Positions 1-59,929 of a stretch of DNA of 59,929 bases are shown one piece after another (position 1 is the first letter of the stretch; every line of letters begins with the position of its first letter). The notes under the pieces are model-generated. The model was not told the DNA's origin, did no database searches, and saw only the letters and a program-made list of their open reading frames with translations. The position numbers and the translations under genes were made by a program. Source of the DNA: Bacillota bacterium (GTDB lineage Bacteria > Bacillota > Sulfobacillia > JAJZYS01 > JAJZLH01); the NCBI GenBank assembly GCA_021827745.1, contig JAKAUI010000044.1:1-59929 (forward strand), written 5' to 3'.

Positions 1-222
1 ACAAGACCGGCGGCGGCCTATCTCCTGCGTCGGGCTCGTCAGACGCTGGAGCGGCTGGAGCAGGAGATCGGTGCGGTGGCTGAGGCCGAAGAGCACCGCC
101 AGCTGCTCGTGACCCTGGATCGGCTGGTCAATGGGAACAGCGAGGACTTAGGTCGGGCTCGGGAGCTGATTCGGGGCCGACTGAAGACGGGGGGTGAGCG
201 TGCTGCTGGAGTCACTGACTGA
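1..222 (+). CDS. ylxM: YlxM-like SRP-associated protein, C-terminal part
   Basis: An open frame enters from the left edge and stops with TGA at 220-222; the 5' end lies outside the window. The visible 73 residues are charged and helical, with a stretch like LLRRARQTLERLEQEIG, resembling the C-terminal helix of YlxM/p13. That small helix-turn-helix protein is almost always encoded directly before ffh in Firmicutes and is linked to the signal recognition particle. It overlaps the start of ffh by about 23 bp, which implies translational coupling. The identification rests on position and helix pattern; the DNA-binding-like N-terminus cannot be seen. Confidence 0.6.
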   Translation, partial: TRPAAAYLLRRARQTLERLEQEIGAVAEAEEHRQLLVTLDRLVNGNSEDLGRARELIRGRLKTGGERAAGVTD

Positions 223-1555
223 CCGTTTGGGGGCCGTAATCAAGCGCATTTCCGGCCACGGGCAGCTGAAAGAGGCCGATCTGGACGACGCCCTGCGTCA
301 GGTCCGGATCGCCCTCCTGGAGGCAGACGTCCACTTTCTCGTGGTCAAGGACTTCATCACAGACCTCCGCCAGCGGCTGATCGGGGCCCACGTCACGGAC
401 AGCCTGACACCGGCGCAGACGGTTGTGAAGGCGGTGCACCAGGCGCTGGTGGACCTTCTGACCGGGCCTCAGGTCAGCGTGCCCGGTCCTGGCGCCGCTC
501 CCCGCCGCATCCTGCTGGTCGGGCTGCAGGGCGCGGGCAAGAGCTCGCTCGCCCAGAAGCTCGCAGCCATGCTGAGCGGCCAAGGGCTCAGGCCGATCCT
601 GGCCGCAGCCGACCTGGACAGAGCCGCCGCCGTCGACCAGCTGGTGCAGCTGGGTGCTGCGGTCAAGGTCCCGGTGGTGACTGTGGCGGGGGCGCTGGAC
701 CCCTTGGTCGTGGTGCGCGCCGCCAGGAAGGAGGCCGAGCGGGGCGGCTATGATCCCCTGATCCTGGACTCGGCCGGTCGGACGGACGTCAACGAGACCA
801 AACTCGACGAGTTGGCGGCGGTTCAGCAGCTTTTTGCCCCCACGCTCAGCCTTCTGGTCGCCGACGCCATGACCGGCCAGGCGGCTGTCGATGTGGCGCG
901 GGCCTTTTCGTCCCGCGTCCATCTGGACGGCGTCGTCCTGACCAAGATGGACGGGGACGCCCGCGGCGGCGCTGCCCTCTCCATGCGCCATGCCACCGGG
1001 CTGCCGGTCGTCCTGATGGCGAACGGGGAGGGGCCGACGGCGCTGGAGCGGTTTCATCCGGACCGCCTGGCGTCTCGCATCCTGGGAATGGGCGACGTGC
1101 TGACCCTGATCGAGCGCGCCGAGCGGGTGGCCGACAGCCAGGCCTCTGAGAGGGCAGCCGAGGCCCTGCGCAAGGGCCGGCTCACCTTTGACGACCTATT
1201 GAGCCAGATCCGCCAGGTGAACAAGATGGGGTCGGTCGACGAGCTGATGGCGATGATCCCGGGCCTGAACCGGCTGCGGGACAAGGTGCCGGGCGCCGAC
1301 CCCCAGCAGATCCGGCGGCTGGAGGCCGTCATCTTGTCGATGACCCCCGCGGAGCGGGCCCATCCGGAGTTGCTCAATGGGCGCCGCAAGCGGCGGATCG
1401 CGCTGGGTGCCGGGGTTGACGTGGCCCTGGTCAACCGGCTGGCCCGCCAGCTGGACGAGATGCAGAAACTGGCCAAGTGGGGCCGAAAGCCGCATCTGCC
1501 CGGGGGGCTCGCCGGTCTCCAGCCGCCGCCAGTCCGTTCCCGACCCCGTCGCTAG
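200..1555 (+). CDS. ffh: Signal recognition particle GTPase Ffh
   Basis: SRP54 homologue that binds signal sequences through its M domain and docks with FtsY as a GTPase, delivering nascent membrane and secreted proteins. Order: N domain (about 1-90), G domain with GLQGAGKSS (G1, about 108-116), DLDRAAA (G2, about 138), DSAGR (G3, about 190) and TKMDGDARGG (G4, about 248), then an M domain from about 305 with NGRRKRRIALGAG. Length 451 aa is normal. The G2 and G3 motifs differ from the usual D-x-x-RPAA and DTAGR, and the usual VGE motif near 275 reads ANGEGPTA, so this is a divergent Ffh. GTG at 200 is chosen because GGGGGGTGA (189-197) can serve as its ribosome site; GTG at 194 is the alternative. 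First gene of the ffh-rpsP-khpA-rimM-trmD-rplS run. Confidence 0.95.
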   Translation: MLLESLTDRLGAVIKRISGHGQLKEADLDDALRQVRIALLEADVHFLVVKDFITDLRQRLIGAHVTDSLTPAQTVVKAVHQALVDLLTGPQVSVPGPGAAPRRILLVGLQGAGKSSLAQKLAAMLSGQGLRPILAAADLDRAAAVDQLVQLGAAVKVPVVTVAGALDPLVVVRAARKEAERGGYDPLILDSAGRTDVNETKLDELAAVQQLFAPTLSLLVADAMTGQAAVDVARAFSSRVHLDGVVLTKMDGDARGGAALSMRHATGLPVVLMANGEGPTALERFHPDRLASRILGMGDVLTLIERAERVADSQASERAAEALRKGRLTFDDLLSQIRQVNKMGSVDELMAMIPGLNRLRDKVPGADPQQIRRLEAVILSMTPAERAHPELLNGRRKRRIALGAGVDVALVNRLARQLDEMQKLAKWGRKPHLPGGLAGLQPPPVRSRPRR

Positions 1556-1584
1556 CGATGTTCCAGGAAGGGAGGTGAGTGCAG

Positions 1585-1863
1585 ATGGCAGTGAAGATTC
1601 GACTTCGGCGCATGGGCGCCAAGCACCAGCCGTTTTATCGGGTGGTGGTCGCTGATGGCCGGTCGCCGCAGGGCGGACGGTTCATCGAAGAGATCGGCAC
1701 CTATGACCCGACCCGCGAGCCGGCCGAGGTCCATATTGAGACCGCGCGTGCCCTGGCCTGGCTGGCCAAGGGCGCACAGCCCTCTGAGACCGTGAAGGCG
1801 CTGTTTCGGCGGCAGGGGATCGGAGTGGCCGAGGCGTCGGCCCAAGGGGAGGCAGCCCAGTGA
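1585..1863 (+). CDS. rpsP: 30S ribosomal protein S16
   Basis: Small-subunit r-protein S16, which binds 16S rRNA early in 30S assembly. The N-terminus [19 protein letters not shown] and the following [18 protein letters not shown] match the family closely; the 92-aa length is typical, with a short alanine-rich tail. ATG at 1585 is preferred because GGAGG lies at 1571-1575, nine bases upstream; an in-frame GTG at 1579 would overlap the ribosome site. It follows ffh after 29 bp and overlaps the next gene by 4 bp (GTGA), so translation of khpA is probably coupled to it. Confidence 0.96.
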
Positions 1864-2090
1864 AGGACATCCTGCTGTACCTGACGACGGCACTGGTCCA
1901 GCACCCGGACCAGGTGACGGTAGAGGAGCGGCGCGACGGCAACCGCGTCACCTTGGAACTGCGCGTCCACCCGGACGACATGGGCCGGGTGATCGGCCGT
2001 CAGGGCCGGGTGGCCAAGTCCCTGCGGACCGTGCTCCAGGCCTTTGCCGGCCGTCACGGAGATCGGGTGCGGATGGACATCTTGGAGTAG
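1860..2090 (+). CDS. khpA: KH-domain RNA-binding protein (KhpA/YlqC)
   Basis: A 76-aa single KH domain protein. The RNA-binding GxxG loop is GRQG, in the context [18 protein letters not shown] (about residues 42-59). In other Firmicutes KhpA works with KhpB/EloR in RNA binding and control of cell elongation and division; the gene usually sits between rpsP and rimM, as here. GTG at 1860 overlaps the rpsP stop, and the TAG stop shares one base with the rimM start. Function is assigned by family and position. Confidence 0.9.
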
Positions 2091-2584
2091 TGGTCACCAT
2101 TGCCCGCGTCGTCGGCGCCCACGGACTGCGGGGCGAGCTGAAGCTCGCCCTGGAGAGTGATGTGGTGGCGCGCTTCGCCCCGCCCCTGACCGTGCTGGTG
2201 GACTCCAGCCCAGAGAGAGAGCTCACCCTGACCGCCTTTCGGCTGCACGGGCGCTGGGGGCTCGCCGCGTTCGCCGGCATGGAGGACCGCTCGGCGGCAG
2301 AGGCCCTGATCGGGCGCAGCCTGATGGTCAGGGATGAAGACCGCTGGCCGCTGCCGGAGGGACGCTACTACGCAGACGACCTGGTCGGGATGGCGGCGGT
2401 CGGCGTCGGCGGAGCAGATCTCGGCCGGGTCCAAGGGGTGGTGCCCGCACTTGCCCACGACCTGTTGCAGCTCAGTTCCGGCCCGCTGGTGCCGATGGTG
2501 CGGGCCTGGGTCGCCATCGACCCCGAAACGAGGCGGGTGACTGTTCTCATGCCGCTGGAGAGCGTGGTCGACGATGCGCATTGA
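2090..2584 (+). CDS. rimM: Ribosome maturation factor RimM
   Basis: RimM binds S19 in the 30S head and helps late 16S maturation. The N-terminus VTIARVVGAHGLRGELKL is the standard RimM opening (beta-barrel domain); the PRC-barrel domain begins near residue 90, at YYADDLVGM. At 164 aa the length is normal. Start is GTG 2090, overlapping the khpA stop by one base; its 3' end overlaps trmD by 11 bp. The arrangement rpsP-khpA-rimM-trmD-rplS is the conserved bacterial order. Confidence 0.95.
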   Translation: MVTIARVVGAHGLRGELKLALESDVVARFAPPLTVLVDSSPERELTLTAFRLHGRWGLAAFAGMEDRSAAEALIGRSLMVRDEDRWPLPEGRYYADDLVGMAAVGVGGADLGRVQGVVPALAHDLLQLSSGPLVPMVRAWVAIDPETRRVTVLMPLESVVDDAH

Positions 2585-3353
2585 TGTGCTCACCCTGTTC
2601 CCCGAGATCTTCGCGCCGCTGTTCTCGCACAGCATCGTGGGCCGGGCCGTGGACCAGGGCCAGATCGAACTTGCGGCCCGCGACATTAGAGGCTATGCTC
2701 AGGGGCGGCATCGCTCGGTGGACGACACGCCCTACGGCGGCGGACCCGGGATGGTGCTGCGGGTGGACGTCCTGGCCAGGGCGATCGCCGACCTGCGCAC
2801 GGACGGCAGCCATGTCGTGCTGCTGGACCCGGCCGGTCGGCGGCTGACGCAGGAGACGGTGCTCCGACTGGCGCAGAAGTCGCATCTGGTGCTGGTGGCT
2901 GGCCACTACGAGGGTGTCGATCAGCGGGTCGAATCGCTGGTCGATGAGCAGCTCTCGATCGGGGACTTCATCCTCAGCGGCGGCGAGGCCGCGGCCTGGG
3001 CCGTGGTCGATGCCGTCACCCGCTGCCAGCCTGGTGTGATCAGCGAGGACTCCTTGCTCGAGGAGTCGTTCTCCAGCTCCGGACTCTTGGAGGCGCCGCA
3101 GTACACCAGACCGCGCCGCTTCGGCGACCTGGAGGTGCCCACAGAGCTTCTGAGCGGCGACCACCAGGCGATCTTCGCCTGGCGTCAAAGAGAGGCGCTG
3201 CGCCGCACCTGGCGGCTGAGGCCGGATCTGCTCCAAGGTCTCGAGCTGAGCCCGTGGCAGCGAGCCCTGGTGCAGACGTTCGAACAGAGGATGAATGGCT
3301 CCATGGGGCCAGGAGGGAGCGATCGGGATGGACATGAGAATTCAGGCGATTGA
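2574..3353 (+). CDS. trmD: tRNA (guanine-N1-)-methyltransferase TrmD
   Basis: Methylates G37 of tRNAs using S-adenosylmethionine, preventing +1 frameshifts. It has the SPOUT trefoil-knot motifs: PYGGGPGM (about 53-60), [10 protein letters not shown] (about 110), [11 protein letters not shown] (about 130) and APQYTRP (about 178). The 259-aa protein ends in a non-conserved glycine-rich tail because its last 26 bp overlap the start of rplS. ATG at 2574 overlaps rimM by 11 bp. Confidence 0.96.
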
Positions 3354-3675
3354 GGCGGCGCAGAAGAGAGAGGACCTGCCGAGCTTTCGGGCCGGTGACG
3401 CGGTGCGGGTCTGGGTCAAGGTGCGGGAAGGCAGCCGCGAACGGCTGCAGGCCTTTGAGGGCGACGTGATCAGACGGCGCGGCGGCGGCATCGGGGAGAC
3501 CTTCACCGTGCGCCGGGTCAGCTACGGCATCGGCATCGAGCGCACCTTCCCCAGCCACTCGCCGGCCATCGACCGGGTGGAGCTGGTGCGGCAGGGCGAT
3601 GTGCGGCGGGCCCGTCTGTACTATCTGCGCGAGCTTTCCGGAAAGGCGGCCAGGATCAAGGAGCGTCGCTCGTAA
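3328..3675 (+). CDS. rplS: 50S ribosomal protein L19
   Basis: Large-subunit r-protein L19, located at the 30S-50S interface. The sequence [18 protein letters not shown], then [20 protein letters not shown] and [18 protein letters not shown], is unmistakable. ATG at 3328 gives 115 aa, the normal size; AGGAGG at 3311-3316 supports it. The start lies 26 bp inside the trmD gene in another frame. Confidence 0.96.
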
Positions 3676-3688
3676 GGGGCGCTGACTG

Positions 3689-4267
3689 ATGGCCACTAAA
3701 CCTCCCGAACAAGAGCCTAGGCCCGAGTTGGGCAGGGCCCGGCGCAGCGGGTGGCGGGAGACGCTCATCACCATCGTGGTGGCGCTGATCGCCGCCTTCT
3801 TGTTGCGGACCTATGTGATCGCCCCCTACTACGTCTCGGGATTCTCGATGGAGCCGACGCTGCACAACCAGGAACGGCTTTTGGTCAATGAGATCGGGTT
3901 CAAGCTCAGCGGCCTGCAGATCGGGGACATCATCGTGTTTCACCCACCGCTGCCGGTCAGCATCGACTTCATCAAGCGCGTGATCGCCCTGCCGGGGGAC
4001 ACGGTGTCCATGTCAAACGGGCAGGTCTACATCAACGGGAAACTTCTGCCCGAGCCCTGGGAGACGGTGGGCGGGAAGTCCTACCTCGACCATTTCAACC
4101 TGCCGCCGACCAAGATCAAGCCCGGCTACATCTATGTGCTGGGCGACAACCGGGCGCACTCAGACGACAGCCGCTTCTTCGGTCCCGTGCCGATCAGCTC
4201 GGTCGTGGGACAGGCCGTGTTCGCCGTCTGGCCGCCGAGCCAGTTCGGATGGGTGCCAGTGCCGTAG
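3689..4267 (+). CDS. lepB: Type I signal peptidase
   Basis: Membrane-anchored leader peptidase that cleaves signal peptides from exported proteins. One membrane segment lies at about residues 24-41. The catalytic serine is in SGFSMEPTL (Ser53) and the general-base lysine in FIKRVIALPGDTV (Lys96); the GDNRAHSDDSR box is near 150. At 192 aa this is the short SipS type. It begins 13 bp after rplS with AAGGGG before the ATG. Its position between rplS and rnhB, next to ffh, groups secretion functions. Confidence 0.95.
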   Translation: MATKPPEQEPRPELGRARRSGWRETLITIVVALIAAFLLRTYVIAPYYVSGFSMEPTLHNQERLLVNEIGFKLSGLQIGDIIVFHPPLPVSIDFIKRVIALPGDTVSMSNGQVYINGKLLPEPWETVGGKSYLDHFNLPPTKIKPGYIYVLGDNRAHSDDSRFFGPVPISSVVGQAVFAVWPPSQFGWVPVP

Positions 4268-4424
4268 GCGATCCCAGAGCGGGTCTGCCGTCGCATTGGT
4301 TGGCAGGCCGTCTGGCCGGCTTGGGTGAGGCACAAATTCTTTGCGCACCCTGATCCAAGGAGGACCGAGAGCCGCGGCGAAGCCCGACTGAAGAACCCGG
4401 TTTGGCCGGAGAGGGCTGGTCGGC

Positions 4425-5189
4425 GTGGACCTCCTGAGGCTCAAGAGACTGGAGCGACGGCTGCCCGCCATGTCGGACCGCGGCGTCGAGACGCTCTGGC
4501 GCGTGCTGAACGCCATGGCCTGTGACCCTGAGCAGCTTCGCCGCACCAAGAGAGAACTGAGCCGTCGGCGGCGAGACCTCTGGCACTTCGATCGTGAGCT
4601 CTCACCCCATCGCCAGCCGCTCGCCGGCGTCGATGAGGTCGGGCGGGGCGCACTGGCCGGACCGATGGTGGCGGCTGCGGTGATCGTGCCCTGGAGCCTG
4701 CGCCTGGACGGCCTCGATGACTCAAAGCGCCTGAGCGGGTCCCAGCGGCAGAGACTGGTCCATGCCCTGATTCAGCAGGGCGCCGTCTGGTCCGTTGCCG
4801 TCGCCACCCAGCAGGCGATCGACCGGGTGGGCGTCGGGCTGGTCAACCGCACCCTGATGCGGGCAGCCCTGGCGGCTCTGCCGCTTCGGCCGGCCGTCGC
4901 CGTCGTCGACGCCGTCGACCTCGCTCCCTGGCCCGGACGTCTCGTCAGTCTGCCCCGGGCGGACGGCCAGAGTCGGGCCGTTGCGGCAGCCTCGGTCCTG
5001 GCCAAGGAGGTGCGCGACCTGATGATGCGACGGCTGGGCGAAGACGCCTACCCCGGATACGGCTTTGAGCGTCATGTCGGCTACGGGGTTCCAGAGCACC
5101 TGCGGGCGCTGGGCGCGCTCGGGCTCACCGGCCTGCACCGGCGCTCGTTTGTGGGTGCGCATCTGATCGGCGGGACCGAGCTGGCCTAG
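4425..5189 (+). CDS. rnhB: Ribonuclease HII
   Basis: Removes ribonucleotides from DNA and RNA-DNA hybrids. Catalytic motif VDEVGRGALAGP (about 66-77) supplies the Asp-Glu pair; DDSKRLS (about 103) and AVAAASVLAKEVRD (about 185) follow. The roughly 60-residue N-terminal extension is typical of Firmicute RNase HII, giving 254 aa. GTG at 4425 follows GGAGAGGG. A 157-bp gap before it holds a small AT-rich hairpin (4323-4350: GGGT, GC and CAAA pair with TTTG, GC and ACCC) but no clear promoter. The GTPase gene rbgA/ylqF, usual next to rnhB, is absent. Its stop overlaps the convergent hydrolase stop within a shared CTAG. Confidence 0.93.
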   Translation: MDLLRLKRLERRLPAMSDRGVETLWRVLNAMACDPEQLRRTKRELSRRRRDLWHFDRELSPHRQPLAGVDEVGRGALAGPMVAAAVIVPWSLRLDGLDDSKRLSGSQRQRLVHALIQQGAVWSVAVATQQAIDRVGVGLVNRTLMRAALAALPLRPAVAVVDAVDLAPWPGRLVSLPRADGQSRAVAAASVLAKEVRDLMMRRLGEDAYPGYGFERHVGYGVPEHLRALGALGLTGLHRRSFVGAHLIGGTELA

Positions 5190-6076
5190 AGGCCGCTGAC
5201 ATCCTTCGCCCCGATGAAGCGGGCGTTCCAGTACGAATTGGAGAGGCTCTGGATGTGCACCACCTGCCCGGAGTCGGGAGCGTCCACGAACTGGCCGCCG
5301 CCGACGTAGATCGCCACGTGGGTCGCCCAGCCGTAGGTGTTGAAGAACAAAAGGTCTCCGGGCAAAAGGGCCGAGGCCGGAACCGGAACTCCGACCTGGA
5401 ACTGGGCGCTTGAGGTGCGGGGCAGGCTGATCCCGGCCAGGCCGGCCGCGTACTGAACCAGGCCCGAGCAGTCAAAGCCGGTGGCCGGCGAGGCGCCGCC
5501 CCAGTGGTAGGGGATGCCGATCTGCTTCAGCGCATCCGCCACGATGGCGCTGCGGACGGCCGGGTCTCCGGCCGTCGCATGGTTGGTGGCGGTGGCGGGA
5601 ATCAGAAGCTGCTCGCCGGGCGTGAGCACCGGGACGGGCAGGTTGTTCAGACTGAGCAGGGCGGACACGGTGGTGTGAAAGGTCTGGGCCACCGACGCCA
5701 TCGTATCGGACGGGGTGACCGTGTAGAGCGAGGTCGACGCCGGGGCAGAGACCCGGCGCTGCTGGGCACTGGCGGCCAAGGTCAGCGCGTTTCCCGTCTC
5801 CTGGTCGATCAGCCCGTTGACGGAGAGGCCCTGCTGCTTTTGAAATGAGATGACGGCCTGTTCGGTGGCAGGACCGAACTGACCGTCAGCGACGATGCCG
5901 TATCCAATTGCCTGAAGATCTTCTTGGGCGATCACCACTTCGGAGTGGTCAGGGGTGCCCGGTGCCAGGATCGGATCGCCCAGACCGCCGGCCAGCGCAC
6001 CTGGAGCGATAGCGACGAGCACGGCGACAACGCCCGAAAAGACCGCCGTCGCAAGGCCATAGCGCAGGAGGATCAC
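5186..6076 (-). CDS. Secreted NlpC/P60 peptidoglycan hydrolase with LysM and PG-binding domains
   Basis: Probable exported D,L-endopeptidase of the cell wall. Signal peptide at about 1-29 (hydrophobic run, cleavage near ALAGG); peptidoglycan_binding_1 domain at about 44-100 (LQAIGYGIVADGQFGPATEQ); LysM-like domain at about 116-160 (YTVTPSDTMASVAQTF); NlpC/P60 domain at about 172-290, with Cys203 in FDCSGLV and His253 in THVAIYVGGG. The third catalytic position, often His in F-x-HAP, is Asp265 in FVDAPDSG. The GTG start is preceded by a purine-rich AGGAAGAG. It is the only minus-strand gene in the window, convergent with rnhB and divergent from topA, replacing the dprA usual in this neighbourhood. 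Confidence 0.88.
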   Translation of the reverse strand: MILLRYGLATAVFSGVVAVLVAIAPGALAGGLGDPILAPGTPDHSEVVIAQEDLQAIGYGIVADGQFGPATEQAVISFQKQQGLSVNGLIDQETGNALTLAASAQQRRVSAPASTSLYTVTPSDTMASVAQTFHTTVSALLSLNNLPVPVLTPGEQLLIPATATNHATAGDPAVRSAIVADALKQIGIPYHWGGASPATGFDCSGLVQYAAGLAGISLPRTSSAQFQVGVPVPASALLPGDLLFFNTYGWATHVAIYVGGGQFVDAPDSGQVVHIQSLSNSYWNARFIGAKDVSGL

Positions 6077-6100
6077 CTCTTCCTGGAGGCTTCGGTCTTA

Positions 6101-6125
6101 CGTTGTTGTCAACGGAGATTATAAT
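6101..6125. promoter_or_regulatory. Divergent promoter region with inverted repeat between hydrolase and topA
   Basis: The octamer ATTATAAT (6118-6125) is its own reverse complement and supplies a perfect TATAAT on the plus strand (6120-6125, toward topA). On the minus strand, TATTAT lies 17 bases from a TTGCAG box, toward the hydrolase. Just beside it is the perfect inverted repeat CGTTG-TTGT-CAACG (6101-6114), a candidate operator. No good -35 is visible for topA. A short CCGCC-TTTT-GGCGG hairpin lies at 6152-6165 in the topA leader. Confidence 0.45.
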
Positions 6126-6204
6126 ACTCAAGGCTCGTTGGGGCTGCAAACCCGCCTTTTGGCGGAGATGCCACCTGATCCCAGTTCGATGAGTGGGGTG
6201 CGTC

Positions 6205-8307
6205 GTGAAATCGCTGATCATCGTTGAGTCTCCGGCGAAGGCCAAGACCATCGAGAAATTTTTGGGCCAGCGCTACCAGGTGCGGGCGTCGCGCGGCCAT
6301 GTCCGCGACCTGCCCAAGAGTCAGCTTGGCGTCGATGTGGACCAACGCTTTGCCCCGAAGTATCAGATCATCCCCAGCCAGCGCACGACGATCAAGGACC
6401 TGAAGAGCGCAGTCGGAGGCGCCGACCAGGTCTTCTTGGCGACCGACCCGGACCGCGAGGGCGAGGCCATCTCATGGCACCTGGCGCACGCCCTTGGCCT
6501 TGATCTAGGCAGCCCCCTGCGCATCGTGTTCCGGGAGGTCACGGCCGACGCCATCCGCAGGGCGGTTGAGGAGCCCAAGCCGATTGATCTGGCCCTGGTC
6601 GACGCCCAGCAGGCCCGCCGGGTGCTCGACCGCCTGGTCGGCTACCAGCTGTCGCCCCTGCTCTGGCGCAAGGTGCGGCGGGGTCTCTCGGCCGGACGCG
6701 TCCAGTCGGTGGCGGTCCGCCTGATCGTCGATCGCGAGCGCGAGCGCGCAGCCTTCGTAAGCCAGGAGTACTGGACGATCGCTGCTACCTTTTTGACCAA
6801 GGATGAAACGGCGATCGGCGCCGAACTCGCCGCTGTGGGTGGGGCGAAGCCGGACCTGAGCTCGGACGAGGCCGTGGCTGCGATCGTGTCAACGGTGGAG
6901 CGGGATAAGCCGTTTACCGTGTCGGCGGTCTCGGAGAAGAAGCGGCGTCGGCTCGCACCGCCGCCGTTCACCACGAGCACCCTGCAGCAGGAGGCGTCGC
7001 GCAAGCTCGGATTCTCGGTGCGGCGCACCATGTCGGTGGCCCAAACCCTGTATGAGGGCGTCGACTTGAGCAGCGGCGAGCGAATCGGACTGATCACCTA
7101 CATGCGAACGGATGCCACCCGGGTGGCGCAGGAGGCGAAGGCGGAGGCGCACCACTTCATCCGCCAGCACTTCTCAGAGGCCTACGACCACCCGGTCGAG
7201 CGTCGGGTGAAGGCCAAGGCAGGCGTGCAGGACGCCCACGAGGCGATCCGGCCGACCGCCCTAGAGCGCACCCCGGACCAGATGCAGAAAAGCCTGAATC
7301 GCGACCAGCTGCGGCTCTACCGCCTGATCTGGGAGCGGTTTTTGGCCAGCCGGATGAGCCCGGCCGACCTCAAGGCCACCGCCGTCGAGATCAGCCAGGG
7401 GAAGATCACCTTTCGGGCCACCGGCAGCGTGGTGCTGTTCGACGGCTTTCTGCGGGTGACCGCCGTCTCGGACGACGAAGAAGAGGGTGGCGGAATCATG
7501 CCGCCGGTGGCAGTGGGCGACCGACTGAGCCTGGCCGAGCTCACCCCCGACCAGCACTTCACCGAGCCGCCGCCTCGGTATACGGAGGCCAGCCTGGTCA
7601 AGGTGCTGGAGGAAAAGGGCATCGGCCGGCCGTCCACCTATGCCCCGATCATCGACACCATCCAGCAGCGCGGATACGTCGAGCTTTTGGAGCGCCGCTT
7701 TGCACCGACCGTCTTGGGCGAGGTGGTGGTGGACCTTCTGGCCGCCCACTTCCCGGAGGTGGTGGATCCGGCCTTCACCGCCGACCTGGAGCGGCGGCTC
7801 GACCTGATCGAGGACGGCAAGGAGATCTGGCAGGACGTGGTCGGCAGCTTCTACGACGACTTTTCCGTCCGCCTGCAGACGGCGCACAAGGATGTGCCCA
7901 GGGTCAAGATGCCGGTGGAGGAGACCGATCAGGTCTGCGAGCTGTGCGGACGGCCGATGGTCATTCGTCAGGGTCGGTTCGGACCGTTTCTTTCCTGCAG
8001 CGGATTTCCGGAGTGCAAACATGCGCGGCCCCTGGCCAAGGGCACAGGCGTCAGCTGCCCGCTCTGCCACCAGGGCGAGATCGTGGAGCGAAAGGCCAAG
8101 CGGCGCCAGCGCGTCTTCTACGGCTGCAGCCGCTATCCGGCCTGCGACTTCACCTCGCCCCTGAAGCCGGTGAACCGCGTCTGCCCTGAGTGCGCCGCGC
8201 CCTATCTCTATGAGCGGCGCCACGGCGGCCACGTCACCGTCAGCTGCCGCACCCCCGGCTGCACCTTCCAGGAGGAGGTGGCAGTCGCACTCAGCCATGA
8301 CCAGTGA
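6205..8307 (+). CDS. topA: DNA topoisomerase I
   Basis: Type IA topoisomerase that relaxes negative supercoils. The Toprim domain opens with KSLIIVESPAKAKTIEKFLG and carries ATDPDREGEAISWHL (acidic DxDxE triad, about 79-93). The nucleophilic tyrosine is in GLITYMRTDATR (Tyr about 299). Three C-terminal four-cysteine zinc ribbons follow: CELCG with CSGFPEC, CPLCH with CSRYPAC, and CPEC with CRTPGC. Length is 700 aa. GTG at 6205 is chosen because the family starts at this residue and GGGGTG lies 5-6 bases upstream; an in-frame GTG at 6193 would add four residues. Its 3' end overlaps xerC by 11 bp. Confidence 0.96.
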   Translation: MKSLIIVESPAKAKTIEKFLGQRYQVRASRGHVRDLPKSQLGVDVDQRFAPKYQIIPSQRTTIKDLKSAVGGADQVFLATDPDREGEAISWHLAHALGLDLGSPLRIVFREVTADAIRRAVEEPKPIDLALVDAQQARRVLDRLVGYQLSPLLWRKVRRGLSAGRVQSVAVRLIVDRERERAAFVSQEYWTIAATFLTKDETAIGAELAAVGGAKPDLSSDEAVAAIVSTVERDKPFTVSAVSEKKRRRLAPPPFTTSTLQQEASRKLGFSVRRTMSVAQTLYEGVDLSSGERIGLITYMRTDATRVAQEAKAEAHHFIRQHFSEAYDHPVERRVKAKAGVQDAHEAIRPTALERTPDQMQKSLNRDQLRLYRLIWERFLASRMSPADLKATAVEISQGKITFRATGSVVLFDGFLRVTAVSDDEEEGGGIMPPVAVGDRLSLAELTPDQHFTEPPPRYTEASLVKVLEEKGIGRPSTYAPIIDTIQQRGYVELLERRFAPTVLGEVVVDLLAAHFPEVVDPAFTADLERRLDLIEDGKEIWQDVVGSFYDDFSVRLQTAHKDVPRVKMPVEETDQVCELCGRPMVIRQGRFGPFLSCSGFPECKHARPLAKGTGVSCPLCHQGEIVERKAKRRQRVFYGCSRYPACDFTSPLKPVNRVCPECAAPYLYERRHGGHVTVSCRTPGCTFQEEVAVALSHDQ

Positions 8308-9169
8308 ACATCAGGCCCAGATCGACGCCTTCGCCCAGCACCTGATGCTGAGCCAGTCGCCGCGCACGGTCGACGCCTACAGGAGAGACGCCGTCGCCTT
8401 CTTTCAGTTCTTGGACGACCGCCATCTCAGCTTTGGTCTGTCGTCTGTACGCAGCTACCTGCTCGATCTCCAGGAGCGCCGCCTGAGCAGGCGGACGGTG
8501 GCCCGCCGCCTGGCCGGGCTGCGCGCCTTCTGCCGCTACCAGGAGGAGGCGGGCGATCTGGCGGCCAACCCGTTACGGCTGGTTCGGACGCCGAAGGCTC
8601 GCCGGCTGCTGCCGCACCCCTTCAGCCGCGAAGAGATCGAGCGCATGCTGGCCGCTGGCGGTCCCGGTGCCGACGGGCTGCGCGCCCGAGCGGTGCTGGA
8701 GCTGTTCTATGGCTCGGGCCTGCGCATCAGCGAGCTGGCATCTTTGGATCTCGATGCCATCGACCTTAGCCAGCACTCGGCGGATGTGATCGGAAAGGGC
8801 GGTCGGGCCCGCAGGGCCCTCTTTGGTCAGCCGGCCGCCGACGCCGTCGGCCGCTACCTGAAGGACGCCCGCCCACTGTGGGCGGGGGCAGGTGAGCCCG
8901 CTTTGTTCGTGAACCGCAGGGGTGATCGGCTGAGCGTGCGCGGCCTGCGCCGGATCGTGGCCGCGCTCGCCCGCCGGGCCGGAGCGACCAGCACCAGCCC
9001 GCACGGGCTGCGCCACTCCTTTGCCACCCATCTGCTAGAGGGCGGCGCCGACCTGCGGGCCGTCCAGGAGCTGCTCGGGCACCGCTCGCTCAGCTCCACC
9101 CAGATCTACACCCACGTGGCGATGACCCAGATGCAAGAGGAGTACAAGAGAAGCCATCCCCGAGCCTAG
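8297..9169 (+). CDS. xerC: Tyrosine recombinase XerC-type
   Basis: Site-specific recombinase for chromosome dimer resolution at dif. Phage_integrase N-terminal SAM-like domain about 5-90; catalytic residues are all visible: Arg143 (GSGLRISEL), Lys167 (GKGGRAR), His236-x-x-Arg239 (HGLRHSFATHL), His262 (LLGHRSLSST) and Tyr271 (IYTHV). The 290-aa length fits XerC/CodV. ATG 8297 lies inside the end of topA; the topA-xerC pairing is the standard Firmicute order (topA-gid-codV in Bacillus), but trmFO/gid and the usual downstream clpQY genes are missing. Confidence 0.92.
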   Translation: MTSEHQAQIDAFAQHLMLSQSPRTVDAYRRDAVAFFQFLDDRHLSFGLSSVRSYLLDLQERRLSRRTVARRLAGLRAFCRYQEEAGDLAANPLRLVRTPKARRLLPHPFSREEIERMLAAGGPGADGLRARAVLELFYGSGLRISELASLDLDAIDLSQHSADVIGKGGRARRALFGQPAADAVGRYLKDARPLWAGAGEPALFVNRRGDRLSVRGLRRIVAALARRAGATSTSPHGLRHSFATHLLEGGADLRAVQELLGHRSLSSTQIYTHVAMTQMQEEYKRSHPRA

Positions 9170-9204
9170 TCCGAGCAGCGAGCGTAGAGAGGGGAGACGA
9201 CACC

Positions 9205-10998
9205 ATGGCACAGACGTCCGTCCCGTCGCGGCAGGAGCTTCAACCCGACCAGTGCTGGGATCTAAGTGCCTTGTTCGCCCGTGAGGAGGACTGGCACCGC
9301 CACGGCGAGGAGATCGTGCGCCAGGCCCAAGCGATGGCTCGCTTCTCCGGCCATCTCGGCGAGGGGGCGGCCGCGGTGGCCGCTGCGCTGACCGCCGAAG
9401 ACGCGCTCAGCCTCCTGATCGAGCGCTACTTGGCCTACGCCTCTTTTCGCCACGATCAGGACACCCAGGACAGCGCCGGAAGCAGCCTGGAGCAAAAGGC
9501 CCGCCAGGTGGTGGCTAAGGCCCAGGAGGCGGTCTCCTTCATCCGGCCCGAGCTGGTGGCGATGGCTCCGGGCCTGCTTGAGAGCTGGATCAAAGACGAT
9601 GCCCAGCTCGCCCCCTGGCGCCATGCCCTGGAAGAGATCGTCCGCCGCCGTGCGCACTGGCTGAGCCCAGACGTGGAGGCGGCCATCTCCGCCCTCGGTC
9701 CGGCCCTGGACGGCGCCAGCCAGGCGGCCTCTCAGCTCTCAAACGCCGACTTTGACTTCGGGACGGTGGAGGACGGTAGCGGGCAGAGCCATCCGCTCAG
9801 CCACGGCCGCTACGGGGTCTATCTGACCGGTCAAGACCGGGTGCTGCGCCAGAACGCCTACCGCAGGACGCTGCAGACCTACGCAGACCACCGCCACACC
9901 TTCGCCGCCACCCTGGCCCAGACGGCGGAGCTCGACGCTGCGATGGCCAGGCTGCGCGGCTACCCGAGTGCCCTGGCCATGCGCCTGGACGAGCGGAGCC
10001 TGCCTGAGGCGGTCTACCCGACGCTTGTTTCGGCCATCGATCAGAGCCTGCCCACCCTGCACCGCTATCTGAACTGGCGCAAGAGGCGGCTCGGTCTTCT
10101 CGAGCTGCACTTCTACGATCTGCTGGTGCCGATTGTTGAAGACTCTGCGATGTTCACCTGGGAGAGGGCCCAGGCGCTGGTCAAGGATGCCGTGGCGCCG
10201 CTCGGCGATCGCTATCGGAAGGCGCTTTCCGACTATCTGGCCAAGCGGGCGATCGACCATCTGGAAAATCGGGGCAAGCGATCGGGCGCCTACAGCTGGG
10301 ACGTCTACGACGTACACCCCTACATCCTGATGACCTTCACCGAAGAGCGGCAGAGCGTGTTCACCCTGATCCACGAACTCGGCCATGCCCTGCACTCCTG
10401 CTTTAGCTCGGAGCACCAGAGCGTGCGCAACGCCCAGTACCCGATCTTCCTGGCCGAAGTGGCCTCGACGGCCAATGAGCACCTGCTGCTCGACCACATG
10501 CTCCAGCACGCCGACTCAGACCAAGAACGGCTGGTCCTGCTGGACAGCTTGGCCCGGGACTATCTGGGAACGGTCTACCGCCAGGCCTTCTTCGCCGAGT
10601 TCGAGCAGGCGTTTCATGCCGCCCACGAAGCCGGCGAGCCGCTGACCGCCGAGAGCATCTCCGCCCTCTACCAAGCGGCGATCGAACATGTCTACGGCGC
10701 TGCGGTGACGGTCGATGAAGAGACCAAGATGGAGTGGGCGCGCATCCCGCACTTTTACTTCAGCTTCTATGTCTTCCAGTATGCCACCGGCTTTCTGGCC
10801 GCCTCCGCCCTGATGGAGGGTGTGCGCCAGGACCCGGCCGCCGCCGAGCGCTATGTGCAGTTTTTGTCCCTGGGCGGGTCTTTGGACCCCCTGCCAGCGC
10901 TGCAGCAGGCCGGAGTCGACATGGCGGACGTCGCCTCCTTGGAGCGGGGACTGGCCGCCTTCGACCGGCTGGTCGGCGAGTTGGAGACGCTGGGGTAG
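9205..10998 (+). CDS. pepF: Oligoendopeptidase F (M3B metallopeptidase)
   Basis: Cytoplasmic zinc peptidase that degrades peptides of roughly 7-17 residues. The zinc motif HELGH is at residues 390-394 with the third ligand Glu near 418 (LAEVASTANEHLL), and the substrate-binding HFYFSFYVFQYATG stretch is near 515. At 597 aa the size is normal for PepF. ATG 9205 is preceded by AGAGGGGAG. The gene stands between xerC and the arg operon and likely ends the topA transcript; no clear terminator is seen directly after it. Confidence 0.94.
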   Translation: MAQTSVPSRQELQPDQCWDLSALFAREEDWHRHGEEIVRQAQAMARFSGHLGEGAAAVAAALTAEDALSLLIERYLAYASFRHDQDTQDSAGSSLEQKARQVVAKAQEAVSFIRPELVAMAPGLLESWIKDDAQLAPWRHALEEIVRRRAHWLSPDVEAAISALGPALDGASQAASQLSNADFDFGTVEDGSGQSHPLSHGRYGVYLTGQDRVLRQNAYRRTLQTYADHRHTFAATLAQTAELDAAMARLRGYPSALAMRLDERSLPEAVYPTLVSAIDQSLPTLHRYLNWRKRRLGLLELHFYDLLVPIVEDSAMFTWERAQALVKDAVAPLGDRYRKALSDYLAKRAIDHLENRGKRSGAYSWDVYDVHPYILMTFTEERQSVFTLIHELGHALHSCFSSEHQSVRNAQYPIFLAEVASTANEHLLLDHMLQHADSDQERLVLLDSLARDYLGTVYRQAFFAEFEQAFHAAHEAGEPLTAESISALYQAAIEHVYGAAVTVDEETKMEWARIPHFYFSFYVFQYATGFLAASALMEGVRQDPAAAERYVQFLSLGGSLDPLPALQQAGVDMADVASLERGLAAFDRLVGELETLG

Positions 10999-11008
10999 CG
11001 GCTGGGGC

Positions 11009-11037
11009 TTGACGGATCCATAGTGGGCTGGTATGGT
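11009..11037 (+). promoter_or_regulatory. Promoter of the argFGH operon
   Basis: TTGACG (11009-11014), a 17-base spacer, then TATGGT (11032-11037): five of six and four of six matches to the sigma-70/sigma-A consensus at ideal spacing. Predicted transcription start is about 11043-11045, only a few bases before the leader peptide ATG at 11048, so that peptide may be translated from a nearly leaderless 5' end. No ArgR-like box was recognised. Confidence 0.75.
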
Positions 11038-11047
11038 CCCCGATACG

Positions 11048-11137
11048 ATGATCGGACTAGGCGTGGCACCGACCCTTCGTCTGACGGCCGCCGCAACCAG
11101 GAGGGCCAGGAGGAAGCGCGCCTGGGCCATCCTCTGA
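11048..11137 (+). CDS. Arginine-rich leader peptide of the arg operon
   Basis: Twenty-nine codons from ATG 11048 to TGA 11135-11137. Six residues are arginine; codons 18-24 read Arg-Arg-Ala-Arg-Arg-Lys-Arg (AGG AGG GCC AGG AGG AAG CGC, 11099-11119). The density of Arg codons directly ahead of an arginine biosynthesis operon and its terminator is the signature of a ribosome-stalling attenuator peptide, as in trp or his leaders. Alternative in-frame start GTG 11063 would keep the Arg block. No strong ribosome site precedes either start, consistent with near-leaderless initiation. The role is inferred from the sequence layout. Confidence 0.75.
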   Translation: MIGLGVAPTLRLTAAATRRARRKRAWAIL

Positions 11138-11179
11138 CGTAGCATCGGCTGAATTCGTTCAGCGATCCAGAGGCCCGGG
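11104..11179 (+). promoter_or_regulatory. Pause and antiterminator hairpins of the arg attenuator
   Basis: Two alternative pairings share the segment starting at 11121. Pause/protector hairpin: GGCCAGG (11104-11110) with CCTGGGCC (11121-11128, one bulged G). Antiterminator: CCTGGG (11121-11126) with CCCGGG (11174-11179), plus CCTCTG (11131-11136) with CAGAGG (11168-11173), closing over a hairpin GCTGAA-TTCG-TTCAGC (11148-11163) with a UUCG tetraloop. The first segment lies under the Arg codons 19-22 of the leader peptide, so a ribosome stalled there would free 11121-11136 to form the antiterminator, which destroys the terminator at 11170-11197. Confidence 0.7.
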
Positions 11180-11205
11180 GCGCTCGCCCCGGGCCTCTTT
11201 TGTTT
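11170..11205 (+). terminator. Rho-independent attenuator terminator before argF
   Basis: GAGGCCCGGGGC (11170-11181), loop GCTC, GCCCCGGGCCTC (11186-11197): a perfect 12-bp GC-rich stem followed by TTTTGTTT (11198-11205). It lies between the promoter and argF, so transcription of the operon must pass it. The 5' arm overlaps the 3' strand of the antiterminator, making the two folds exclusive. Confidence 0.92.
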
Positions 11206-11247
11206 GCTGCCCGCACCGGCTGGAGATCGAGATGAGGAGGAGATGCC

Positions 11248-12165
11248 ATGTTGTCCCAAAAGACCCATCGCCAGCTTCTGGCACTGGACGAGCTTGACGC
11301 CGCGGAGATTCACGGCCTGCTGGCCACTGCTGTCGCCCTGAAGGGGCAGAAGCTGAAGCTGGCCGAGGGCCAGATGCTGGGGCTGCTCTTCACCAAGCCC
11401 TCGACCCGCACCCGGGTTTCCTTCGAGGTGGCGATGGCGCAGCTGGGCGGCCAGTCCCTGTACCTGAGCGCCGAAGCGACCCATCTCTCGCGGGGCGAGA
11501 GTCTGGCCCACACCGCCCGAGTGCTCGGCCGCTACCTGGATGTGATCGCCATGCGCACCCACGCCCACGAAGACGTCGAGCTGATGGCCGAAGAGAGCGG
11601 CATCCCGGTCGTGAACGCCCTGACCGAGCGCTTTCACCCGATGCAGGTGCTGGCCGACCTGCTGACCGTGCAGACGGCCAAGGGCGCCCTGGAAGACCTG
11701 ACCTACGCCTATGTCGGCGACGGCAACAACATGGCCAACACCTGGGTCCTGGCCCAGGCTGGCCTAGGTCTCGACCTCAGGATTGCCACCCCGCCCGGCT
11801 TTGCGCCTGACCCTGCGGTCCTCGACCGGCCGGTGGTGAAGAGCCACCCGCCCATGTTGTGCGAAGACCCGCTTGCGGCTGTTTCAGGCGCCGACGTGGT
11901 GATCACCGACACCTGGGTCAGCATGGGCATGGAAGAGGAGGCGACGGTGCGCCGCACCCTGTTCGCTCCCTATCAGGTGAACGCTGCGCTGATGTCCCAC
12001 GCCGCCAAGGGTGCCATCTTCCTGCACTGCCTGCCCGCCCATCTGGGAGAAGAGGTCACCGAGGAGGTCTTGGAGGGGCCGCAGAGCGCTGTGTGGGACG
12101 AGGCCGAAAACCGGCTCCATGTGCAAAAGGCCTGGCTTGCGACTGTACTGGGAGGTGTCTCTTAG
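11248..12165 (+). CDS. argF: Ornithine carbamoyltransferase
   Basis: Makes citrulline from ornithine and carbamoyl phosphate, the sixth step of arginine synthesis. Carbamoyl-phosphate motif STRTR (52-56), HPMQ (130-133, usually HPCQ or HPTQ), GDGNNMANTW (157-166), the ornithine loop DTWVSMG (221-227) and HCLPAH (260-265). The SMG loop distinguishes it from aspartate carbamoyltransferase. Length 305 aa. ATG 11248 follows AGGAGGAG. First gene of argF-argG-argH, under the leader attenuator; argG starts on the base after its stop codon. The earlier pathway genes (argCJBD) are not in the window. Confidence 0.96.
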   Translation: MLSQKTHRQLLALDELDAAEIHGLLATAVALKGQKLKLAEGQMLGLLFTKPSTRTRVSFEVAMAQLGGQSLYLSAEATHLSRGESLAHTARVLGRYLDVIAMRTHAHEDVELMAEESGIPVVNALTERFHPMQVLADLLTVQTAKGALEDLTYAYVGDGNNMANTWVLAQAGLGLDLRIATPPGFAPDPAVLDRPVVKSHPPMLCEDPLAAVSGADVVITDTWVSMGMEEEATVRRTLFAPYQVNAALMSHAAKGAIFLHCLPAHLGEEVTEEVLEGPQSAVWDEAENRLHVQKAWLATVLGGVS

Positions 12166-13368
12166 GTGTCAGAGATGAAGAAGATGGTGGTCCTGGCCTA
12201 CTCCGGTGGCCTCGATACCTCGGTGGCGATCCGCTGGCTGAAGGACACGTACGGCTATCAGGTGGTGGCGCTCTCGCTGGACCTGGGCGAGACGCCGGAC
12301 GCCAAGGCGCTGGAGAAGAAGGCCCTGATCAGCGGCGCCGAGGCCGTGGTGATCAAAGACGCCAAGGACGAGTTCGTCTCGGAGTTCATCAAGCCGGCCT
12401 TATGGGCCAATGCGCTCTACCAGAAGGAGTACCCGCTGGCCACGGCCCTGGCCCGGCCGCTGATCGCCAAGCACCTGGTCGCCACCGCCCGGGAGTTCGG
12501 TGCTGAGGCCGTCGCCCACGGCTGCACCGGAAAGGGCAACGATCAGGTCCGCTTCGATGTGGCTGTGGCGTCGCTGGCGCCTGACCTCACGGTGGTGGCG
12601 CCGGTCCGGGAGTGGGCCTGGACCCGAGCTCAGGAGATCGCCTACGCCGATGTGCACGGCATCCCGGTGCCGGCCACCTTGGAGAACCCGTACAGCGTCG
12701 ACGCCAACCTGTGGGGACGCTCGGTCGAGGGCGGAGTCCTGGAGGATCCTTGGGTGGAGCCGCCTGCCGCCTGCTACGCCTGGACGGCCGGCCCTGGCGC
12801 CTGGCCAGTTGGTGGCGAAGAGATCACGATCGGCTTTGAAGAGGGGGTGCCCGTCCAGTTGAACGGCGAGCCGATGGCGCTTAAGACGCTGATCGTGGCA
12901 GTCGGGGAGACGGCAGGACGCCACGGCATCGGCCGCATCGATCTGATCGAGGACCGCCTGGTCGGCATCAAGAGCCGCGAGGTATACGAGGCGCCGGCCG
13001 CCGTCACCCTGATCGCCGCCCACCGGGCGGCCGAGGCGCTGACCCTGCCTAAGGACCTGCTCCAGCACAAGGCCGGGATCGAAGAGGTGCTCTCTCAAAG
13101 CGTCTACAACGGGCTCTGGTTCAGCCCGCTGACCCAATCCCTGCTCGCCTACCTCAAGGAAACCCAGCAGGCGGTGACGGCCGAGGTCCGGCTGCGCCTT
13201 CAGGCCGGAAAGGCGACCGTGGTCGGGCGCCGCTCGCCCTGTTCGCTCTACCGATCCGATCTCGCCACCTACGGCGAAGGCGACACCTTTGACGCCACGG
13301 CCGCCGTCGGCTTCATCAAGATCTGGGGGCTGCCGCTGAAGGCGGTGGCAAGCGCTCATGGCCGATAA
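12166..13368 (+). CDS. argG: Argininosuccinate synthase
   Basis: Joins citrulline and aspartate with ATP to form argininosuccinate. The N-terminal PP-loop AYSGGLDTSVAI is at about residues 11-22, and HGCTGKGNDQVRF near 120 is a second family signature. At 400 aa it is the usual bacterial type. GTG 12166 is preferred over ATG 12175 because GGGAGGTG (12151-12158) is correctly spaced from it. It abuts argF and overlaps argH by 11 bp, so the three genes should be co-translated. Confidence 0.96.
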   Translation: MSEMKKMVVLAYSGGLDTSVAIRWLKDTYGYQVVALSLDLGETPDAKALEKKALISGAEAVVIKDAKDEFVSEFIKPALWANALYQKEYPLATALARPLIAKHLVATAREFGAEAVAHGCTGKGNDQVRFDVAVASLAPDLTVVAPVREWAWTRAQEIAYADVHGIPVPATLENPYSVDANLWGRSVEGGVLEDPWVEPPAACYAWTAGPGAWPVGGEEITIGFEEGVPVQLNGEPMALKTLIVAVGETAGRHGIGRIDLIEDRLVGIKSREVYEAPAAVTLIAAHRAAEALTLPKDLLQHKAGIEEVLSQSVYNGLWFSPLTQSLLAYLKETQQAVTAEVRLRLQAGKATVVGRRSPCSLYRSDLATYGEGDTFDATAAVGFIKIWGLPLKAVASAHGR

Positions 13369-14749
13369 GCTGTGGTCAGGCCGCCTGCCGGCCCAGTTGG
13401 ACCCACGGTTCGAGGCGTTCTCCTGCTCCCTGCCTGCAGACCTCCACCTCTTTGAGCACGACCTGATCGGGACGATGGCCCATGTGCGCGCCCTGGCCGG
13501 CGCCAGCCTGCTTCAGCCCAAAGAGGCCGCCGCTCTGCTCGCCGTGTTGGAAGAGCTGCGTGCCGCCGGCGCCGAATCCTTCCCCTGGTCCGAAGCGGAC
13601 GAAGACCTGCACGCCGCGATCGAGCGGGTGGTGGTGGAGCGGGTGGGGGAGGCTGGGCTGCGCCTGCACACCGGCCGCAGCCGAAACGACCAGGTGGCCA
13701 CGGCCAGCCACCTCTATGCCCACCAGGCGGCCATCTCGCTGGCACAGGGGGCGCGAGACTTCGCCCAGGCCGTGTTGGACAAGGCCAAGGCGGCCGGCGA
13801 TCAGCTGATCGTGGGCATGACCCACCTGCAACCGGCCCAGCCGGTGCTGCTGGCGCATCATCTCTTGGCCTACTCCTGGATGGCGACCCGGGACGCCGAC
13901 CGCTTCCTGGCGGCGGCTGCCCATGCCAAGCAGGCCTCGCCGCTGGGGGCGGGTGCCCTGGCCGGGACCGGCTTTGCGCTGGACAGCATCGAGTGCGCCA
14001 CAGAGATGGGCTTTGACGCCCCCTACCCCAACTCGATCGACGCCGTCTCCGACCGCGACTACCTGGCCGAGCTGGCCTTCGCCTGCGCCCTGGCCACCTC
14101 CCACTTGTCCCGTCTGGCTGAGGAGCTGATCCTCTGGAGCCACCCGGCCTTCGGGCAGGTCCGGCTGGCCGATCCGTTCGTGACCGGGTCGTCGATGATG
14201 CCGCAAAAGCGCAACCCGGACAGCGCCGAGCTGGTGCGGGCCAAGAGCGGGACTGTGATCGGGGACCTGACCACGGTCCTGACCGTGCTGAAGGCGTTGC
14301 CGCTCGCCTATATGCGCGATCTGCAGGAGGACAAGCCTGCGCTCTACCGGGCGGTCTCAGCCACAGAAGATTCCTTGCGCATCATGGCCGGCGTGGTCGC
14401 AACCGCCACCTTTTTGCCGGTGGAGCCGGTCTACGGAGACCTCACGCTCGCCACCGAGCTGGCCGACCACCTGGTGCGGGGCGGCGTGCCGTTTCGCAAG
14501 GCCCATGCCATCGTCGGCCAGCTCAGCGCCACGGCCGAGGAGCTGGGCGGGAACTTCGGCCGCCTGACCCGAGCCGAGTTCCGCCAGGCCAGCCCCTTGT
14601 TTTCAGACCAGCTGGACCGCCTGCTCGACCCCCGCCAGGCGATCCGTGCCCATAGCGCCATCGGCGGAACGGCGCCTGAACGGGTTCAGGAGCAGATGGA
14701 CCAGCTGTCTTCCGTCCTCCAGGGGCTCGACCGGGCCCTCGCCAGTTGA
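13358..14749 (+). CDS. argH: Argininosuccinate lyase
   Basis: Splits argininosuccinate into arginine and fumarate, the last step of the pathway. The fumarase/lyase superfamily signature GSSMMPQKRNPDS is at about 277-289 and the catalytic His in MTHLQPAQP is near 156. Length 463 aa. ATG 13358 lies 11 bp inside argG. Its stop overlaps the -35 box of the rpsB promoter; a dedicated terminator is not obvious. Confidence 0.96.
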   Translation: MADKLWSGRLPAQLDPRFEAFSCSLPADLHLFEHDLIGTMAHVRALAGASLLQPKEAAALLAVLEELRAAGAESFPWSEADEDLHAAIERVVVERVGEAGLRLHTGRSRNDQVATASHLYAHQAAISLAQGARDFAQAVLDKAKAAGDQLIVGMTHLQPAQPVLLAHHLLAYSWMATRDADRFLAAAAHAKQASPLGAGALAGTGFALDSIECATEMGFDAPYPNSIDAVSDRDYLAELAFACALATSHLSRLAEELILWSHPAFGQVRLADPFVTGSSMMPQKRNPDSAELVRAKSGTVIGDLTTVLTVLKALPLAYMRDLQEDKPALYRAVSATEDSLRIMAGVVATATFLPVEPVYGDLTLATELADHLVRGGVPFRKAHAIVGQLSATAEELGGNFGRLTRAEFRQASPLFSDQLDRLLDPRQAIRAHSAIGGTAPERVQEQMDQLSSVLQGLDRALAS

Positions 14750-14775
14750 GGGCCCGAGCTGTCCTGTGGTAGACT
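14746..14775 (+). promoter_or_regulatory. Extended -10 promoter of rpsB-tsf
   Basis: TTGAGG (14746-14751), 18 bases, then TAGACT (14770-14775) preceded by TGG at 14767-14769, an extended -10. The -35 box overlaps the argH stop codon. The predicted start is about 14782, leaving a 100-nt leader before rpsB. Confidence 0.6.
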
Positions 14776-14804
14776 CACCCAGAACCAATTCGCACGCTGA
14801 CCAA

Positions 14805-14840
14805 GGCGCCCGGACGGTGGCCGCAAGGCTTCCGGGAGCC
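14805..14840 (+). promoter_or_regulatory. Structured leader of rpsB, candidate S2 autoregulatory element
   Basis: A compound hairpin: GGC (14805-14807) with GCC (14838-14840); CCCGGA (14809-14814) with TCCGGG (14831-14836); an asymmetric CGGT bulge; then GGCC (14819-14822) with GGCT (14827-14830), closed by a GCAA GNRA tetraloop. No T-run follows, so it is not a terminator. Such a motif ahead of rpsB suggests r-protein feedback control. That is inference; the fold was drawn by hand. Confidence 0.5.
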
Positions 14841-14881
14841 GATGCGGTCGGCGGAGGTCAAACCGAGGAGGGATTCGGCGC

Positions 14882-15733
14882 GTGAGTTACATTTCCATGA
14901 AGCAGCTCCTGGAAGCGGGCGTGCACTTCGGACACCAGACCAGACGGTGGAATCCGAAGATGCGCCCGTACATTTTTTCGGAGCGAAACGGCATCTACAT
15001 CATCGATCTGCAGCAGACGGTGCGGATGGCCGAAGATGCGTACACCTGCGTGCGCGACACCGCCATGGGCGGTGGCCGGGTGCTGTTCGTCGGCACCAAG
15101 AAGCAGGCCCAGGAGTCGATCAGAGAAGAGGCCATCCGCTGCGGCGAGTTCTACGTCAACCAGCGCTGGCTGGGCGGCACCCTGACCAACTTCCAAACCA
15201 TCCGCAAGCGGATCCAGCGCCTGATCGAGTTGGAGGAGATGGAGTCGACCGGCCAGCTGTCCCGGCTCACCAAGCGCGAGGTCAGCCGGCTGCTCGGCGA
15301 GCAGGAGCGGCTGGAGAAGTTTCTGGGCGGCATCAAGGGCATGAGCCGGCTGCCCCAGCTCCTGTTCGTGGTGGACCCCAGAAAAGAACACATCGCCGTC
15401 ACGGAGGCCCGCACCTTGGGCATCCCGATCGTGGCCATCGTCGACACCAACTGCGATCCGGACGAGATCGACTTCATCATCCCCGGAAACGACGACGCCA
15501 TCCGCTCGGTGCGGTTGATCGCCTCCAAGATGGCCCAGGCGATCTTGGAGGGCAAACAGGGCGTGCAGGTGAGCGACGAGGATCAAGAGGGCCAGGTGTG
15601 GACAGCAGAGACGGCAGAGCTGGAGGGCGAGGACGAGGACGCCGAGCCCGAGGACGAGAGCGACGTCGAGCCGGACAAGCCAGAGACGTCCGAGATCACG
15701 GCCGAACTCTTCGGTGTCGAGGAGGAGGCCTAG
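14882..15733 (+). CDS. rpsB: 30S ribosomal protein S2
   Basis: Small-subunit r-protein S2. [20 protein letters not shown] at the N-terminus, [10 protein letters not shown] near 65 and [11 protein letters not shown] near 97 are diagnostic. The protein (283 aa) is longer than usual because of an acidic tail of about 45 residues rich in Glu and Asp. GTG 14882 is supported by GAGGAGGG at 14865-14872; ATG 14897 would remove conserved residues. First gene of the rpsB-tsf-pyrH-frr operon. Confidence 0.96.
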
Positions 15734-15734
15734 C

Positions 15735-16355
15735 ATGGCAACGATCAGCGCCGACGCCGTCCGCCAGCTTAGGGAGCGGACAGGCGCCGGAATGATGGAC
15801 TGCAAGCGGGCGCTGGAGCAGGCCGGAGGTCAGATGGAGCAGGCAGCCGACCTGTTGCGCAAGCAGGGGCTGGCGACGGCCGCCAAGAAGGCCGGCCGGG
15901 TGGCGGCCCAGGGCCTGGTCGAGGCCTACATCCACGCCGGAGGCAGGATCGGCGTCCTAATCGAGGTCAACTGCGAGACCGACTTTGTGGCCAACACCGA
16001 CGACTTTCGGCAGCTGTGCCACGACTTGGCGCTGCAGGTAGCGGCGTCTGGCCCGCGTTACGTGTCTCGCGAGCAGGTGCCAAGCGAGGTGGCGGCCAAA
16101 GAGGCCGATATCCTGCGCGCTCAGGCCGAGCAGAGCGGCAAGCCCGCGACCGTGATCGAGAAGATGGTGGAAGGGCGCCTTTCCAAGTTCTACGAAGAGG
16201 TCTGTCTCTTGGAGCAGCCCTTCATCCGCAACCCTGACCTGACCGTCGGGACGCGGGTGGCCGAGACGGTGGCCAAGACCGGCGAGAACATCCAGGTTCG
16301 GCGGTTTTCGCGCTTTGAGGTGGCGGAAGGACTGGAGTCGTCGGCGGCGAGCTAG
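15735..16355 (+). CDS. tsf: Translation elongation factor Ts (short form)
   Basis: Guanine-nucleotide exchange factor for EF-Tu. UBA-like N-terminus with [13 protein letters not shown] (about 15-27) and the EF-Ts signature [15 protein letters not shown] (about 78-92). At 206 aa it is the short form seen in Thermus and some Firmicutes, lacking much of the second core subdomain of the roughly 290-aa E. coli protein. ATG 15735 follows GGAGGAGG, which lies at the end of rpsB one base upstream of its stop. Confidence 0.95.
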
Positions 16356-16410
16356 GGTACCGACGCAGACCCACAGGCATGGCCGACAGCCGTCCGGGAA
16401 GGAGGCGCCA

Positions 16411-17154
16411 ATGGCAGACCAGCCCGCCTATCGGCGGATCGTGCTCAAGCTGTCCGGGGAGGCTCTGGCCGGCGGGAGGGGGTTCGGGATCGACCCCCAG
16501 ACCGTGCGTTCTCTGGCCCAGCAGGTGGCCGACGTGATGGCCCTTGGCGTAGAGGTCGGCGTCGTGGTCGGCGGCGGAAACTTCTGGCGGGGCACCGATG
16601 CCCAGGCCGCCGACATGGATCGGGCCAACGCCGACTACATGGGCATGCTGGCCACCGTGATCAACGCCCTGGCCCTGCAGGACGCCCTGGAGCACCGCGG
16701 CGTCCCCTGCCGCGTCCAGACCGCCATCGAGATGCGCTCTGTCGCCGAGCCCTACATTCGGAGACGGGCGATCCGACACATGGAGAAGGGGCGAGCCGTG
16801 GTGTTCGCCGCCGGCAACGGAAACCCGTACTTTTCGACCGACACCACGGCCGCCCTGAGGGCGGCCGAAATCGAAGCCGACGTCATGCTGAAGGCGACCC
16901 GCGAGGACGGCGTTTTCGATGCCGACCCGAGAACCCACCCCGAGGCCCGCAAGTTCACGTCGATCGGCTATCTGGAAGTGCTGCAGCGCGGGCTGAAGGT
17001 GATGGACACCACCGCCATCTCGCTGTGTATGGACAACCAGATTCCGATCATCGTCTTCAACATCGAGAACTTCGGCAACATTGTGAAGGTGGTGTCCGGC
17101 GCGCCGATCGGCACAACGGTTGGCGGTGCCCTGGAGGAGGGGAACGGGCGGTGA
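16411..17154 (+). CDS. pyrH: Uridylate kinase
   Basis: Phosphorylates UMP to UDP; amino acid kinase fold. Motifs are LKLSGEAL (about 13-20), [10 protein letters not shown] (about 52), [15 protein letters not shown] (about 136) and [14 protein letters not shown] (about 164). Length 247 aa. ATG 16411 is preceded by GGAAGGAGG; upstream in-frame codons have no ribosome site and no family match. Its stop overlaps the frr start (GTGA). Confidence 0.96.
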
Positions 17155-17705
17155 ATCCGATCCTGGCAGATGTCGACGGGCGGATGGCCAAGTCGGTCGA
17201 GGTGACCCGGCACGAGATGTCGTCGATCCGGGCCGGAAGAGCCTCCCCGGCGCTTTTAGAGCGGATCATGGTCGACTACTACGGCAGCGCCATGCCGCTC
17301 AATCAGGTGGCGCAGATCCAGGTTCCGGAGGCCAGGCTGCTTCTGATCCAGCCCTGGGACAAGAGCATCCTGGGAGCTGTGGAACGGGCGCTGATGAAGT
17401 CGGACCTCGGGCTGACCCCGAACAACGACGGATCGGTGATCCGCCTGCAGATCCCGCCGCTGACCGAAGAGCGGAGGCGGGAACTAGTCAAGGTGGCGCA
17501 CAAGAAGGCGGAGGACGAGCGGGTTGCGATCCGCAATCTGCGCCGCGAGGCCATGGAGCGCCTCGGCAAGGAGAAGAAGGACGGGCAGCTCTCGGAAGAC
17601 GAGGCGTCGCGGCTGGAGGTCGAGGTGCAGAAGCTGACCGACCGCCACATCGCCGAGGTGGACGCGCTCTTGGCGGCCAAAGAGCGCGACATCATGGAGG
17701 TTTAG
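17151..17705 (+). CDS. frr: Ribosome recycling factor
   Basis: With EF-G, splits the post-termination ribosome. The start region is [36 protein letters not shown] follows at about 25, and the C-terminal helix bears [19 protein letters not shown]. It is 184 aa, the normal size. GTG 17151 overlaps the pyrH stop by 4 bp, and GGAGGAGGGG lies 9 bases upstream. Confidence 0.96.
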
Positions 17706-17710
17706 GCTCC

Positions 17711-18457
17711 GTGTCGGCACCGTCCAAGACAGAGCGGCCGGCCGTGGCGCAGCATGTGGCCATCATCATGGATGGCAACGGCAGGTGGGCCAGACGCCAG
17801 GGGCTGCCCCGGGCGGAGGGGCACCGCCGCGGCGTGCTGGCCTTGAAGGACATCGTCAAGGCAGCGAAGGTGCGCCAGATCAAGTATCTGACCGTCTACG
17901 CCTTCTCCACAGAGAACTGGCGGCGGCCGCAGGCCGAGGTCGATGTGCTGATGGACCTTCTGGTCGAGTTCATCAACTCCGAGGTCAGCGAGCTGAAGTC
18001 GGAGGGCGTGCGCCTTGACGCCATCGGCCATATCGAGGAGCTGCCGGCCCGCTGCCAGGAGAAGCTGGCCGAGGGGATGGCCGCCACCCGAATGGGCCGC
18101 AACCTGGTGCTGACGCTCGCCCTGAACTACGGGGCAAGAAGGGAGATCGTGGACGCGGCCCGTGCGCTGGCTGACGCCGTCCGCTCGGGCCAGATCGAGA
18201 CGCAGGAGATCACAGACGCGGTCTTTTCCGCCCACCTCTCGACCAAAGACCTGCCAGATCCGGACCTGATCATCCGACCGTCGGGCGAGTGGCGGCTCTC
18301 AAACTTCCTGCTCTGGCAGGCGGCCTACGCCGAGATGTACTCGACCGAGGTCCTATGGCCCGACTTCGACGAAAAAGAGCTCGACCTGGCGCTTGACGCC
18401 TTCGCCCAGCGCGATCGCCGCTACGGTGCGATCAGCAGGACGGATCAGACGTCGTGA
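17711..18457 (+). CDS. uppS: Isoprenyl (undecaprenyl) diphosphate synthase
   Basis: cis-Prenyltransferase that makes the C55 carrier lipid for cell wall synthesis. HVAIIMDGNGRWARRQGLPR (about 15-34) binds the diphosphate; VYAFSTENWRRP is near 72 and IRPSGEWRLSNFLLWQ near 195 carries the R-x-S-x-E-x-R motif. GTG 17711 gives 248 aa and follows GGAGG at 17696-17700; the longer frame upstream is non-homologous. Its end overlaps cdsA by 4 bp. Confidence 0.95.
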   Translation: MSAPSKTERPAVAQHVAIIMDGNGRWARRQGLPRAEGHRRGVLALKDIVKAAKVRQIKYLTVYAFSTENWRRPQAEVDVLMDLLVEFINSEVSELKSEGVRLDAIGHIEELPARCQEKLAEGMAATRMGRNLVLTLALNYGARREIVDAARALADAVRSGQIETQEITDAVFSAHLSTKDLPDPDLIIRPSGEWRLSNFLLWQAAYAEMYSTEVLWPDFDEKELDLALDAFAQRDRRYGAISRTDQTS

Positions 18458-19245
18458 ACGCGCTGGCCCAGCGGACGCTGTCGCTGGTGGTCGCCCTGCC
18501 GGTGATCATCGTGGCCGACCTGGTCGGCCCGTGGGCCCTGTTCGTGGTCATCCTCGGCTTCTATGTGATGGGCGCCTCCGAGATCCACGCCCTGGTCCGG
18601 GGCCTGGACGCCCGTCCGCAGTGGCTGATCAGCATCCTCGGCGCCGCCTTCTTGGTGATCGGCGTTGAAGGCGGCGTCAGCATCTTCCTGCCAGCGACCA
18701 TGGTGCTCCTCTTGGTGGCTGCGGCTCTGATCCTGATCACCGGCGAGACGACGGGGGCAGCGCTGGGCTTTTTCCTCACCCTGTGGCTGGCCTGGCCCTT
18801 GGGGTTGGTGTTGGCGCTGCGCCTTGACGGGGTGGGAATCAGCCTCGGCACCTTCGCCATGATCTGGAGCGGCGACATCGTCGCCTATCTGGTCGGGTCG
18901 GCGTTTGGCCGGCTCAGGATGGTGCCCCGGGTCTCGCCGGCCAAGACCTGGGAGGGCAGCGTCGCTGGGCTTTTGGCCAGCGTCGGCGCCGGTGGTCTCG
19001 TCGCCCACTGGTTTGCGATCCCGCTCTTTGCCGGCATGGCCTTGGGGCTGGTCACCGGCATCTTGGCCCAGATGGGCGACCTGTTCGAGTCGTCTTTGAA
19101 GCGGCGGGCGAACCTGAAGGACTCCGGCGCCTTCTTGCCCGGCCACGGCGGCATGCTTGACCGCATCGACTCCTTACTGTTCGGGGTGGTGGCGGTCTTC
19201 TACTTCTTGCAGATGCATCTGCAGACCCGGATCCCGGGCCACTGA
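18454..19245 (+). CDS. cdsA: Phosphatidate cytidylyltransferase
   Basis: Integral membrane enzyme making CDP-diacylglycerol from phosphatidate and CTP. The 263-aa chain contains about seven hydrophobic segments. The signature region SPAKTWEGSVAGLL is near 163 and GDLFESSLKRRANLKDSG near 208, followed by LPGHGGMLDRIDS. GTG 18454 overlaps uppS (GTGA) and the stop overlaps dxr by one base. The uppS-cdsA-dxr-rseP order is conserved across bacteria. Confidence 0.95.
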   Translation: MNALAQRTLSLVVALPVIIVADLVGPWALFVVILGFYVMGASEIHALVRGLDARPQWLISILGAAFLVIGVEGGVSIFLPATMVLLLVAAALILITGETTGAALGFFLTLWLAWPLGLVLALRLDGVGISLGTFAMIWSGDIVAYLVGSAFGRLRMVPRVSPAKTWEGSVAGLLASVGAGGLVAHWFAIPLFAGMALGLVTGILAQMGDLFESSLKRRANLKDSGAFLPGHGGMLDRIDSLLFGVVAVFYFLQMHLQTRIPGH

Positions 19246-20405
19246 TGGCCAGGCGCCGTAGGGCCGTGGCGGTGCTGGGGGCGACCGGATCGATCGGCCG
19301 CCAAACCCTCGCTGTCTGCACCGAACTCGACCTTCCGATCGCGGCCATCGCCGCCCGCCACCTGACTGAAGAGCTCGTTGCCCTGGCCGAGCTGCATCGG
19401 CCGGCACTGGTTGCAGTCAGCGAACGAACCACCAAGAGGCTCACCCGTCTTCCCGACGGCTGTCGGCTGCTCTGCGGTCAAGACGCGCTGCGCCAGGTGG
19501 CGCTTTTCCCGGCAGCTGAGCGGCTGGTGGTGGCGGTGCTCGGCCTGGCCGGCCTCGCACCGACCCTGGCCGGCCTGCGGGCGGGCAAGGTGGTCGCTCT
19601 TGCCACCAAGGAGGTGGTGGTCGCCGGCGGCGAGCTCGTCTCCCGGGCCGCTCGCCACGGACACCTCCTGCCGGTGGACTCCGAGCACGCCGCCCTCTTT
19701 CAGCTTCTCGGCGGCCGGCCGTGGCAGACAGGACAGACCTTGTGGCTGACCGCCTCCGGCGGAGCGCTGCGCGACTGGCCGGAGGCAGAGATCTCGTCGG
19801 CCAGCCGAGACGACGTGCTCCGCCACCCCACCTGGTCGATGGGGGACAAGAACACGGTCGACTCGGCCAGTCTGATGAACAAGGGGCTTGAGGTGATCGA
19901 GGCGCACCACCTGTTTTCTGCGCCCTATGACGCCATCCGGGTGGCCGTGCACCGCGAGTCGTACGCCCACGCTGCCGTCTCGCTGCCAGATGGCAGCCTC
20001 CTGCTCCAGGTCGCCGCTCCGGACATGCGCCTGCCGATCGCACGCGCCCTGACCTGGCCAGACGAACCGCCCAATCGGGGGCGGAGTGCGAGCCTGCCGG
20101 AACTGCCAGCGATCCGCTTTGAGGCCGTGGCCGAGAGCCGCTATCCGGCTTTGCGGCTGGCCTACAGCGCTGGTACAATGGGGTCGCTCGCCCCAGCGCT
20201 GCTCAGCGCCGCGAACGACGCCGCGGTGGCCCTGTTCCTGGCCAGCCGCATCTCCTTTGACCAGATCGTCCCCCTAGTGGCCAGGACCCTGTCTGACGGC
20301 GCGCACTGGCGACAGGTCCGGCTGAACGTTGCCAACCTGAAGGCAGCCGACCGCTGGGCGAAGCGTTGGGTGCGCGAGCTGGCCGGAGGAGGCGAGTCCT
20401 ACTGA
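19245..20405 (+). CDS. dxr: 1-deoxy-D-xylulose 5-phosphate reductoisomerase
   Basis: Converts DXP to MEP with NADPH, the second step of the MEP isoprenoid pathway. NADPH motif GATGSIGRQTLAV at about 10-22; metal ligands in VDSEHAALF (about 145) and the MNKGLEVIEA box (about 208). The usual HPNW and KITVDSATMM motifs read HPTWSMGDKNTVDSASL here, and HPQS reads HRES, so it is a somewhat divergent enzyme; the NAANE box is SAAND. Length 386 aa. The partner ispG follows two genes later. Confidence 0.93.
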   Translation: MARRRRAVAVLGATGSIGRQTLAVCTELDLPIAAIAARHLTEELVALAELHRPALVAVSERTTKRLTRLPDGCRLLCGQDALRQVALFPAAERLVVAVLGLAGLAPTLAGLRAGKVVALATKEVVVAGGELVSRAARHGHLLPVDSEHAALFQLLGGRPWQTGQTLWLTASGGALRDWPEAEISSASRDDVLRHPTWSMGDKNTVDSASLMNKGLEVIEAHHLFSAPYDAIRVAVHRESYAHAAVSLPDGSLLLQVAAPDMRLPIARALTWPDEPPNRGRSASLPELPAIRFEAVAESRYPALRLAYSAGTMGSLAPALLSAANDAAVALFLASRISFDQIVPLVARTLSDGAHWRQVRLNVANLKAADRWAKRWVRELAGGGESY

Positions 20406-21424
20406 TCACGATCTTGGCCTTTTTGCTGGCCGTTGGCGTCCTGATCGTGGTCCATGAGGGCGGCCACTTCCTGATGGCCCGCAGCACCGGCATCGGCGTG
20501 CGCGAGTTTGCCATCGGCTTTGGCAAGCGCCTGGTCTCGGCCACGGTCGGCGGCACCCGCTACGCCATCAACCTGCTGCCGCTCGGCGGCTATGTGGTGT
20601 TGGCCGGAATGGACAACAAAGACGGCCCGCCAGCTGCGGACGACTTTCAGGCCAGGCCGCTCTGGGCCCGGCTTTTGACCATCCTGGCCGGACCGGTCGC
20701 CAACTACCTTTTGGCCGTGGTCCTGTTCGCCTGGGTGCTGGCCGGCTGGGGCATCCCGACCGTCTCCGGGGCGGTCGTCGGCCAAGTGCTCGCCGGGTAC
20801 CCGGCCGCCTCTGCCGGCATTCGACCAGGAGACCGGGTGCTGGCGCTGGATGGACATCGGATCACGAGCTGGAGCCAGATCTCGGCCTTCGAGGCCACGA
20901 ACGGCAGCCAGCCCATCCATGTGCTCTTAGAGCGCAACGGCCACGATCTTTCGGTCACGGTCACCCCGGTTCGGGTGCCCGGTGCGCCCGCACCGGAGAT
21001 GGGCGTGACAGCCAAGGTGGCCTACCAGGCGGTCGGTGTGGTGCACGCCGTGGCCATGGGCTGGCAGGAGGCCGCGGTCGCCATCTCAGCCACCGCCGCC
21101 GTGCTGTGGGGTGCCGTGGCGCACGGTGCGGCACCCCCCTTGGTCGGGGTGGTCGGTATCGCGTCCTTGGCCGGTCAGAGCCTGGCCGTGGGCATCAGCC
21201 AGTTCATCGTCTTTGCCGCCATCTTGTCGGTGAATTTGGCCCTGTTCAATCTCCTTCCGATCCCGCCGCTGGACGGCTCTCGACTGCTGTTCATCGTGGT
21301 GGAGGGCATCCGCAGAAAGCCGCTGTCGCGCAGCCTCGAGGTGGCGGTCAACGCCGTCGGCTTCTACCTCCTGATCGCAGCGGCGGCGGTGCTGGCGATT
21401 CACGACGTGGGCGGCCGGCTGTAA
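20402..21424 (+). CDS. rseP: RIP metalloprotease RseP/RasP (site-2 protease)
   Basis: Membrane zinc protease for regulated intramembrane proteolysis of anti-sigma factors. HEGGH is in the first membrane helix (about residue 17), a PDZ domain lies at about 120-190 and the third ligand motif is LLPIPPLDGSRL near 290. The start is unusual: no ATG, GTG or TTG fits the ribosome site GGAGGAGG at 20385-20392. CTG 20402, nine bases after it, restores the family N-terminus (ITILAFLLAVGVL). GTG 20366 would put an Arg-rich segment on the outer face, and TTG 20414 is too far. About 340 aa. Confidence 0.88.
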   Translation: MITILAFLLAVGVLIVVHEGGHFLMARSTGIGVREFAIGFGKRLVSATVGGTRYAINLLPLGGYVVLAGMDNKDGPPAADDFQARPLWARLLTILAGPVANYLLAVVLFAWVLAGWGIPTVSGAVVGQVLAGYPAASAGIRPGDRVLALDGHRITSWSQISAFEATNGSQPIHVLLERNGHDLSVTVTPVRVPGAPAPEMGVTAKVAYQAVGVVHAVAMGWQEAAVAISATAAVLWGAVAHGAAPPLVGVVGIASLAGQSLAVGISQFIVFAAILSVNLALFNLLPIPPLDGSRLLFIVVEGIRRKPLSRSLEVAVNAVGFYLLIAAAAVLAIHDVGGRL

Positions 21425-21446
21425 GATGAACGAGGAGGCAAGAACA

Positions 21447-22544
21447 ATGCTCGCGAAAAGACGCAAGAGCCGTCAGGTGGTCGTAGGCAAGAACCGCCCG
21501 AAGCCGGTGCTGGTCGGCGGGGATGCTCCGATCAGCGTCCAGGGCATGACCAAGACCGACACCGAGGACCGCGCCGCCACCATCGACCAGATCCTGCGCA
21601 TGGCCGACGCCGGCTGTGAGATCGTGCGGGTCTCGGTCCCGACCCCTGCGGCCGCCGATCAGATGCCGGCCATCGTCAAGGCGAGCCCGATCCCAGTGGT
21701 GGCCGACATCCACTTTGACTGGCGCTTGGCGCTGCGCGCCCTCGACGCCGGCGTCGACAAGCTGCGGCTGAACCCGGGCAACATCGGCAGCCGGGAGAAG
21801 ATCAAAGAGGTGGTCGACCGGGCCCGCACGCTGGGTGTGCCGATCCGGGTCGGCGTCAACTCCGGCTCGCTCGAGCGCGACATCCTGGAGAAGCACGGAT
21901 ATCCGAAGCCGGAGGCGCTGGTCGAAAGCGCCATTCGCCACCTGAACTATCTGGAGGAGCTCGGCCACTCCGAGGCCGTGGTGTCGGTCAAGGCGTCCAA
22001 TGTGGTGACCATGATCGAGGCCTACCGCCTCCTGGCCGCCCAGGTCGACTATCCGCTGCACCTGGGGGTCACGGAGTCGGGAACGGTGCCGTCTGGTACG
22101 GTGCGCTCCTCCGTCGGCCTCGGCGTGCTGCTGGCCGAAGGGATCGGCGACACCATCCGGGTGTCATTGGCCGGCGAGGTGACGGAGGAGATCCGGGTCG
22201 GGCGGGAGATCCTGAAGTCGCTCGATCTAAGGGTGTTCGGCCCGACCGTCGTGGCCTGTCCGACCTGCTCGCGCTGCGACGTGGACGTGATGAAGGTGGC
22301 GGCCGAGGTCGAGCAGCGGCTGAAGGGCGTCACCCTGCCGCTTCGCATCTCGGTTCTCGGCTGCGCCGTGAACGGACCGGGCGAGGCCAGGGAGAGCGAC
22401 ATCGGCATCGCCGGCGGACCGGGATTCGGCATCTTGTTCCGACACGGCGAGAAGGTGGGACGGGTGGAGGAGCGCGACATGATCGACCGGCTGGTGGACG
22501 AGGTCAAGAAGCTGGAAGAAGAGAGCGCCACCAAACATGGCTGA
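21447..22544 (+). CDS. ispG: 4-hydroxy-3-methylbut-2-enyl diphosphate synthase
   Basis: Fe-S enzyme of the MEP pathway (GcpE). VQGMTKTDTEDRAAT is near 30, LRLNPGNIG near 107, and the cluster cysteines lie in CPTCSRC and in SVLGCAVNGPGEA toward the C-terminus. Length 365 aa. ATG 21447 fits GAGGAGG at 21431-21437; the in-frame ATG 21426 has no ribosome site. It overlaps proS by 8 bp. Confidence 0.95.
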   Translation: MLAKRRKSRQVVVGKNRPKPVLVGGDAPISVQGMTKTDTEDRAATIDQILRMADAGCEIVRVSVPTPAAADQMPAIVKASPIPVVADIHFDWRLALRALDAGVDKLRLNPGNIGSREKIKEVVDRARTLGVPIRVGVNSGSLERDILEKHGYPKPEALVESAIRHLNYLEELGHSEAVVSVKASNVVTMIEAYRLLAAQVDYPLHLGVTESGTVPSGTVRSSVGLGVLLAEGIGDTIRVSLAGEVTEEIRVGREILKSLDLRVFGPTVVACPTCSRCDVDVMKVAAEVEQRLKGVTLPLRISVLGCAVNGPGEARESDIGIAGGPGFGILFRHGEKVGRVEERDMIDRLVDEVKKLEEESATKHG

Positions 22545-23976
22545 GCGCTCGGACTTCGTGCGCGAGATCACGCCTCCCGATCAGGACTACAGCCAGTGGT
22601 ATCAAGACGTGGTGACCAAGGCCGATCTGGCCGACTATGGTCCGGTCAAGGGCTTCATCGTGATCAAGCCGGCCGGATACGCGATCTGGGAGAACATCCA
22701 AGCCGGACTCGACCGCCGGTTCAAGGCCACCGGCCACGTCAACGCCTACTTCCCGCTGCTCATCCCGGAGAGTCTCCTGGTCAAGGAGGCCGACCATGTC
22801 GCCGGCTTCACGCCGGAGGTGGCCTGGGTGACGCACGGCGGCCAGGAGACGCTCTCAGAGCGGCTGGCCATCCGCCCGACCTCCGAAGTGATGGTCGGGG
22901 AGATGTACGGCAAGTGGGTGCACAGCTACCGCGACCTGCCGATTTTGATCAACCAGTGGAACAACGTGGTGCGCTGGGAAAAGGTGACGAGGCCGTTTCT
23001 GCGCGGCACCGAGTTCTTGTGGCAGGAGGGCCACACCGCCCACGCCAGCGGCGAGGAGGCGATGGAGGAGACGCTGCGCATGCTCTCCGTCTACCACGAG
23101 TTCTTGGCAACTGAACTGGCGATCCCGAGCCGGATGGGTCGGAAGTCGGAGTCAGAGAAGTTCGCCGGCGCCGAGATCACCTACTCGGTGGAGGCGATGA
23201 TGGGCGACAACCGGGCCCTGCAGGCCGGGACATCCCACTACTTTGCAAACCGCTTTGCCCAGGCCTACGGCATCTCGTTTCTGGACCAAGACGGCACAGA
23301 GAAGGCCGCCTTCACCACCTCATGGGGGATGTCGACCAGGGTGATCGGCGCCCTGATCATGGTGCACGGCGACGCCCGCGGTCTCGTCCTGCCGCCTCGG
23401 GTGGCCCCGACCCAGGTGGTGGTGGTGCCGATCGGGGCGAACGCGTCGGCCGAGGTGGCGGAGGCGGCGAGACGTCTCGCCAAGGAGCTCTCCTCCGGTC
23501 TGCGCGTCCACCTCGACGATCGGCCGGAGTTCACGCCGGGCTGGAAGTTCAACGAATGGGAGATGCGCGGGGTCCCGGTGCGCCTTGAGCTCGGGCCCCG
23601 GGATCTGGCCGCCGGGCAGGTGGTCGCGGTCAGACGCGACACCGGCGAAAAGCAGCCCTTGCCGATGGCGGGCCTGGCAGGGCAGGTGGCCGCCTTGCTC
23701 GAAAGAATCCAAGGAGACCTGCTGGAGCGGGCCACCCGGAGACTGGCCGAGCACACCCATGCGGTGGGCGACTGGGCGGCGGCGCTGCCCATCTTGAGCG
23801 AGCGTCAGGGCTGGGTTGAGGCCGGCTGGTGCGGGTCTGAGGCGTGCGAGATGCAGGTGAAGGCACAGAGCGGTGCGACGTTGCGCAACCTGCCGCTGGA
23901 GCAGAGTGCTCCGGCCACCTGTCTCGTCTGTGGTGCAAAAGCCCAGTACATGGCACTTTGGGGGAGGGCCTATTGA
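22537..23976 (+). CDS. proS: Prolyl-tRNA synthetase, archaeal/eukaryotic (ProS3) type
   Basis: Charges tRNA-Pro. This is the 479-aa type without the large editing insertion of the common bacterial enzyme: DYSQWYQDVVTKADLADYGPV at the N-terminus, RPTSEVMVGEMYGKWV (motif 2 region, about 113), WQEGHTAHAS (about 165), TTSWGMSTRVIGALIM (motif 3, about 262), and a C-terminal zinc domain with CGSEAC and CLVC. In many Firmicutes proS follows rseP-ispG too, but as the bacterial type; here the same slot holds the archaeal-like form, which suggests replacement. The zinc-domain cysteines confirm the type. Confidence 0.95.
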   Translation: MAERSDFVREITPPDQDYSQWYQDVVTKADLADYGPVKGFIVIKPAGYAIWENIQAGLDRRFKATGHVNAYFPLLIPESLLVKEADHVAGFTPEVAWVTHGGQETLSERLAIRPTSEVMVGEMYGKWVHSYRDLPILINQWNNVVRWEKVTRPFLRGTEFLWQEGHTAHASGEEAMEETLRMLSVYHEFLATELAIPSRMGRKSESEKFAGAEITYSVEAMMGDNRALQAGTSHYFANRFAQAYGISFLDQDGTEKAAFTTSWGMSTRVIGALIMVHGDARGLVLPPRVAPTQVVVVPIGANASAEVAEAARRLAKELSSGLRVHLDDRPEFTPGWKFNEWEMRGVPVRLELGPRDLAAGQVVAVRRDTGEKQPLPMAGLAGQVAALLERIQGDLLERATRRLAEHTHAVGDWAAALPILSERQGWVEAGWCGSEACEMQVKAQSGATLRNLPLEQSAPATCLVCGAKAQYMALWGRAY

Positions 23977-24644
23977 TCCAGCCTACGGCGTCAGCGGATC
24001 AGATCGCCGACAGGGCCGAGCGGGTCTCGGCCGTAATCCCGGCGTACAACGAGGAGCGCTCGATCGGTGGTGTGGTCCGCACGCTGCGGGCGCATGCCGC
24101 GATCGGCGAAGTGATCGTCGTCTCCGACGGATCAGAGGATGCAACGGCCGAAGAAGCCAGGGCGGCGGGCGCCTTCGTGGTGGAGCTGCCGGAGAACAGG
24201 GGCAAGGGAGCCGCCCTGCGCACCGGGGCCGCCGTCAGCCACGGCAACGTTTTGCTCTTTTTGGATGCGGACCTGATCGGGCTCACCCACCAGCATATCG
24301 ACCAACTGCTGGAGGCGGTGGTGGCGCACGACAGCGACATGACGGTCGGCGTCTTCGACCGCGGCCGTGGTCCGACCGACCTCGCCCAGGCGCTGGCTCC
24401 GACCCTGTCCGGCCAGCGCGCCGTGCGCAAAGAGGTGTTGGACCAGGTGGTCGGACTCGAGGCCTCCGGCTTTGGCGCCGAGGTGGCGCTCACCCGGCAC
24501 ATGAAGCGCAACCGCTATCGGATCACCGAGGTGACGCTGGCTGAGATGAGTCACCACACCAAGGAGGAAAAGCGCGGCCTGATGAAGGGCTTTGCGGCCC
24601 GGATGCGCATGTACTGGGAGATCGTGAAGTATCTCACCGACTAG
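23973..24644 (+). CDS. Family 2 glycosyltransferase
   Basis: GT-A fold nucleotide-sugar transferase of unknown acceptor. VSAVIPAYNEERSIGGVV (about 18-35), VVSDGSEDATAEEA (about 49) and the metal-binding FLDADL (about 97) are standard. It is soluble, with no membrane segment, and 223 aa long. TTG 23973 overlaps the proS stop and is preceded by GGGGGAGGG. It resembles small glucosyl-3-phosphoglycerate synthase or dolichyl-phosphate-type transferases, but the substrate cannot be read from sequence. It sits between proS and polC, where such a gene is not usual. Confidence 0.8.
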   Translation: MIQPTASADQIADRAERVSAVIPAYNEERSIGGVVRTLRAHAAIGEVIVVSDGSEDATAEEARAAGAFVVELPENRGKGAALRTGAAVSHGNVLLFLDADLIGLTHQHIDQLLEAVVAHDSDMTVGVFDRGRGPTDLAQALAPTLSGQRAVRKEVLDQVVGLEASGFGAEVALTRHMKRNRYRITEVTLAEMSHHTKEEKRGLMKGFAARMRMYWEIVKYLTD

Positions 24645-24678
24645 CTCGGTCAATGGCTGAGGAGGGCTTTAGACGGAC

Positions 24679-27600
24679 CTGGACGCACTGTGGGCGCAGG
24701 TGGTGCGAGACCACCTGCCAGCTCATGTTTGGGGCTTTGCCCTCCCCGCAGAGCTCACGCTTGAGGCGAAGGTGCTCAATGTCGCTCTCGGTTCCGAGAT
24801 CGGCCTGACGCTCGTCTCCCAGGCCAGCGGCTGGGAGGACCTGAAGAAGGCCGTCGGCCAAGAGCTTGGGGCGGAACTTGTGCTCCGCCATGATGTCCGT
24901 GTGGTGGCCAAAGAGGGACAGAAGGGACCCGAAGCGCCGCCGGCCCCGGTCAAGGACACGGCGCAGCACTACGGTCGGCCGGTGCGGGGCAAGGCGCTCC
25001 CGCCCGGCCGGATGGAAGACGCCGAGGGGCCGATCCGCCTGATCGGAAGGCTGGTCAGCGTCTCTCTCGCCAGCCGCCGCGGCGGCTGGACGCTGCGCAT
25101 GCTGCTCACCGGCGGCGGCGACAGCGTGGTGGCGAAGCTCTTTGGCAGAAGCGAGCAGTCGCCCCCCGACCTCGCGCCGGGCATGGACATCGATCTGCGC
25201 GGCGACCGCTCGTATGACCGCTACGAGCACCAGTGGACGGTGGTGGTGCGGGACCTCACCGCAGCACCAGCCGCCCTCGGGTCGTGGTCAGGGCGACGGC
25301 GCGTCGAGTGGCACCTGCACACGCGGATGTCCGCCATGGATGGGCTGATCGACGTCGATCGGCTCATGGCGCGTGCCGCCGATCTCGGCCTCTCCGGAGT
25401 GGCAGTGACCGACCATGGCGTGATCCAGGCCTTCCCCCAGGCCTACGAAAGCGCCATCCAGCACGGCGTGCGCCTGTACCTGGGTCTTGAGGCCTATCTG
25501 CGCGACCCAGTGCAGCCATTCCTCGGTAGCAGCCGGACGTGGCCGGAGACGGTCGTGGCCGTCGATGTCGAGACCACCTCGCTTAGCCCCCTGACCGGGC
25601 AGGTGATCGAGCTGGGGGCAGCGCGCATCGTGCGCGGCCAGCTGGTCGATCGCTTTCAGGCCCTCGTCCGACCCACCGTTTCGGTCAGCGACGAAACCTT
25701 TCGCCTGACCGGCATCGACAGCTCAGAACTGGCGCGGGCCGAGGAGCTGGCCTCGGTCTGGGAGCGCTTTCGCGCCTTCGTAGCCGACGACCTGCTGGTG
25801 GCCCACAACGCCGTCTTCGACCGCGGCTTTCTGCTGGCGTCTGCCAAAGAGATGGCGGACGCCTGGAGCCCGTCGTTTCTGGACACGCTGGCCGTAGGCC
25901 GCATGCTCTTCCCACAGCTGCGCAGCCATCGTCTGTCCGACATCGCCGGCCATCTCGGTGTCAGGCAGGAGGGCCACCACCGCGCCGGATCGGACGCCGA
26001 GGTGGTGGGACGGGCCAGCTGGGCGATGCGCGACGCCTTCTTGAGCCTGGCCGGCTCAGATCTTGAGGCAGCTGCGCTCCGGGCCAGCGCCCTGCCCCGT
26101 CCGATGCACGCCCAGATCGTGGCGAAGTCCTATGGCGGCCTGCGCCAGATGTACAGCCTGGTCACCCGCTCCCACCTCAAGCGGTTCAGCCGGGTGCCCA
26201 CCTTGCTCTGGGACGACATCTTGGAGGACCGTGCGGAGCTCTTAGTGGGGGCCGCCGCCTGTGCCTCCGGCGAGCTGGTGAGGGCGCTGCTGCAAGGCGA
26301 GCCGGCAGAGGAGATCAAAGAGCGGGCCCGCCGCTACGACTATCTTGAAGTGTTGCCGACGGACCGCCTGCTCACGGCCTGCGACCCCGGCTTCGGTCTG
26401 AGTGCGGCCACAGCTGAGCTTGTGACCAGGCGGCTGGTCGACCTAGCCGATCAGCTCGACCTGACAGCGGTTGCCGTCTGTGACGCCCACCATCTGGACG
26501 AAGAAGGGGAGACCCTGCGCCACATCTTGCACCGCAATAGCGGCTCAGCCTGGCGCGGTGGCCATCTGCGCGACCCCCAGTCGCTGCTCGACGGACTGGC
26601 CCATCTCGGTGCCACCGTCGCCTCCCGGCTGGTCTTTGACGGCCCAGACCTTCTGGCCAAGCGGGCTGAGGCCAACCTACGGCCGGTGCCGGAGGGACTG
26701 CACGTGCCCAGGCTGCCCGGAGCCGGGGACGAGGTCAGCCAGCTGGCCACATCCCGCCTGGGCGAGCTCTATGGCACCGACCAACAAGCGAGGGACCGCC
26801 TGAGCGCCGAACTGGACGCCATCTTGGCCCACGACTTCGCGCCGATCTACCTCCTGGCCCGCCGCCTGACCGAGAAGGCGCGCCAGGATGGTGAACTGGT
26901 TGGCTCCAGAGGCTCTGTCGGGTCGTCGTTCGTCGCCTTCCTGCTCGAGATCAGCGAGGTCAATCCGCTGCCTCCGCACTGGCGCTGTCCAGCGTGCCAC
27001 AACGTGGTCTGGGACGACTCCGGAGTGGCCAGCGGCTTCGATCTGCCAGACCAGGACTGCGCCTGCGGCACGCCGTTGATCAAAGATGGGCAAAAGATCC
27101 CGTTTGAGATCTTCCTCGGCTTTCGCGGCGACAAGGTGCCGGACATCGATCTGAACTTCTCCGGGCCCTATCAGTCCGAGGTCCACCGCTTCGTGGAGAC
27201 GATGCTCGGCGGCGCCCAGGTCTACCGGGCCGGGACCATCTCGACCTTGGCCGAGCGCACCGCGTTCGGCCTGGTGCGCAGCGCAGTCGAAGAGTCCGGG
27301 CAGGTGGTGCGTCAGGCGCACCTGGAGCAGATGGCCTCCGGGCTGGTCGGCGTCAAGCGGACGACCGGCCAGCACCCCGGCGGCGTGATGATCGTGCCAG
27401 AAGAGCTGGACGTGCATGACTTCACGCCGCTGCAGCACCCGGCCGACGATCTCAGCTCGTCGACCGTCACGACCCACTTCGACTACAATGCGCTTTCGCG
27501 CCGCCTGCTCAAGGTGGACCTGCTCGGGCACGACGACCCGACGGTGCTCGGCATCCTGCACCGCCTGACTGGCCTGGACCCGGCCAAGGTCCCGCTGGCC

Positions 27601-28560
27601 GACCCGGTGACGCTCTCCTTGTTTTCGGCGACCGATGCCCTCGGCTGCGCCCCGGAGGCGATCGGGGCCAATGTCGGGACGATCGGGGTCCCCGAGTTCG
27701 GCACCCGGTTCGTGCGCGGCATGCTCGAGATCACGCGGCCAAAGACCTTCGGCGACCTGGTGCGCATCTCCGGGCTCTCTCACGGCACGGACGTGTGGGC
27801 CAACAACGCCCGCGAGCTGATCCGGTCCGGGGTTGCTACGCTGGCCGAGGTGGTGGCAACCCGAGACGACATCATGCTGAACTTGATTGGCCAGGGCGCA
27901 CCGCCCGAGACGGCTTTTAGGCTGATGGAGGACCTGCGCAACGGCAAGGGCCTGTCCGAGCCGGATCAATTCTTCCTGCGCTCTCTGGGCACCCCGGAGT
28001 GGCTGATCGGGTCGTTGAAGAAGATGACCTATCTGTTTCCGAAGGCGCACGCCGCCGCCTACGTGACGATGGCGGTGCGGATCGCCTACTTCAAGGCCCA
28101 TCACCCGCTCGCCTTTTATGCCTCCTACTTCTCGGTGCGGGCGGACGACCTGACCCTCGATTTGGTCAGCGCAAGCCCAGGCGAGATTCGCCGCCAGATC
28201 GCCGAACTGGAGGGTCGCAGCGAGCCGAGCGCCAAGGAGCGCTCTCTGCTCACGGTGCTCGAGGTGATTCGGGAGATGCAGGCCCGGGGGTTCGGTTTCA
28301 GTGCTCTTGACATCAACCGGTCTCTGGCCACGGAGTGCCAGCCGGAGGGAGACGACCGGCTGCTGCCGCCCTTGGCCGTGCTGCCCGGACTGGGTGCCCA
28401 GGGCGCTCTGACCCTGCTTGAGGCCCGCAAGACGCAGTCCTTCGCTTCGGCCGAGGACTTGCAGGCGAGAGGACGGCTCAGCCGGCCGCTTGTGGAGCGC
28501 CTGAAGCGGGACAACATCATCGCCGCCAGTCAGGACAGCGATCAGCTGAAGCTCTTCTAG
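24679..28560 (+). CDS. polC: DNA polymerase III alpha subunit, PolC type
   Basis: Gram-positive replicative polymerase. Order: OB-like N-terminal region; PHP domain beginning EWHLHTRMSAMDG (about 210); inserted DEDDh proofreading exonuclease with VDVETTSLS (about 295); zinc motif CPACHN ... CACG near 770; catalytic PDIDLNFSG (about 821-829); AGTISTLAERTAFG; and a C-terminal clamp-binding QLKLF. About 1293 aa, shorter than the usual 1400-1450. The start is uncertain: GGAGGG (24661-24666) is followed by TAG (24670-24672), then ACG 24673 and CTG 24679; the first normal start, GTG 24700, is 33 bases away. CTG is used here. The stand-alone N-terminal domain I appears reduced. Confidence 0.93.
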   Translation: MDALWAQVVRDHLPAHVWGFALPAELTLEAKVLNVALGSEIGLTLVSQASGWEDLKKAVGQELGAELVLRHDVRVVAKEGQKGPEAPPAPVKDTAQHYGRPVRGKALPPGRMEDAEGPIRLIGRLVSVSLASRRGGWTLRMLLTGGGDSVVAKLFGRSEQSPPDLAPGMDIDLRGDRSYDRYEHQWTVVVRDLTAAPAALGSWSGRRRVEWHLHTRMSAMDGLIDVDRLMARAADLGLSGVAVTDHGVIQAFPQAYESAIQHGVRLYLGLEAYLRDPVQPFLGSSRTWPETVVAVDVETTSLSPLTGQVIELGAARIVRGQLVDRFQALVRPTVSVSDETFRLTGIDSSELARAEELASVWERFRAFVADDLLVAHNAVFDRGFLLASAKEMADAWSPSFLDTLAVGRMLFPQLRSHRLSDIAGHLGVRQEGHHRAGSDAEVVGRASWAMRDAFLSLAGSDLEAAALRASALPRPMHAQIVAKSYGGLRQMYSLVTRSHLKRFSRVPTLLWDDILEDRAELLVGAAACASGELVRALLQGEPAEEIKERARRYDYLEVLPTDRLLTACDPGFGLSAATAELVTRRLVDLADQLDLTAVAVCDAHHLDEEGETLRHILHRNSGSAWRGGHLRDPQSLLDGLAHLGATVASRLVFDGPDLLAKRAEANLRPVPEGLHVPRLPGAGDEVSQLATSRLGELYGTDQQARDRLSAELDAILAHDFAPIYLLARRLTEKARQDGELVGSRGSVGSSFVAFLLEISEVNPLPPHWRCPACHNVVWDDSGVASGFDLPDQDCACGTPLIKDGQKIPFEIFLGFRGDKVPDIDLNFSGPYQSEVHRFVETMLGGAQVYRAGTISTLAERTAFGLVRSAVEESGQVVRQAHLEQMASGLVGVKRTTGQHPGGVMIVPEELDVHDFTPLQHPADDLSSSTVTTHFDYNALSRRLLKVDLLGHDDPTVLGILHRLTGLDPAKVPLADPVTLSLFSATDALGCAPEAIGANVGTIGVPEFGTRFVRGMLEITRPKTFGDLVRISGLSHGTDVWANNARELIRSGVATLAEVVATRDDIMLNLIGQGAPPETAFRLMEDLRNGKGLSEPDQFFLRSLGTPEWLIGSLKKMTYLFPKAHAAAYVTMAVRIAYFKAHHPLAFYASYFSVRADDLTLDLVSASPGEIRRQIAELEGRSEPSAKERSLLTVLEVIREMQARGFGFSALDINRSLATECQPEGDDRLLPPLAVLPGLGAQGALTLLEARKTQSFASAEDLQARGRLSRPLVERLKRDNIIAASQDSDQLKLF

Positions 28561-28614
28561 GGCGGCTCGGGCGGTGCCAGACGGCGGCCCCTGGCGGCTG
28601 CTTCTTGCCACGCT

Positions 28615-28643
28615 TTCCCTCTGCGCCCCGGCCGTGATAGAAT
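28615..28643 (+). promoter_or_regulatory. Extended -10 promoter of the rimP-nusA-infB operon
   Basis: TAGAAT (28638-28643), five of six matches, preceded by TGA at 28635-28637, giving the extended -10 TGATAGAAT. The -35 (TTCCCT, 28615-28620, 17 bases upstream) is weak, as expected for an extended -10. Predicted start about 28650, just before the hairpin at 28655. Confidence 0.65.
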
Positions 28644-28654
28644 CATGGCGTGCG

Positions 28655-28682
28655 GACTGGAGTGGGCCTCCCCACTCCAGTC
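28655..28682 (+). promoter_or_regulatory. 5'-terminal hairpin of the rimP-nusA mRNA
   Basis: GACTGGAGTGGG (28655-28666), loop CCTC, CCCACTCCAGTC (28671-28682): a perfect 12-bp stem with no T-run after it, starting about five bases from the predicted transcription start. It could protect the 5' end from RNase J or RppH, or serve as a NusA-responsive control site. It ends 23 bases before the TTG start of rimP. Confidence 0.65.
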
Positions 28683-28705
28683 GGCATCCTTGAGGGGGAT
28701 GGCTG

Positions 28706-29170
28706 TTGGGCGGGGCTCGGGTGGCGGCCGGTGATCCGCTGGAGCGGGCGGTCGCTGCCGTGGTCGAAGCCCACGGGCTGGAGCTTTGGGAGATCTCGCT
28801 CAGCGGCACCGCCCGCCACGGGCGAGTCACGGTCACCGTCGATCGACCGGGCGGCGTCGGCCTGCAGCATCTGGAGGGTCTGAACGGCCCACTTGGCGTG
28901 GTGCTTGACCCCTTGGTGCCGTGGACCGGCGGGTGGAGCCTGGACCTCGAATCCCCTGGTCCCTGCCGCCGCCTCCGCAGTCTGGAGGACGTCCGGCGGT
29001 TTCTCGGGGTGTCCGTCACGATTTCTCTGCGCCAGGCGGAGAGCGGGCAGCGCCACTTCAAGGGCGTTGTGAAGACGGTGTCCGAAGATGGCTTCGTTCT
29101 GGAGTCCGAGGGTGCCAAGTCCCAGGAGTTCTCCTGGGATGACGTTCTGGAAGCGAGAGTCGCCGGCTGA
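28706..29170 (+). CDS. rimP: Ribosome maturation factor RimP
   Basis: Assists 30S maturation. The 154-aa sequence has the N-terminal domain (AVVEAHGLELWEISLSG, about 17) and a C-terminal Sm-like domain with FLGVSVTISL and FKGVVKTVSEDGFVLESEG. The conserved NPGLDRPL motif is replaced by LESPGPCRRLRS. TTG 28706 follows GAGGGGG with 8-base spacing; an ATG at 28699 is out of frame. First gene before nusA, as in most bacteria. Confidence 0.9.
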   Translation: MGGARVAAGDPLERAVAAVVEAHGLELWEISLSGTARHGRVTVTVDRPGGVGLQHLEGLNGPLGVVLDPLVPWTGGWSLDLESPGPCRRLRSLEDVRRFLGVSVTISLRQAESGQRHFKGVVKTVSEDGFVLESEGAKSQEFSWDDVLEARVAG

Positions 29171-29199
29171 GCGAGCCCAGGAGAGAGGGAAGAACCGGA

Positions 29200-30234
29200 A
29201 TGAATGAAGAGTTGGTCACGGCCCTCGATGTCTTGGAGCGCGAGCGGGGCATCGACAAGGATGTGCTGCTGGAGGCGCTTGAGGCCGCCCTGGTCTCCGC
29301 CTTCCGGCGGAACTTCGGCGCCACCCAGAATGTGCGGGTGACGATCGACCGGGCGACCGGCGACATTCACGTCATCGGCCAGCAGCGGGTGGTCGAAGAG
29401 GTCCAAGACCCGCGGATGGAGATCTCGTTGGCCGATGCTGCGGCCCGTTCGGCGGACTTTCAGCTCGACGACATCGTCGAGACCGAGGTCACGCCCGGCG
29501 CCTTCGGTCGGATCGCCGCCCAGACAGCTCGCCAGGTCGTGATGCAGCGGCTGCGCGAGGCGGAGCGCGGCATCATCTACGAGGAGTTTCACAGCCGCGA
29601 GGGCGACATCATCTCCGGAGTCGTCCATCGCTACGAGCATCGCACCGCCTTCATGGACCTGGGCCGGGCGGAAGCCGTCCTGCTGCCGTCGGAGCAGATC
29701 CCGGGCGAGTCGATCGCCCCCGGCGCCCGGATGAAGGCCTACGTGGTCGAGGTGCGCCGCACCACCAAGGGTCCGCAGATCATGATCTCACGGACCCATC
29801 CCGGCCTCTTGCGCCGGCTCCTCGAGCTGGAGGTGCCGGAGATCCACGACGGCACCGTCGAGATCAAGGCCCTGGCTCGGGAGGCCGGATCGCGCTCAAA
29901 GGTGGCCGTGGCCGCCCGCGTCGAGGGCGTCGACCCGGTCGGTGCCTGCGTGGGGCAGAAGGCTGCCCGGATCACGGCCATCAGCCGGGAGCTGGCCGAC
30001 GAGAAGATCGACATCATCGCCTGGGACGAGGAAGAGGTTCAGTTCGTGGCCCGCTCCCTCGCCCCGGCCAAGGTGCTGAGCGTGGCGCTGGAGCCCGACG
30101 CCCGGGCGGCCCGGGTGGTCGTTGCCGACTACCAGCTGTCGCTGGCCATCGGCAAAGAGGGCCAGAACGCCCGCCTGGCGGCCAAGCTGACCGGCTGGAA
30201 GATCGACATCAAGAGCGAGGGGGGCCGCCCGTGA
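29200..30234 (+). CDS. nusA: Transcription termination/antitermination protein NusA
   Basis: RNA polymerase-associated pausing and antitermination factor. N-terminal RNAP-binding domain (about 1-125), S1 domain (about 135-200; [21 protein letters not shown]), KH1 (about 205-280; [20 protein letters not shown]) and KH2 (about 285-342; [19 protein letters not shown]). At 344 aa it lacks the acidic repeats of proteobacteria, normal for Firmicutes. ATG 29200 follows AGGAGAGAGGG. Its stop overlaps the ylxR start. Confidence 0.96.
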
Positions 30235-30554
30235 ACCGGCCGCGCCGCCAGCCGGAGCGTTCGTGCGTCTCCTGCGGCGCCAAGCGGCCAAAGCGCCAGC
30301 TCTATCGCGTGGTGCGCTCTCCGGCTGGGGTCGTCGCCTTCGACCCGGTCGGCAAGGCGCCCGGCCGAGGCGCCTACCTGTGCGGCGAGGACGAGTGCCT
30401 GAAGCGGGCGCTGCCTCGTCTGGCCCACGCCCTCGACATCGCGGTGGCGGAGGAGGTGATGGCCGATGTCAGGACCCAGATCACAGCCCGGCGGGACAGC
30501 GCTGTCCATGGTCGGGTTGGCGCTCAAGGCGGGCCAGCTGGCAGTGGGAGCTGA
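30231..30554 (+). CDS. ylxR: YlxR (DUF448) family protein
   Basis: Small basic protein of the nusA-infB operon, reported as nucleic-acid binding and in some species a regulator of RNase P or transcription. [19 protein letters not shown] and the GRGAYLC motif (about 45-51) are characteristic. At 107 aa it is slightly long; the last 30 residues, encoded in the overlap with ylxQ, are low-complexity. GTG 30231 overlaps the nusA stop (GTGA). Confidence 0.9.
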
Positions 30555-30828
30555 GGCGGTGGCGTCCGCCCTGGGGCGCCATCGCGCCCACCTGGTGGTG
30601 CTGGCAAAAGATCTCTCGGACGGCAGCCGTCGCCGAATCGAACGAGACGCCAAAGACGTGCCGACGCTTTGCCTGACCGAGACCATGGAGCGGATGGGAC
30701 AGGCGCTCGGCCGCAGCAAGACTGGGGTGGCGGCGGTGCTGGATCACCATCTCGCCCAGGCGATCAGCCGGCGCCAAGAGCTTTTGGACGGAGGTGAGGG
30801 CGGCCCAAGCAGCCGCCTGGAGAGATGA
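30466..30828 (+). CDS. ylxQ: YlxQ, L7Ae-family ribosomal-like protein
   Basis: K-turn RNA-binding protein of the L7Ae/L30e fold. [22 protein letters not shown], read from residue 15, is the family start, preceded here by 14 extra residues. ATG 30466 is chosen because a near-perfect ribosome site AGGAGGTGAT (30451-30460) lies upstream, although ATG 30508 would give the more typical N-terminus. With this start, ylxQ overlaps ylxR by 89 bp in a different frame. The stop overlaps infB by 4 bp (ATGA). Confidence 0.85.
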
Positions 30829-33188
30829 GGGTACATGAACTGGCCAAAGAGCTGTCGATCGATTCGAGGCGGCTGATCGCTCTCCTGAAGCGACTGGGCG
30901 TGGACGTGCGCAATCACATGTCGACCTTGGAGGACGACCAGGTGCAGCGCGTCCGGGACATCGTCTCTGGAAAGGCGGCGGCGGAGAGCGCTCCCGAGCC
31001 GGACGCCAAGCCGGCAGGCGGCTCTCCGGTCGGCGGCCAGGCTCCGACCAAGCCCAAGCCGGTGACCGTGGTGCGCAGCAGCCACGGTGCGTCCGCGTCC
31101 GTCCGGCCCCGGGAGCCGCTGTCCTCGCCGCGCCCAGCCGGCGATCGCCCGATCTTCACTCCGTCGCACGGCCTGCCCGCTGCGCGCGCCGCCACCACCT
31201 TTGGACCCCCGCCGTCCGCCAGCTCCTTTCGGCCGACGAACGGGCCGTCTGCCAGTGCAGAGCCTGCCGCTCCGGTCAGCTTCGAGCCGCCGCGGCGCGA
31301 CGGCGGCCGGCCGTCTGGAAAGGACGAGCGCAACAGCCGTTCGGCCTGGATGGAGCGGGAGGACCGCGGCAACCTGCGCAAGCTGACGCCGCTTCGGCGC
31401 AAGAAGGCACCGCGACCGACCCAGCCGCGCTCGGACCGGGCCGTGATCATCGATGGTCCGATGACGGTGTCCACGCTGTCGCAGCGCTTTGGCGTGCCGG
31501 CGGCCGAGATCATCAAGCAGCTGATGCAGCTCGGGATTCTGGCCACCATCAACCAGGAGGTCGATGTCGACACCGCCGAGGTGATGGCCGCTGAGTTCGG
31601 CCTGAAGACCGATGTCAGGGCGGCCAAGCCAGATCTCGAGGAGACCCTGGAGGCGGCCCAGGAGATCAACCCGGAGGCCCAGGAGACCCGGGCGCCGGTC
31701 GTGACCGTGATGGGCCACGTCGACCACGGCAAGACCTCTCTGCTCGATGCCTATCGGGAGACCAGGGTCACCCAGCAGGAGGCCGGTGGCATCACCCAGC
31801 ACATCGGCGCCTACACCGTGTCGCTGCATGGCAAGAAGATTGTCTTTTTGGACACACCGGGACACGAAGCCTTCACCGCCATGCGGGCGCGCGGCGCCGG
31901 CCTGACCGACATCGCCGTTCTGGTGGTGGCAGCCGACGACGGCGTGATGCCGCAGACGGTGGAGGCGATCAGCCACGCCAAGGCGGCCGGTGTGCCGATC
32001 GTCGTGGCCATGAACAAGATGGACCGTCCCGACGCCAATCCGGAGCGTCTGCGCCAGCAGCTGTCGGAGCACGGCCTGATCGCCGAGGAGTGGGGCGGCG
32101 AGACGATCATGGTGCCGGTTTCCGCCAAGACCGGCCAAGGGCTCGACCAGCTTTTGGAGATGCTGCTTCTGGTGGCAGAGGTCCTCGATCTCAAGGCCGA
32201 TCCGACCCAGGCCGCACGGGGCACGGTGATCGAGGCCCAGCTGGACAAGGGGCGCGGGCCGGTGGCCACCGTCTTGATCCAAAACGGCACGCTCAGGGTC
32301 GGTGACACCTTTGTTGCCGGTTCGGCCTTCGGCCGCGTTCGGGCGCTCTTCGACGACAAGGGAAAGACGATCAAGCGGGCCGGACCGGCCACGCCGGTCG
32401 AGGTGGTCGGGGCGGCCGACCTGCCGGACAGCGGCGACCGGCTGATCGTCGTGGCCGATGAGCGGATGGCCCGCCAGGTCGCCGACCAGCGGGCGCAGCG
32501 AGACCGGCTGGAGTCGAGTGCCGGCATCGCGCGCGGCTCTCTGGAGGACCTCTACGCCAAGATCGCCGAAGGCGACGTCCGTGAGCTGAAGATGGTGCTG
32601 AAGGGCGATGTGCACGGCTCTGTTGAGGCGGTGAAGGAGGCCATCGGCCGGCTTGCCCGCCAGGATGTGCACGTTCAGGTGCTGCACGACGGCGTCGGCG
32701 CCATCAACGAGTCCGACATCACGCTGGCGTCCGCCTCGCAGGCCGTGGTGGTCGGCTTCAACGTCCGGCCCACGCCCAGCGCCAAGCGCCTGGCCGATGC
32801 CGAGGGTGTCGAGATCCGCACCTACCGGGTAATCTACGAATTGTTGGAGGAGATCGAGGCGGCGATGAAGGGGCTGCTCTCGCCGACCCTGCGCGAGGTG
32901 ATCCTCGGCCACGCCGAGGTGCGCCAGGTCTTCCATGTGTCCAAGATCGGGACAGTGGCTGGGCTCTATGTCACAGACGGCAAGCTGGCCAGAAACGCCT
33001 CGGTGCGCCTGGTGCGGGACGGAACGATCGTGCACGAGGGCAAGGTGGACTCGCTGCGCCGCTTCAAGGACGACGCCCGGGAGGTTGCGGCCGGCATGGA
33101 GTGCGGGCTGACGTTGGACAAGTTCAACGACTTCAAGGTCGGGGACACCCTGGAGGTGCTGACCATGGAAGAGGTCCCGGTCACCTAA
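30825..33188 (+). CDS. infB: Translation initiation factor IF-2
   Basis: GTPase that places fMet-tRNA on the ribosome. IF2_N-like helix-turn-helix at about 1-50 ([20 protein letters not shown]), a Pro/Ser/Ala-rich linker at about 50-200, a second IF2_N near 205-255, then the G domain: [14 protein letters not shown] (about 297), DTPGHEAF (about 342), NKMD (about 397). EF-Tu-like II, III and C-terminal domain IV complete the 787 aa. ATG 30825 overlaps ylxQ. Confidence 0.96.
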
Positions 33189-33189
33189 G

Positions 33190-33468
33190 ATGTACCTGGC
33201 CGTGGCCGAGGCCAGCTTCCGCCTCCCAAGTGCGGGCAGCCTAAAGGACAAGAGGCAGATCAGACGGAAGCTCCTGGAGGGGCTGAGGGGCCGCTTCGGC
33301 GCGGCAGCGGCAGAGGTCTCAGACCAGGACCGTCACCAAATGCTGACCGTGGCCTGGGTTCTGATCGGTGCCCAGCCCAGCGTGCTGCGGCCGGTGCTCG
33401 ATCGCTCGGTGGAGTGGGCGATGTCGGTGGCGGGGGATCCGGTGCACCTAGAGGTTGATCTGAAGTAG
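33190..33468 (+). CDS. ylxP: YlxP (DUF503) family protein
   Basis: Small conserved protein of the infB-rbfA intergenic slot, 92 aa. GSLKDKRQIRRKLLEGLRGRF (about 16-36) is typical, and the C-terminal part runs as expected for a ferredoxin-like DUF503 fold. Function is not established. ATG 33190 is one base after the infB stop; the TAG stop is eleven bases before the preferred rbfA start. Confidence 0.85.
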   Translation: MYLAVAEASFRLPSAGSLKDKRQIRRKLLEGLRGRFGAAAAEVSDQDRHQMLTVAWVLIGAQPSVLRPVLDRSVEWAMSVAGDPVHLEVDLK

Positions 33469-33479
33469 TGGGGGAGACC

Positions 33480-33827
33480 ATGCCGGAACGCCGTCAGAGA
33501 CTCGCCGCCGAGATCCAGGATGTTGTCGCCGCCTGCCTCGGCACGCTGTCCGATCCCCGTCTCGGGTTCGTCAGCGTGGTCCGCACCGAGGTCAGCCGGG
33601 ACCTGGCCGTGGCCGACGTCTATGTCAGCGTGCTCGGCGACGAAGAGGCCTGGGCGTCGTCGGCCAAGGCTCTGAGGTCGGCAACCAGCCTGATCCGGCG
33701 CAAGGTGGCCGAGCGGGTGCAGCTGCGCAAGGCGCCCGAGGTGCGCTGGAAGATGGATCCGTCTTTGGTCAACAGCCAACGCATCGACCGCCTGCTCTCG
33801 GAGATTCACCGCAGGGAGCAGCCATGA
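33480..33827 (+). CDS. rbfA: Ribosome-binding factor A
   Basis: Binds the 30S subunit during 16S 5'-end maturation and cold adaptation. The single KH-like domain shows AAEIQDVVAACL, DPRLGFVSVVRTEVSRDLAVADVYVSV and VQLRKAPEVRW. ATG 33480 gives 115 aa and has GGGGGAG (33470-33476) upstream; GTG 33468 is in frame but overlaps that ribosome site. Its end overlaps nrnA by 4 bp. Confidence 0.93.
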   Translation: MPERRQRLAAEIQDVVAACLGTLSDPRLGFVSVVRTEVSRDLAVADVYVSVLGDEEAWASSAKALRSATSLIRRKVAERVQLRKAPEVRWKMDPSLVNSQRIDRLLSEIHRREQP

Positions 33828-34789
33828 CCACTCTGCCGCAGGCGATCATGGCGGCGCGCCGTCTGCTGTTGTGCCTGCACGAAAAACCGGACGGCGATGC
33901 GGTCGGCAGCAACCTGGCCATGGCGCTGGCGCTCTCCGGCCTCGGCAAAGAGGTGCTGGTGGTGAGCTCCGACCCACTTCCGGACATCTACCGCTTCCTG
34001 CCCGGGGCAAACGCCATCCGCTCCTGGCAAGACGCCGCAGCTGGCGAGCAAGATGCCGTGCTCGCACTGGACTGTGCCGAGGCAGAGCGCACCGGCGCTC
34101 CCTTCGACCTGCACCACTACGCCAAGCTCGTGATCAATGTCGACCACCACCGCACCAACCCGCTCTATGGCGACCTCAATCTGGTCGACCCGGGCGCGGC
34201 GTCGGTGGGGGAACTGGTGATGGACCTTCTGGACAGCATGCACGTGGTGATCGATCGACAGATTGCGCTCTGCCTCTACACGGCGATCGCCACCGACACC
34301 GGGCGCTTCAGCTACGACTCCACGACCGCCGAGACCCACCGCAAGACCGCCCGGCTGCTCGATGCCGGCGTCGATGCCGGCGAGGTGACGACCGAGATCT
34401 ACGAGAGCCTGCCGCTTCCCACCCTGCACCTGCTTGGGCGGGCCCTGACCAGTTTGCACCTTCAGGCCAAGGGACAGATCGCCGTGATGCAGCTGGATGC
34501 GGCGACCTTGGAGGACGACGGCGCGTTGGGCCGCGCCGGTGAGTCGTTTGAGATCGTGAACTTCGCTCGCAGCGTGCAGGGCGCCAAGGTCGGCGCCCTG
34601 CTCCGCCAGGAGGGAAAGGGTGTCCGGGTCAGCCTGCGCTCGCGGCCGGGCGTCGACATCAGTCAGGTGGCGCACGAGCTGGGCGGCGGCGGCCACCCGC
34701 AGGCGTCCGGCATCACGCTTCCTGACTGCACGCTGAAGGAGGCCGAGGCGATCTTGGTTGAGCGTCTGGGACGGCTGCTGGCCGAATGA
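33824..34789 (+). CDS. nrnA: Oligoribonuclease/pAp phosphatase, DHH family
   Basis: NrnA-type DHH-DHHA1 phosphoesterase that degrades nano-RNA and 3'-phosphoadenosine 5'-phosphate. Metal motifs: HEKPDGDAVGSNL (about 19), LALDCAE (about 80) and NVDHHRTN (about 109-116); the DHHA1 glycine motif GGGGHPQASG is near 295. Length 321 aa. It belongs to the conserved rbfA-nrnA-truB-ribF run, overlapping both neighbours by 4 bp. Confidence 0.94.
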   Translation: MTTLPQAIMAARRLLLCLHEKPDGDAVGSNLAMALALSGLGKEVLVVSSDPLPDIYRFLPGANAIRSWQDAAAGEQDAVLALDCAEAERTGAPFDLHHYAKLVINVDHHRTNPLYGDLNLVDPGAASVGELVMDLLDSMHVVIDRQIALCLYTAIATDTGRFSYDSTTAETHRKTARLLDAGVDAGEVTTEIYESLPLPTLHLLGRALTSLHLQAKGQIAVMQLDAATLEDDGALGRAGESFEIVNFARSVQGAKVGALLRQEGKGVRVSLRSRPGVDISQVAHELGGGGHPQASGITLPDCTLKEAEAILVERLGRLLAE

Positions 34790-35649
34790 GCGATGGCTTC
34801 ATCGTGCTGTGGAAGCCGCCCGGACCCACCTCCCACGACGTCGTGCAGCAGGTGCGGCGGCGCCTTGGCGAGCGCTGCGGTCACCTCGGCACCCTCGATC
34901 CCTTGGCCTCTGGCGTCCTGGCCGTGGCCGTGGGACGGGGACGGCGCCTCATTCAGTACCTGGTCGGGCTCGAGAAGCTGTATTGGAGTGAGATCTGGTT
35001 TGGTCTTGCCTCCGCCACGGGCGACCTGGCCGGAGACCTCACCAGCCAGGCGTCGGCCGCCGAACTCGGCGCGGCGCAGCTGTCCGAGGCCCTTTCTGGC
35101 CTGATCGGAACCCACAGTCAGCGGGTGCCGCTTGCCTCGGCGGTCAAGGTGGACGGAAGGCGTCTGTATCGCAGGATGCGTGCCGGAGAGCAGCTGGTCG
35201 CGCCGGAGCGGCCGGTCACGGTCCATCAAGGGAGGCTGCTCGGCTTCATGCCGGGACCGCTCGGCCGGGCGGCCGTGCTCTGGGAAGTTTCGTCCGGCAC
35301 CTACATCCGATCTCTGGCCGAAGAGCTGGGCGAGGCCTGCGCTAAGCCGGCGATCTTGGCCAGTCTGGTCCGGCTCAAGGTGGGTCCGTTCACGGAGGCA
35401 CAGGCGGTCAGCCTGCCCGAGGTCGGTCCAGACTGTGTCCTGCCGCTGGCCTCCCCGTTTTCACACTGGCCGCAGTGGACGGTCGACCGGCCGACGGCAC
35501 AGCGGATCCAGCAGGGTCAGCAGGTGGCGGTCGACGAGACGCTCTCGCCGGGGCTGAGCCTTGCCGTCTTAGAAGACAGCGGGAAGCTTTGGGCCGTCGG
35601 CCGCAGAGAACAAGACCGCTGGCGGCCGCTGACGGTGGTGGGCGAATGA
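34786..35649 (+). CDS. truB: tRNA pseudouridine(55) synthase TruB
   Basis: Forms pseudouridine 55 in the T-loop of tRNAs. The catalytic aspartate is Asp38 in HLGTLDPLASGVL; ASAVKVDGRRLYRRMRAGE near 118 and SSGTYIRSLAEELG near 168 are the other motifs. The 287 aa include a C-terminal PUA-like part. ATG 34786 overlaps nrnA, and its stop overlaps ribF (ATGATG). Confidence 0.95.
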   Translation: MSDGFIVLWKPPGPTSHDVVQQVRRRLGERCGHLGTLDPLASGVLAVAVGRGRRLIQYLVGLEKLYWSEIWFGLASATGDLAGDLTSQASAAELGAAQLSEALSGLIGTHSQRVPLASAVKVDGRRLYRRMRAGEQLVAPERPVTVHQGRLLGFMPGPLGRAAVLWEVSSGTYIRSLAEELGEACAKPAILASLVRLKVGPFTEAQAVSLPEVGPDCVLPLASPFSHWPQWTVDRPTAQRIQQGQQVAVDETLSPGLSLAVLEDSGKLWAVGRREQDRWRPLTVVGE

Positions 35650-36584
35650 TGCGCTGGCAGGAGGTGCCGCTCGCGTCGCGCCAGCCGACGGCCTGTGCGC
35701 TCGGCAACTTCGACGGTGTCCACCTCGGCCACGAGCAGGTGATCGCCAAGATGCTCGCCGTCGGGGCCAGTTTGGTCCCCTGCGCTTTGGTTCTCGACCC
35801 CCACCCCCGGCAGGTCCTCCACCCCGACCAGCCGCTCTCGCTGCTCACCACCCTGCCCGAGCGGGCCGAGCTGTTAGCGGCTGCGGGCATCGAGCGCTGC
35901 TATCGGCTGCCCTTCACCGACCAGGTGCGCGCCACATCGGCGGAAGACTTTGTTCGAACGATTTTGCAGCAACGGCTGAACACCCGTCTGGTCTCAGTCG
36001 GCCGCAACTACCGATTCGGCTATCGAGCCCAGGGAGACGTCGCCCTGCTGAAGCGTCTGGGCAGGTCGCTCGGCTTTGAGGTGGTGGTCTCGAGCCAGGT
36101 TCGGCTGGGCGGCCAGCCCATCTCGGCCACCCAGATCCGCCGTCAGCTGGCGGCGGGCGAGCTGGATATGGCGAGACGCCGGCTCGGCCGCTACTACCAG
36201 ACCAGCGGGAAGGTCGTCTCGGGGGACCGCCGCGGCACCTCGCTCGGCTTTCCTACTGCCAATCTCAGCCTGCCAGAGGGCAAGCTCGTGCCGGCCGATG
36301 GCATCTACGCCGCTTGGGCCAGGACGGACGGGGACTGGCTGCCGGCAGCGGTCCACCTCGGTCCTAGGCCGATGTTCGGGCCTCGGCCGGTGCTCGAGGT
36401 GCACCTGATCGGAGCGAGCGCCAACCTCTACGGCCGGCAGATGGAGGTGGCATGGGTCCGCCGGCTGCGGGCGGCTGCCGAGTTCCCGAGCCTGCCGCTT
36501 CTGGTCCGGCAGATCGGCCAGGATGTGGCTGAGACGGAGCGTCTGCTCCGGCGCATGCCGCCGCCGCCTCGGACAGCACGTTGA
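35646..36584 (+). CDS. ribF: Bifunctional riboflavin kinase/FAD synthetase
   Basis: Makes FMN from riboflavin, then FAD. N-terminal nucleotidyltransferase with [15 protein letters not shown] (about 18-32) and [13 protein letters not shown] (about 120); [10 protein letters not shown] near 160; C-terminal flavokinase with [15 protein letters not shown] (about 196) and DGIYAAWA. Length 312 aa. ATG 35646 (or the adjacent 35649) overlaps truB. An earlier in-frame ATG would extend into non-homologous sequence. Its 3' end covers the -35 of the rpsO promoter. Confidence 0.95.
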
Positions 36585-36609
36585 AGCGAGACCCTCGTTG
36601 TGATAGCGT
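36581..36609 (+). promoter_or_regulatory. Promoter of rpsO
   Basis: TTGAAG (36581-36586), 17 bases, then TAGCGT (36604-36609) with the extended element TGA at 36601-36603. The -35 overlaps the ribF stop codon. The core hexamer is a weak match, but the TGnTAGnnT form repeats what is seen ahead of rpsB and rimP. Confidence 0.5.
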
Positions 36610-36615
36610 TTCGTC

Positions 36616-36730
36616 GATCGATATCCGACATCGCCTTCATCGGCGGGCGTCCGCACTCTGGGCCAGGGGAGCCTCCAACCCCAGGCGCGGTGTGATGGGA
36701 AGCCGTGCAGGCAAAGGGAGGACACAGTGG
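36616..36730 (+). promoter_or_regulatory. Leader of rpsO, possible S15 control region
   Basis: About 115 nt of untranslated leader before rpsO. Short helices can be drawn: CGCC with GGCG around 36632-36645, and CTGGG with CCCAG or GGGG with CCCC around 36658-36683. The ribosome site GGGAGG is at 36716-36721. S15 feedback leaders are common but structurally diverse, so the assignment is tentative. Confidence 0.3.
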
Positions 36731-36997
36731 ATGGTGACGATGAGTTCCAAACAGTCCCTGATCGGCGCCTATGAGCGCCATGCGGGGGACACCGGGTCTC
36801 CGGAGGTTCAGATCGCCCTCTTGACCGGGCGGATCACGGCCCTGACCGAGCACCTGAAGGTGCACAAGAAGGACTTCCACTCCCGGCGAGGTCTTCTGCA
36901 GATGGTCGGCCAGCGCAGGCGGCTTCTGGCGTATTTGCATCGCCGGGACGCCGCCCGATACCTGGCCCTCGTGGAGCGATTGGGTCTCAGACACTGA
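36731..36997 (+). CDS. rpsO: 30S ribosomal protein S15
   Basis: Primary 16S-binding r-protein. [19 protein letters not shown] (about 19-37) and [19 protein letters not shown] (about 51-69) are diagnostic. ATG 36731 gives 88 aa and is nine bases from GGGAGG; the next ATG 36740 is too far. rpsO-pnp is the universal pairing. Confidence 0.96.
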
Positions 36998-37000
36998 AAC

Positions 37001-37026
37001 ACCGGCAGCGGGCGACCGCTGCTGGT
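37001..37026 (+). promoter_or_regulatory. rpsO-pnp intercistronic hairpin with GNRA loop
   Basis: ACCGGCAGCGG (37001-37011), loop GCGA, CCGCTGCTGGT (37016-37026): an 11-bp stem with one G-U pair and a GNRA tetraloop, 35 bases before pnp, with no T-run. In E. coli a hairpin in this place is cut by RNase III and mediates PNPase autoregulation; a similar role is inferred here. Confidence 0.6.
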
Positions 37027-37060
37027 CCGTGCATGGGGATAAAGAGAGAAGGGCGAGAAG

Positions 37061-39190
37061 ATGGATCAGGTTCATTCGGAAGAGATCATCTGGGGCGGAC
37101 GGACCCTGCGGATTGAGACCGGCAGAATGGCCGGACTGGCCAATGGGGCCGTGCTCGTCACATACGGTGACACGGCGGTGCTGGTCACGGCCTGTGTGGC
37201 CGACCAGCCGAGAGCTGGAGCCGACTTCTTTCCGCTGACGGTCGACTACGAGGAGCGGCTGTACTCCGTGGGCCGCATCCCGGGCGGCTTCATCAAGCGG
37301 GAGGGCCGGGGTGCTGACCGCACGACCTTGGCCTGCCGACTGACCGACCGGCCGATCCGGCCGCTCTTCCCGAAGGGCGTGCGCAATGAGGTCCAGGTGA
37401 TCGCCACGGTGCTCTCGGTGGACCACGACAGCCCCTCGGAGGTCCCCGGCATCATCGGGGCGTCCTGTGCGCTCACCATCTCGGACATTCCCTTTGCCGG
37501 CCCGATCGCCGCCTGTGTGGTGGGGATGAAGGACGGCCAGTACATCCTGAATCCCAAGGTGGCCGAGGCGGCGGACAGCCTGGTCGATCTGACCGTGGCC
37601 GGATCGAGCGATGCGGTGATCATGATCGAGGCCGGCGCCCAAGAGGTGCCAGAGGCTGAGATCCTGGGCGCCATCCGCTTTGGGCACGACTCGATACAGC
37701 CGGTGATCGAGATGCAAAAGCGGCTGGCCGCCAAGGCGGGCAAGCCTAAGATCGAGCTGCCGCTGTTCACGGTGCCAGCTGACTTGGCCGACGCCGTCCG
37801 CCAAGAGGCAGGGGAGAAGATCAAGGCGGCGGTGCGAAACGCCGACAAAGACGCCAGAGACGCAGCGCTCTCGGCCCTCGAGTCAGAGACGAAGGCGGCC
37901 TTGGAAGCCCGGTTCCCGGACTCCGGGGGCCAGCTGGGCGATGCCTTTCATGCCCTCTTGAAGGGCGAAGTGCGCCGCGCCATCCTGGAGGAGGGAATTC
38001 GCCCCGACGGCCGCAGGAGTGACGAGATCCGGCCGATCTGGTGTCAGACCTCCGTGTTGCCGCGCACGCATGGCACCGGGCTGTTCACCCGGGGCCAGAC
38101 CCAGGTGCTGAGCGTGTGCACCCTGGGCTCGCTCTCCGACATCCAGCGCCTGGACAACATCGGGATCGAGGAAGAAAAGCGCTACATGCACCACTACAAC
38201 TTCCCGCCGTTTTCGACCGGCGAGGCCCGACCGCTGCGCGGCCCCAGCCGCCGATCGATCGGACATGGGGCTCTCGCCGAGCGGGCGCTGCAGCCGGTGA
38301 TTCCCGACGTCGACAAGTTCCCCTACGCCATCCGGGTGGTCTCAGAGGTGCTGTCCTCGAACGGATCGACCTCCATGGGCTCGGTCTGCGGCTCCACCCT
38401 GTCTTTGATGGACGCCGGCGTGCCGATCACCGCCCCCGTCGCCGGAGTGGCGATGGGACTGGTCAAGGAGCAGGACAAGGTGGCCATTTTGACCGACATC
38501 CAAGGCATGGAGGACGACCTGGGCGACATGGACTTCAAGGTCGCCGGCACGGCCAAGGGTGTCACAGCCATCCAGATGGACATCAAGATCGGCGGTCTGG
38601 CCGATCAGATTCTGGAGCGAGCCCTGGAGCAGGCCCGTCAGGGACGGATGTTCATCCTCGGCAAGATGCTCGACGTGCTGCCCAGCCACCGCACGGAGAT
38701 GTCGCCGCACGCCCCCAGGGTGCTGATCGTCAAGGTACCCCAAGACAAGATCAGAGAGGTGATCGGCCCTGGAGGGAAGATCATCAACGGCATCATCGAG
38801 AAGACGCGAGTCGGCAGCCAGCGGGTGGAGATCAACATCGAGGACGACGGCACCATCTACATCAACGCCGTGAACCGGGACGCAGGCGAAGCGGCCAAGC
38901 GGATGATCTTGGCCATCGTCAAGGAGCCGGAGGTCGGCGAGGTCTACCTCGGCAAGGTGGTGCGGCTGATGCCGTTTGGCGCCTTTGTCGAGCTGACGCC
39001 AGGCAAGGATGGGCTGGTCCATATCTCGCAGTTCTCCGACCAGCGCATCAACAAGGTCGAAGACGTGGTGTCGGTCGGGGATGAGATCTGGGTCAAGGTG
39101 GTCGAGGTGGACAACCTGGGCCGAGTCAATTTGTCGCACAAGGAAGCCCTGCGCGGGCACCCCGAACGGGAGCGGGCCCCTCGCTCCTGA
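37061..39190 (+). CDS. pnp: Polyribonucleotide nucleotidyltransferase
   Basis: PNPase, a phosphorolytic 3'-to-5' exoribonuclease of the degradosome. Two RNase PH cores (about 12-230 and 320-550; [29 protein letters not shown] with catalytic Asp), a KH domain near 560-615 ([18 protein letters not shown]) and an S1 domain near 625-695 ([20 protein letters not shown]). Length 709 aa. ATG 37061 follows AGAAGGGCGAG. In Firmicutes, PNPase partners RNase J and Y; an RNase J gene lies downstream in this window. Confidence 0.97.
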
Positions 39191-39261
39191 AGGAAGTTGG
39201 GCCCCAGTCCGTAATGCTGACAGGGGCCGTCCACTCTTGAGTCGCGAATGGGGACTGAGAC

Positions 39262-40521
39262 GTGGCCGAAATCCGTATCCTTTCCAACGGCGTGACGCTG
39301 GTCGCCGAGCGCGACCCACATAGCCTCAGCGCCGCCTACGGCGTGTTCATCCGGGCCGGATCCTGCCTCGAGCACCCGGAGCAGCACGGCATCTCGCACC
39401 TGATCGAGCACATGGCCTTCAAGGCCACAAAGGGGCTCAGCGGCCAGCAGATCGCCCGTGCCATCGACGATCTGGGCGGCGACCTCAACGCCTACACGTC
39501 GAAGGAATTCACCGTCTTCTACAGCCGGGTGCTGCCGCACCGCGGCCAGGCTGCCCTGCGCCTCTTGGCCGACCTGGCGCTGCAGCCGCGCTTTGATGCC
39601 CAGGACCTGAACCGCGAGCGCCAGGTTGTGGTCGAGGAGATCCGGCTCTTGGAGGACGCTCCAGACGAGCTGGTGCACGACCTTCTGGAAGGCGCTGTGT
39701 TCCGCGGCCACGCCCTGTCCTCGCCGGTTCTGGGCCGGGCAGAGAATGTACAGGCCTTTGAGCCCTCCGACATGGTGGACTTCTACCGAGCCCACTACCA
39801 CGGTGCCAACACAGTTGTTTCGGCCGCCGGCGCCATCGACGAGAGACAGTTCTTTGACCAGGCCGAGCTCCTGTTCTCCGCCATGCCGCCCGGCCAGCCG
39901 GCGACGCCGGTGGCCGCGCCGGCGCCAAGCCGCGGCGTCGAGATTAGGGAGCGCCCTTCCGGCGAATTGCATGTGACGATCGGCGGCCAGGCGGCGCCGC
40001 TCTCTGACCCCAGCGTCTACGCCATGCAGCTGCTCTTGGCGATCATGGGCGGCGGCCCCAGTTCCCGGCTCTTCCAGCGGCTGCGCGAAGAGACGGGCAT
40101 CTCCTACTCGGTCTATTCGTACGACGCCCTGTACTCTGTGGCGGGCATGTTCGGGGTGTACCTGGACCTGCCGCCGGAGTCCTTGCGCCAAGCCATCACC
40201 ATGGTTGGCGAGGTGCTGACCAGCCTGCGCCTGCGTCCGGCCGACCCAGAGGAGCTGCACCGGGCCAAGGAGCAGGTCTCGGCCAGCTTCATCCTCGGCC
40301 TGGAAACCACGTATAACCGAATGGAGCGAAATGGCGCCACCCTCTTGCTGTTGGGACGGATCCCGACTGTGGAAGAGGTCCTGGCCAAGATCCGAGAGGT
40401 TTCGGCCGAACAGGTTCAGGCTGTCGCCGAGCTCCTGCTGAAGCCAGAGCGGCTGTCGATGGCCGCCGTCGGTCCCTGGCCCGAGGAGGTGACGGTGGAG
40501 GATTGGACCTTCCTGTCCTGA
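39262..40521 (+). CDS. M16 family zinc peptidase (MlpA/PqqL-like)
   Basis: Inverted-zincin processing peptidase, cytoplasmic. The HxxEH motif is HLIEH (about 46-50) with the distal glutamate in RQVVVEEIRLLED (about 120-132); the C-terminal M16 half contains RLREETGISYSVYSY near 270. Length 419 aa. GTG 39262 has a modest ribosome site. The 71-bp gap after pnp carries GGCCCC/GGGGCC (39200-39228) as a loose hairpin. Position after pnp matches mlpA/ymxG of Bacillus; YlxY and YmxH are missing. It overlaps dut by 19 bp. Confidence 0.9.
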   Translation: MAEIRILSNGVTLVAERDPHSLSAAYGVFIRAGSCLEHPEQHGISHLIEHMAFKATKGLSGQQIARAIDDLGGDLNAYTSKEFTVFYSRVLPHRGQAALRLLADLALQPRFDAQDLNRERQVVVEEIRLLEDAPDELVHDLLEGAVFRGHALSSPVLGRAENVQAFEPSDMVDFYRAHYHGANTVVSAAGAIDERQFFDQAELLFSAMPPGQPATPVAAPAPSRGVEIRERPSGELHVTIGGQAAPLSDPSVYAMQLLLAIMGGGPSSRLFQRLREETGISYSVYSYDALYSVAGMFGVYLDLPPESLRQAITMVGEVLTSLRLRPADPEELHRAKEQVSASFILGLETTYNRMERNGATLLLLGRIPTVEEVLAKIREVSAEQVQAVAELLLKPERLSMAAVGPWPEEVTVEDWTFLS

Positions 40522-40928
40522 TCTCAGGGCCTGGCGCCGACCCGATCTACGCCACCGCCGGTGCCGCCGGCGCTGATCTGCGCGCCTTTTTGGAGGCACC
40601 CCTGGTCATCTTGGCAGGAGAACAGGCCCTGATCCCGACCGGCATCTATCTCGCCCTGCCAGAGGGCTACGCCGCCGATGTGCGCGGCCGCTCCGGACTC
40701 GCCCTGCACAACCGGCTGCGCGTCCATCTCGGAACGATCGACTCAGACTATCGCGGAGAGATTCAGGTCCTAGTCGAGAACGGCTCGGACGTCCCGTTTA
40801 CGGTCGAGCCTGGAGCCCGCATCGCCCAGCTGGTGGTCCATCCCGTGTCTCGGGTCGCCTTTCGGCGCTCCGATCTGGACCAGACCGATCGCCAAGACGG
40901 AGGCTTCGGACACACCGGGCGAAACTGA
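40503..40928 (+). CDS. dut: Deoxyuridine 5'-triphosphate nucleotidohydrolase
   Basis: Trimeric dUTPase, keeps uracil out of DNA and supplies dUMP. All five motifs are present: AGADLRAF (1), RGRSGLAL (2), LGTIDSDYRGEI (3, catalytic Asp), GARIAQLVV (4) and GGFGHTGRN (5). Length 141 aa. TTG 40503 is the only start that keeps the N-terminus, with GAGGAGG at 40483-40489. The start lies inside the M16 gene. Confidence 0.93.
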   Translation: MDLPVLISGPGADPIYATAGAAGADLRAFLEAPLVILAGEQALIPTGIYLALPEGYAADVRGRSGLALHNRLRVHLGTIDSDYRGEIQVLVENGSDVPFTVEPGARIAQLVVHPVSRVAFRRSDLDQTDRQDGGFGHTGRN

Positions 40929-41081
40929 GCGAGCCCTGCCCAGGAACGACTGGCGCAGGAGTATTGGCGGACTTGGAGAATGCCGTCGCTGTAGAGTCAG
41001 TTCGGACCGGGGCAGGGGAGGGGTGCAATCGAGCGCGGGTGTCGCTCGTCTGTAGGAGGATGGAATTGTGGGAGGGATTCT

Positions 41082-42674
41082 GTGAGCGCACATGCGTCGG
41101 GGCTGAAGCGCGAGCTCAGCTTTCTCGACCTAACCATGGCCTCTATGGGTGGAATCATCGGATCCGGCTGGTTGTTCGGTGCCATGATCGGCGCCAACAT
41201 CGCCGGTCCTGCGGCCATTGTGTCCTGGATCATCGGCGGCATCGCCGTCCTGGTCATCGGTCTTGTCTTCGCAGAACTGGGCGGCGCCCTGCCGCAGGCT
41301 GGCGGCATCGTTCGCTACCCGCAGTACTCGCACGGCCCGTTTGTCAGCGTGATCATGGGCATGGCGGCTGTGGTCGCCTACGCCTCGGTGCCTCCGATTG
41401 AGGCACTGGCCGCCATCCAGTACGGCGCCTACTACGCGCCGGGACTGTTCGTCAACGGCAGCGCCACTGGGCTCGGCCTGTTTGTGGCCGCACTGCTCAT
41501 GGTGCTGTTCTTCTTCCTGAACTACTACGGCGTCAAGTTCTTCGCACGGGTCAACACACCGTGGACCCTGCTCAAGACCGCGATTCCGGTGCTTGCCATC
41601 ATCGTCATCGTGCTGACCACCGTCCACGGCGGCAACTTCACCGCCCAGGGCGGCTTTATGCCCTATGGCGCCTCCTCGGTGCTGTCGGCCGTTCCGCTCG
41701 GCGGCATCGTCTTCTCGTACCTCGGATTCCGGCAGGCGCTCGACCTGGCCGGTGAGGCCAAGAATCCCCAGCGCGACGTGCCCCGGGCGGTGATCACCGC
41801 CATCTTGATCGGTATCGTCGTGTACGTCCTCTTGCAGGTGGTGTTCATCGGCGGGCTCCCGGCCTCCACCATCTCCGGCGGATGGGCCAAGCTCTCCCTG
41901 ACCTCTCCGTTCGCTGACCTGGCCGTTGCCCTCGGTCTCGGCTGGCTCTCGGTGATCTTGTTCGCCGACGCCATCTGGTCCCCGACCGGTACCGGCAACG
42001 TCTACTTCGCATCCACCTCGCGCATCATGTACGCCCTGACCAACAACCGCTACTTCCCCAAGGCCATCGGCAAGGTCTCGAAGGTCGGCGTGCCCTGGGT
42101 GGCGCTGATCGTGACCTTTGTGGTCGGGCTGATCTTCCTCCTGCCCTTCCCGGCCTGGAGCAAGCTGGTCGGCATCGTGTCTGCGGCCACCGTCTTCACC
42201 TACATGATCGGTCCCGTTTCGGCCGCCGTGCTGCGCCGGACCATGCCCGACCTACACCGGCCGTTCACCCTGAAAGCCCTCGGCTTCTGGGCGCCGCTGG
42301 CCTTCGTCATCGGCTCGCTGATCATCTACTGGACCGGCTGGGCGACCGACTCTGTGATCCTCTTGGTCGTCCTCGTCTTGGTCGTCGCCGTTGCCATCTA
42401 CACCGCCAGCAGCAAAGAGGCAGACAAGTCGATCCTCAGCTCGCAGAACCTGCGGGCCGGAACCTGGCTGATCGTCTACATGCTGGTCCTCCTGGCGCTG
42501 ACCTACTTCGGGTCGGCCAACTTCGGAGCCCCCGACCCGGTGATCGCCTTCCCCTTGGACCTCGTTGTGGTGATCATCGTCGCCCTGGCCTTCTACTACT
42601 GGGGTGTCTCCAGTGGGTACAGGACCGTAGACGCCGAGAGCCACGGCAAAGAAGAGGCCGTCGCCGGCAAGTAA
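41082..42674 (+). CDS. APC family amino acid permease
   Basis: Membrane transporter, 530 aa, about 12-14 hydrophobic helices. The N-terminal LTMASMGGIIGSGWLFG (about 17-33) is the substrate-binding GxG motif of APC helix 1; SYLGFRQALDLAGEAKNPQRDVP near 215 is the helix 6-loop signature. Substrate is probably an amino acid; which one cannot be read. GTG 41082 follows GGGAGGG. The 153-bp upstream gap holds a GAGCG/CGCTC hairpin (41031-41047) and a TAGAGT box at 40992 without a good -35. A strong hairpin follows the gene, so it is likely a single transcription unit or the end of the dut transcript. Confidence 0.88.
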   Translation: MSAHASGLKRELSFLDLTMASMGGIIGSGWLFGAMIGANIAGPAAIVSWIIGGIAVLVIGLVFAELGGALPQAGGIVRYPQYSHGPFVSVIMGMAAVVAYASVPPIEALAAIQYGAYYAPGLFVNGSATGLGLFVAALLMVLFFFLNYYGVKFFARVNTPWTLLKTAIPVLAIIVIVLTTVHGGNFTAQGGFMPYGASSVLSAVPLGGIVFSYLGFRQALDLAGEAKNPQRDVPRAVITAILIGIVVYVLLQVVFIGGLPASTISGGWAKLSLTSPFADLAVALGLGWLSVILFADAIWSPTGTGNVYFASTSRIMYALTNNRYFPKAIGKVSKVGVPWVALIVTFVVGLIFLLPFPAWSKLVGIVSAATVFTYMIGPVSAAVLRRTMPDLHRPFTLKALGFWAPLAFVIGSLIIYWTGWATDSVILLVVLVLVVAVAIYTASSKEADKSILSSQNLRAGTWLIVYMLVLLALTYFGSANFGAPDPVIAFPLDLVVVIIVALAFYYWGVSSGYRTVDAESHGKEEAVAGK

Positions 42675-42691
42675 GGCACCCCGCCGTTCAC

Positions 42692-42720
42692 CCAAGAGCC
42701 GGGCTATGCCCGGCTCTTGG
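42692..42720 (+). terminator. Hairpin terminator without U-tract after the permease
   Basis: CCAAGAGCCGGGC (42692-42704), loop TAT, GCCCGGCTCTTGG (42708-42720): a perfect 13-bp stem 18 bases after the permease stop. No T-run follows (CCTGCC), so it may be a U-less terminator or an mRNA-end stabiliser. Confidence 0.6.
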
Positions 42721-42727
42721 CCTGCCT

Positions 42728-42768
42728 GATGGCCCTGTGCCCGATCAGGTAGGGTAAGATGGCCCTGT
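42728..42768 (+). repeat. Direct repeat GATGGCCCTGT before asd
   Basis: GATGGCCCTGT occurs at 42728-42738 and again at 42758-42768, 30 bp apart, just upstream of asd. Between them CCTGAT (42725-42730) can pair with ATCAGG (42744-42749). Spacing near three helical turns is compatible with a regulator binding site. A TAAGAT box (42755-42760) could be the -10 of asd, with no clear -35. Confidence 0.4.
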
Positions 42769-42789
42769 CGGCCCAGAGAGGAGACACCA

Positions 42790-43779
42790 ATGGCGGACCT
42801 CAACATCGGCGTGCTCGGAGCGAGTGGGATGGTCGGCCAGGAGATCCTGGTCGTCTTGGGGGAGCGCTCGTTCCCGGTCGGCGAAATACGGCTGGCCGCC
42901 TCTCAGCGCTCGACCGGAGACCGGCTTTTGGCGCTCGGCCGCCGGATCCCGCTGACCGAGCCGGATCCGGCTTTTTTTGCGGGATTGGATCTGGTCTTCT
43001 CAGCGGTCGCAGCAGATGTGGCAAGACGGCTGTACCCCTTGGCCAAAGACGCCGGCGCCGTGTTGATCGACAAGTCGAACGCCTTTCGCATGGACCCCTT
43101 GGTGCCCTTGGTCGTGCCTGAGGTGAACCCAGAGGCACTCTCCGCCAGGCCGAGCCTGATCGCCTCGCCCAACTGCTCGACCATCCCCCTGGTCATGGCG
43201 CTCAGCCGACTGCGCCTGCTGGCTCCGATCGAGCAGGTGGACGTGGCCACCTATCAGGCCGTGTCCGGGACCGGACGGGACGCTGTTGCGGCGCTCACGG
43301 CCGAGATCGCCGGCCAGCAGCCGGACCCGTCCATCTACCCGAAGCCGATCGCCTTCAACGTGCTGCCGCTCGTGGACGCCCTGAACGGGAGCGGCCACAG
43401 CCTCGAGGAGGACAAGCTGCGCATGGAGAGCCGAAAGGTGCTCTCCGATCCTGCGCTCCGCATCAGTTCGACGGCGGTGCGGGTGCCTGTCTACCGGGGC
43501 CACGCCGAGGCGGTGACCGTGACCCTGGGCCATGAGGTGCCGCTTGCCGAGCTGCACGATGTGCTGACCAGCGCACCGGGGCTGAAGGTGGTCGACCCGC
43601 CCGAGCTGCCGACCCCGATCGACGCCGATGGCAATGACCTGGTCTGGATCGGCCGCCTGCGCCGCGATCGGGACAACCCCCGGCGGGTGATGCTCTTTTT
43701 GGTCACGGACAACCTGCGCAAGGGGGCGGCCACAAACGCCGTCCAAATCGCCGAGCAGCTGTGGGGCTTGGTCGGGTGA
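42790..43779 (+). CDS. asd: Aspartate-semialdehyde dehydrogenase
   Basis: NADPH-dependent reduction of aspartyl phosphate, the branch enzyme for lysine, threonine and methionine. NADP motif IGVLGASGMVGQEIL (about 6-20), the catalytic cysteine in ASPNCSTIPLVM (about 128) and the catalytic His in PVYRGHAEAV (about 234). Length 329 aa. ATG 42790 follows AGAGGAGA. It starts the asd-dapG-dapA operon, whose order matches Bacillus without the dipicolinate genes before it. Confidence 0.96.
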   Translation: MADLNIGVLGASGMVGQEILVVLGERSFPVGEIRLAASQRSTGDRLLALGRRIPLTEPDPAFFAGLDLVFSAVAADVARRLYPLAKDAGAVLIDKSNAFRMDPLVPLVVPEVNPEALSARPSLIASPNCSTIPLVMALSRLRLLAPIEQVDVATYQAVSGTGRDAVAALTAEIAGQQPDPSIYPKPIAFNVLPLVDALNGSGHSLEEDKLRMESRKVLSDPALRISSTAVRVPVYRGHAEAVTVTLGHEVPLAELHDVLTSAPGLKVVDPPELPTPIDADGNDLVWIGRLRRDRDNPRRVMLFLVTDNLRKGAATNAVQIAEQLWGLVG

Positions 43780-45029
43780 AGATCATCGTCCAGAAGTTCG
43801 GCGGCACCTCGCTCTCGACGGCCGGACGCCGCCAGGAGGCGGCAGAGCTGGTGCGCCGAGCCAAAGATCAGGGCTGTTCGGTGGTGGTCGTCGTCTCAGC
43901 GATGGGGCGGCGGGGAGAGCCCTATGCCACCGACACGCTGCTCGATCTGGTGGGCGCAGATCTGCCGGTCAGCGCCGCGGATCTGGACCGGCTGGCGTCC
44001 GTCGGCGAGGCGATCAGCGCTGTGGTGATGAGCGGCGAGCTGCGCCGGTTGGGCCTTCAGCCGGTCGTGATGAGCGGCGGGGAGGCCGGGATCGTGACCG
44101 ACGACGACCATGGCCAGGCCCACATCGTCTCAGTCGACCCCGCTCCCATCACGGCTGCTCTTGCTGCCGGGATGGTGCCGGTGGTGGCCGGATTCCAGGG
44201 GGTCAGCGCACGTGGCGAGGTCACCACCTTGGGCCGGGGCGGGAGCGACACATCGGCTGCCGCACTGGGCGCTGCCCTGGCCGCTGAACGGGTCGAGATC
44301 TACACAGACGTTCCAGGCGTGATGAGTGCGGACCCCCGCCAGGTGCCCGCTGCCCGGGTGGTCGAGCGCAGCGACTATGAAGAGGTGTTCCAGTTGGCCT
44401 CGCTCGGCGCCAAGGTGCTGCATCCGAGGGCCATTGAAGTGGCGCGCCAGACCAACACGCCGCTTGAGGTGCGCCGGCTCGGGCCGGACCAGAGTGCCTT
44501 CACCCGGATCGGTGCGGCTGCATCGGGCCTGGACGTTTGGCAAAATCGCCGGCCGGAGGCGTCGGTGGTCGGCATCTCGGTGGTTGCGGATCTGACCCAC
44601 CTGCGCTTTTCCGGGAAGGCGCTGAGTCCCGAGGCGATCCGGCGCCTCTTTGCCCGACTGGCTGCAGCCAAGGTGTCGGTCGACATGATCAACGTGTTCC
44701 CGGAGCAGGTAGCGCTCGCCATCCAGGGCTCAGACTGGCCAGATGCCCAGCGCGCCTTGGCCGAGGAGGCCTTTACGATTGATCGCCGGCCCGACACGGC
44801 CAAGGTGTCGGTAGTCGGCACTGCCATCCATGGTCTGCCAGGGGTGATGAGCCTGGTGGTCGAAACCCTGGTCCGGGCCAATGTGCCGATCTTGGCCACG
44901 TCTGACTCGCATCAGTCCATCTCCTGTCTCGTGCCCGCCGACTGCGCCACTATTGCGGCCAGGGCCCTGCACCGGGCATTCGGCCTGGGCGCTGACGGGA
45001 CAGTAAAGAAGGGGGACGCCTTGTCGTGA
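43776..45029 (+). CDS. dapG: Aspartate kinase
   Basis: Phosphorylates aspartate, the first step toward lysine, methionine and threonine. KFGGTSLSTAGRRQEAAELV at the N-terminus, TLGRGGSDTSAAALGAALAA near 151 and two C-terminal ACT domains (about 265-400), with SVVGTAIHGLPGVMSLVVETL. Length 417 aa. GTG 43776 overlaps the asd stop (GTGA). The gene name follows the Bacillus operon; the feedback effector (diaminopimelate, lysine or threonine) cannot be told from sequence. Confidence 0.92.
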   Translation: MKIIVQKFGGTSLSTAGRRQEAAELVRRAKDQGCSVVVVVSAMGRRGEPYATDTLLDLVGADLPVSAADLDRLASVGEAISAVVMSGELRRLGLQPVVMSGGEAGIVTDDDHGQAHIVSVDPAPITAALAAGMVPVVAGFQGVSARGEVTTLGRGGSDTSAAALGAALAAERVEIYTDVPGVMSADPRQVPAARVVERSDYEEVFQLASLGAKVLHPRAIEVARQTNTPLEVRRLGPDQSAFTRIGAAASGLDVWQNRRPEASVVGISVVADLTHLRFSGKALSPEAIRRLFARLAAAKVSVDMINVFPEQVALAIQGSDWPDAQRALAEEAFTIDRRPDTAKVSVVGTAIHGLPGVMSLVVETLVRANVPILATSDSHQSISCLVPADCATIAARALHRAFGLGADGTVKKGDALS

Positions 45030-45916
45030 TTTCAGGGCGGGTTCTGACCGCGATGGTCACTCCGTTCAAGGCCGATCTCAGCCTCGACCTGAAGACGGCC
45101 GCGTTGCTCGCCGAGCGCCTGGTCGCCTCGGGCTCAGATGGGCTGGTCTTGGCCGGCACCACCGGCGAGTCGCCGACCCTGACAGAAGCCGAGAAGCTCT
45201 CACTCTTTTCTGCCGTGCTGGAGCGGGTGGGGGACCGGACCGTCGTGATCGCCAACAGCGGAACGAACGACACCGCACACTCAGCAGCCTTCAGCCGGCA
45301 GGCCGCCGCAACGGGGGTCCATGGCCTGATGGCGGTCGTGCCCTACTACAACCGGCCGTCTCAGGCCGGCATGCTGGCCCACTTCGAGACGATCGCAGCC
45401 GCCACCGACCTGCCGCTGATGGTCTACAACGTGCCGTCTCGCACGGCCAGCAACCTCTTGCCGGAGACGGCGGCCGAGCTCGCAGACCGCTGCGAACAGA
45501 TCACGGCGGTGAAGGACGCCGCCGGAGGGGTCGCTCAGACCGCCGAACTCTGCCGACTCCTTCCGAAGCGGGTCGCCGTGTACAGCGGCGACGACGGCCT
45601 GACCCTGCCGCTTCTGGCCGTGGGAGCGGTGGGCGTTGTGTCGGTGGCCAGCCATCTGGTCGGCGAGCGCATCCAGGAGATGATCGCCGACTTCTTGGCT
45701 CAGCGCACCGAGGAGGCGATGTCCCTGCACCGCCAGCTGCTGCCGCTGTTTCGGGAGCTGTTTGTGGCGCCCAGCCCGAGCCCGGTCAAGGCTGCTTTGG
45801 GCATGGTCGGCTTTCCGGTGGGGGAGGGCCGCCTGCCTCTGGTGCCACTCAGCGAGCGGGAGCGGGACGAGCTCAGACGCCGGCTCAAGGAACTGGGACT
45901 GTCCGACCCGGCCTGA
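45026..45916 (+). CDS. dapA: 4-hydroxy-tetrahydrodipicolinate synthase
   Basis: Condenses pyruvate and aspartate semialdehyde. Motifs LAGTTGESPTLTEAEK (about 42-57), MVYNVPSRTASNL (about 132), Schiff-base lysine in ITAVKDAAGG (about 160) and GDDGLTLPLLAVGAVGVVSV. Length 296 aa. GTG 45026 overlaps dapG by 4 bp. The three genes form one translationally coupled unit. Confidence 0.95.
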   Translation: MISGRVLTAMVTPFKADLSLDLKTAALLAERLVASGSDGLVLAGTTGESPTLTEAEKLSLFSAVLERVGDRTVVIANSGTNDTAHSAAFSRQAAATGVHGLMAVVPYYNRPSQAGMLAHFETIAAATDLPLMVYNVPSRTASNLLPETAAELADRCEQITAVKDAAGGVAQTAELCRLLPKRVAVYSGDDGLTLPLLAVGAVGVVSVASHLVGERIQEMIADFLAQRTEEAMSLHRQLLPLFRELFVAPSPSPVKAALGMVGFPVGEGRLPLVPLSERERDELRRRLKELGLSDPA

Positions 45917-45993
45917 GCGAGATCGCCGGACCCAATTGACTGCGTTGCGCCTGAGACCCCGTGTGAGCCGTCCGAGTCGCAGCGGGCGACTGC

Positions 45994-46167
45994 TTGTCAG
46001 AGGTGCGGCGATGTGCCATAGTACTGACAGGTTTGTCAGATCGGACTGAACCTTCGGCATGGCCGAAGGATGGAGGCGAGACCTGTCGCTGGGGATGAAC
46101 CCCGGCCTGTCGCCGTGTGAACGGCCGGTGCCACCGGCACCCGCCTGCTGTCTGCAGGTGGCTGACA
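45994..46167 (+). promoter_or_regulatory. Structured leader upstream of the RNase J gene
   Basis: The 285-bp gap 45917-46201 has no gene but dense structure. TGTCAG (45995, 46034) and CTGACA (46024, 46162) alternate, so several exclusive helices are possible. Other hairpins: CCTTCGGC/GCCGAAGG (46051-46069), GCTGGGG-ATGAA-CCCCGGC (46088-46106), GCCGG/CCGGC (46124-46138), CCTGC-TGTCT-GCAGG (46144-46158). TCGCC (46110-46114) can pair with GGCGA at 46007-46011 or 46075-46079. A promoter TTGTCA-N17-CATAGT with TGC before the -10 (45994-46022) would start within the structure; TTGACT at 45936 is another -35 candidate. RBS and rnj start follow 22 bases after the last helix. Confidence 0.55.
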
Positions 46168-46201
46168 CCAGATGTAGAGTTCCCATTTGAGGAGGAGAAC
46201 T

Positions 46202-47866
46202 GTGCCCACAAAGGACCGACTGCGCGTCATCGCCCTCGGCGGACTCGGCGAGATTGGCAAGAACATGATGGTCTACGAGTACCAGGATGAGATGGTGGTG
46301 ATCGACGCCGGACTGGCGTTTCCGGACGACGACATGTTTGGCATCGACTATGTGATTCCGGATATTTCCTATCTGGTCGAGAACAAGGACAAGGTGCGCG
46401 GCATCTTTCTGACCCACGGCCATGAGGACCACATCGGTGCCCTACCCTACGTGCTGCAGCAGCTGGACGTGCCGATCTTCACCGGCCGCCTGACGCTCGG
46501 CATGATCAAGCGCAAGCTGCAAGAGCACGGGCTGGCGCCGAACAAGGACTCCAAGGAGATCACGCCTGGAGAGCTGATCCGCTTCAAGCACCTGGGGCTC
46601 TCGGCCTTTCGGGTCAACCACTCGATCCCAGATGCCGTCGGCTTTCTGATCGACACGCCGATCGGCCGGATTGTCCACACCGGCGACTTCAAGTTCGACC
46701 AAACGCCGGTGGACGGTCAGGTGGCGGACTTCTTCCGGCTGACCGACATCGGCCAAAAGGGCGTTCTCGCCCTGTTCGCCGACTCCACGAACGCCGAGCG
46801 GCCCGGATTCACCGGGTCGGAGAAGGCGGTCGGCTTCGTCTTGGAGGACGTGATCCGGGCGGCCACCGGCCGGGTGTTCGTGGCGTCCTTTGCCTCGAAC
46901 GTGCACCGCATCCAGCAGGTCATCTCGGTTGCCGCCAAGGTCGGGCGCAAGGTGGCCATCTTGGGCCGCTCCATGGAGAACGTGGTCGGCGTCGCCATTG
47001 AGCTTGGCTACCTGCAGGTGCCGGAGGCGACCATGATCCCGATCGACGAGGTGTCGCGGTTCACACCGGCGCAGCTCGTGATCCTCACCACCGGCTCGCA
47101 GGGCGAGCCGATGGCGGCCCTCTCCCGGATGGCGAGCGCCGAGCACAAGCGGATCGAGATCGTGACCGGCGACACGGTGATCATCGCCGCCACGCCCATT
47201 CCCGGAAACGAGCGGCTGGTCGGCAAGACGATCAACAACCTCTACAAGCGGGGGGCGACCGTGGTGAACAGCGCCATGGCCGGCGTTCACGTCTCCGGTC
47301 ACGCCAGCCAGGAAGAACTGAAGTTGATGCATACCTTTATCCGGCCCAAGTTCTTCATTCCGGTGCACGGCGAATACCGCCACCTGATCCGCCACCGCCA
47401 GCTGGCGGAGGCGATGGGGATGCCCCGCGAGAACATCCTGATCGGCGACAACGGCAGCGTGTTCGAGTTCACCAAGGAGAGCGCCGAAATCTCCGGACGG
47501 GTGCAGGCGGGTCCGGTCTTCATCGACGGCCTCGGTGTCGGCGATGTCGGACACATCGTGCTGAGAGACCGCAAGCTCTTGGCCGAAGACGGCGTGATCG
47601 TCGTGGTGCTGGCCATCGACCGCAACTCGAACCAGCTGATCGGCGGCCCAGACATCGTCAGCCGCGGCTTCGTGTACGTCCGGGAGTCAGACGCCCTATT
47701 GGACGAGGCCAAGCAGCGCATCCGCGACGGCATCGAGCAGGCCGACTCCCAGGTGGTGGGGGACTGGTCGAACCTCAAGGGTCTGGTCCGAGAGACGCTT
47801 GGCCGCTTCCTATATGAAAAGACGCGGCGCCGGCCGATGATTCTGCCGATCGTGGTCGAAGCCTAG
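46202..47866 (+). CDS. rnjB: Ribonuclease J
   Basis: Metallo-beta-lactamase/beta-CASP ribonuclease with 5'-exonuclease and endonuclease activity in mRNA decay and rRNA processing. LTHGHEDHIGALPYVL (about 69-84) carries the metal ligands; HTGDFKFDQTP near 160, VFVASFASNVHRIQQ near 228 and the RGFVYVRESD region complete it. Length 554 aa. GTG 46202 follows GAGGAGGAG. Position after dapA matches rnjB of Bacillus; if only one RNase J exists in this genome, it would carry both roles. Followed by a hairpin terminator at 47922. Confidence 0.95.
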   Translation: MPTKDRLRVIALGGLGEIGKNMMVYEYQDEMVVIDAGLAFPDDDMFGIDYVIPDISYLVENKDKVRGIFLTHGHEDHIGALPYVLQQLDVPIFTGRLTLGMIKRKLQEHGLAPNKDSKEITPGELIRFKHLGLSAFRVNHSIPDAVGFLIDTPIGRIVHTGDFKFDQTPVDGQVADFFRLTDIGQKGVLALFADSTNAERPGFTGSEKAVGFVLEDVIRAATGRVFVASFASNVHRIQQVISVAAKVGRKVAILGRSMENVVGVAIELGYLQVPEATMIPIDEVSRFTPAQLVILTTGSQGEPMAALSRMASAEHKRIEIVTGDTVIIAATPIPGNERLVGKTINNLYKRGATVVNSAMAGVHVSGHASQEELKLMHTFIRPKFFIPVHGEYRHLIRHRQLAEAMGMPRENILIGDNGSVFEFTKESAEISGRVQAGPVFIDGLGVGDVGHIVLRDRKLLAEDGVIVVVLAIDRNSNQLIGGPDIVSRGFVYVRESDALLDEAKQRIRDGIEQADSQVVGDWSNLKGLVRETLGRFLYEKTRRRPMILPIVVEA

Positions 47867-47921
47867 GCGCACCGAGCGCCTGGTCGCAGACAGCGCGGCC
47901 GGCGGTGCGGAAGGGACCGCC

Positions 47922-47946
47922 CGCCCCAGAACGAAGTTCTGGGGCG
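47922..47946 (+). terminator. Hairpin terminator after RNase J
   Basis: CGCCCCAGAAC (47922-47932), loop GAA, GTTCTGGGGCG (47936-47946): perfect 11-bp stem in the rnj-ftsK gap, followed by TCCCCATTTC, a poor T-run. It probably ends the dap-rnj transcript, or stabilises it. Confidence 0.6.
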
Positions 47947-47980
47947 TCCCCATTTCAGCCGAACGACGAGGAGATAGCGC

Positions 47981-50140
47981 TTGGCAGCTCGCAAGACCCG
48001 CTCTCGCTCTCGCACGGCTCGGCGCCCGGCCCACGCCGCGAGCCGACCGCGCCGGCGCCTGCCCGCTGCCTACTGGGGCTTCCTCTGGCTGGCCGTGGGC
48101 GCCTTGGCGCTTGTCTTTCTGATCGATCCGGGCGGCGCGCTGGGGCACGGCGTGTCTTTGCTCTTGACCCACGCCTTTGGCCTAGCGGCTAGTCTGATGG
48201 CCGCCCTGCTGGTGGTGCTGGGAGTTGTTCGCCTGATTGGGCGGCAGTCTGAGCACGTCGCCGAGCGCATCGGCGCCTGGATTTTGGCATTGGCGTGGTG
48301 CCCGGTGGTGGCGGTGGCGGCCCTCGGCCCGTCCGGCGGCGGAAGCTACGGCCAGAGCGTCTGGCACTCCATGGCACTGGTGGCCGGCGCAGGCGGCCGG
48401 GCGGTCTTGGTCGTGCTGTGGCCGCTTCTGGCCACCCTGCTCTGGGACCACCTGTGGCCCGCCAAGCTGGCCCGGGCCATCGCTTCCCGGCCCCGCCCGG
48501 CGCCGGTGGCACGCCCTGCACCGCTGCCCGTTCAGCGGCCTGTCCCTGAACCGGTGGCGGAAGCAGAGCCCCAATCGGACGTCTTAGGTCCTACCTTCGG
48601 CGCCCAGGGCGTCGGCGGCATCTTTCGACGCAAGCCCCAGCCGACTGCCGAAGAGCCGGTTGAGGATCCAGAAGAGACCAAGGCAGAGCCTGGCCTCTCT
48701 GAGTTCGCGCCGCCCCGCCAGGTCGGCGTCGACCTCTTGCCGCCGCTGGGCCTGCTGGAGGCTCCCGGAGGCCCACGGTCGGCTCCCGATCCGGCCGGCC
48801 GAGCGAGACTGCTCAAAGACACCCTGGCCAGCTTCGGCGTAGAGGTGAAGGTCCTAGACACGGTGTCTGGGCCGGCGATCACCCGCTTTGAGGTCCAGCC
48901 GGCACCGGGCGTGAAGGTCAGCCGCGTCTTGGCCCTGGCCGACGACATCGCGCTGGCCATGGCCGCTCCAGACGTCAGGATCGAGGCTCCGATCCCGGGC
49001 AAGGCCGCGATCGGCATCGAGGTGCCGAACACGGAGGTCTCTCCTGTCCTCTTGCGGGAGGTGCTGGAGGCGCCCGTGTTCCAGACCTCGCCCAGCCGGC
49101 TGACCATCGCCCTGGGCAAGGACATCACCGGAAAGCCTCTCGTCGCCGCCCTCGACCGCATGCCGCACCTTCTGATCGCCGGCGCCACCGGCTCTGGCAA
49201 GAGCATGCTCTTGAACTGCATCATCCTGAGCCTCTTGTTCCGAAATCGGGCGGCGGAGACCCAGTTCGTCCTGATCGACCCCAAGGGCGTCGAGTTGGCC
49301 CAGTTCAGCCACATCCCGCACCTGCTGCACCCGGTCGTCACAGACGTCCGACAGGCCGCCAAGGTGCTGCGCCACATGCTGCGCACCATGGACGAGCGCT
49401 ACCGGCTGTTCGCCGAGGCCGGGGTGCGCGACCTGGAGCGGTACAACGAGACGCTCGCCCAGCCGCTGCCCACGATCGTGGTGGTGATCGACGAGTTGGC
49501 CGATTTGATGATGGTCTCTCCGGTCGAGGTGGAGGAGTCGATCTGCCGTCTCGCTCAGATGGCGCGGGCGGCCGGAATCCACCTGGTCGTCGCCACCCAG
49601 CGCCCGTCGGTCGACGTGATCACCGGGCTGATCAAGGCCAACATCCCGTCCCGGATCGCCTGTGCCGTGTCCTCGCAGGCCGACTCCCGGACCATCCTCG
49701 ACCAAAACGGCGCCGAAAAGCTCCTGGGGCGGGGCGATATGCTGTACTCTCCGATCGGCCGGGCCAAGCCGGTGCGCGCGCAGGGCGCCTATGTGGCCGA
49801 CAGCGACCTGGCCGAAGTGGTCTCCTTCCTCCGCCAGCACGGGTCTCCGCGCTTCGATCAGGGCCTGCAGCAGGCCGCCGCCGAGACCGACCAGGAAGAC
49901 GAGGAGACCCTCGATCCGCTATTCTTTAAGTCGCTGCGGGTGGCAGTGGAGTCGCACCAGATTTCGGCCTCCCTGTTGCAGCGCAGGCTTAGGGTCGGCT
50001 ACGCCCACGCCGCTCGGATCGTCGAGCAGCTGGAGCGCAAGGGCTACGTCGGTCCGGCCGATGGAGCGAGACCGCGCGAGGTACGCCTCAGCATCGCCGA
50101 CTACGAGCAGCTGGTGGCCAGTCGGGACGACCAGGACTAG
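47981..50140 (+). CDS. ftsK: DNA translocase FtsK/SpoIIIE
   Basis: Septal DNA pump for chromosome segregation. Arg-rich cytosolic N-terminus, about four membrane helices within 30-165, a Pro/Glu-rich linker to about 255, alpha-beta motor with Walker A GATGSGKS (401-408) and Walker B VVVIDELADLMM, and a winged-helix gamma domain (about 650-715) that reads oriented DNA sequences. At 719 aa it is close to SpoIIIE/SftA size. TTG 47981 is supported by GAGGAG at 47968-47973. Whether it serves sporulation cannot be told. Confidence 0.94.
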   Translation: MAARKTRSRSRTARRPAHAASRPRRRLPAAYWGFLWLAVGALALVFLIDPGGALGHGVSLLLTHAFGLAASLMAALLVVLGVVRLIGRQSEHVAERIGAWILALAWCPVVAVAALGPSGGGSYGQSVWHSMALVAGAGGRAVLVVLWPLLATLLWDHLWPAKLARAIASRPRPAPVARPAPLPVQRPVPEPVAEAEPQSDVLGPTFGAQGVGGIFRRKPQPTAEEPVEDPEETKAEPGLSEFAPPRQVGVDLLPPLGLLEAPGGPRSAPDPAGRARLLKDTLASFGVEVKVLDTVSGPAITRFEVQPAPGVKVSRVLALADDIALAMAAPDVRIEAPIPGKAAIGIEVPNTEVSPVLLREVLEAPVFQTSPSRLTIALGKDITGKPLVAALDRMPHLLIAGATGSGKSMLLNCIILSLLFRNRAAETQFVLIDPKGVELAQFSHIPHLLHPVVTDVRQAAKVLRHMLRTMDERYRLFAEAGVRDLERYNETLAQPLPTIVVVIDELADLMMVSPVEVEESICRLAQMARAAGIHLVVATQRPSVDVITGLIKANIPSRIACAVSSQADSRTILDQNGAEKLLGRGDMLYSPIGRAKPVRAQGAYVADSDLAEVVSFLRQHGSPRFDQGLQQAAAETDQEDEETLDPLFFKSLRVAVESHQISASLLQRRLRVGYAHAARIVEQLERKGYVGPADGARPREVRLSIADYEQLVASRDDQD

Positions 50141-50174
50141 ATGCGATGGCACCGATCACGAGGAGGATCTGACA

Positions 50175-50627
50175 GTGGATGTGCGGGCGCGCCTTGAGTC
50201 CCTGGGACTGACCCTGCCACCGGTCCCGAAGCCGGTTGCAGCCTATGTGCCGGCGGTGCGGGTTGGGGACCTGGTCTTCGTCTCGGGGCAGCTGCCCTTT
50301 CACGAGGGCAAGCTGGTCGCCACGGGCCTCGTCCCGACTGCGGTGTCGGTGGAGGAGGCCTACCAAGCCTGCCGGGTGGCCGTGCTGAACGCCCTGGCCG
50401 CCGTGGCGATGGTGGCCGACCTCGATCAGGTCAGCCAGGTGGTGCGGGTCGGCGGATTTGTGGCGGCCGCCTCTGACTTCCAGGACCATCCGAAGGTGGT
50501 CAACGGAGCGAGCGATCTCTTGCGGGAGATCTGGCAGCAGGCGGGCCAGCATGCCCGGGCCGCCGTCGGGGTCTCTTCGCTGCCCCTTGGCGCTTCGGTC
50601 GAGATCGAACTGGTCGTCCGGCTGTGA
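50175..50627 (+). CDS. RidA/YjgF family enamine deaminase-like protein
   Basis: Small trimeric protein, 150 aa. VGDLVFVSGQLPFHEGKLVATG (about 33-54) and the AVLNALAAVAMVADLDQV helix match the longer RidA subgroup (150 aa) rather than the 125-aa core form. RidA clears reactive 2-aminoacrylate produced by PLP enzymes; the conserved catalytic Arg expected near residue 105 of the core family is not clearly present (VEIELVVRL ends the chain), so activity is uncertain. GTG 50175 follows AGGAGG. Overlaps the next gene by 4 bp. Confidence 0.8.
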   Translation: MDVRARLESLGLTLPPVPKPVAAYVPAVRVGDLVFVSGQLPFHEGKLVATGLVPTAVSVEEAYQACRVAVLNALAAVAMVADLDQVSQVVRVGGFVAAASDFQDHPKVVNGASDLLREIWQQAGQHARAAVGVSSLPLGASVEIELVVRL

Positions 50628-51544
50628 CCTCCAGCCGCCGCCTGCACGTCGTGATGGCTCGCGCTGGCGTCGGCTCCCGCCGCACCTGCGAGGCCTTGAT
50701 CGCGAGCGGCCAGGTCGCGGTCAACGGCGAGACGGTGGAAGAGCAGGGGATGCTCGTGAACCCGGCACGGGACACGATCACGGTCAGCGGCCGTCCTTTG
50801 CCCAAACCGCCGGCCGTGCCTGCGGTCCTGCTCTACTACAAGCCAAGAGGCGTCGTCACCACCATGTCGGATCCGGAGGGCCGGCCGTCTGTCGGCGACC
50901 TGATCGCCCGGTTGGATCGCCGCCTCTATCCGGTCGGCCGTCTGGACCGCGACAGCGAGGGGCTGATGATCCTGACCGACCACGGCGAGCTCGCCCGCCG
51001 ACTGGGCCACCCGTCCTTCGGGGTCGCCCGCACCTATTTGGTCACCGTCTCCGGTCGGCCCACGGCCGCCACCTTGCGGGCCATCGCCAGCGGGGTCAGG
51101 CTGGAAGACTTTCACACCGCGCCGACAGAAGTGGTGATGCTGCAGCAGGGTCCGGACCGGGCCCGCCTCTACCTGACCCTGACCGAAGGACGCAACCGCG
51201 AGATCCGCCGCCTGTTCGCCCACTTCGGGCACGACGTCTTGAAGCTGCGCCGCACCACGATCGGCCCCTTGGAGGATCCGACGATGGCGCCCGGCTCCTA
51301 TCGGCCGCTCAGCATCGCCGAGACCCGCGCCCTCTTTTCCGCCGTCGACCTGAAACCAGGACCGCTCGAGGAGAACCGGGCGAGCGTTCGGCCGCGCCTG
51401 ATCCCTCCAGGGGCTCCGGTCACGCCGATCGGCGCCCGCGTCCGGCCACCGCTGACTGCAGGAGTCCATCGCCACCCGGCCGTTCGAAAGCCGGTAGCCT
51501 TCACCAAGCCCCGGGCCCGATCGGGGGCAGAACACGATGTCTGA
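50624..51544 (+). CDS. rRNA pseudouridine synthase (RluB/RsuA family)
   Basis: S4 domain at about 4-55 (RLHVVMARAGVGSRRTCEALI), then the RsuA-type synthase with LLYYKPRGVVTT, catalytic aspartate in VGRLDRDSEGLMILTDHG (about 105-122) and TEGRNREIRRLF near 188. The 306 aa include a non-conserved Pro/Arg-rich tail of about 65 residues. Likely modifies 23S rRNA (RluB role), but RsuA is not excluded. GTG 50624 overlaps ridA; its end overlaps the nicotinamidase by 8 bp. Confidence 0.9.
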   Translation: MTSSRRLHVVMARAGVGSRRTCEALIASGQVAVNGETVEEQGMLVNPARDTITVSGRPLPKPPAVPAVLLYYKPRGVVTTMSDPEGRPSVGDLIARLDRRLYPVGRLDRDSEGLMILTDHGELARRLGHPSFGVARTYLVTVSGRPTAATLRAIASGVRLEDFHTAPTEVVMLQQGPDRARLYLTLTEGRNREIRRLFAHFGHDVLKLRRTTIGPLEDPTMAPGSYRPLSIAETRALFSAVDLKPGPLEENRASVRPRLIPPGAPVTPIGARVRPPLTAGVHRHPAVRKPVAFTKPRARSGAEHDV

Positions 51545-52058
51545 GGGCGCCCTGCTGATCATTGACCTACTCGAAGACTTCATCGCTCCGGACGGTGCGC
51601 TCACCCTCGGCCCGGACGGGGAGCGGGCGTGCGCCCAGGCTGGGCTGGCGCTGGCCTCCTGGCGGCGCAGGGGCGGGCTGGTGGTGCACGTCACAGACGC
51701 CCATCAGCCGAACGATCCGGAGTTCTCGGTCTGGCCGGTGCACTGCGTGGTCGGCACCCTAGGAGCGCGCGAGCGCCCCGAGGTGGCTGCTCAGAGTGGA
51801 GAGCTCGTTTTGCCCAAGCAGCACTTCTCCGCCTTTTACAAGACCGAGCTGGAAGACGTACTGCGACAGCACCGGGTCCGCTCCGTCACCCTGTGCGGGG
51901 TGTGCACCAACATCTGTGTGCTCTATACTGCCGCCGATGCCCAGATGCGCGGGCTTGGCATCGAGGTGCTGGCCGACGCCTGCGCCGGAACCAGTCAGGC
52001 GGCGCACCGCTTCGCCTTAGGCGAGCTGGCCGCGACGCTGGGTGCTCGGATCGTCTAG
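51537..52058 (+). CDS. Nicotinamidase-like cysteine hydrolase
   Basis: Isochorismatase-fold enzyme likely converting nicotinamide to nicotinate. Catalytic triad candidates: Asp in LLIIDLLEDF (about 10), Lys in VLPKQHFSAF (about 92) and Cys in LCGVCTNICV (about 125). The metal site DAHQPNDPEFSVWPVHC near 54-70 is the nicotinamidase pattern, rather than plain isochorismatase. Length 173 aa. The next gene uses its predicted product, supporting the role in NAD salvage. Confidence 0.83.
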   Translation: MSEGALLIIDLLEDFIAPDGALTLGPDGERACAQAGLALASWRRRGGLVVHVTDAHQPNDPEFSVWPVHCVVGTLGARERPEVAAQSGELVLPKQHFSAFYKTELEDVLRQHRVRSVTLCGVCTNICVLYTAADAQMRGLGIEVLADACAGTSQAAHRFALGELAATLGARIV

Positions 52059-52085
52059 GTGCAGGAGATGAAGGGGAGTCGCCAC

Positions 52086-53150
52086 GTGCAGCGTCTGGAC
52101 GGTGAGGGTCCCATCTCGGAGTTCAGCGTCTCGTCAAGCCGGCTGAACGGAGCCTCGGCCGATGAGATCCTGGCCGGTGCCACCTCCGATGTCTACTTCG
52201 CCCGCGGCCTAGACATCCTGCGCCGCCTGGGGCGGGAGCAGACCGAGGTCGTGGCCGAGGTGTTCTGCCGCCAGGGAGGCATCCTGTGCGGCATGGACGA
52301 GGTGATAGAGCTGCTGCGCCAGGCTGGCGCCAAGGTGCAGGTGGAGTCGCTCGCCGAGGGCGATCCATTCGTCGCCAAAGAGCCGCTCTTGCGGATCAGC
52401 GGTCCCTACGCTGAATTCGCCATCTACGAGACGGCGATCTTGGGCATGCTGGCCTCGGCCAGCGCCTGGGCGACGACCGCCCGCGCCTTTCGGCAGGCGG
52501 TGCCCAACGGCGTGCCGGTGATCGGCTTCGGAGCCCGCCATCTGCACCCGGCCGTGGTCGGGGTCTTCGACCGGGCGACGCGCGTCGGGGGCCTAGACGG
52601 GGTCTCGTCGATTCTGGGCGCCCGTCTGAGCGGCATCGAGCCAAGCGGAACCATGCCCCACGCCGCCCTTCTGATCGTGGGGGACACGCTGAGGGTCGCT
52701 GAGGTCCTGACCGGCAATGCGCCGAAGGGATCTCGGACCGTGCTGGTCGACACCTTCCACGACGAGATCGAAGAGACGCTGCGCATCGTGCGTGAGCTCG
52801 GCGATCAGCTGGATGGCGTCCGCCTGGACACGCCCGCCGAGCGCGGCGGCGTGCAGCCGGACCTGGTGCGGGAGTTGAAGGCCCGGCTCACTCAAGAGGG
52901 CCTTGCCTCGATCTCCGTGATGGTCTCCGGCGGCCTCAGCCCGGAACGGGCCGTCGAGCTGGCCGCTGCCGGCGCCGACGCCTTTGGTGTCGGCCATGCC
53001 ATCTCGAAGGCGCCTCCGCTCGACATGACACTCGATCTGAAGGTGGTGGACGGCAAACCGGTGGCCAAACGCGGCCGCATTCCCGGGCTGACCGCCACCA
53101 CCCGGCTGCAGCCGCGCCTGCTCGGCGTAGCCGACTTGGGCCAGTCGTGA
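52086..53150 (+). CDS. Nicotinate phosphoribosyltransferase
   Basis: Makes nicotinate mononucleotide for NAD. It is the short archaeal-like form (354 aa): ATSDVYFARGLDIL near 29, GFGARHLHPAVVG near 149, HAALLIVGD near 197, LVDTFHDEIEETL near 219 and the phosphate loop VSGGLSPERAVELAAAGADAFGVG near 281-304. GTG 52086 is chosen because AGGGGAG (52072-52078) lies 7 bases upstream; GTG 52059 and ATG 52068 lack spaced sites. It directly follows nicotinamidase, giving a two-step nicotinamide salvage route. Confidence 0.88.
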   Translation: MQRLDGEGPISEFSVSSSRLNGASADEILAGATSDVYFARGLDILRRLGREQTEVVAEVFCRQGGILCGMDEVIELLRQAGAKVQVESLAEGDPFVAKEPLLRISGPYAEFAIYETAILGMLASASAWATTARAFRQAVPNGVPVIGFGARHLHPAVVGVFDRATRVGGLDGVSSILGARLSGIEPSGTMPHAALLIVGDTLRVAEVLTGNAPKGSRTVLVDTFHDEIEETLRIVRELGDQLDGVRLDTPAERGGVQPDLVRELKARLTQEGLASISVMVSGGLSPERAVELAAAGADAFGVGHAISKAPPLDMTLDLKVVDGKPVAKRGRIPGLTATTRLQPRLLGVADLGQS

Positions 53151-54178
53151 CCGCCAAGGAGTGGCTGGAATGGCTCGTCTCACACCCGGCCGCCTCCGGC
53201 CTGGAGCGCCCGGTGCTGGAGGAGGTCGCCCTGCGGGCTTCGGCCTGGGCCGATGAGGCGCGCCTCGATGGCGCCGGCAACCTCTTGCTCACCCGCCACG
53301 GCCAGGGTCAGGGGCCGCTGCTCCTTCTGGCCGCCCATATCGACCAGGTCTGTCTCTGGGTCAAAGACATTCTGCCCGGTGGCTTTCTTGAGGTGGCCTT
53401 TCCCGGCATCCGCCCGCAGCTCTTGCCCGGAACGCGGGTGCAAGTGGGAGCGTTTAGGGGTGTCGTGGGCATGACGCCGCCGCACCTGCGGGCGATGGCC
53501 GAGGGAACAGAGGCCAAAGAGCTCGTCGCGGTCGACCTCGGCGAGCGCGAGGACACGGTGCGCAAGAAGATCCGGCCAGGCGATCCGATCTTCTTCGCCG
53601 CCGCCCCGAGCGGCATCGGAGAAGACCGCTACACCGGTGCCGGGTTGGACAACAGGTCCTCTGTCGCCGCTGTCCTGATGGCGCTTGAGGCCCTGGCCGG
53701 CCAGTCCCTGTGGGCCGATCTCGCCATCGTGCTGACCAGCAGCGAGGAGGCAGGGCTGATCGGGGCGGCGGCCGCCGGTTCGGGGCTCAATCCCGATCTC
53801 GCCCTCGCCGTCGATGTGACCTACGGCCAGGGCATCGACACCCCGGCCGATCTCAGCCTGCCGCTTGGCAAGGGTCCGGCCATCGGCCGCGGCCCGAACT
53901 GCCACGGCGGGTTGGAGCGCTTCTTGATCCGCTCGGCCCGCCATGCCCGCCTGCCCGTTCAGGTCGAGGTGATGGCCGGCAACTCGGGCACAGACGCCTG
54001 GGCCCTCCAGGTCTCCGGCCCAGGCGTCCGCACCGGCACCGTGTCCATCCCTCTGCTCTACATGCACACGCCGGTCGAGGTGGTCTCTTTGGCCGACATC
54101 CGGAGCACGGCCAGCCTGCTCACAGACGCTGTGCAGCTCTTGGACCAGGACAGCTATCAGGAGATCGTCACATGGTGA
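53147..54178 (+). CDS. M42 family aminopeptidase-like protein, copy 1
   Basis: TET-type binuclear zinc peptidase. Ligand candidates: His in LLAAHIDQV (about 63), Asp in GAGLDNRSS (about 169), catalytic Glu pair in TSSEEAG (about 200), Asp in LAVDVTYG (about 223) and His in LLYMHTPVE (about 306). The usual HxDEVG is HIDQV here, and an additional loop inserts around 85-160 as the PDZ-like dimerisation domain. Length 343 aa. GTG 53147 overlaps the preceding gene (GTGA). First of three tandem paralogues. Confidence 0.87.
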   Translation: MTAKEWLEWLVSHPAASGLERPVLEEVALRASAWADEARLDGAGNLLLTRHGQGQGPLLLLAAHIDQVCLWVKDILPGGFLEVAFPGIRPQLLPGTRVQVGAFRGVVGMTPPHLRAMAEGTEAKELVAVDLGEREDTVRKKIRPGDPIFFAAAPSGIGEDRYTGAGLDNRSSVAAVLMALEALAGQSLWADLAIVLTSSEEAGLIGAAAAGSGLNPDLALAVDVTYGQGIDTPADLSLPLGKGPAIGRGPNCHGGLERFLIRSARHARLPVQVEVMAGNSGTDAWALQVSGPGVRTGTVSIPLLYMHTPVEVVSLADIRSTASLLTDAVQLLDQDSYQEIVTW

Positions 54179-55185
54179 TCGCAGATCTCTCCCTGGCCCG
54201 CGGCATCAGCGGCCACGAAGCGGGCGTGCGCCGGCTCGTACAGTTGCTGCTTCCGCCGGGCGTGGACCGGGTGGTGGTCGACCCCCTGGGCAATCTCTTG
54301 GTGGGCCAGGGGCTGGCCAAGCCGGGGCCGACCATCTTGTTTGCCGCCCACATGGACGAGGTCGGTATGATGGTGACCGGCTTTCGATCCGATGGCCAGC
54401 TGCTGATCCGACCGGTCGGCGGCGTCGATGCCACGGTGATCGTCGGCAAGCGGGTGCTCGTGGGCCAAGACGCCCTGGTGGGCGTCATCGGGCTCGCCCG
54501 TCAGCCCGGCGCTCAAGCGCACGAGAAGAACGCGCCCGCCCTTCGCTACGACGATCTCGCCGTCGACATCGGGGCCCGGGATCGGGCCCAGGCCGAGCGC
54601 TGGGCCCGACTTGGCGCCATGGTCACCTTTGACACCGCCTTTTCGGAAAATGCCCACACCTACCAGGGCAAGGCCTTGGACGATCGGGTCGGCTGCTTTG
54701 TAGGCCTGCAGGTCCTGGCCGAGCCGGCCCCATCGCCGCGCTGGGTAGCATTTACCGTCCAAGAAGAGCTCGGCCTGCGCGGCGCCCGCGTGCTGGCCAC
54801 GTCGCTGCGACCTGATCTCGCCATCATCCTCGAGGGCACGGTGGCGAACGACGTCCCGACCGCAGGTCCTGGCCAGGAGGTGTCTCGCATCGGCGGCGGC
54901 GCCGTCTTGTCGGTACTGGACCGCGGCACCCTGGTGGCGCCAGAGCTTAGGGCCGAGATCGGCAGCGTGGCCGCTGGCCGTGGGCTTGCCATTCAGGATC
55001 GGCGCACCACCGGCGGCCAAAACGACAGCGCCGCGCTCTGGCCGCACGGTGTCAGGGCAGCCGCCATCGCCGCTCCCTGCCGCTACATCCACTCTCCGTG
55101 CGCCATCACCGGCATCCCGGACGTGGAGGCGATGCGGCTGCTGGCCGCCGCCCTCAGCCAAGAGGCGGGGAGGCTCTGTCTGTGA
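54172..55185 (+). CDS. M42 family aminopeptidase-like protein, copy 2
   Basis: Second paralogue, 337 aa. AAHMDEVGMM (about 60), GKALDDRVG (about 164), FTVQEELGLRGA (about 196), IILEGTVAND (about 221; Glu where copy 1 has Asp) and CRYIHSP (about 303). These match active endo/aminopeptidases of the YsdC/FrvX group better than copy 1. ATG 54172 overlaps copy 1 by 7 bp and its stop overlaps copy 3, so the three should be made together. Confidence 0.9.
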   Translation: MVIADLSLARGISGHEAGVRRLVQLLLPPGVDRVVVDPLGNLLVGQGLAKPGPTILFAAHMDEVGMMVTGFRSDGQLLIRPVGGVDATVIVGKRVLVGQDALVGVIGLARQPGAQAHEKNAPALRYDDLAVDIGARDRAQAERWARLGAMVTFDTAFSENAHTYQGKALDDRVGCFVGLQVLAEPAPSPRWVAFTVQEELGLRGARVLATSLRPDLAIILEGTVANDVPTAGPGQEVSRIGGGAVLSVLDRGTLVAPELRAEIGSVAAGRGLAIQDRRTTGGQNDSAALWPHGVRAAAIAAPCRYIHSPCAITGIPDVEAMRLLAAALSQEAGRLCL

Positions 55186-56063
55186 TCGAACAGGTGCTGT
55201 CCGAGATCCTGGCCGACCGGGCGCCGATCGGCGCCGAGGCGGACCATCTGGCCCACCTGGCGCGCCTGCTTGGCCTCAAGACCTGGCGATCGAGCGGCGT
55301 CGGGCACCTGAAGGTCGGTGCGACGGCCTCTCGCTGGTGGGTGGCGATCGGCATCGACGAGCCGACCCTTTTGCTGAGCGGCGAAGGCACCGATCAGGCC
55401 TGGGGCTTTTCTGCCTACGGTATGCCCAAAGACCGCGCCCAGCTCCGAAACTGCGAGCTGCGCCATCAGAGCGGCCAGATGGTGACCGCCTCCGGCCCCG
55501 AGGCAGAAGACGGAGGCCCACTGAAGCTGCACCCGGCCCAGCCCCAACCCCCGGTCGGGGGGAGTTGGGCGATCTGGCCCCAGCCCTTAGAGTTCCATGG
55601 GAGCCGCCTGATCGGCCCCGGCGCCGGCGGGCGCCTATTGACCGCAGCCGTCCTTTCGGCGCTCCAATCAGGCAGGGGCCAGCTCGGTGCCGTCTTTGTG
55701 CGCCTGAGCCGACTTTCGGCCGCCTCCCTGACCGAGGTCTTAGCCACACCTGAGGTGTCTCGAGTGATCTGGCTTTCTTCTGTGGGTGGAGAGGACAGCG
55801 ATCTCGATAGCGGCGCCTACCAGCTCAGGGCGCCCGCTCTGCCCGGCGACCCCTCTTTGGAGCAGCAGATGGACAGTCTGCCTGCCCGGTTCGTGCAGGG
55901 CGAGGCCCTGCCGCCCTTTGCGCTCGACATCCGGAGGGCTGGACGCGCCGAGTTCGGGCTGGGCATCGCCGTCACGCATTTGGGCGGGGCGCGGGAGACG
56001 GCGGATCTCAAAGACGGCGAAAAGGTCAGCCAGCGGCTCGCCGAGATCATGGCCATGGGGTGA
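55182..56063 (+). CDS. Degenerate M42 paralogue without metal ligands, copy 3
   Basis: A 293-aa protein starting at GTG 55182, overlapping copy 2. It aligns by position with M42 enzymes: AIGIDEPTLLL stands where AAHMDEVG is expected, GPGAGGRLLTAAVL replaces GKALDDRVG, and VIWLSSVGGE replaces the Asp/Glu strand; no Glu-Glu or C-terminal Tyr-x-His motif is seen. Length, operon place and hydrophobic pattern support a paralogue that has lost catalysis. A role as a structural or regulatory subunit is inference; a wholly unrelated protein cannot be excluded. Confidence 0.6.
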   Translation: MIEQVLSEILADRAPIGAEADHLAHLARLLGLKTWRSSGVGHLKVGATASRWWVAIGIDEPTLLLSGEGTDQAWGFSAYGMPKDRAQLRNCELRHQSGQMVTASGPEAEDGGPLKLHPAQPQPPVGGSWAIWPQPLEFHGSRLIGPGAGGRLLTAAVLSALQSGRGQLGAVFVRLSRLSAASLTEVLATPEVSRVIWLSSVGGEDSDLDSGAYQLRAPALPGDPSLEQQMDSLPARFVQGEALPPFALDIRRAGRAEFGLGIAVTHLGGARETADLKDGEKVSQRLAEIMAMG

Positions 56064-56135
56064 TATTTTGGCCGCCGATATGCGATCCTAGCTACAGGTG
56101 ACTGGGGCCAGCCGGCCCGGACAGGAGGTCTGACC

Positions 56136-57491
56136 ATGAGCCGCACCCTGAAATCGATCGATCTCAAGACGGCCGTGCCCGGTCCCAAGTCCCAAGCCAT
56201 CTTGGCCCGCATCGCCAAGGCCGTGCCGAAGGCGGCCGCTCCCTGGGCGCCGATCGCCATCGCAAAGGCGCACGGGTCTTTGCTCGAGGACGCCGACGGC
56301 AACGTCTTGATCGACGTGACCGGCGGCATCGGCGTGCTGAACGTCGGCCACACCCACGAGCGGGTGGTGGCGGCGATCAAGGACCAGGCCGACCGCTTCT
56401 TGCACACCGACTTCACGCTGCTCCCCTATGCGGCCTACGTCGACGTGGCCGAGCGGCTGAACGCCCGCTTTCCAGGCGGCGGGCCGGCCAAGACCATCTT
56501 CTTCAACTCCGGCGCCGAGGCGGTGGAGAACGCGGTCAAGATCGCCAAGGTGGCGACCGGTCGGCGGGCCATCATCTCGTTCGAGGGGGCCTTCCACGGC
56601 CGCACCCTGATGGCGATGACCCTGACCTCGAAGCCCCGTCCGTACAAGGCCGGCCTCGGGTCCTTTGCGCCCGATGTGTACAAGGCGCCCTTCCCCTACA
56701 GCTACCGCTGCCCGATCGGCGCCAGAGAGACGGGCCACATCTGCGACGAGGCCTGCTACGCACAGGTCGAGCACTTGTTCAAGGTGCAGGTCGACCCGTC
56801 TGAGGTGGCCGCCATCATCGTCGAGCCGGTGCAGGGCGAGGGCGGATTTGTGGTGCCTCCGGCGAGCTTCCTGCGCTATCTGCGCGACCTGACGTCGGCC
56901 CACGGCATTCTGCTGATCTGCGACGAGGTCCAGACCGGCTTTGGCCGCACCGGCACCTTCTTCGCCTGCGAGCAGTCCGGCGTGGTGCCGGACCTGATCA
57001 CGATCGCCAAGTCGCTGGCCGACGGGCTGCCGCTCTCCGGCGTGATCGGCAAGAGCGCGGTGATCGACGCGCCTGGGGACTCCACGATCGGCGGCACCTA
57101 CGTCGGAAACCCGGTCGCCTGCCGGGCGGCCTCTGCCGTCTTGGACGTGTTCGACGAGGAAGACCTCTTGGCCCAGGGCCAGCGCCTGGGCGTGCAGATG
57201 CGGTCCCGGCTGGAGGCCATGGCGAGTCGCTTCCCGCAGATCGGCGAGGTGCGCGGGCTCGGCCCGATGCTGGCGATCGAGCTGGTCGAAGACCGTCTGA
57301 CCAAGACACCGGCCAAGGATCTGACCAGCCGGGTGCAGCGGCGGGCGCTTAGCCTGGGGCTGCTCATGCTGAAGGCCGGCATCTACGACAACGTGCTGCG
57401 TTTTCTGGCCCCGCTCAACACGCCGCCGGCGATCGCCGACGAGGCGATGGACGTCTTGGAAGAGGCGCTCTTCGCAGAGACCCGCTCCTGA
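56136..57491 (+). CDS. Class III aminotransferase, GabT-like
   Basis: PLP enzyme, probably 4-aminobutyrate-type aminotransferase. FFNSGAEAVENAVKIAK near 125-141, the EGAFHGRT loop, IIVEPVQGEGGFVVPP (about 228), CDEVQTGFGRTG and the Schiff-base Lys in TIAKSLADGLPLSG (about 291). Length 451 aa. ATG 56136 follows AGGAGG. The substrate could also be another omega-amino acid or ornithine derivative. A CATCGG-CGG-CCGATG hairpin lies just after it at 57499-57513. Confidence 0.88.
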   Translation: MSRTLKSIDLKTAVPGPKSQAILARIAKAVPKAAAPWAPIAIAKAHGSLLEDADGNVLIDVTGGIGVLNVGHTHERVVAAIKDQADRFLHTDFTLLPYAAYVDVAERLNARFPGGGPAKTIFFNSGAEAVENAVKIAKVATGRRAIISFEGAFHGRTLMAMTLTSKPRPYKAGLGSFAPDVYKAPFPYSYRCPIGARETGHICDEACYAQVEHLFKVQVDPSEVAAIIVEPVQGEGGFVVPPASFLRYLRDLTSAHGILLICDEVQTGFGRTGTFFACEQSGVVPDLITIAKSLADGLPLSGVIGKSAVIDAPGDSTIGGTYVGNPVACRAASAVLDVFDEEDLLAQGQRLGVQMRSRLEAMASRFPQIGEVRGLGPMLAIELVEDRLTKTPAKDLTSRVQRRALSLGLLMLKAGIYDNVLRFLAPLNTPPAIADEAMDVLEEALFAETRS

Positions 57492-57602
57492 GCGCTGCCA
57501 TCGGCGGCCGATGCTGCGTTTGCCAAGCGCCGTGAGCCACGATCGCTGCCCTGTGCCTTCGCTCAGCCACCCGTCTAGCCGTCAAGAGGAGGCCAATCGG
57601 GC

Positions 57603-58193
57603 GTGACGCATCTGGTCAACTCCCTGATCAGCGCCGGACCGCTCGGTGTGTTCATCGGCATGGTCGGCGAGAGCGCCGGCCTCCCCGTGCCCTCCGAGGT
57701 GCTCTTGCCCTTCGCCGGCTTTCTGGTCCTGACCGGCCGGATTGGCTTTGGCGTCGTGTTTTTGATCGCGCTCGTGGCCCAGGTGGTCGGCTCCCTGATC
57801 GGCTACGCCATCGGCTACTTCGGGGGCCGACCCCTGGTGGCCCGCCTCAGTCGGGTGTTCGGCGCCCATGGCGTGGACCGGGCGGAGGCCTGGTTTTCCC
57901 GCTGGGGTCGGATGTCTGTCTTCTGGGGTCGCTTTCTGCCGGTGGTGCGCACCTACATCAGCTGGCCGGCCGGCGTGGCCCGGATGCCGATCGGCTCCTT
58001 TCTCTTCTGGACGATCTTGGGATCGATTCCCTGGTCTCTGGCCCTGATCTACGCCGGCATCCTGCTCGGCAGCTCCTGGGCCACCCTGGGCGGTCCTGGC
58101 CAGGACGTGAGCGTGGCCGTCTTGCTCGTGATCGTGCTCACGCTTGCCTGGATCGTGGTCCGGCGCCGCAGCCGCCTGAACAGCCAGCCGTGA
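57603..58193 (+). CDS. DedA family membrane protein
   Basis: Integral membrane protein of the DedA/VTT superfamily (196 aa, about five helices), linked to lipid-carrier (undecaprenyl phosphate) transport and membrane homeostasis. ESAGLPVPSEVLLPFAGF (about 20-37) and the motif GRFLPVVRTYISWPAGVARM (about 108-127) are typical. GTG 57603 follows AGAGGAGG. Overlaps cmk by 4 bp, tying it to nucleotide and lipid synthesis genes. Confidence 0.9.
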   Translation: MTHLVNSLISAGPLGVFIGMVGESAGLPVPSEVLLPFAGFLVLTGRIGFGVVFLIALVAQVVGSLIGYAIGYFGGRPLVARLSRVFGAHGVDRAEAWFSRWGRMSVFWGRFLPVVRTYISWPAGVARMPIGSFLFWTILGSIPWSLALIYAGILLGSSWATLGGPGQDVSVAVLLVIVLTLAWIVVRRRSRLNSQP

Positions 58194-58825
58194 AGATCGC
58201 CATCGACGGTCCGGCCGGGGCCGGCAAGTCGACGGTGGCACGGGCACTGGCCCAGCGTCTGGGGTTCGTCCACCTGGACAGCGGCGCCCTCTATCGGGCC
58301 CTGGCGTGGGTCGCCCTGCGTGAAGGCGTGGACCTTGGCTCCGGGGCCGACTTGGCCCACCTGCTCGCCACCTGCCGCCTCGCCCCGCTCCCGGACGGCG
58401 TGTCCGTGGAGGGGGTGGCGCTCGGTGAGGCCCTGAAGACACCTCAGGTCGACGCCGCCGTCTCGCAGGTGGCCTGGCATCCAGCGGTGCGCTCCGAGAT
58501 GGTCCGCATCCAGCGCCAGTGGGGAGAGGGCCGGGATCTGGTCGCCGACGGCCGCGACATCGGCACCGTTGTCTGGCCGGAGGCTGAGGTCAAGATCTTC
58601 TTGACCGCCACCCTGGCCGCCAGGGCCGAGCGGCGGGCAGCAGAACAGCCTGGGCTGGATCTGGCTCAGGTTGAAGAGGAGATCGCCCGCCGGGATGAGA
58701 AAGACAGCGCCCGGTCAGTTGGCCCGCTCAGGGTCGCAGACGGGGCGCGGCTGGTGGACACCACCGCCCTGACCGTGGAGGAGGTCGTCGACCGCTTGGT
58801 TGAGCTCGTGCGGCCAAAGCCCTAA
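58190..58825 (+). CDS. cmk: Cytidylate kinase
   Basis: Phosphorylates CMP and dCMP. P-loop AIDGPAGAGKSTVARALAQR (about 4-23), LDSGALYRALAW (about 30), VADGRDIGTVVWP (about 118-130) and RRDEKDSARSVGPL (about 165). Length 211 aa. GTG 58190 overlaps dedA; the TAA stop shares a base with the plsC ATG. Confidence 0.95.
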   Translation: MKIAIDGPAGAGKSTVARALAQRLGFVHLDSGALYRALAWVALREGVDLGSGADLAHLLATCRLAPLPDGVSVEGVALGEALKTPQVDAAVSQVAWHPAVRSEMVRIQRQWGEGRDLVADGRDIGTVVWPEAEVKIFLTATLAARAERRAAEQPGLDLAQVEEEIARRDEKDSARSVGPLRVADGARLVDTTALTVEEVVDRLVELVRPKP

Positions 58826-59430
58826 TGCGCATCCCGCGCGGCGAAGGTGTCGGCGTCACCTATGTGGTGATCTGGACGGCGGCCCGCATCTTATTCGGCA
58901 TCTTGTTCTCGATCCGGGTGGAGGGCCTGGAACACGTGCCGGCCAGCGGTGCGGCCATCATCTCGCCCAACCACCGCACCGCCTGGGACCCGCCGGTCGT
59001 GTCGACATTGCTGGCCCGGCCGCTTCGGCACATGGCGAAGGCCGAGCTCTTTCCGACCCTCGGCTTTGTGCTGCGCCGGGTCGGCTCGTATCCGGTCCGG
59101 CGCCAGGCCGTCGACATGCATGCCATCCGGCACAGCCTGACGCTGCTCAAGGCCGGCCGCCTGATCTGCATCTTCCCGGAGGGAACGAGGAGCCGCAGCG
59201 GCACTCTGGGCGAGGCAAAGAGCGGAGCCGCCAGGCTCAGTCTGCAGACTGGCGCCCCGGTGATCCCAGTCGGCATCTCCGGCCACTATGGCTTCCGTCA
59301 GCGGGTGACCTTCCGCTTTGGCCCGCCGGTGACGCTGTGCGATGACGACCAAGATGGGCAGCGGATCATGGCAGCGATCGCGGCCCTGATCTCAAGCGAT
59401 CCTAGAGGCCAGGCTCCCGGCCTGATTTGA
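58825..59430 (+). CDS. plsC: 1-acyl-sn-glycerol-3-phosphate acyltransferase
   Basis: Makes phosphatidate, the substrate of CdsA. A hydrophobic N-terminal helix (about 12-30), the HxxxxD motif as NHRTAWDPP (about 50) and the substrate motif FPEGTRSRSG (about 118). Length 201 aa, the short Firmicute form. The cmk-plsC-rpsA series is common in Firmicutes, normally with ispH between plsC and rpsA; no ispH is present here. Confidence 0.93.
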   Translation: MRIPRGEGVGVTYVVIWTAARILFGILFSIRVEGLEHVPASGAAIISPNHRTAWDPPVVSTLLARPLRHMAKAELFPTLGFVLRRVGSYPVRRQAVDMHAIRHSLTLLKAGRLICIFPEGTRSRSGTLGEAKSGAARLSLQTGAPVIPVGISGHYGFRQRVTFRFGPPVTLCDDDQDGQRIMAAIAALISSDPRGQAPGLI

Positions 59431-59455
59431 CATCGCCTGTGGCCGCCTCTATCAT
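59427..59455 (+). promoter_or_regulatory. Consensus promoter of rpsA
   Basis: TTGACA (59427-59432), 17-base spacer, TATCAT (59450-59455): perfect -35 and five of six at -10, the strongest promoter seen here. CTGTGG (59437-59442) and CCACAG (59460-59465) form an inverted repeat centred on the -10, a candidate operator. The predicted start is about 59462, giving a 139-nt leader. Confidence 0.8.
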
Positions 59456-59538
59456 TGGCCCACAGCCCCACGATGCTCCACCAGCCACCCGATTCAGACC
59501 ATCGACGGCGAAAAGCGGTCACGGTTGTGAGAACGGAT

Positions 59539-59571
59539 CAGGGGCTTAGGAGCCCCTGTTGTCGTGTTTGG
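59539..59571 (+). terminator. Hairpin in the rpsA leader, possible attenuator
   Basis: CAGGGGCT (59539-59546), loop TAGG, AGCCCCTG (59551-59558), followed by TTGTCGTGTTTGG. It ends 29 bases before the rpsA start and lies downstream of the promoter, so it could act as an attenuator, or as a control site for S1. The stem is only 8 bp and the T-run is interrupted. Confidence 0.5.
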
Positions 59572-59600
59572 TCGACTTCCCGGAAGGTGAGGCGGACAGA

Positions 59601-59929
59601 GTGGAATCCACCATCGAGCCCCCGGCGGACGGCAGCCTTGCCTCGATCGAAGGCGAGCAGGGCAGCTCTGAGCGCACCGATGCGGGCAGCGTGAACGAGG
59701 CCTTGGCCGCAGAAGAGACTGCCGATCGATCTGCCCCTAAGAAGCGCGCCGGCAAGGCGCCCGCCAAGTCCGGCGCCAAGGCCAAGCAGACGCCGCCTGC
59801 CGTGGACCAGGAAGATCAGCTGGCGCTTGAGGCCGAGGTGCCGACCATTTCGCCCGGCGACCTGATCGAGGGCAAGGTGGTCGAGCTGCACGCCGATCAC
59901 GCCCTGGTCGACGTCGGCTACAAGTCTGA
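59601..59929 (+). CDS. rpsA: 30S ribosomal protein S1, N-terminal part
   Basis: Open to the right edge; 109 complete codons. The first 75 residues are acidic, then Lys/Ala-rich (KKRAGKAPAKSGAKAKQ, about 52-68); the first S1 domain begins near 85 with ISPGDLIEGKVVELHADHALVDVGYKS. GTG 59601 is preceded by GAGGCGG (59589-59595). The N-terminal extension is not part of classical S1 and may come from the fusions common in this group. S1 binds mRNA for initiation. Confidence 0.9.
   Translation, partial: MESTIEPPADGSLASIEGEQGSSERTDAGSVNEALAAEETADRSAPKKRAGKAPAKSGAKAKQTPPAVDQEDQLALEAEVPTISPGDLIEGKVVELHADHALVDVGYKS

Follow-up and report, generated by a model that had tools for sequence, protein, structure and literature searches.

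The 59,929-nucleotide stretch of DNA analysed here (the window, contig C53 of genome G000, which comprises 1.62 Mb in 64 contigs) carries the genes argF, argG and argH behind a conspicuous leader, and this raises the question of how the synthesis of arginine is controlled in this organism. Arginine synthesis is the textbook case of control by ArgR. The sequence-only reading of the locus, which named ArgR as the usual regulator, had nevertheless proposed a ribosome-mediated attenuator with an arginine leader peptide. An ArgR gene is indeed present in the genome, yet no ArgR-box-like sequence (TGCAT/TGAATA-like) was seen by eye at positions 11000-11050. By contrast, such sequences were seen at the argF promoters of the sister family f4 and of G003, a member of the same order.

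The leader spans positions 11009-11205, between pepF, which ends at 10998, and the argF-argG-argH operon (Table 1). Each of the three genes exceeds its curated NCBIfam cut-off, and the downstream operon thus serves the synthesis of the amino acid that the leader would sense. Beyond argH lie an rpsB-like ORF and ORFs resembling tsf and pyrH, names that come from reading the translations. No argC above the TIGR01850 cut-off was found in G000, in the two further members of the genus (G001 and G002) or in the f4 genomes, although argF is present. This suggests that the organisms gain ornithine or citrulline by a different pathway or from their surroundings, and that arginine is probably built from one of these. 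The sequence is 67% GC, and two antisense ORFs, 10516-11637(-) of 373 aa and 10851-11249(-) of 132 aa, span the leader; these long frames are probably by-products of the base composition.

Table 1. Features of the argFGH leader and operon, in window coordinates.
Feature	Position	Strand	Basis or remark
Sigma-70-type promoter, TTGACG-17-TATGGT, with TG upstream of the -10	11009..11037	+	conserved in L002, L003
Likely transcription start, A, 8 nt past the -10	11045	+	inferred from -10 spacing; L002 spacing equal
Leader peptide ORF, 29 codons and TGA, near-leaderless ATG, MIGLGVAPTLRLTAAATRRARRKRAWAIL	11048..11137	+	counterparts in L002, L003
Control codons AGG AGG GCC AGG AGG	11099..11113	+	AGG AGG GCC AGG invariant in genus
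Strand A, 5' arm of pause hairpin A:B	11099..11112	+	folding
Strand B, 3' arm of pause hairpin and 5' arm of antiterminator B:C	11116..11136	+	folding, alignment
UUCG hairpin inside antiterminator, GCUGAA-UUCG-UUCAGC	11148..11163	+	folding, alignment
Strand C, 3' arm of antiterminator and 5' arm of terminator	11167..11183	+	folding, alignment
Intrinsic terminator C:D, 13-bp stem (11169-11181/11186-11198), GCUC loop, TTTTGTTT	11169..11205	+	
argF, ornithine carbamoyltransferase	11248..12165	+	TIGR00658 above cut-off; GAGGAG precedes
argG, argininosuccinate synthase	12166..13368	+	TIGR00032 above cut-off
argH, argininosuccinate lyase	13358..14749	+	TIGR00838 above cut-off

The promoter was found as it had been proposed, and it is the only sigma-70-like match in positions 10500-15000, where 0.3 would be expected. 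The other two genus members also have this leader ahead of argFGH, including the promoter, the Arg codon block and the A, B, C and D strands, at an ArgF identity of 75-82%; their loci (L002 in G001 and L003 in G002) keep TTGAC[C/G], the 17-nt spacer and a TA-rich -10. The terminator is strong and lies about 170 nt past pepF, as would be expected if it were a plain pepF terminator and argF were transcribed from elsewhere. However, the sole promoter-like site precedes this terminator, and in G001, at the edge of the contig, the promoter is directly preceded by what reads as the tail of a transposase-like ORF and not by pepF. The arrangement in G001 indicates that the leader belongs with argF. 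On the basis of promoter placement and this neighbourhood, the assignment of the terminator to pepF was rejected as most improbable.

The 29-codon ORF near the 5' end of the RNA was likewise present, and begins about 3 nt after the inferred start at A11045. Its counterpart in G001 has 34 codons (peptide MMSIAVGSSLCAMAASTRRARVERARAILRLSIS) and likewise has its ATG about 3 nt behind the inferred 5' end. The counterpart in G002 has 27 codons (peptide MAQRRNGSATRRARLARAWVPLPHRIC, with TTG read as M); there the near-leaderless ATG is absent, and the TTG lies 24 nt further on, behind AGGAGG with a 7-nt gap. Near-leaderless initiation, previously put forward as an unusual feature of this leader, is thus found in two of the three species but is not fixed. 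The comparison suggests that the mode of initiation of the leader peptide changed while the control region stayed in place, and this points to translation of the Arg block as the essential feature. In all three species a second reading frame is open as well, and an open frame alone counts for little in a sequence of this GC content. That second frame has no shared start codon after the inferred transcription start, and the Arg-codon frame is the only one with such a start codon in all three. In the alignment of the ORF between the window and G001, third-position changes are not in excess ahead of the Arg block, so that the evidence for coding consists of the Arg block, the frame, the starts and the stop.

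Across the genome, the pattern of a promoter followed by an ATG gave 11 matches. One of these precedes a long frame, an ABC-transporter-like ORF of 238 aa, and most of the remaining matches resemble T-box or ordinary 5' UTRs; near-leaderless starts look uncommon in this genome. Two further observations were made in the same genome. At L159 (G000:C49:75150-75189), a promoter is followed by TAGCACTC...GAGTGCTAA, a CIRCE-like inverted repeat of the HrcA operator type, before a groES-like ORF. At L155 and L156 (G000:C32 and C38), two near-identical rpsU-like genes (ribosomal protein S21) with near-identical promoters occur in the one 1.6-Mb genome.

The leader ORF contains one CGT codon, four AGG codons (11099-11101, 11102-11104, 11108-11110 and 11111-11113) and one CGC codon (11117-11119), AGG thus making up four of its six Arg codons. 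The block AGG AGG GCC AGG AGG AAG CGC is present as described, and all three genus members share, unchanged and in frame, the series of AGG AGG GCC AGG, two further codons and CGC. In the genes of the window AGG is rare, at 3.9 per 1000 codons and 13 of 256 Arg codons in eight genes. In dinucleotide shuffles, a complete ORF with as many AGG codons inside an eight-codon stretch, and with its start no more than 40 nt from the RNA 5' end, turned up at a frequency of 5e-5 (window), 0.002 (G001) and 0.004 (G002). The genes for tRNA-Arg(ACG) and tRNA-Arg(CCU) lie side by side at L198 (G000:C12), positions 1501-1661, with tRNA-Arg(CCG) at a separate locus. The scan, which covered not quite all tRNA genes of the draft genome, gave no tRNA-Arg(UCU), and on that count the AGA codon has no obvious reader in it.

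In the his attenuator of Salmonella, AGG causes more ribosome stalling than any other sense codon, and AGG AGG is a perfect Shine-Dalgarno sequence that could slow ribosomes at any arginine level (PMC4046918). This bears on a reading in which the in-frame AGGAGG stalls ribosomes in any medium, through its rarity and anti-Shine-Dalgarno pairing, and so sets a fixed read-through or senses the general speed of translation rather than arginine. The rarity of AGG codons here is in keeping with such tuning, as is the behaviour of the Salmonella his leader, in which paired AGG codons relieve attenuation even in cells not starved of arginine, an effect that overexpression of the tRNA corrects only partly (PMC4046918). 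Constitutive tuning of this kind is nonetheless considered unlikely, because the controlled operon is one for arginine synthesis and the codons are arginine codons, and because the argF leaders of f4 use a different rare Arg pair, CGA CGA, that is not Shine-Dalgarno-like.

The attenuator reading also requires alternative RNA structures. All three helices that had been proposed were found where they had been placed, each extending somewhat further than had been described. The pause hairpin A:B pairs 11099-11112 with 11119-11133 at about -20 kcal/mol, and the antiterminator B:C pairs 11116-11136 with 11167-11183, encloses the UUCG hairpin and has a folding energy of -33 to -36 kcal/mol in the window. 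When each species was folded alone, the common antiterminator reached -33 to -37 kcal/mol and the terminator had 13-15 pairs; the pause, antiterminator and terminator are predicted to be mutually exclusive in each of the three species, with the exact pairing of the pause hairpin varying. The folding of the whole leader gave z = -2.6.

Within the alignment, the terminator was paired in 100% of cells and the main antiterminator helix in 92%. A test for covariation in all three helices had been asked for; pairs changed on both sides were found in the terminator (3) and in the antiterminator (2), and with three sequences only, the observed covariation score was reached by 37 of 500 shuffles for the terminator and 125 of 500 for the antiterminator. 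At alignment column 84, in strand C, the three sequences have G/G/A, the partner in strand D has C/C/T and the partner in strand B has T/C/T, so that both alternative pairs are kept. With three sequences, this dual-partner column and the pair-preserving changes are no more than suggestive. The relatives retain the Arg block and the alternative helices, with several pair-preserving changes, and the proposal of an attenuator gains support from them.

The geometry of ribosome stalling was modelled with 13 nt masked from the A site, and the expected B:C pairs were counted before strand D is made. In all three species the model gave about 15 pairs for an A site at either of the first two AGG codons, 12 for the third AGG, 5-7 for CGC and 0 for the stop codon. 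The model indicates that only the AGG codons would give productive stalls, and that a stall at CGC or arrival at the stop codon would not free the antiterminator. Of codons 18-24, which had been named as the site of stalling, codons 18, 19 and 21 (perhaps 22), all of them AGG, are thus retained, while a ribosome on the CGC of codon 24 would already mask strand B. The stop codons occur at two different places in the three species, always at or past the 3' end of strand B and 17-32 nt before strand C. With this spacing a ribosome at the stop codon would mask B and leave C free, the geometry on which ribosome-mediated attenuation depends.

After strand D has been transcribed, the terminator is more stable in nearly all modelled states, which implies that the order of folding decides the outcome, as in classic attenuators. 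In the model without a ribosome, at equilibrium before D is made, B:C is favoured over A:B, and termination of untranslated RNA would therefore depend on A:B forming first.

Taken together, the sequence, its conservation, the predicted exclusive helices, the stop geometry and the placement of the codons make it very likely that argFGH is controlled by a classic-type, ribosome-mediated attenuator of transcription responding to charged tRNA-Arg, mainly to the isoacceptor that reads AGG. The RNA would begin at about 11045, and a ribosome would start the leader peptide at once. When charged tRNA-Arg(CCU) is short, the ribosome would halt when codon 18, 19 or 21 occupies its A site, and would cover strand A, so that B pairs with C and the polymerase continues into argFGH. 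When arginine is plentiful, the ribosome would reach the stop codon and cover B, C would pair with D, and transcription would end at about 11205. If the leader is not translated, the A:B hairpin would form first and termination would be expected as well.

The same alternative helices might instead be controlled by a ligand or a protein (ArgR, a riboswitch or another RNA-binding protein), with the ORF being incidental. The ArgR gene, the second open frame and the ability of B:C to form ribosome-free at equilibrium are compatible with such control. We regard it as very unlikely, however, because the Arg-codon frame alone has a start after the inferred transcription start in all three species, the start switched from ATG to a Shine-Dalgarno sequence with TTG around an unmoved control region, the stop codons are positioned for ribosome masking, and no match to any Rfam riboswitch or leader family, T-box included, was found at gathering score anywhere in the window. 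Nine T-box matches at E <= 0.001 occur in the genome, none of them at argF, and a T-box identity of the leader was therefore rejected.

This design was found in three sequences. A covariance model built from the three leaders and run on 154 genomes of the class gave 115-135 bits for these three loci and no more than 36 bits for any other match. Four of the weaker matches (best 36 bits) were inspected and discarded as copies of the leader; they resemble long GC terminators or hairpins without an Arg leader. The leader is absent from two other members of the order, G003, where the ArgR-box-like promoter lies right at argF, and G004, where argF follows argH.

A second type of leader was found in f4. 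All nine argF leaders examined in this family, at L004:1291-1469(+), L005:2415-2593(-), L006:2409-2582(-) and L007-L012, combine an ArgR-box-like promoter, a Shine-Dalgarno sequence, an ORF of 18-20 aa that ends in CGA CGA TAA/TAG, and a strong hairpin. Like AGG, CGA belongs to the codons on which ribosomes tended to stall in the his-leader assay of Salmonella (PMC4046918). The leader alignment was too divergent for a useful consensus fold, and the hairpins were folded one by one. The first paired base of the terminator-like hairpin lies -5 to 0 nt from the stop codon, and in the models ribosome masking lowers the folding energy by 5 to 28 kcal/mol. With a ribosome stalled on CGA CGA, the base of the hairpin would be covered, and the f4 leader seems to attenuate by occluding the hairpin directly, with no alternative helix involved. 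The Shine-Dalgarno region of the f4 ORF can also pair with the middle of the ORF.

No obvious sequence is shared between the argF leaders of the genus and those of f4. It is somewhat more probable than not that, within the order, translated arginine leader peptides control arginine synthesis through two independent designs: a four-strand switch with AGG codons in the genus, with no evident ArgR box at argF, and terminator occlusion through CGA-CGA-stop in f4, with the ArgR box kept. The presence in f4 of an Arg-ended leader ORF and a terminator at argF was also counted in favour of the attenuator reading for the genus.

The design in the genus is similar to that of the trpL/hisL-type attenuators of enterobacteria (trp, his, leu, ilv, thr, phe) in its end-product codons in a leader peptide, its four-strand pause/antiterminator/terminator arrangement and its stop codon between strands 2 and 3. 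It differs in the use of arginine and AGG, in the GC-rich genome and in a peptide that, in two of the three species, begins about 3 nt past the inferred 5' end. T-box leaders likewise sense tRNA charging and control terminators, but they bind tRNA directly and are untranslated. In fungi, the arginine attenuator peptide (the arg-2/CPA1 uORF) is also a short ORF before an arginine-synthesis gene; it stalls ribosomes at high arginine and blocks translation, with no terminator logic.

Among Gram-positive bacteria, the leader Rli60 of the Listeria monocytogenes ilv-leu operon is also a ribosome-mediated attenuator, demonstrated with mutants and reporters and acting beside the repressor CodY, and it differs from the present leader in its branched-chain codons and in sequence and structure (PMC5864092). 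A leaderless leader peptide in a transcription attenuator is known from rnTrpL/peTrpL of Sinorhizobium meliloti, an alphaproteobacterium, where the sensed amino acid is tryptophan and the RNA starts exactly at the AUG (PMC10117765). In GC-rich Gram-positives, leader peptides and attenuators have been predicted by comparative genomics in actinobacteria; the abstract of that survey names trp, trpS, leuS, ilvB, cys and leuA leaders and no arginine leader peptide (PMC1262725).

A search of the openly licensed full-text literature found no bacterial arginine-synthesis operon under ribosome-mediated attenuation. To our knowledge, no classic attenuator has been described for arginine synthesis. The logic of the classic attenuator is well known, and it is the arginine specificity that looks new.

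If the attenuator reading is true, arginine would join the amino acids that are sensed by classic attenuators. The codons chosen would be those of rare isoacceptors, AGG here and CGA in f4, which match the stall-prone codons of the Salmonella his leader (PMC4046918). The genus would also provide a natural case in which the initiation of a leader peptide switches between near-leaderless and Shine-Dalgarno modes while the control region stays fixed. The two designs, if both are true, would mean that an ArgR-type operon can move to, or share control with, the sensing of specific Arg isoacceptors by the ribosome.
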